Below are positions 1 through 20,810 of a DNA stretch of 20,810 nucleotides, piece by piece. Numbering within the stretch: the stretch's first letter is position 1; the number at the start of each line of letters is the position of its first letter. The translations under genes were made by a program, and so were the position numbers. The stretch covers positions 1 to 20,810 of IMG/VR virus record IMGVR_UViG_3300044678_000545. The stretch is one strand, 5' to 3'. This DNA comes from a virus. The notes under the pieces were generated by a model. The model saw nothing but the letters and a program-made list of their open reading frames with translations, ran no database searches and had not been told where the DNA came from.

Positions 1-2
1 AT

Positions 3-368
3 AGTATAGATACAAGGATTAGTATGATACCTGAACTTCAAAAGAAGATGGAGGTACATCTTAATTTTAGTCCTATAGTATATCATGATAACTGGTTAGA
101 ACACTACAGAGAATTGTTTGAGAAGCTAAAGGATATGGATTTTAAGTCAGAATGTATATTCTTAACTTATAATAACATACAGTTTCTAAAGAATTCTGAA
201 AAGGTTAACAGTATATGCTGGAAACCTGAAATGCAAGAAAGAAAAGATTCACAATATGCTGCTGATAATATCAGATACAAATGGGATTTAAAAGCTCAGA
301 TGATAAAAGATTTTAAAGCATTGTATAGTGAATACTTTGAATTGTCAACTATAAGGTATATTTTTTAA
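3..368 (+). CDS. splB: Spore photoproduct lyase-like radical SAM protein, C-terminal part (5' partial)
   Basis: The frame is open from the window edge through the ATG at position 24, so that ATG is probably internal and the gene starts outside the window; 121 residues are visible. The piece resembles the C-terminus of spore photoproduct lyase, a radical SAM/4Fe-4S enzyme that reverses UV-induced thymine dimers. Seen: FSPIVYHDNWLEHYRELFEKL, like the family's 'API..HEGW..GY..LF..L' segment; IRYKWDL, like its 'RYKWG.YG' segment; and an ending in IRYIF, like its IEYF end. These comparisons are from memory of the family. The radical SAM CxxxCxxC cluster would lie upstream and cannot be checked here. 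A role in repairing UV damage to phage DNA would suit the replication block. Moderate confidence; another radical SAM relative remains possible. Confidence 0.6.
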   Translation, partial: SIDTRISMIPELQKKMEVHLNFSPIVYHDNWLEHYRELFEKLKDMDFKSECIFLTYNNIQFLKNSEKVNSICWKPEMQERKDSQYAADNIRYKWDLKAQMIKDFKALYSEYFELSTIRYIF

Positions 369-386
369 CAACACAAAACAATTAAT

Positions 387-728
387 ATGAAATTAAATAA
401 GACACAAGTCAATGCCTTGACTAAAAAAATCTATGATGAATTAAGTTATAATGTTCAGGAACGGAATAAATATTTAATAAAAGAATCTGTTCATACATTC
501 TTAAAAACTGATGTAGGTAAAGCAGTAACTAAAATTAATACTACATTCTTTAATAAGAAATATATTCATGAAAGTTTAATAGAAAATATGGCTATTGAGT
601 ATTATGGTTATACCTTAGATAAGTATCCTTCAATGAGGGATATAGAATCTGACATTATACTTGATAGTATAGCATCTGATGATTTAAACACTTTAATTGA
701 AACTATAAAAGAAAAATGGGCAATCTAA
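387..728 (+). CDS. Hypothetical protein, 113 aa
   Basis: I do not recognise this protein. It is mostly polar and predicted helical, with a basic N-terminal third and an acidic C-terminal third rich in D, I and L. It has no cysteines, signal peptide or membrane segment. The ATG lies 18 nt after the previous stop behind an A-rich leader (acaaaacaattaat) without a Shine-Dalgarno motif, as expected for a Bacteroidota-type start. The 3' end overlaps the next gene by 13 nt, suggesting co-translation. It was called because it fills the space exactly between neighbours and shares their strand and composition. Confidence 0.75.
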   Translation: MKLNKTQVNALTKKIYDELSYNVQERNKYLIKESVHTFLKTDVGKAVTKINTTFFNKKYIHESLIENMAIEYYGYTLDKYPSMRDIESDIILDSIASDDLNTLIETIKEKWAI

Positions 729-934
729 GAAACAAACTAAATGATGATGAGTGGAAAGCACTTGAAAATTCATCTGATGAAAACAAAGTAACAAGACTAG
801 AAATCATTAATCATGCTGATAATAAAAGACCTATTGGTAGATTACTAACTCTTTACAAAGAGCTTGGTGATTTTAACAGAGTTGAACTTGATTATCAAGA
901 TGGTCGTAGAACATTAAAAATATTTTTATTATAA
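716..934 (+). CDS. Hypothetical protein, 72 aa
   Basis: Small charged protein of unknown function. The N-terminal half is helical and acidic; the C-terminal half (FNRVELDYQDGRRTLKIFLL) looks like a beta hairpin ending in hydrophobic residues. Its ATG lies inside the end of the preceding gene (13 nt overlap), and the next gene starts 1 nt after its TAA, so it sits in a tightly coupled run of small genes leading to the SF2 helicase. No motif allows a functional call. Confidence 0.7.
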   Translation: MGNLRNKLNDDEWKALENSSDENKVTRLEIINHADNKRPIGRLLTLYKELGDFNRVELDYQDGRRTLKIFLL

Positions 935-935
935 T

Positions 936-1193
936 ATGGGAGCACATTTAAGAACTGCAGTAATAAAAGAATCTGATTTTACTTTAGAAGTATCAGGTTA
1001 CTTTGAAGAAGGTGAAGATGAAATTATTTATCCTGTAGATAATGCATATCCTGGTTCAGGAGATTCATTTGAAATAAACTATGTAGAACTTACTAAAGGT
1101 AGTTTAGTAGATGTATTGTACTGGTTAGATGGTAAAAAGAATTGTATTCAGCAGATAGAAGAACTTTGTTTAGACTATTTAAATGACCAATAA
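936..1193 (+). CDS. Hypothetical acidic protein, 85 aa
   Basis: Small acidic protein of unknown function, probably beta-rich in the middle (FTLEVSGYFEEGEDEIIYPVD) and helical at the C-terminus. It has two cysteines in the last 22 residues but no paired metal motif. It starts 1 nt after the previous stop and overlaps the helicase gene by 11 nt, so it is probably translated with it. A role as a helicase partner is only a guess from position. Confidence 0.7.
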   Translation: MGAHLRTAVIKESDFTLEVSGYFEEGEDEIIYPVDNAYPGSGDSFEINYVELTKGSLVDVLYWLDGKKNCIQQIEELCLDYLNDQ

Positions 1194-2310
1194 GAAGAAT
1201 GAAATTCAGAATGAAGCTTTACAATCATGGATAGATAATAATTGTAAAGGCTCATTGGCAATGGCTACAGGCTCTGGTAAATCTAGATGTGCTTTGTTAG
1301 CTATTGAGTATCTAGTAAAGACCTTAGGTATTAAGAAGCCTAAGGTTTTACTTGCTGTTCCTACAGAAAGTCTAAGAGATCAGAACTGGTTAGATGAATT
1401 TAAAAAGTGGAAGATGACAAGATACTACAAGTTTCTTGATAGGTATTGTTATGTTTCATTGAATAAAATTGAAGGTAATCACTATGATCTCATTATATTA
1501 GATGAGCTTCAGAACATTACTGAAAATAATTCTAAATTCTTTAGTCAAAATACTTCTGATAGAGTTCTTGGTCTATCTGCCACTCCTCCATCTGATGAGA
1601 TTAAAAAAGTGTTGGTTAAACTACATTGTCCTATAGTATATGAATATAGACTAGATGATGCTGTAGAAAATGGTGTTGTAGCTCCATATAGAATCAATCT
1701 TGTACAAATACAATTAGATAACACTAATAAATATATACAAGCTGGTACTAAGGATAAACCGTTTTTAACAACAGAGTATAATCACTATCAGTATCTATCT
1801 AAACAAATATTGCAACTAAAGTATGCTGGTAAGCAAAAAGCTGCTATGTTTGCACAATTAAACAGGCAACGATTCTTAGGTAATCTTAAATCCAAAATGG
1901 ATGTTGCAAAACTAATTAGAGATAAGTACATGGTTGGTAAAAGAGCACTGTTCTTTTGTCATTCAATAGCTCAAGCTGAAGAGATGTGTTCAGATACCTT
2001 TCATTCTAAATCTAAAGGTGATAGTTTAGCTAGATTAAGATCTAAAGAGATTAGTCAGTTAAGCTGTGTCAAAGCTTTAAATGAGGGTGAAAATATTGCA
2101 GATCTCGATTCAGCTATAATCATTCAAGTAAATAGTGTTGAAAGAAATATAATCCAACAAATGGGTAGAATTGTTAGGTGGAGACCTAACCATGAAGCTG
2201 TTATATGGATTTTAGTTGTAGTAAACACTCAGGATGAAGTATGGTGGGATAAGTGTTCTGAGAACTTAGATAAACAAAAAATAACATTCATTAATTCTAA
2301 AAACCTATGA
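1183..2310 (+). CDS. SF2 DNA helicase (DEAD/UvsW-like)
   Basis: An ATP-dependent superfamily 2 helicase or translocase of 375 aa. Motifs appear in the expected order: Walker A ATGSGKS (about residues 28-34), motif Ia near AVPTESLRDQ (58-67), motif II DELQ (107-110, in LIILDELQNI), motif III SATPP (132-136), a second RecA domain with motif IV-like RALFFCHS (about 254-261), and motif VI QQMGRIVRWRP (325-335) with the arginine finger. The length suits a minimal two-domain helicase without large accessory domains, like phage UvsW or XPB-type enzymes that remodel forks and recombination intermediates. The start overlaps the previous gene by 11 nt, and its TGA lies in an ATGA junction with the next gene. 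The helicase call is certain; the precise family is not. Confidence 0.93.
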   Translation: MTNKKNEIQNEALQSWIDNNCKGSLAMATGSGKSRCALLAIEYLVKTLGIKKPKVLLAVPTESLRDQNWLDEFKKWKMTRYYKFLDRYCYVSLNKIEGNHYDLIILDELQNITENNSKFFSQNTSDRVLGLSATPPSDEIKKVLVKLHCPIVYEYRLDDAVENGVVAPYRINLVQIQLDNTNKYIQAGTKDKPFLTTEYNHYQYLSKQILQLKYAGKQKAAMFAQLNRQRFLGNLKSKMDVAKLIRDKYMVGKRALFFCHSIAQAEEMCSDTFHSKSKGDSLARLRSKEISQLSCVKALNEGENIADLDSAIIIQVNSVERNIIQQMGRIVRWRPNHEAVIWILVVVNTQDEVWWDKCSENLDKQKITFINSKNL

Positions 2311-2516
2311 CAAAAGATGAGATTGTTTTCTGTATAAACTGCATAAAATCAGTTTATCCTGGAATATGGAGTGATACTCCAGAAAAAGTTAAAAGTCTAA
2401 TAAACGATGTTTATGATGTTGATGTAGAACTTGATGCCATTAACGAGTTATATAATGAAAGGATTTTAGAGCAGGATGAATATGACTTAATGTTTGCAAA
2501 ACATGGATACTCATAA
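2307..2516 (+). CDS. Hypothetical protein, 69 aa
   Basis: Small acidic helical protein of unknown function, read through an ATGA junction with the helicase gene, so it is probably expressed by termination-reinitiation. It contains two cysteines in CINC near residue 9 but no second metal-binding pair. It looks like a helical bundle (DTPEKVKSLINDVYDVDVEL). The 3' end overlaps the next gene by 14 nt. Confidence 0.7.
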   Translation: MTKDEIVFCINCIKSVYPGIWSDTPEKVKSLINDVYDVDVELDAINELYNERILEQDEYDLMFAKHGYS

Positions 2517-2901
2517 TGTTGAAACCATAGTTGGTCTAGATAACATTGTAGATTATTCTTCTAATTTCAGTGATGAGAAGGAATCTTTTTATGAGATTCT
2601 TTCTATGATAGATGAAGATAAGGATATCATAACAATGTTTGATACTAAAGATGGTAAATTTGCATTCTTTTCTTCAGGTAAATCAGAAACAGATGACAAA
2701 GAGTTTATAATGTTTGTAGGTAATTCACCAATAGATATTATGAAATACTTTGAAAAGAAGTATGTTGAATTACATCTAGATTTTAGTGTAGATGATGAAA
2801 CAAAAGAAAAACAAGCTAAAAGTATTTTAATTCTATCAAGGAGTTTAGTACATATAGCAGGATTAAAAGAGGAGGACTTGGATTATGAAGATAATAATTG
2901 A
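2503..2901 (+). CDS. Hypothetical acidic protein, 132 aa
   Basis: Acidic protein of unknown function. I chose the ATG at 2503 over the in-frame TTG at 2494, which gives 132 aa. The centre looks alpha/beta (MFDTKDGKFAFFSSGK, EFIMFVGNSPIDIMKYF), followed by a charged helix and an acidic tail (KEEDLDYEDNN). It has no cysteines and no membrane segment. It overlaps both neighbours (14 nt and 17 nt). Its distal coding sequence contains a GAGGAGG that may serve as ribosome-binding site for the next gene. Confidence 0.72.
   Translation: MDTHNVETIVGLDNIVDYSSNFSDEKESFYEILSMIDEDKDIITMFDTKDGKFAFFSSGKSETDDKEFIMFVGNSPIDIMKYFEKKYVELHLDFSVDDETKEKQAKSILILSRSLVHIAGLKEEDLDYEDNN
2866..2875 (+). promoter_or_regulatory. 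Possible Shine-Dalgarno site for the 2885 gene
   Basis: AAAGAGGAGG lies inside the upstream coding sequence and ends 9 nt before the ATG at 2885. It is the best Shine-Dalgarno match I noticed in the window, where most other starts have none or only A-rich sequence. It also encodes Lys-Glu-Glu in the upstream protein, so chance is possible. Confidence 0.4.
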
Positions 2902-3391
2902 TACTGATGTAACTGATAATCTTGGAGTAACTACATTAGAATTTTTGTATTTACACATACTAGCTAATGGTTTACCAACAGAATTAAATTTTGATACTCT
3001 AATAGAATTAGGTTATCTTAACGAAGATTTTGAATTGACAAACCAAGGTATAGATGTAATAAGACCAAAAGTATCTGATGCTATGATGCTATTTGTTAAA
3101 ACTTATGATGCTTATCCTCAAAAGGTTGGTACTAGGGTGTTAAAAGCCAAGAGTATTGATTCTGCTGATGGTAAGCATTGTCTTAGCAAGTTTAATCATT
3201 ACATTAGAAGAGATCCTAATGTAGCAGAAAGAATGCACAAAGGTTTGATTGTAGAATTAAAGCTTAGAAAGAAAGGTAACAGTGAAAACTTCTTTCAGGA
3301 TATTAGAACATGGTTTAATCAAATGACATGGGATAAGTATGCTGATTTAGATGTTGAAGTTGATACTGATGAAAGGGTTGAGAGGATATGA
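2885..3391 (+). CDS. Candidate replisome-organiser/helicase-loader protein, 168 aa
   Basis: The function is not recognised from motifs. The N-terminal ~65 residues look like a winged-helix fold (TLEFLYLHILANGLP, then a turn and a beta wing near LNEDFELTNQGIDVIR). The middle (VKTYDAYPQKVGTRVLKAKSI) and C-terminal part (ENFFQDIRTWFNQMTWDKY) are helical and basic or aromatic, ending in an acidic stretch. The gene directly precedes the DnaB-like helicase with an ATGA overlap. Phage replisome organisers and helicase loaders often have a winged-helix DNA-binding domain and sit next to dnaB, which motivates the call; this is inference from position and predicted fold. It overlaps the preceding gene by 17 nt. 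Confidence 0.45.
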   Translation: MKIIIDTDVTDNLGVTTLEFLYLHILANGLPTELNFDTLIELGYLNEDFELTNQGIDVIRPKVSDAMMLFVKTYDAYPQKVGTRVLKAKSIDSADGKHCLSKFNHYIRRDPNVAERMHKGLIVELKLRKKGNSENFFQDIRTWFNQMTWDKYADLDVEVDTDERVERI

Positions 3392-4431
3392 GTTTTTTAA
3401 CTACAAGAATCCAAGAAGGTCTAAATGGCAAATATCAGGGTTTGTCAAATGGATTTGATACACTTAATAAATATGTATTTGGTATTCAAAGAAGCACTTA
3501 TTATCTAATAGGTGGTAGTTCTGGTACTTACAAGACTACCTTACTAGATTATATGGTAAGAAATGCAATCAAAGATGCTAATGAGAATGAAATTAAGTGT
3601 AATGTATTTTATTATTCCTTTGAGATTGATAAGATTACTAAGATGTGTAATTGGACATCATCTTTAATCTATCAAATGTATGGAGTAGTAATACCACCTG
3701 AGAAAATTAAAGGTTTAGGTAACTTTAGACTAACAGATGAAGAGAAAGAAGTTGTGTTTAGAGTTATTCCTATTGTAGAACAAATGGCAGATAGTATTCA
3801 TTTTAGGTTTGAGTCTATTAATCCAACAGGTATTTATAATGAGTTATTTAAATTTGCAGTATCAAATGGTGAGATTATATTTGAAGAATATACTGATCCA
3901 GATGGTAGTGTAAAGAAAAGAATAGCTGGTTATAAACCTAATGATCCTAGTGCATATAATATTATAGCATTAGACCATTTATACCTGTTGAAAAAAGAAA
4001 GAGGATTTCAAACTAAAGAAGTGATGGATAAAATGAGTGAGTATTTTGTCTTATTGAGAAATCTTTTTGGTTTTACACCAATAGTACTTCAGCAATTTAA
4101 TCAGGGCTTAAGCTCTGTAGAAAGGCAGAAGTTTAAAGGTGTAGACTTATCTCCTTCTCAAGGTGACTTTAAAGACACTACTAATCCCTATCAAGATGCT
4201 GATGTTGTTCTAGGTCTAATGTGTCCATATAAATTAGATATGGATACATCTTTAGGATATGATATTAGTAAACTTAAAGACAGAATGCTGATGTTAAAGA
4301 TAATTAAGAACAGATTATCAAGAGATGGTATAGCAAAAGGTCTTTATGTTAAGCCTGAGTCTGGTAAATTCTTTGAGTTACCTGAACCTGACAATTTAGA
4401 AATAAATAAATTTTATAACAAACAAATCTAA
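3388..4431 (+). CDS. dnaB: DnaB-like replicative helicase (RecA-fold, SF4)
   Basis: A 347 aa protein containing the C-terminal ATPase domain of DnaB-type hexameric helicases without the DnaB N-terminal primase-binding domain. Seen: Walker A region GGSSGTYKTT (about 42-51), FYYSFEID (74-81) matching the DnaB 'SLEMS' segment with its catalytic Glu, Walker B NIIALDHL (191-198), the QQFNQG segment (235-240) matching the DnaB 'SQLNR' motif, and DFKDTTNPYQDADVVLGL (260-277) matching 'DLRESGAIEQDADIV'. The P-loop carries Tyr where the second Gly of GxxxxGK[ST] normally sits. The role would be unwinding at the phage fork with the primase encoded at 9517. It is joined by ATGA to the previous gene. Confidence 0.88.
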   Translation: MSFLTTRIQEGLNGKYQGLSNGFDTLNKYVFGIQRSTYYLIGGSSGTYKTTLLDYMVRNAIKDANENEIKCNVFYYSFEIDKITKMCNWTSSLIYQMYGVVIPPEKIKGLGNFRLTDEEKEVVFRVIPIVEQMADSIHFRFESINPTGIYNELFKFAVSNGEIIFEEYTDPDGSVKKRIAGYKPNDPSAYNIIALDHLYLLKKERGFQTKEVMDKMSEYFVLLRNLFGFTPIVLQQFNQGLSSVERQKFKGVDLSPSQGDFKDTTNPYQDADVVLGLMCPYKLDMDTSLGYDISKLKDRMLMLKIIKNRLSRDGIAKGLYVKPESGKFFELPEPDNLEINKFYNKQI

Positions 4432-4443
4432 AATTCAATTAAA

Positions 4444-4926
4444 ATGGAAAGAGCAATCTTTTTAGTAGACAATTTGACACTTGCACAGGCATGTGTAGCA
4501 TTTGCTGAACAACTTGGTTTAAATGTAGAACCAGAAATCTTATCAAGATTAGAAAATGATCATTATCTAACTACTGGTAGTAAGAATTATGATGTAAACT
4601 TCATTAAGAATGAATCTTATGCTGATAAAAAGGCAGAAGAAGCAGGAATTTTTATTTCTTGCATCAGTGAAGATTACATTGATTTTCTTCAGTCTTGTGT
4701 AGTTGAAGCTGAAAACACAGGAAGTGAAGATGATGAAATTTCATTGGTAGAAGAAGAAAATAGACCAGATAATGCAACTATTAATGCATTGTTTAACAAA
4801 GTAAAAGGTCAGAAGAAATCTCCTGCTAAGTATTACATTGTTGAAAAGAATGGTGCTTGGGTAGCAAGTACAAGTTCAGATGGTTCTTATGGTAATCTTG
4901 CTGAACTTTTTGACTTTGTTTTCTAA
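4444..4926 (+). CDS. Hypothetical acidic protein, 160 aa
   Basis: Acidic protein of unknown function. It has a helical N-terminal ~70 residues, a strongly acidic linker (SEDDEISLVEEENRPD, about residues 98-113) and a small C-terminal domain likely to be beta (AKYYIVEKNGAWVASTSSDGSYG). The ATG lies 12 nt after the helicase stop behind an A-rich leader (attcaattaaa), shared in form with the leader at 7873-7884 and typical of non-Shine-Dalgarno starts. It is the last gene before the terminator at 4945. The acidic linker suggests a protein-binding or DNA-mimic role, but this is speculative. Confidence 0.75.
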   Translation: MERAIFLVDNLTLAQACVAFAEQLGLNVEPEILSRLENDHYLTTGSKNYDVNFIKNESYADKKAEEAGIFISCISEDYIDFLQSCVVEAENTGSEDDEISLVEEENRPDNATINALFNKVKGQKKSPAKYYIVEKNGAWVASTSSDGSYGNLAELFDFVF

Positions 4927-4944
4927 GTTATACTAATAAACAAT

Positions 4945-4977
4945 AGCACCCTATGTTTTATATATAGGGTGCTTTTT
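4945..4977 (+). terminator. Intrinsic terminator
   Basis: Perfect 10-bp stem AGCACCCTAT / ATAGGGTGCT (4945-4954 and 4964-4973), 9-nt AT loop, then TTTTT. It ends the block that finishes with the 4444 gene. The next coding sequence begins 13 nt after the T-run; I found no clear TAnnTTTG promoter in between, so downstream genes may depend on read-through or on an unrecognised phage-type promoter. Confidence 0.88.
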
Positions 4978-4989
4978 AGTTTTAATATT

Positions 4990-6654
4990 ATGGGTAAAAT
5001 AATAATAAATCAAACATCAAGAAGTCAATTTAAACTCAAATTACCTGCAGAATTACAGTATTATATTTATCAAAATAGAAACTCAAGATATGTTTATTTT
5101 AACATAGGAAGTGATATAAATAATGAATTTAATAAAATTATTACAATTAGAAATCATTATTCATATTCTGGACATCATCATAGAGATATAAGACAGATTG
5201 TTCAAGGTTATGTTAGAAGTTCTAGAAGAACACAAATCTTAAATATACCTGTTCATATTATTACAAATACTCATGTAAAATTTTCATCAGTATATACTCA
5301 TAATAATATTAGTAATGTATGTGATACATATTATTTAGATTACAATATTTATGAAGAAGATAATGGTAATTATTGTGTTATAGCTAAGTTTAATGTTCCT
5401 AAATATATTAATATAAATAGTAATTCTACATCAGGATTTAATACAATAAGTTATGATGTTATTGGAAGATCTTTTAATAATTATGATCTTAAGGAAGATG
5501 CTTTAGAAGAATTCTATCATTATGTAAGTTTTGAAAATGATGAACTTACTTACTTTACAAAAGCTAAGTATTCACAAGCTTTGATTAAACTAATTAATCA
5601 AGGATTAGCTAATGATTATGCTATTGGTAATGTTCAAAATCATTGTAATAATTTTACAAGGAAAACATCATTAACTAAATTCTTAATGAAGAGTTTTAAT
5701 GGTGTTGATGAAAAGGTTATTCAAGCTCATTTAGAGTATAATAAGATGTTAAGTACTTATAATCCTGAATTGTTTTCTATTGTAACAGGTAATGATATTG
5801 TCAAATACTATCATGTAGATAATTATTTTAAGAGTAATGGTGACTTAGGTACTTCTTGTATGAGAAATGATTCTAATCAACATCAGATTGAGTTCTATGC
5901 TAAAAATAACAATGTAAGTCTTATTATTATGAGACCTGAAGGTACAGATGGTATTATTGGTAGAGCATTACTATGGACTACTGTTGATGGTATTCGTGTT
6001 ATGGATAGAATTTATACTACTGATAGTAAATTAGTTAGTTTGTTTCATAGATATGCTGCTGAAAATAATTTTCTTAACATCTATGAGTATAGATTACATG
6101 ATAGTGGTAAACCAAATCTTACAGCAATGTCACCTGGTAACTGGACAACTAAGTATATAAGAAATTTTATTGTTGATTTAAATTATCTTACAAAGAAGAT
6201 TCAAAAACTTGATTTAACAGAACAATTTAATTTATCTAAAACTAGACAAACTTCTATTAATAGTGTATATGATATTCCTTATCTAGACAACTTTACTTTA
6301 ATTAATACTATAACTAATCAGATTAGTGTATTACCTATTGAAAATGTATTTATGTGTCCTTTAAGTAATCAACCAATTAATTCTGATAATGTTTTATATA
6401 TTAATGGTGTTATATACAATGGAGATTTTGTTCATTATAGAAACGGTGTTGCAGAACTAATACCAGACATAGTTACTTTAGATGATGATGTAGTTAATTC
6501 TGTAATAAAAACAGAAATGGAAGATTTTATAGAATCTTTATCTGAAGAAGAAACTTGGTATGAAGAATATGCAGAACAAGAAGGACTAATAGAAGAAGAA
6601 GAAATAGCAATTCCTGAAATAACAATGACAAATAATAATAACAATGAAATTTAA
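4990..6654 (+). CDS. Large conserved phage protein with unnamed GTSCMR/GRALLW domain
   Basis: A 554 aa, Asn- and Tyr-rich protein. I chose the ATG at 4990; the in-frame GTG at 4969 lies inside the terminator hairpin. The N-terminal ~280 residues are unrecognised and include a His cluster SGHHHRD (about 60-66). A recognisable core follows: GDLGTSCMRND (284-294), GRALLW (324-329) and VMDRIY (337-342). I recall this GTSCMR/GRALLW combination from uncharacterised proteins of many large phages, but it has no function I can name. The C-terminus is acidic, then Asn-rich (MTNNNNNEI). It overlaps the peptidase gene by 11 nt. Codons appear even more AT-rich than in neighbouring genes. No signal peptide or membrane segment is apparent. 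Function unknown; an enzyme fold around the conserved core is plausible. Confidence 0.8.
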   Translation: MGKIIINQTSRSQFKLKLPAELQYYIYQNRNSRYVYFNIGSDINNEFNKIITIRNHYSYSGHHHRDIRQIVQGYVRSSRRTQILNIPVHIITNTHVKFSSVYTHNNISNVCDTYYLDYNIYEEDNGNYCVIAKFNVPKYININSNSTSGFNTISYDVIGRSFNNYDLKEDALEEFYHYVSFENDELTYFTKAKYSQALIKLINQGLANDYAIGNVQNHCNNFTRKTSLTKFLMKSFNGVDEKVIQAHLEYNKMLSTYNPELFSIVTGNDIVKYYHVDNYFKSNGDLGTSCMRNDSNQHQIEFYAKNNNVSLIIMRPEGTDGIIGRALLWTTVDGIRVMDRIYTTDSKLVSLFHRYAAENNFLNIYEYRLHDSGKPNLTAMSPGNWTTKYIRNFIVDLNYLTKKIQKLDLTEQFNLSKTRQTSINSVYDIPYLDNFTLINTITNQISVLPIENVFMCPLSNQPINSDNVLYINGVIYNGDFVHYRNGVAELIPDIVTLDDDVVNSVIKTEMEDFIESLSEEETWYEEYAEQEGLIEEEEIAIPEITMTNNNNNEI

Positions 6655-7861
6655 TGAAGAATTATTGATTGAGATCTTAGGATGGCAATCAGAATCAAGA
6701 AAAGAAGAAGAACAAATTATTCCACAACTAACAACATATCTTAATGCACTTAATATTGATAATTCTTTGTTAATAGAAAAAGATACACATGGTAATATAT
6801 ATGTTACTAAAGGTAGAACTGATCTCTACCCTTGTGTAGTGTCACACCTAGACCAGGTTCATCGCTATAATGCTAATAAGACTATCATTAGAAATGGTGA
6901 TTATCTATTAGCATTTGATGGTGCTGAACAAATAGGTACTGGTGGTGATGATCTTGTAGGTGTATTTATGTGTCTTAACTTATTAGATGAGTGTGATAAT
7001 ATCAAAGTTGTATTTTTTGTATCAGAAGAAATTGGATGCATAGGTTCTAATGCCTGTGATTTAGATTTCTTTCAAGACTGTAAATTTATTGGTCAAGCTG
7101 ACAGAAAAGGCAATGCTGATTTTATTAATTATTCTAATGGGGTTCAGTTATTTGATGAAGAATTTAGTACCTTTGTAAAACCAATCCTAGAAATTTATAA
7201 GTATAAAGAGTGTACTGGCATAGCAACAGATGCAGGTGCTTTATCTAAAAGAAATGTAGGAATAGCATGTTTTAATATTTCATGTGGTTATCATAACCCT
7301 CATACTTCAAAAGAATATGTATGTGTATCTGAAGTAAAAACCTGTTTTAACATTTTTTGTGAGATAATTTCTAATGCTGATAAACAATTTAAGTATATTA
7401 GAGCTGAGAAACATGTGTCTTATCCAAAGACTTCTAGTAAAACTCATCCTTTGTATACTCAGTTGTATAACAGATTTAAGAAACACCCTAAGTATGTAAA
7501 GTCTCAAAAGCTAACCTATGCATATGGTTTAGCAATTGAGTTCTTTCTAGATCTGATAGATGATTATGATAGAATAGTTGATTCTACTCAACCAGACTAT
7601 CCATATATGTCAGATATGATAGGTGAGTACTTGGATTATTTAGATACAAATGAAGAGTTTCAGAAAGAAGATGTTGTAACTAATACTCCTCTATCTAAAC
7701 AAATTAGTTTGTTTGATGATGATTGTAAACATAGAAATGTAAAGTATGATGGTACAATGACCCAATTCTATTGTATGGATTGCTTTAACTATGTAGATGA
7801 CAAAAGTACTTTCTATGACCAAGAAACTCTTGGTAATTATAGATCAATAGGATACTATTAA
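6644..7861 (+). CDS. M20/M28/M42-type zinc metallopeptidase with C-terminal zinc-knuckle-like tail
   Basis: A 405 aa protein with the ligand pattern of the co-catalytic di-zinc peptidase clan (M20, M28, M42; PepT- or aminopeptidase-like): HLD (68-70), TGGDD (99-103), the Glu pair in SEEIG (127-131), D153 in GQADRKG, and H217/H220 in CGYHNPHTS. The active-site set looks complete, so an active amino- or dipeptidase or amidohydrolase is expected. There is no signal peptide, so it acts in the host cytoplasm. After about residue 340 it departs from the family, and the end carries C361-x-H363 and C377-x2-C380, a possible zinc knuckle. It overlaps the preceding gene by 11 nt. Peptidases of this clan are unusual in a phage replication block. 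Substrate unknown. Confidence 0.82.
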   Translation: MKFNEELLIEILGWQSESRKEEEQIIPQLTTYLNALNIDNSLLIEKDTHGNIYVTKGRTDLYPCVVSHLDQVHRYNANKTIIRNGDYLLAFDGAEQIGTGGDDLVGVFMCLNLLDECDNIKVVFFVSEEIGCIGSNACDLDFFQDCKFIGQADRKGNADFINYSNGVQLFDEEFSTFVKPILEIYKYKECTGIATDAGALSKRNVGIACFNISCGYHNPHTSKEYVCVSEVKTCFNIFCEIISNADKQFKYIRAEKHVSYPKTSSKTHPLYTQLYNRFKKHPKYVKSQKLTYAYGLAIEFFLDLIDDYDRIVDSTQPDYPYMSDMIGEYLDYLDTNEEFQKEDVVTNTPLSKQISLFDDDCKHRNVKYDGTMTQFYCMDCFNYVDDKSTFYDQETLGNYRSIGYY

Positions 7862-7884
7862 CAACAATAAACAATTAAATTAAA

Positions 7885-8229
7885 ATGGAAATTTTGAAAG
7901 ATCAAGAAGCAACACTAGTTGAGAATCAAGATGCATCAAATGTAGATGCAAATGAACAAATGAAAGCAGAGTACATTGCATATGTCAATGAAATCAAAGC
8001 TCAAAGATACCCTTGTGATACAAGAGTAGAAGCTATTGATAGCATTAACACTTTATGTAAGGTGCTTGACTTAACAACTGTTGTTCCTAAGACAGAATTG
8101 CAAAACAGAGAAGGTCAAAGAACTCCAATCATTATTGGTGGTACTCCTATTGACTTAGTTAAGAGTCAGTATCCTGGTTTGTATCCTGTACTTGTGGAAA
8201 GAATCTTAGAATTAGCTGCTAAATTATGA
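7885..8229 (+). CDS. Hypothetical protein, 114 aa
   Basis: Unrecognised protein with an acidic, disordered N-terminal ~25 residues and a helical remainder (YIAYVNEIKAQRYP, AIDSINTLCKVLDL). It then has a short IIIGGTPIDLV segment and a final helix. It starts 23 nt after the peptidase gene behind an A-rich leader (caacaataaacaattaaattaaa). Its stop forms an ATGA junction with the Sak4-like ATPase, so it is probably co-produced with that recombination protein and might be a partner of it; this is inference from position only. Confidence 0.75.
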   Translation: MEILKDQEATLVENQDASNVDANEQMKAEYIAYVNEIKAQRYPCDTRVEAIDSINTLCKVLDLTTVVPKTELQNREGQRTPIIIGGTPIDLVKSQYPGLYPVLVERILELAAKL

Positions 8230-8951
8230 TTCAATTGCCAACTCAGAAGATTGCTCCTGTGAGAGCTAATCCAAAGAGGATGGTTATCTATTCAAAGCCA
8301 AAGGCTGGTAAAACATCAGCCTTGGCTCTGTTAGATAATTGTTTGATTTTGGATTTCGAAAATGGTTCTGACTATGTAGAAGCTTTGAAGCTTAAAGTTG
8401 ACAGTCTTGCTACACTAAAAGCTGTAGGTCAAGAGATTGTTAAAGCTGGTAAACCTTACAAGTATATTGCAGTAGATACTGTAACTGCTTTGGAAGAAAT
8501 GTGTTTAAGTTATGCTAAAACACTCTATATGGAAACTGCAATGGGTAAAAACTTTGCAGGTGATAGTGTACTTAAATTACCTAATGGTGCAGGTTATTTG
8601 TATTTAAGAGAAGCTTTCTTTAAGATTCTTGACTATATTGAGACCTTAGTACCAGAAGATGGTAGTTTGATTCTATTAGGTCATTTAAAAGACAAAATGC
8701 TAGAAACTAATGGTAAAGAAGTATCAGCAGTAGATTTAGATTTATCAGGTAAGATTAAATCTATTGTCTGTGCTAAAGCTGATGCTATTGGTTTACTAAG
8801 CAGAAAAGCTGATAAGGTAACATTGAACTTCAAAACTTCAGAAGAAGTAACTTGTGGTGCAAGACCTGATCATCTTAAAAATCAAGAAATAACTTTGACT
8901 GAAATGGTTGATAATAAACTAGTAGGTCATTGGGATAAAGTGTATAAATAA
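8226..8951 (+). CDS. Sak4-like RecA-fold ATPase (AAA_24 family)
   Basis: A 241 aa P-loop ATPase. Seen: Walker A SKPKAGKT (about 23-30), ILDFENGSDY (41-50) as in phage 'nucleotide-binding protein' AAA_24/Sak4 families, Walker B YIAVDTVTAL (80-89), and SLILLGHLKDK (about 147-157) in the sensor position. Sak4 proteins are compact RecA/Rad51-related single-strand annealing proteins of phages. They are commonly encoded next to an SSB, as here (SSB at 8973), and would promote homologous recombination or fork restart. The length fits the family. It is joined to the preceding gene by ATGA. Alternative: a related phage ATPase with another role. Confidence 0.8.
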   Translation: MIQLPTQKIAPVRANPKRMVIYSKPKAGKTSALALLDNCLILDFENGSDYVEALKLKVDSLATLKAVGQEIVKAGKPYKYIAVDTVTALEEMCLSYAKTLYMETAMGKNFAGDSVLKLPNGAGYLYLREAFFKILDYIETLVPEDGSLILLGHLKDKMLETNGKEVSAVDLDLSGKIKSIVCAKADAIGLLSRKADKVTLNFKTSEEVTCGARPDHLKNQEITLTEMVDNKLVGHWDKVYK

Positions 8952-8960
8952 CAATAACTA

Positions 8961-8972
8961 AATTTTAAAATT
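8961..8972. repeat. 12-bp palindrome AATTTTAAAATT before ssb
   Basis: Perfect inverted repeat immediately before the ssb ATG (8973). It could be a protein-binding site or simply an A/T-rich ribosome-loading leader; low information content makes chance plausible. Confidence 0.3.
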
Positions 8973-9533
8973 ATGTTCGGTGGACAAGATGTTCAAGAAG
9001 TAAACAAGCCTAAGTATATTAGACCAGGCATTCATGAAGTAACAATTAAATCTGTTAAAGGTGAAAACAATCAAAATGGTAATCCAGTAATTACATTTAG
9101 TTTTTACCTAAAAGATGGTGATGCAGAAGCAACTACTGACTTCCGTTTCTATCTTTCAGAAAAAGCAGCTATCATGTCTTACAAGAAAATTCGTCACATC
9201 TTTACTAAAGTTGTAAAAGATACAGATTATCTTTCATCAACTGCTAGTAGCATTGAAGAACTTGGTGAAGTTTACAACAGCAAACTTGCTGGTAAGTCAC
9301 TAAGAATTAAATTCAATGGTGAAGGTTATGTTAAACAAGATGGTACTACTGGAGTAAGAGCATCTATTGGTCTTCCTGAATTTGCAGAAGCCATTTCAGA
9401 TGATGCTGAATATCCTGCTGTTGCAGAAACTAAATTAGTTTTTAATCAAGACAGAGATGTTAAGCAAGTTGCTAAACTTCCAGATGCTGATTCATTTACT
9501 ACTGCACCAGTAAAAGATGATCTTCCATTCTAA
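8973..9533 (+). CDS. ssb: Single-stranded DNA-binding protein
   Basis: A 186 aa protein whose N-terminal ~120 residues read as an OB-like beta barrel (GIHEVTIKSVKG, PVITFSFYLKDG, KSLRIKFNGEGYV). It is followed by a flexible region and ends in KDDLPF, very close to the DDDIPF tip by which bacterial SSBs recruit partner proteins. The fold call is not based on strong sequence identity to E. coli SSB; the tip, length and position between the Sak4-like ATPase and the primase are the main support. It would coat ssDNA at the fork and load recombination proteins. It starts 21 nt after the ATPase gene and overlaps the primase gene by 17 nt. Confidence 0.75.
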   Translation: MFGGQDVQEVNKPKYIRPGIHEVTIKSVKGENNQNGNPVITFSFYLKDGDAEATTDFRFYLSEKAAIMSYKKIRHIFTKVVKDTDYLSSTASSIEELGEVYNSKLAGKSLRIKFNGEGYVKQDGTTGVRASIGLPEFAEAISDDAEYPAVAETKLVFNQDRDVKQVAKLPDADSFTTAPVKDDLPF

Positions 9534-10545
9534 TTTTGGTGGTGTAGATGTAACTCATTTTACTAAGGATATGGTGCTCAGAGAAGTTTCTGAGTACCAA
9601 ATCTTTAGGTTTTATTGTAAAAACTTTATTGATGTAAATAAATTATTTTGCTCAGACTTAAGATATGATAAGACTCCCTCATGTTCTATTAAAGCATTTC
9701 CTAAAGGATTGTTTTATAAGGATTTTGGTACAGGTGAGTATTATGATTGTTTTTCATATGTACAGATGTACATGAAAGTCAAGTTTAATGAAGATTTAAA
9801 TTTTCAAGAAACTCTTAAAGTTATAGCTAATGATTTAGGTATTATTAAGAAGTTAGACAATAAAAAAATTATACCATCTCTAAATTATGTAGGTTTACCT
9901 GATAAGCTAGATAGATATAATACAGTTATAAGAATTAAAAAGAGAGAATGGAGAGATTATGACATCTATTGGGATAAGTATTATCTCAACAGAGACATAC
10001 TCAATTTTTATAATGTAACACCTATTACAGACTATTGGATAAGTGTAAATAATGAAGAACTTGTAAATGTATATACAGAGTCAGTTGATGACTGTGCATA
10101 TAGTTATGAGCATGGTAATGGTATGAGAAAAATTCTTAGACCAAATGCAGAGAAAAGTAAGAAGTGGACAAGCAATATTCCAAGACACATGTTTAGTGGC
10201 TGGAATCAACTAGAACAACAATCTAAACAATTAATTGTAACAAAGGGATTAAAGGATTGCATGGTTTTTAGATTATTTGGGTGTAACGCAATTAGTCCAC
10301 AAAGTGAAATGATGTTTCTAAATGAGAATCAGTTTCAATTATTATCATTAAGATTTAAAGAGATAATAATTAACTATGACAATGATGAAACAGGTATTTC
10401 TAATATGAAAAAATTTTCTGAAAAATTTGGAATAAGGAGTTTTCTCATACCTGATGGTATAAAGGATATTTCAGATTATATATCCATTAAGGGATATGAT
10501 CTAACTAAACAATTAACAAAAAATTTAAATGATTATTTATTATGA
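9517..10545 (+). CDS. DnaG-type primase (TOPRIM), degenerate zinc module
   Basis: A 342 aa primase-like protein. The N-terminal part aligns with the DnaG CHC2 module (RYDKTPSCSI at 49-58, LFYKDFGTGEYYDCFSYV at 65-82), but the C-x2-H and C-x2-C zinc ligands are largely missing: only scattered C45, C56 and C78 are present. The TOPRIM domain shows IVTKGLKDCMV (240-250) in the place of the usual 'VVEGxxD', ISPQSE (259-264), INYDNDETG (285-293, the DxD metal site) and DISDY (317-321). Lys therefore replaces the conserved Glu. I recall this TK[GS]xKD form from other phage primases, so it is probably a subfamily trait. The start at 9517 overlaps ssb by 17 nt; the ATG at 9571 is an alternative. Confidence 0.83.
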   Translation: MIFHSNFGGVDVTHFTKDMVLREVSEYQIFRFYCKNFIDVNKLFCSDLRYDKTPSCSIKAFPKGLFYKDFGTGEYYDCFSYVQMYMKVKFNEDLNFQETLKVIANDLGIIKKLDNKKIIPSLNYVGLPDKLDRYNTVIRIKKREWRDYDIYWDKYYLNRDILNFYNVTPITDYWISVNNEELVNVYTESVDDCAYSYEHGNGMRKILRPNAEKSKKWTSNIPRHMFSGWNQLEQQSKQLIVTKGLKDCMVFRLFGCNAISPQSEMMFLNENQFQLLSLRFKEIIINYDNDETGISNMKKFSEKFGIRSFLIPDGIKDISDYISIKGYDLTKQLTKNLNDYLL

Positions 10546-10838
10546 GAACTATTAATATCTCACAAAGAGAAGTAGCAGCTTTTAAAGCTTACAAGACTGA
10601 AATTAAAACAATGGCTGACCACTTTGGTATTTCTATCAAAGATATGAGAAATGTACTTATTACATTTGGATTTGCTAAACCAACAGCTACAAGTGTTGAT
10701 TATATTGTAAATCCAGTATTTGACATGCCTGTTACAAGAACAGAAAGCATTAATGATACTGTTATATCAGAAATTACATCTGACTATCCTCAGTCTACTT
10801 TCTCATCAGAAGTAAATGCTTTTGTTACTGCAGGTTAA
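10542..10838 (+). CDS. Small HTH-like protein, 98 aa
   Basis: Unrecognised protein whose first half resembles a helix-turn-helix: EIKTMADHFGISIKDMRNVL (about 20-39) has the 'A..FG.S...(R)' spacing of a DNA-recognition unit. The second half is Thr/Ser/Val-rich and probably flexible. It follows the primase through an ATGA junction and is the last gene before the terminator at 10855. It could be a small transcription factor acting on the next gene blocks or a replication accessory factor; neither is established. Confidence 0.65.
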   Translation: MRTINISQREVAAFKAYKTEIKTMADHFGISIKDMRNVLITFGFAKPTATSVDYIVNPVFDMPVTRTESINDTVISEITSDYPQSTFSSEVNAFVTAG

Positions 10839-10854
10839 TTTATCATAACAATAT

Positions 10855-10882
10855 AGTGAGGGAATAATTTCCCTCACTTTTT
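10855..10882 (+). terminator. Intrinsic terminator
   Basis: Perfect 10-bp stem AGTGAGGGAA / TTCCCTCACT (10855-10864 and 10869-10878) with a 4-nt loop TAAT, followed by TTTTT ending at 10882. It closes the block ending with the HTH-like gene. A TAnnTTTG box starts 2 nt after the T-run. Confidence 0.93.
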
Positions 10883-10883
10883 A

Positions 10884-10891
10884 TATATTTG
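10884..10891 (+). promoter_or_regulatory. Putative Bacteroidota-type -7 promoter box TATATTTG
   Basis: Matches the Bacteroidota sigma-ABfr -7 consensus TAnnTTTG, directly behind a terminator and ahead of the 10895 gene. I see no TTTG -33 box at the usual 19-21 nt spacing; that position falls inside the terminator hairpin. Transcription would begin about at the ATG, giving a leaderless or near-leaderless mRNA. Confidence 0.5.
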
Positions 10892-10894
10892 TGT

Positions 10895-11086
10895 ATGGAT
10901 AAATTAATGGAATCTTTACTTCAAATTCTTTATAAAAAAAGAGATGCCTGTGATAGAGTAGCTACAGAGCTAGATACTATTACTGGTGATGATTTAACTA
11001 TAAAGTTTTATGAAGGTAAGGTTGAAGCATATCAAGAAATAATTAATATGCTTACTAATAACAAAACTTATGAGGAACCCAAGTAG
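10895..11086 (+). CDS. Hypothetical helical protein, 63 aa
   Basis: Small all-helical protein of unknown function. The ATG at 10895 is preferred over an in-frame TTG at 10889 that lies inside the promoter box; an ATG at 10907 is another option if the mRNA starts near 10896. It is one of two genes in the window that end in TAG, and it overlaps the nuclease gene by 17 nt. It could be a small regulator or partner of that nuclease, but nothing in the sequence shows this. Confidence 0.65.
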   Translation: MDKLMESLLQILYKKRDACDRVATELDTITGDDLTIKFYEGKVEAYQEIINMLTNNKTYEEPK

Positions 11087-11510
11087 AAGAAAAATTAAGA
11101 ATAAGAATGAACTATCCTCTGAAAAAACTAAGTCTAGACCTAATGTTAGAAGGATTGGACATAATTATGAAAGAAAGATAGTTAAAGAACTAAAAGATTT
11201 AGGTTTTGACAGAGCTGCTACTACTAGAGCAACTAGTAGAATTATGGATGATGCCAAGATAGATATCAATGGTGTTACCTATAATATACAATGTAAAGCT
11301 GTTAAAACAGGTCTTAATGTGTTTCTTGTTCTTGATGAAATGGAGACTAGTATTCCTAAACTTGTACCAGAAAGAGAAGATTATGTTAATGTAGTCTTTC
11401 ACAAGAAAGAGGGAGATGAAGTTGTAGTTTTAAGAAAAACAGATTGGTACCTTATAATTAAAAAATTACTTCAAAATGGGATTACAATCAGAAAAAATAG
11501 CAGTAATTGA
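11070..11510 (+). CDS. Hjc-like Holliday junction resolvase / PD-(D/E)xK nuclease
   Basis: A 146 aa protein with a basic N-terminal ~30 residues followed by a compact PD-(D/E)xK core: GHNYERKIVKEL with E34, the DDAKID segment with D65, and IQCKA with Q74/K76. The order E..D..(E/Q)xK and the spacing match archaeal-type Hjc resolvases and related phage nucleases. These cut branched DNA, which the replication and recombination block would generate. The Q in QxK is common in this group. It overlaps the 5' nuclease gene by 35 nt, the longest overlap in the window. Alternative: a VRR-NUC or other endonuclease of the same fold. Confidence 0.75.
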   Translation: MRNPSRRKIKNKNELSSEKTKSRPNVRRIGHNYERKIVKELKDLGFDRAATTRATSRIMDDAKIDINGVTYNIQCKAVKTGLNVFLVLDEMETSIPKLVPEREDYVNVVFHKKEGDEVVVLRKTDWYLIIKKLLQNGITIRKNSSN

Positions 11511-12222
11511 TGCAGATAGTATCTGTTTTATAGCACACTGGGATTCTGATAATAAGAGTTTTGATAAACCTATTGAAGATATTTACAAATCTGTAGACCA
11601 GATAATCAGCAACATAATCATAAATACAAAGTGTTCTAAGTATATAGGCTTTGTAGGTATGACTAAAGATGTTGAAAGAACAATGGTCTACTCTGAATAT
11701 AAAGCCAATAGAAAGGATAGACAACCATTAGAACATTTAAATGATATAAAATTTTATATGGTAGATAAATGGAAGTTTAATCCTTTGTATGGCATTGAAG
11801 CAGATGATGTAGTTAATAGTGTAAGATATAGACTTGAAGACTGTATAATTTGTGCAATAGATAAAGATCTTCTTATGTTAGAAGGTACTCATTACAACTA
11901 TAAAAAGAATGAATGGGTAACTACTACTGAACAAGAAGCTGATCTTTACTTTTGGCAATCTATGATTATTGGAGATTCAGCAGATAATATTAAAGGTTTA
12001 GAAGGTAAAGGTAAAGCTTTTGCTATTAAACTTCTTGCTAATATTGATGATATAGAATCTTTTAGAACCACAGTCTTTGAAGAATATATTAATCAGTATG
12101 GTGAATATCATGGTATATCAAAATTCTATCAGAATTATATCTGTCTTAAGATTAAGGATGATTATCCAGCTACTGGTTTTTTAACTCCTATAGATGTTGA
12201 AGTAGATAATCTTGTGATATGA
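11476..12222 (+). CDS. 5'-3' exonuclease / flap endonuclease (FEN, T5 D15- and PolA-N-like)
   Basis: A 248 aa stand-alone 5' nuclease. Seen: VIDADSI (10-16) with metal ligand D12, YKANRKDRQ (75-83, the helical-arch basic motif), GIEADDV (106-112), AIDKDLLML (127-135) and GDSADNIKGLEGKGKAFA (166-183), which combines metal ligands with the H3TH DNA-binding turn. The acidic ligands appear complete, so activity is expected: removal of RNA primers and flaps at the fork. The Pol I polymerase domain is absent; a polymerase must be encoded elsewhere or come from the host. It overlaps the resolvase gene by 35 nt and is joined by ATGA to the next gene. Confidence 0.92.
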   Translation: MGLQSEKIAVIDADSICFIAHWDSDNKSFDKPIEDIYKSVDQIISNIIINTKCSKYIGFVGMTKDVERTMVYSEYKANRKDRQPLEHLNDIKFYMVDKWKFNPLYGIEADDVVNSVRYRLEDCIICAIDKDLLMLEGTHYNYKKNEWVTTTEQEADLYFWQSMIIGDSADNIKGLEGKGKAFAIKLLANIDDIESFRTTVFEEYINQYGEYHGISKFYQNYICLKIKDDYPATGFLTPIDVEVDNLVI

Positions 12223-12809
12223 GTTTGGATGAAATAAAAAATATAAAAAACAAAACTGTTGCTTATTTGCTCCCCTTGGTTGCAAATAAAAATGGTAGAC
12301 TTGCAGACTTTAAGGACAGTGAACACTTTCCCAAATGCAATTTTATCAATGCATTCAGATACTGTGAGGAATTTCCAGAATTGGAAACTCACATATTTGT
12401 GATATATAAGTTTAGTCCTCATCCACAATTTGAAGAATTATTGAACAAGTTTAGAAAATATTCATCTTTCCATTCAGTAGTTGACAATGATAAGTATACA
12501 GTAATAATAGTATTTGAAATACCATTTGCTAGTAAAAAGACATTACAACTATTTGATAAGGGTGCATATTCTAAATTTAGGGCTGAAGACAAAAAACAAA
12601 TATTAGATTTTTATTCAGTTACATCATCAGACAAGTTTGGTCCTGCAGGAGTTCTTTATAAAAAAGAGTGGAGAAGGTTGGAAATAGAAGGTAAAATAGA
12701 CATGAAGCTTCCAGAAGATGCTGAGTTGTCATCTATTCCTGATCTTGAGCAAGAAACTTATTATCTCAAATACAAGAGTGCTAATGAAGAAGAGGATATT
12801 ATAAGCTAA
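12219..12809 (+). CDS. Hypothetical protein, 196 aa
   Basis: Unrecognised protein, mixed alpha/beta with many aromatic residues. It has a possible core of strands (THIFVIYKFSPHP, YTVIIVFEIPFAS) separated by a basic helix, then a charged middle (FRAEDKKQILDFYSV) and an acidic C-terminus (SANEEEDIIS). It is joined by ATGA to the 5' nuclease gene, so it is very likely made together with it. A role linked to that nuclease is inference. The stop codon lies in the loop of the hairpin at 12790-12818. Confidence 0.75.
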   Translation: MSLDEIKNIKNKTVAYLLPLVANKNGRLADFKDSEHFPKCNFINAFRYCEEFPELETHIFVIYKFSPHPQFEELLNKFRKYSSFHSVVDNDKYTVIIVFEIPFASKKTLQLFDKGAYSKFRAEDKKQILDFYSVTSSDKFGPAGVLYKKEWRRLEIEGKIDMKLPEDAELSSIPDLEQETYYLKYKSANEEEDIIS

Positions 12810-12818
12810 TATCTTCTT
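12790..12818 (+). terminator. AT-rich hairpin at gene end, possible weak terminator
   Basis: 12-bp stem AAGAGGATATTA / TAATATCTTCTT (12790-12801 and 12807-12818, one G-T pair) with loop TAAGC, overlapping the stop codon of the 12219 gene. No clean T-run follows, so termination may be weak. The stem runs straight into the TATATTTG box. Confidence 0.5.
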
Positions 12819-12825
12819 ATATTTG
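12818..12825 (+). promoter_or_regulatory. Putative Bacteroidota-type -7 promoter box TATATTTG
   Basis: Same 8-mer as at 10884, located between a hairpin and the metallophosphoesterase ATG at 12840. No TTTG -33 box is seen at 19-21 nt. The expected start near 12830 leaves a leader of about 10 nt containing AAAAAGGA, a weak Shine-Dalgarno-like stretch 5 nt before the ATG. Confidence 0.45.
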
Positions 12826-12839
12826 TAAAAAGGAACTAT

Positions 12840-13709
12840 ATGAGTAAATTAAGTTACAATGCAAGGATTAACCTTGTATATGAGTTTCTAAAATCAAAAC
12901 CAGGTTATTTAAAAAAGTCACAAGAAATAATTGGTGAACTTACTGGTGAGAAAAACTCAGAGATAATTAGACTAGCTAAAGAACTTTTTAGAAATGTAGA
13001 AAGGTATAATGAGGGTTGGATAGAACCATACTTGGATGGAGATCCAGACAATGTATTGGTTATAGGTGACCCTCATGAACCTTTTACAAAGGAAGGTTAT
13101 TTAGAATTTTGTAGAAAAATTCAAGAAGAGTATGATTGTGGTACTGTAGTTCACATTGGTGATGCAGTTGACAATCATGCTGTTAGCTATCATGAAAAGG
13201 ACCCTGAAGGTATGTCAGCAGGAGATGAGTTCAACTTAGCTTTAGAAAGAATGAAAAGATGGTATTATACATTTCCCAATGTTAAAGTTTGCATTGGAAA
13301 TCATGATGCTTTACCATTCAGAAAAGCTTTTAGTGCTGGTCTCCCTAAGACATGGTTAAAAACCTATCAGGAACTTTTACAAAGTCCTCCTACATGGGAA
13401 TGGGATTTTGTGCATCAAGTAAATGGTGTTATTTACCAACATGGTACAGGGTTATCTGGAGAGATGGCAGCTATTAATGCTGCTAGAGAAAACAGACAAT
13501 CTACTGTAATAGGACACTTACATACAGTAATGAATACTAGATTCTTGGCAAGTTACAAGGATTTAATATTTGGAGTTACTGTAGGTTGTGGAATTGACCA
13601 TGAGAAGTATGCATTTGCATATGGTAAACAAAACACTAGGAAACCTGTAGTGGCATGTGCTGTAATATTAGATGGTAAACTACCAATCAATATTCCTATG
13701 CCTATTTAA
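12840..13709 (+). CDS. Calcineurin-like metallophosphoesterase
   Basis: A 289 aa di-metal phosphoesterase. Seen in order: GDPHEP (76-81, D77/H79), GDAVDNH (107-113, D108), GNHDA (153-157, N154/H155), H201 in YQHGT, and GHLH (225-228). All metal-binding motifs are present, so phosphodiesterase or phosphatase activity is expected; the substrate (nucleotide, nucleic acid or phosphoprotein) cannot be read from sequence. An N-terminal ~65-residue helical extension (YNARINLVYEFLKSKPG, EIIRLAKELFRNVERY) precedes the catalytic domain and may bind DNA or a partner. The gene stands alone between a hairpin/promoter and a terminator/promoter, so it is probably expressed separately from its neighbours. 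Confidence 0.9.
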   Translation: MSKLSYNARINLVYEFLKSKPGYLKKSQEIIGELTGEKNSEIIRLAKELFRNVERYNEGWIEPYLDGDPDNVLVIGDPHEPFTKEGYLEFCRKIQEEYDCGTVVHIGDAVDNHAVSYHEKDPEGMSAGDEFNLALERMKRWYYTFPNVKVCIGNHDALPFRKAFSAGLPKTWLKTYQELLQSPPTWEWDFVHQVNGVIYQHGTGLSGEMAAINAARENRQSTVIGHLHTVMNTRFLASYKDLIFGVTVGCGIDHEKYAFAYGKQNTRKPVVACAVILDGKLPINIPMPI

Positions 13710-13716
13710 TGATAAT

Positions 13717-13743
13717 ACCCCTGTTGAAAGATACAGGGGTTTT
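13717..13743 (+). terminator. Intrinsic terminator
   Basis: 8-bp stem ACCCCTGT / ACAGGGGT (13717-13724 and 13733-13740), loop TGAAAGAT, then TTTT. It closes the metallophosphoesterase unit. Its loop also holds part of the -33-like box of the next promoter. Confidence 0.85.
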
Positions 13744-13753
13744 ATTATCTTTG
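13723..13753 (+). promoter_or_regulatory. Putative Bacteroidota-type promoter GTTG-N19-TATCTTTG
   Basis: TATCTTTG (13746-13753) fits the -7 consensus TAnnTTTG, and GTTG (13723-13726) sits 19 nt upstream, the expected -33 spacing with three of four bases matching TTTG. The start would be near 13758, about 18 nt before the RNR ATG. It is the best complete promoter candidate in the window and overlaps the preceding terminator. Confidence 0.6.
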
Positions 13754-13775
13754 CCACCCTTTAAAAAATTTAAAC

Positions 13776-15674
13776 ATGGAAATTGGATTAGAAACCTTGT
13801 CACAAATTGTGACCTTTAATAAGTATGCTAAATACTTACCTAGCTTAAGAAGAAGAGAAACTTATAATGAAATTATAATGAGATATCTACAAATGATGGT
13901 AGACAAATACCCTCATTTAGCATTTGATATTATGAAAAACTCTCAGTATATATTTGATAAAAAAGTATTACCTTCTATGAGAGCTTTGCAATTTGCAGGT
14001 CCTGCTATTCAGAAGAATGAAGCTAGGATTTACAATTGCTGTTATTTACCAGTAGATGATTACAGAGCATTTGCTGAGATTATGTTTCTCTTATTAGGAG
14101 GAACAGGAGTTGGTTACTCTGTACAATTTAAACACATTGAGAAACTACCTGAGATTAGAAAGCCTATTAAAGAACAAAAGTTTTTAGTAGGAGATTCTAT
14201 TGAGGGATGGGCTGATGCAGTTAAGCATTTAATTGGAAGTTATTTAGGTTATAGAAACACTAAACCAAGATTTGATTTTAGTGATATTAGAGCTAAAGGA
14301 CAGAGATTAATTACTGCTGGTGGTAAAGCACCTGGTCCTGAACCTCTTAAGACTTGTTTATTTGAACTAGAACAAATATTAGAAAGAAAAGCTAATGGTG
14401 AGAAACTACAAACTATTGAAGTTCATGATATGATTTGTCATATTGCTGATTCAGTACTTGCAGGAGGTATCCGTAGAGCAGCTCTAATTAGTTTGTTTTC
14501 AGCAGATGATGAGCAAATGTTAACTTGTAAGTTTGGAAGTTGGTGGGAAACTAATCCACAAAGAGGTAGAGCAAATAATTCAGCAGTATTAGTAAGACAT
14601 AGAGTAACTAAAGAGTTCTTTTTAGACCTATGGAAGAAAATAGAATTGAGTTATGCTGGTGAACCTGGTATTTACTTTACTAACAATCCAGACTGGGGTA
14701 CTAACCCATGTTGTGAGATTGCTTTAAGACCATACCAGTTCTGTAATCTTTGTGAGGTTAATGTAAGTAATGTTGAATCTCAAGAAGATTTAAACAATAG
14801 AGTAGCTGTTGCTGCATTCTTTGGTACTTTACAAGCAGGATTTACAGACTTTCATTACCTAAGACCTATTTGGAAAAAGACTACTGAAAAGGATGCTCTT
14901 ATTGGTGTAGGTATGACAGGTATTGCTAGTATGGAAGTATTTAAGTATGACCTTACAGAAGCTGCTAGACAAGGTGAGTTAACTAATATTGAAGTTAGTC
15001 AGAGTCTTGGTATTAATAGAGCAGCTAGAATTACTTGTGTTAAACCATCAGGTACTACAAGTTGTGTATTAGGTACTGCATCAGGTATTCATGCTTGGCA
15101 TAATGACTTCTATATTAGAAGAATGCAAATGTCTAAATCAGAAGACCTTTATAAGTATTTAACTACTAACCATCCTAGCTTAGTTAAAGACCATTTATTA
15201 ATTCCTAATTCTGCAGTAGTAGAAATTCCTATTAAAGCACCTGCTGGTTCTGTATTAAGAACTGAATCTGCTTTAGATACATTAGAAAGAGTTAAGAACG
15301 TGTCCATGAAATGGATAAAACCTGGACATATTCATGGTGATAATACACATAATGTCAGTGCTACTATATCTATTGATAAAAATAGAGTTTATGGTAATTT
15401 AGGAGAAAAGAACTCTTTAAAAGATGAGTGGGAAGTAGTTGGAGAATGGATGTGGGAAAACAAAGAACATTATAATGGTTTATCTGTACTTCCTTTTGAT
15501 GGGGGCTCTTACAGCCAAGCTCCTTTTCAAGATATTACAGAGGAAGAGTATAACAATCTTGTAGGTCACTTAACTTCTATTGATTTAACTAAAGTAATTG
15601 AAGAAGATGATCTTACTAGCTTAATGGATCAAGCAGCCTGCCAAGGCGGAGCTTGTGAAATAACAACTTTATAA
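13776..15674 (+). CDS. nrdJ: Class II (adenosylcobalamin-dependent) ribonucleoside-triphosphate reductase
   Basis: A 632 aa ribonucleotide reductase that makes dNTPs from NTPs. Seen: YNCCYLPVDD (86-95) with the first active-site Cys, LLGGTGVGYSV (106-116), SVLAGGIRRAALIS (226-239), NPCCEI (310-315) with thiyl-radical Cys C312 and E314, C323 in FCNLCEV, PSGTTS (424-429) and a C-terminal redox pair CQGGAC (C622/C627). The 11-residue spacing C312-C323 equals C408-C419 of the Lactobacillus RTPR enzyme, as I recall its numbering. It is shorter than that protein (about 740 aa) and has no N-terminal ATP cone. No NrdB subunit gene or NrdD-type glycyl motif is seen, which supports class II and cobalamin use. 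It has its own promoter and leads the nucleotide cassette. Confidence 0.9.
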   Translation: MEIGLETLSQIVTFNKYAKYLPSLRRRETYNEIIMRYLQMMVDKYPHLAFDIMKNSQYIFDKKVLPSMRALQFAGPAIQKNEARIYNCCYLPVDDYRAFAEIMFLLLGGTGVGYSVQFKHIEKLPEIRKPIKEQKFLVGDSIEGWADAVKHLIGSYLGYRNTKPRFDFSDIRAKGQRLITAGGKAPGPEPLKTCLFELEQILERKANGEKLQTIEVHDMICHIADSVLAGGIRRAALISLFSADDEQMLTCKFGSWWETNPQRGRANNSAVLVRHRVTKEFFLDLWKKIELSYAGEPGIYFTNNPDWGTNPCCEIALRPYQFCNLCEVNVSNVESQEDLNNRVAVAAFFGTLQAGFTDFHYLRPIWKKTTEKDALIGVGMTGIASMEVFKYDLTEAARQGELTNIEVSQSLGINRAARITCVKPSGTTSCVLGTASGIHAWHNDFYIRRMQMSKSEDLYKYLTTNHPSLVKDHLLIPNSAVVEIPIKAPAGSVLRTESALDTLERVKNVSMKWIKPGHIHGDNTHNVSATISIDKNRVYGNLGEKNSLKDEWEVVGEWMWENKEHYNGLSVLPFDGGSYSQAPFQDITEEEYNNLVGHLTSIDLTKVIEEDDLTSLMDQAACQGGACEITTL

Positions 15675-15675
15675 T

Positions 15676-16389
15676 ATGAATAATACTGTAGAATTGTTAG
15701 GTTGGTATGGCTCTGATGAGGTAATAGCTTGTTCTGCGTGGACAAGTACCTCAAGAGAGTTAACTGATGATAAGAAAAGTAGGATACCTTCTTTAATAGA
15801 TATGTTATGGAGTAATGGTCATGAAACACCATTTGAGAAAGCTACAGTTCACTTTTTAGTTAACTGTGATATAGCTTCACATATACATCTATTAAAGCAT
15901 AGGATGGCTTCTATTAATGCAGAATCAGCTAGGTATAAAGAGTTAAAGGAAGATAAATTTTATTTACCTAAAGACTGGAATGGTATATTATGTACTGAAA
16001 ATATAAATCCTGAAATATTACCACCAGATAAAGATGAAGTTCCTTTTGCTGAAAGAGGAGAATCAGAATGGTTAGCTGTTTTAAGAAATTATACACTTTT
16101 AGGTAGTAGGTTGTATCATCAATGTCTAGAAGATTTAACTCCTATACTTGGTAGAAAGAGAGCTAAAGAATCTGCTAGGTTCTTTAAGACTTACAATTCT
16201 CAAATACAAGCTGATGTAATGTTTAACATGAGAAGCTTTGCTAACTTTCTAAAGCTTAGAAATAGTGAACATGCTCAGGTTGAAATTAGAGAAATAGCAC
16301 AAGAAATGTTATCTTTGGTACAAAATATAGAAGGTAACCCTTTTGAACAAACAATAAAATCAATAACTAAAAATGGAAAATCAAGTTAA
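15676..16389 (+). CDS. thyX: Flavin-dependent thymidylate synthase ThyX
   Basis: A 237 aa ThyX, converting dUMP to dTMP using methylene-tetrahydrofolate and reduced FAD. Seen: GHETPFE (48-54, the family's H.(S/T)PFE segment), the signature KHRMASINAESARY (74-87) matching RHRxxSxNxxSxRY with Lys in place of the first Arg, and the C-terminal RSFANFLKLRNSEHAQVEIR matching 'R..L..FL.LR....AQ.EIR'. Active-site residues are otherwise complete. It starts 1 nt after the RNR stop and overlaps the next gene by 17 nt, so it is in one operon with RNR and dUTPase, which supply its substrate. Confidence 0.95.
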   Translation: MNNTVELLGWYGSDEVIACSAWTSTSRELTDDKKSRIPSLIDMLWSNGHETPFEKATVHFLVNCDIASHIHLLKHRMASINAESARYKELKEDKFYLPKDWNGILCTENINPEILPPDKDEVPFAERGESEWLAVLRNYTLLGSRLYHQCLEDLTPILGRKRAKESARFFKTYNSQIQADVMFNMRSFANFLKLRNSEHAQVEIREIAQEMLSLVQNIEGNPFEQTIKSITKNGKSS

Positions 16390-16708
16390 AAAGAAACCTA
16401 GAACTCGTAAGGTAGTATCTGAGAAAGTAGATATGACTACAGAAGCAGGTAATCCAGTACTGTTTGTGAGTATTGAAGAACATCAAAAAGCAATTGATAG
16501 TAAAACTTCACAAATTATTACATTAGAAAATGCTGTTAGAGCTGCTGAAAGCATTGTAAAAGGTCTTGACAAAAAGATTTCTGATCTTTCTAATGATAAC
16601 AGAAGTGTAAGATTTAATGTTACAGCATTAACACATGAAATGAACAATTTAAAAACTAAACTTGACAGTATTCCTGGTTGGGTTAAGTATTTATTTGGTG
16701 TAAGATGA
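16373..16708 (+). CDS. Hypothetical coiled-coil protein, 111 aa
   Basis: Unrecognised protein with a basic N-terminus (KKKPRTRKVV) and a long predicted coiled coil (about 38-103, e.g. QIITLENAVRAAESIVKGLDKK), ending in IPGWVKYLFGVR, a short amphipathic hydrophobic tail that could touch a membrane or a partner. It overlaps thyX by 17 nt and joins the dUTPase gene by ATGA, so it is co-translated within the nucleotide cassette. It could be a scaffold or oligomerisation factor; the function is unknown. Confidence 0.75.
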   Translation: MENQVKKKPRTRKVVSEKVDMTTEAGNPVLFVSIEEHQKAIDSKTSQIITLENAVRAAESIVKGLDKKISDLSNDNRSVRFNVTALTHEMNNLKTKLDSIPGWVKYLFGVR

Positions 16709-17133
16709 TAGTCAAAATTAAAAAACTTGATTCTAAAGCAGTAACTCCAGCTTATGCAAAGGCTGGGGATGCTGCTGTGGATCTTACAGCTATTAGTATA
16801 GCTAAAGTTGATAGAGATGAGTTTGGTTATATGGAATATGGTACAGGATTAGCTATTGAAATCCCAGAAGGATATGTAGGACTTTTATTTCCTAGAAGCT
16901 CTATAAGTAATTCAGGTCTTATACTTACTAACTCTGTAGGAGTTATTGACTCTGGGTATAGAGGAGAGATTAAATTTAGATTTAAGCACATTCCTGATAC
17001 TGCATATTATCAACCTGGTGATAGAATTGGACAACTAATAATAATGCCTTATCCACAAATTGACTTTCAAGAAGTTGAAGAATTATCTTCTACTGAAAGA
17101 GGTGAAGGTGGATTTGGAAGCAGTGGTAATTAA
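16705..17133 (+). CDS. dut: Trimeric dUTPase
   Basis: A 142 aa dUTP diphosphatase, hydrolysing dUTP to dUMP and PPi, which keeps uracil out of DNA and feeds ThyX. All five motifs are present: AGDAAVDLTA (20-29), PRSSIS (63-68), GVIDSGYRGEI (79-89, with the catalytic Asp and Tyr), PGDRIGQLII (104-113) and the C-terminal P-loop-like RGEGGFGSSG (132-141). The length is typical of the homotrimeric family. It is joined by ATGA to the coiled-coil gene. Confidence 0.97.
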   Translation: MIVKIKKLDSKAVTPAYAKAGDAAVDLTAISIAKVDRDEFGYMEYGTGLAIEIPEGYVGLLFPRSSISNSGLILTNSVGVIDSGYRGEIKFRFKHIPDTAYYQPGDRIGQLIIMPYPQIDFQEVEELSSTERGEGGFGSSGN

Positions 17134-17135
17134 TT

Positions 17136-17354
17136 ATGGCACAAGGAGTTATAACATTTAACTTACCTGAAGAACAATCAGAATTTACTGATGCAGTTCA
17201 TGCTTCAGATTGGAAGATGGTTGTTTGGGATATGAAACAAGAACTTAGAAGGTATTGGAAGTATAGTGAAGATGAGCATGAGATCAAACTAGCTACAAAG
17301 CTAAATGAGCATCTCATTGACTTACTAAATAACTATGGTGTTTCATTAGACTAA
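17136..17354 (+). CDS. Small conserved-type phage protein, 72 aa
   Basis: Small protein with the pattern FNLPEEQSEFTDAVHASDWKM and VVWDMKQELRR. I recall similar 'LPEE..EF..A..G......W.....LR' small proteins encoded near replication genes in many phages, without known function. It starts 2 nt after the dut stop and is the last gene before the terminator at 17357. It is probably all-helical. Confidence 0.75.
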   Translation: MAQGVITFNLPEEQSEFTDAVHASDWKMVVWDMKQELRRYWKYSEDEHEIKLATKLNEHLIDLLNNYGVSLD

Positions 17355-17356
17355 AA

Positions 17357-17382
17357 AAGAGGGGTTGTTTTAAGCCCCTCTT
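17357..17382. terminator. Bidirectional terminator between convergent blocks
   Basis: Stem AAGAGGGG / CCCCTCTT (17357-17364 and 17375-17382), extendable inward by a G-T and an A-T pair. Read leftward it is followed by six T residues, a strong terminator for the giant minus-strand gene; read rightward it is followed by a weaker T-rich stretch. It separates the convergent blocks. Confidence 0.9.
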
Positions 17383-17401
17383 ATAGTTTTATTTGACTAG
17401 C

Positions 17402-20400
17402 CTATTGTTTCATCTTCATGTACTTAATAGATTCTTCTGGATCAAAGTTTACACCTGTTATACCCCAGAATTTCATAAATGCTGCAAGTAGTTTACTATC
17501 ACCTTTATTAAATATACCAGTATCTTTTTTATATACTTCTGTTGGATCAGATAATTGTTTTACTAATTTTACAAATCTGTCAGTAGTACCTGTAATTGCA
17601 GATACACCTTTTAAGTTATTATAAAATTCTCTAATATTGGGTGTTAATAATGCATTTTGAGGATCTCCAAAAGTTAAGTATATACCAAGTTCTTGATTTA
17701 ATTTCATAGCTGTAAAAAGAAATCTACTTAAAAATCTTTTTTCATCATCATCATCTGCATCTTCCATTAAAGAAGCTATTACAATTACTGCTAAACCAGT
17801 AGCAAATACAATCATCATTTCTCTAGCAGCCCTTCTTAAATTTTGTTTTTCATGAGGTGAGAAACCATTTTTCTCTAATCCCATATAAAAACGTACTAAT
17901 TTTTTAGTATCTGTTATTAGTTTATCAAAAAATGTATTATAATATCCTTCAGTAAAAGTACCTAATTCTTGGTCTAACCCTAGTCTTTTATACCTTCTCT
18001 TTAAACCTGGTGCTAAAAACTTTCTATACATTATAAGAAGTCTTCCTACTGCATGTCTTTCTAAAGCAGGTTTATCAAAACTATTATATATACCATGCAT
18101 TCTTTTGTTAAGAGCATGTAATCTATCTTGAACATCTCTTGATATTTTACCATTTTCAGAAAGTTTATCATCAGTAAAATATCCATTTAAAGTAATTTGA
18201 CCTGTCTTTTTAAAGTTTTCTTGATATGCTTTAAACATAGAAATTTCTTTTCCTGATGCATCTTTAACTTTAGTTGATAAAAGAATAGCAATCATAGTTC
18301 TTATTTGAATAGAATGTTCTCCTTGATGCTGTAAAAAGAACCAAGTATCTGAAGACCACATTTTCTTAAATGCAGACTGTGATACTTTTCTACCAGCTGC
18401 ATCTTTGTATTCTCCTTGCATAGGATCAATAGTATCTGTTAGTTGACCTATAAAAGATTTATTAACTGGATTTGCAAAATCTTTTAAGTAATCTATAATA
18501 CTTGCATCATACTCAACTCTTGATTGTAACCATTCTTTATCTGAAAAGAATTGTCCACCAAATGCTTCTATACTAGCTTGAACATTACCTTGCATATAGT
18601 TAACTAAAGCAGGTAATGGATTAATACCACCTAATTGTGTAACAGCTGCAAATGACATTACTGAATCCACTAATTTATTCATATCTACTGATTTTCCAAA
18701 TATATTGTACACTGCTTCAACATTGTGTTTACCAAATATTTGAGTATCAATAAATATAGCAAGTAACTTAGCTATATTATTATCACCAAGTTTATTTTTA
18801 TAATATTTAAGAGCTTCATCTTTTATACCTAATTTTGAAGCTACACTATCAAAGTATCTATTACCTAAACTATCAGTTTTAGTTGGAGGATTTAATCTAA
18901 CTATATCTAATAAAGCTTCACCTGCTGATAGATTTTCTTGTTTAGCATTATAGTCTAATGAAAATCCTCTATAAGCTATTATAGATGATACTAAATCTAA
19001 ATTAACTAACTCAGGATCTATCTCAATATTATATATCATTGGTATTTCTTTTATATCACTTCCATACCTTTGAATTTCTTCCTTCTGTCTTTTCTTAAAG
19101 TATTCCCATTTATACATGAAATAATCTTTAATACCATTTTCTTTTAGTTGATCTAGTCCAGTTTTTACTATTGCTGGTAATCTATATCCTAATTTTTTAG
19201 GTAAGTCTTCTTGTGATTCAAAGTGAGATGATACCAAGAAATCATAATACTTTTTAGTAGCACCAGACAGTGCTTCATATTTTTGATTTCTAAATTTTTC
19301 AGGATTTATCATTAAGAATTCATCATCAAAAACAAGTTCATTGTTTTCAAGTCTACCTTCAGTTCTAGCAATATAGTTATTTAATTGATTTTCACTTATA
19401 AGACCTTTTTCAAAAAGTCTTCTTTGATCTTCAATTAAACTATTTAAACCTTTAACAAGAATTGCTTCTTTTTTAGTATAAGGGTTTTTTATAACTATAT
19501 CCTCTTTAGGTCTAATCTTTTTATAACTTTTAATAAATGCTTTTCTTAATGCACTTCTGTCAGCAGGTGTTTTAGCTTCACCCAAGAGTTTTATATAATT
19601 AGCATATACTTTGTTATATGCATTATAATCAATGTTACTTACAAATCTAGTTTGTTTTTTAAACATTGGTTCACCTTCAGGTGACATCTTATCAAAAACA
19701 TTTACTTCTTCAAAGAAAGGTTTATTGAATTCAGCAACATCGTTTCTACTAACAGATGTAGATTTTGCATAATCTTCAAATGCTGTTGCTGCAGATCTTT
19801 CAAATGAAAGAAGTTCTTGTCTTGCATTCTCCAAATCATTCTTTAGAGTTTTTGCAAAAGATGCTAACAATTCATTACTTGAACTTATTGCAGATGTAAG
19901 ATATAAATCCATTGTACTTATATCTTCAGATGAACCTTCTTTTAAAGATTTAATAAGAACATTTTTAGTTACACCTTCTTCACTTCTTAAGAACATTATT
20001 CTTTTATCAAGAACTTGTTGTTGTTTTTCAGCTTTCTTAGGATCTACTTTTTTTAATTGTTCTATTTGTTTCTTTTGAAATTCAATTTCACGTTTAACAT
20101 CTTCATTAGCTTTTTTAGATATACCATTTTCATATAATATATCTGCTAAATAATAAACAACCTCATCTTCATAAGTCTTATTAATATCTGACAATGCACT
20201 TATACAGTGATTAATTTTATTAAATACTGGATTGTCTACAGTATCCATATAAGATATGTTAGATCTTTTAAATGCATTTAAAGATTCAATTAATGGTCCA
20301 AATATTTCAACAGTTTGTTTAATAACCATGAACCTGTTTATTGCTTCTTTAACATCAATTTTATTATTAGTTAAATCCCTACTTATATTTTTTATTTCAC

Positions 20401-20810
20401 TAGACAACCCTGGTTTTAATTTACCATTAGGTAGTTCTTTAGAAACTAACATATTATATACTTGATCTATAAATAAATTTAAAACTTTAGTCTTTTCAGT
20501 AGTATCAAGTAGTTCAATTAACTGTTGAATTTCTTTTGCTTCAAAAAACTTTCTTTTTATATTTTTTATTTGATCATATCTTTTGGTGAGTACCATTTTA
20601 ATTTCTTCAATTAATCTACCCTCCTTAGATTTTAAATTTAAATCTTCAACAACTAATGAATCTTTAGGTACAAACTTATTAATGATATATTCATAAGCTG
20701 CTAAGTTTAATACTGGTTCAACGTCAAGTTTTTCAGGAGAACCTGTATCATTTATTTCTGTAAAATGTACAGGAACAATACCTAAGTCATAAGTTGTATC
20801 AGTAAACTTA
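17402..20810 (-). CDS. Giant phage protein, C-terminal part (5' partial), probable virion/ejected protein
   Basis: The frame is open from its TAG at 17402-17404 to the right edge; the Met at 20596 is internal, since about 71 further codons precede it in frame (...VVEDLNLKSKEGRLIEEIK before that Met). At least 1135 residues are visible and the start lies outside. Seen: Lys/Glu-rich helical and coiled-coil stretches in the first half (e.g. FQKKQIEQLKKVDPKKAEKQ), an Ala/Gly-rich helical centre, and one clear hydrophobic segment (MMIVFATGLAVIVIASLM, about 120 residues before the C-terminus) followed by DADDDDEKR. No enzyme motif is recognised; no RNA polymerase DxDGD was found. In crAss-like phages, giant ORFs of this kind encode virion proteins, including the packaged RNA polymerase; this role is inferred from size and layout. 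Convergent with the replication block. Confidence 0.75.
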   Translation of the reverse strand, partial: KFTDTTYDLGIVPVHFTEINDTGSPEKLDVEPVLNLAAYEYIINKFVPKDSLVVEDLNLKSKEGRLIEEIKMVLTKRYDQIKNIKRKFFEAKEIQQLIELLDTTEKTKVLNLFIDQVYNMLVSKELPNGKLKPGLSSEIKNISRDLTNNKIDVKEAINRFMVIKQTVEIFGPLIESLNAFKRSNISYMDTVDNPVFNKINHCISALSDINKTYEDEVVYYLADILYENGISKKANEDVKREIEFQKKQIEQLKKVDPKKAEKQQQVLDKRIMFLRSEEGVTKNVLIKSLKEGSSEDISTMDLYLTSAISSSNELLASFAKTLKNDLENARQELLSFERSAATAFEDYAKSTSVSRNDVAEFNKPFFEEVNVFDKMSPEGEPMFKKQTRFVSNIDYNAYNKVYANYIKLLGEAKTPADRSALRKAFIKSYKKIRPKEDIVIKNPYTKKEAILVKGLNSLIEDQRRLFEKGLISENQLNNYIARTEGRLENNELVFDDEFLMINPEKFRNQKYEALSGATKKYYDFLVSSHFESQEDLPKKLGYRLPAIVKTGLDQLKENGIKDYFMYKWEYFKKRQKEEIQRYGSDIKEIPMIYNIEIDPELVNLDLVSSIIAYRGFSLDYNAKQENLSAGEALLDIVRLNPPTKTDSLGNRYFDSVASKLGIKDEALKYYKNKLGDNNIAKLLAIFIDTQIFGKHNVEAVYNIFGKSVDMNKLVDSVMSFAAVTQLGGINPLPALVNYMQGNVQASIEAFGGQFFSDKEWLQSRVEYDASIIDYLKDFANPVNKSFIGQLTDTIDPMQGEYKDAAGRKVSQSAFKKMWSSDTWFFLQHQGEHSIQIRTMIAILLSTKVKDASGKEISMFKAYQENFKKTGQITLNGYFTDDKLSENGKISRDVQDRLHALNKRMHGIYNSFDKPALERHAVGRLLIMYRKFLAPGLKRRYKRLGLDQELGTFTEGYYNTFFDKLITDTKKLVRFYMGLEKNGFSPHEKQNLRRAAREMMIVFATGLAVIVIASLMEDADDDDEKRFLSRFLFTAMKLNQELGIYLTFGDPQNALLTPNIREFYNNLKGVSAITGTTDRFVKLVKQLSDPTEVYKKDTGIFNKGDSKLLAAFMKFWGITGVNFDPEESIKYMKMKQ

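Follow-up and report, generated by a model that had tools for sequence, protein, structure and literature searches.

The gene at positions 6644–7861 of the viral DNA analyzed here (IMG/VR record IMGVR_UViG_3300044678_000545, 20,810 nt, hereafter the window) encodes a PepT/M42-like peptidase whose predicted structure lacks the lid domain, and its most constant neighbor in phages and other mobile elements encodes a protein of a family defined in this analysis and termed SCM. With a probability of about 0.5, a joint figure for the whole two-component explanation, the two proteins form an early host-takeover module of mobile elements, in which the peptidase would be a PepT/M42-type di-zinc enzyme of the cytoplasm, acting as an exopeptidase or deacylase, would physically interact with the SCM protein and would be directed early against the host. 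The peptidase has already been annotated, as an orphan, in hundreds of phages, including KP34, P23-45 and phi38:1; a constant partner turns two "hypothetical" genes into one system that can be tested in culturable phages. Unrelated phages share the pair with a conjugative transposon, and the largest known phages carry it in many copies; both facts point to a host process common to these elements. No description of the peptidase-SCM pair was found in the open-access literature, and the link is not recorded in the phage annotations of the PHROG 4191 type that were examined.

Table 1. Features of the peptidase gene and its upstream partner in the window. Ligand counts refer to 60 aligned relatives of the peptidase, H68 and D70 being scored on the rows that cover them.
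Feature	Position	Strand	Basis
SCM-family partner protein, 554 aa	4990..6654	+	profile and motif comparisons
Predicted GNAT-like core of the partner, residues 250-455	5737..6354	+	structure model comparison
S289-C290-M291	5854..5862	+	invariant in 48/48 relatives
R325-A-L-L-W329 ... D339-R-I-Y342	5962..6015	+	R325, D339 and Y342 invariant
11-nt overlap, partner stop/peptidase start	6644..6654	+	same overlap in Pectobacterium phage PhiM1
Lidless PepT/M42-like di-zinc peptidase (predicted), 405 aa, PHROG 4191	6644..7861	+	ORF list, profile matches, AlphaFold2 model
H68-x-D70, zinc ligand and catalytic Asp	6845..6853	+	58/58 covered rows
D102-D103 (GGDD), D102 the bridging ligand	6947..6952	+	relatives alignment
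E128-E129, catalytic Glu and zinc ligand	7025..7030	+	60/60
D153, zinc ligand	7100..7102	+	60/60
H220, zinc ligand	7301..7303	+	60/60; neighboring H217 not conserved
Tail C361-x-H363...C377-x2-C380	7724..7783	+	conserved in relatives; phrog_5600 at 358-393, E 0.004

The Peptidase

The open reading frame and the residue numbering of the first-pass annotation, which had described a phage metallopeptidase with a complete di-zinc site, are correct. The product matches the PHROG 4191 "peptidase" profile (E 6e-49) and thus belongs to the same family as KP34 gp11, phi38:1 gp038 and others. Its match to Pfam M42 (PF05343) reaches 25.2 bits against a cut-off of 23.2 (E 1e-5), and the NCBIfam PepT model (TIGR01883) gives 36 bits, below its cut-off of 274. 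The AlphaFold2 model (pLDDT 86.6) matches PepT 3gb0 from Bacillus cereus with a Z of 27.5 and 2.2 Å over 235 residues of the alpha/beta catalytic domain. In this alignment residues 1-247 of the model pair with residues 1-372 of the 373-residue PepT chain, which indicates that the lid/dimerization domain, located in PepT between the equivalents of D153 and H220, has been lost. With the PepT/M20B tripeptidases (3gb0, 3rza) the phage enzyme shares the catalytic fold, all ligands and a GYxxxHTxxE segment; unlike them it has an extra helical region, a C-terminal zinc ribbon and an obligatory neighbor. The same core is matched by the M42 tetrahedral aminopeptidases (Z about 24), and here, too, an inserted domain is absent from the phage protein: the alignment with the M42 enzyme 9qr6, which is 350 residues long, covers 230 residues of the model. 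The missing PDZ-like domain is the one that M42 enzymes use for shell assembly. LysK, ArgE and DapE were also found among the structural matches.

The ligand set of clan MH (HxD, D, EE, D/E, H) is present in order, and Jenst, FADO, Calle_1, KpV475 and one megaphage likewise keep every catalytic and metal ligand. The di-zinc site proposed in the first-pass annotation is intact, being kept in all relatives that cover it, with the exception of H217, which had been listed together with H220 and is replaced by Y in 50 of the 60 relatives; by analogy with PepT, the zinc ligand is H220, not H217. D102 is found in 58 of 58 rows, while two further rows, with M at this position, are cut by an inserted element. 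An insert of about 0.96 kb is situated exactly between the codons of D102 and D103 in three loci (L006:1230-2232, L007:1365-2367 and L027:5172-6174) and encodes a 249-aa LAGLIDADG-like endonuclease ORF. Its borders, T at the exon end and G at the insert end, are as in group I introns, and an Rfam search of the insert gave no RNA family match. Two other arrangements of the peptidase gene are also worth mentioning. In Enterococcus phage VRE9_2 (L160) the gene, at 5851-6924, is flanked by copies of phrog_18912 at 4630-5829 and 6949-7956, and in Pseudomonas phage C171 (L153, 7240-8255) the peptidase extends over two overlapping ORFs beside the SCM gene, perhaps owing to a frameshift or a sequencing error.

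The C-terminal tail lies outside the peptidase fold, as had been proposed, and the survey of homologs showed it to be well kept: C361 is found in all 60 relatives, whereas C377 and C380 are each found in 59. The position of the fourth ligand is occupied by H363 in the closest relatives; elsewhere a Cys shortly after C361 usually takes its place. Since the homologs of Drulisvirus, Thermus and Jenst phages are devoid of the tail, the zinc ribbon is typical of one large subclade and not universal.

The SCM-Family Partner

The upstream ORF, which is also listed from a GTG at 4969 (561 aa), carries the full signature by which the SCM family was defined: S-C-M, R-A-L-x-W, D-R-x-Y (D-x-x-Y) and P-x-x-D. 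No convincing match to the partner was found in Pfam, in NCBIfam or among PDB sequences, and comparison of SCM sequences with solved structures gave no match. The core of the protein was modeled at a pLDDT above 90, and its matches in the PDB are almost all GNATs, albeit weak ones (Foldseek E 0.004, prob 0.99, Z at most 6.1). In the model C290 is placed between helices 1 and 2 and D339 on the fourth strand, and S289-C290-M291, R325, D339 and Y342 would cluster where a GNAT-like active site is expected. The CoA motif of GNATs, Q/R-x-x-G-x-G/A, was found in none of the 48 SCM proteins, and the protein is accordingly termed GNAT-like here, rather than a GNAT. PcfJ was also considered as a possible relative, as its Cys, helix and three strands follow one another as in SCM, yet it was rejected for want of profile support: PF14284 (PcfJ) gave an hhalign Prob of 0.8 against SCM and no match at any SCM gene.

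Linkage and Distribution of the Pair

Eighty viral contigs were collected with the peptidase alignment and then scanned with the SCM profile, which in most of them picked the gene directly upstream of the peptidase. Among 49 dereplicated loci the SCM gene is near the peptidase gene in 40, directly adjacent in 35, and the next most frequent neighbor family reaches 16; in 74 loci with usable flanks it is directly upstream in 52, downstream in two, elsewhere in the locus in six and not present in 14. On viral contigs at least 30 kb long, both families are present in 35 of 36 cases, L039 being the exception. The SCM family is thus the most constant neighbor of the peptidase, and the genetic association of the two is very strong; no other evidence presented here argues as strongly for a shared function. 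The overlapping upstream protein, suggested earlier as a docking partner, does in this respect stand in a special relation to the peptidase. These co-occurrence counts are drawn from related genomes and do not represent independent events, the independent evidence being the number of lineages: Pervagoviridae (the lineage of the window and the Cellulophaga phages), four groups of Autographiviridae, Thermus siphophages, megaphages and Bacteroidota elements. The Enterococcus and Bacillus phages are probably further lineages holding the pair.

Numbers of records for the two families are 231 and 230 for Klebsiella and 42 and 42 for Vibrio phages, and are likewise equal for Escherichia (10), Shigella (4), Cellulophaga (7) and megaphages (5 each). 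In the Autographiviridae KpV475 gp10, PhiM1 gp9, a protein of C171 and Vibrio MGD1 gp6 belong to a family related to the partner, each encoded directly upstream of the peptidase, and the comparison of the Autographiviridae partner with that of the window by hhalign gave a Prob of 94.7 (E 6e-8, 256 columns). In Thermus phage P23-45 the SCM protein is gp1 (E 2.4e-11) and the peptidase gp56, 30 kb apart, and the same ten Thermus phage records carry both; adjacency of the pair has been lost in these phages and in one marine clade. Enterococcus phages contribute seven peptidase and seven partner records, the partner being a probable SCM member by a match of E 2e-8 located mainly in its Cys-rich C-terminal part, and the "SCQ" proteins of the Bacillus/Jenst phages are probable members with the motif in register (Prob 14.7). 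Two phages depart from the pattern: in Bacillus phage EZ-2018a an SC[L] protein is present and the peptidase was not detected, and in Lactococcus phiQ1 the peptidase is present and the SCM protein was not detected. The joint occurrence extends to joint absence in phiKMV, a podophage that shares its family with KP34 and lacks both genes.

Four distinct megaphage genomes, ranging in size from 635 to 735 kb, each have 9-19 matches to the SCM family and 4-8 to the peptidase, several of which lie in clusters. N-termini such as MISYNNFINEA, which we take to resemble the capsid-targeting signal of T4, are present in 18 of 32 sampled megaphage SCM proteins, in none of seven peptidases, and, as the same short motif, in 7 of 48 other SCM proteins. 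In the 735-kb phage LR756501 (L017, L177-L182) many neighbors besides the SCM genes also start with T4-like capsid-targeting motifs, suggesting that this phage may package a large set of proteins in its head. Outside phages, in Phocaeicola vulgatus ATCC 8482 of the Bacteroidota, the pair lies in a conjugative transposon, next to an N6-methylase gene and no more than about 5 kb from TraM. In several phages the pair is found among early or replication genes and not among structural ones. The peptidase gene is located elsewhere than in the replication block in Cellulophaga, Thermus and megaphage genomes, and its placement there in the window, which the first-pass annotation had remarked on as odd for such an enzyme, is incidental.

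Possible Functions of the Pair

In the two-component module proposed here, the lidless peptidase would work with the upstream SCM protein during takeover of the cell and would act on a specific cellular target rather than on bulk peptides. With the lid missing, another component would be expected to complete the substrate site, the partner being the obvious choice. The SCM protein would most likely either supply what the lidless enzyme misses, namely recognition of the target together with a portion of the substrate pocket, or else present or modify the substrate. Action on the host during entry is inferred from the placement of the pair with early or replication genes, the apparent capsid targeting in megaphages and its carriage by a conjugative element.

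Among the other readings, it is rather unlikely that the pair writes and erases a tag on a protein or metabolite, with the SCM protein as a transferase that would attach the tag, acyl or aminoacyl, and the peptidase as the enzyme that would take it off in the manner of ArgE/LysK-type deacylases. This would agree with the PDB comparison of the SCM core, whose best matches are nearly all GNATs, and with LysK, ArgE and DapE among the matches of the peptidase, and NCBIfam weakly ties a Bacteroidota homolog to the NAGGN-osmoprotectant M42 peptidase and the [LysW]-lysine hydrolase. The NAGGN cassette includes a GNAT, which was also counted in favor of such a tag; the lack of the CoA pyrophosphate motif in all 48 SCM proteins and the Z of only about 6 speak against it. 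A more specific and somewhat more doubtful version would have a GNAT-fold transferase without the CoA motif modify a cellular protein with an aminoacyl or peptide group, which the peptidase would trim or remove, the two forming an undescribed two-component enzyme system of phages, megaphages and conjugative elements. A known phage transferase tied to proteolysis is Rac of phiKMV, similar to the SCM core in predicted fold and thought to act via host proteases (PMC7552054). A Rac-type, acetylation-triggered cleavage of RNAP was rejected, as Rac is a canonical GNAT that sits elsewhere, and its phage is devoid of both genes of the pair.

Inactivation of a host immune signal or defense protein by the pair would fit the finding of the pair in phages that infect many different hosts and, next to an orphan N6-methylase, in a conjugative transposon, the multiplied copies in megaphages and the capsid-targeting-like N-termini of many SCM proteins. 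A PADLOC search of known defense and anti-defense families gave no match, and anti-defense genes are usually kept less steadily than this pair, which belongs to the core of entire phage genera; this reading is fairly unlikely as well. The recycling of amino acids from degraded host peptides, the option listed first in the first-pass annotation, fits poorly with the present data and is considered quite improbable: the PepT relatives are indeed tripeptidases, but an enzyme serving nutrition should have no need of the same partner in conjugative elements and in phages that are not related to one another, and the loss of the lid and the ribbon tail would be left unexplained too. Finally, there is very little chance that the peptidase serves to mature a protein of the phage, a role in which the SCM protein would be its substrate or a scaffold; the gene overlap suggests coupled synthesis, but enzymes of the PepT fold are exopeptidases, and the position of the pair away from structural genes does not favor such a role.

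Other Genes of the Window

Two further regions of the window deserve mention. On the minus strand, positions 17402-20809 are taken up by an ORF that is not closed at the end of the window and encodes at least 1135 aa; it has no Pfam or PHROG match above chance. At positions 13776-16389 a B12-dependent ribonucleotide reductase gene is followed directly by a gene for the thymidylate synthase ThyX.
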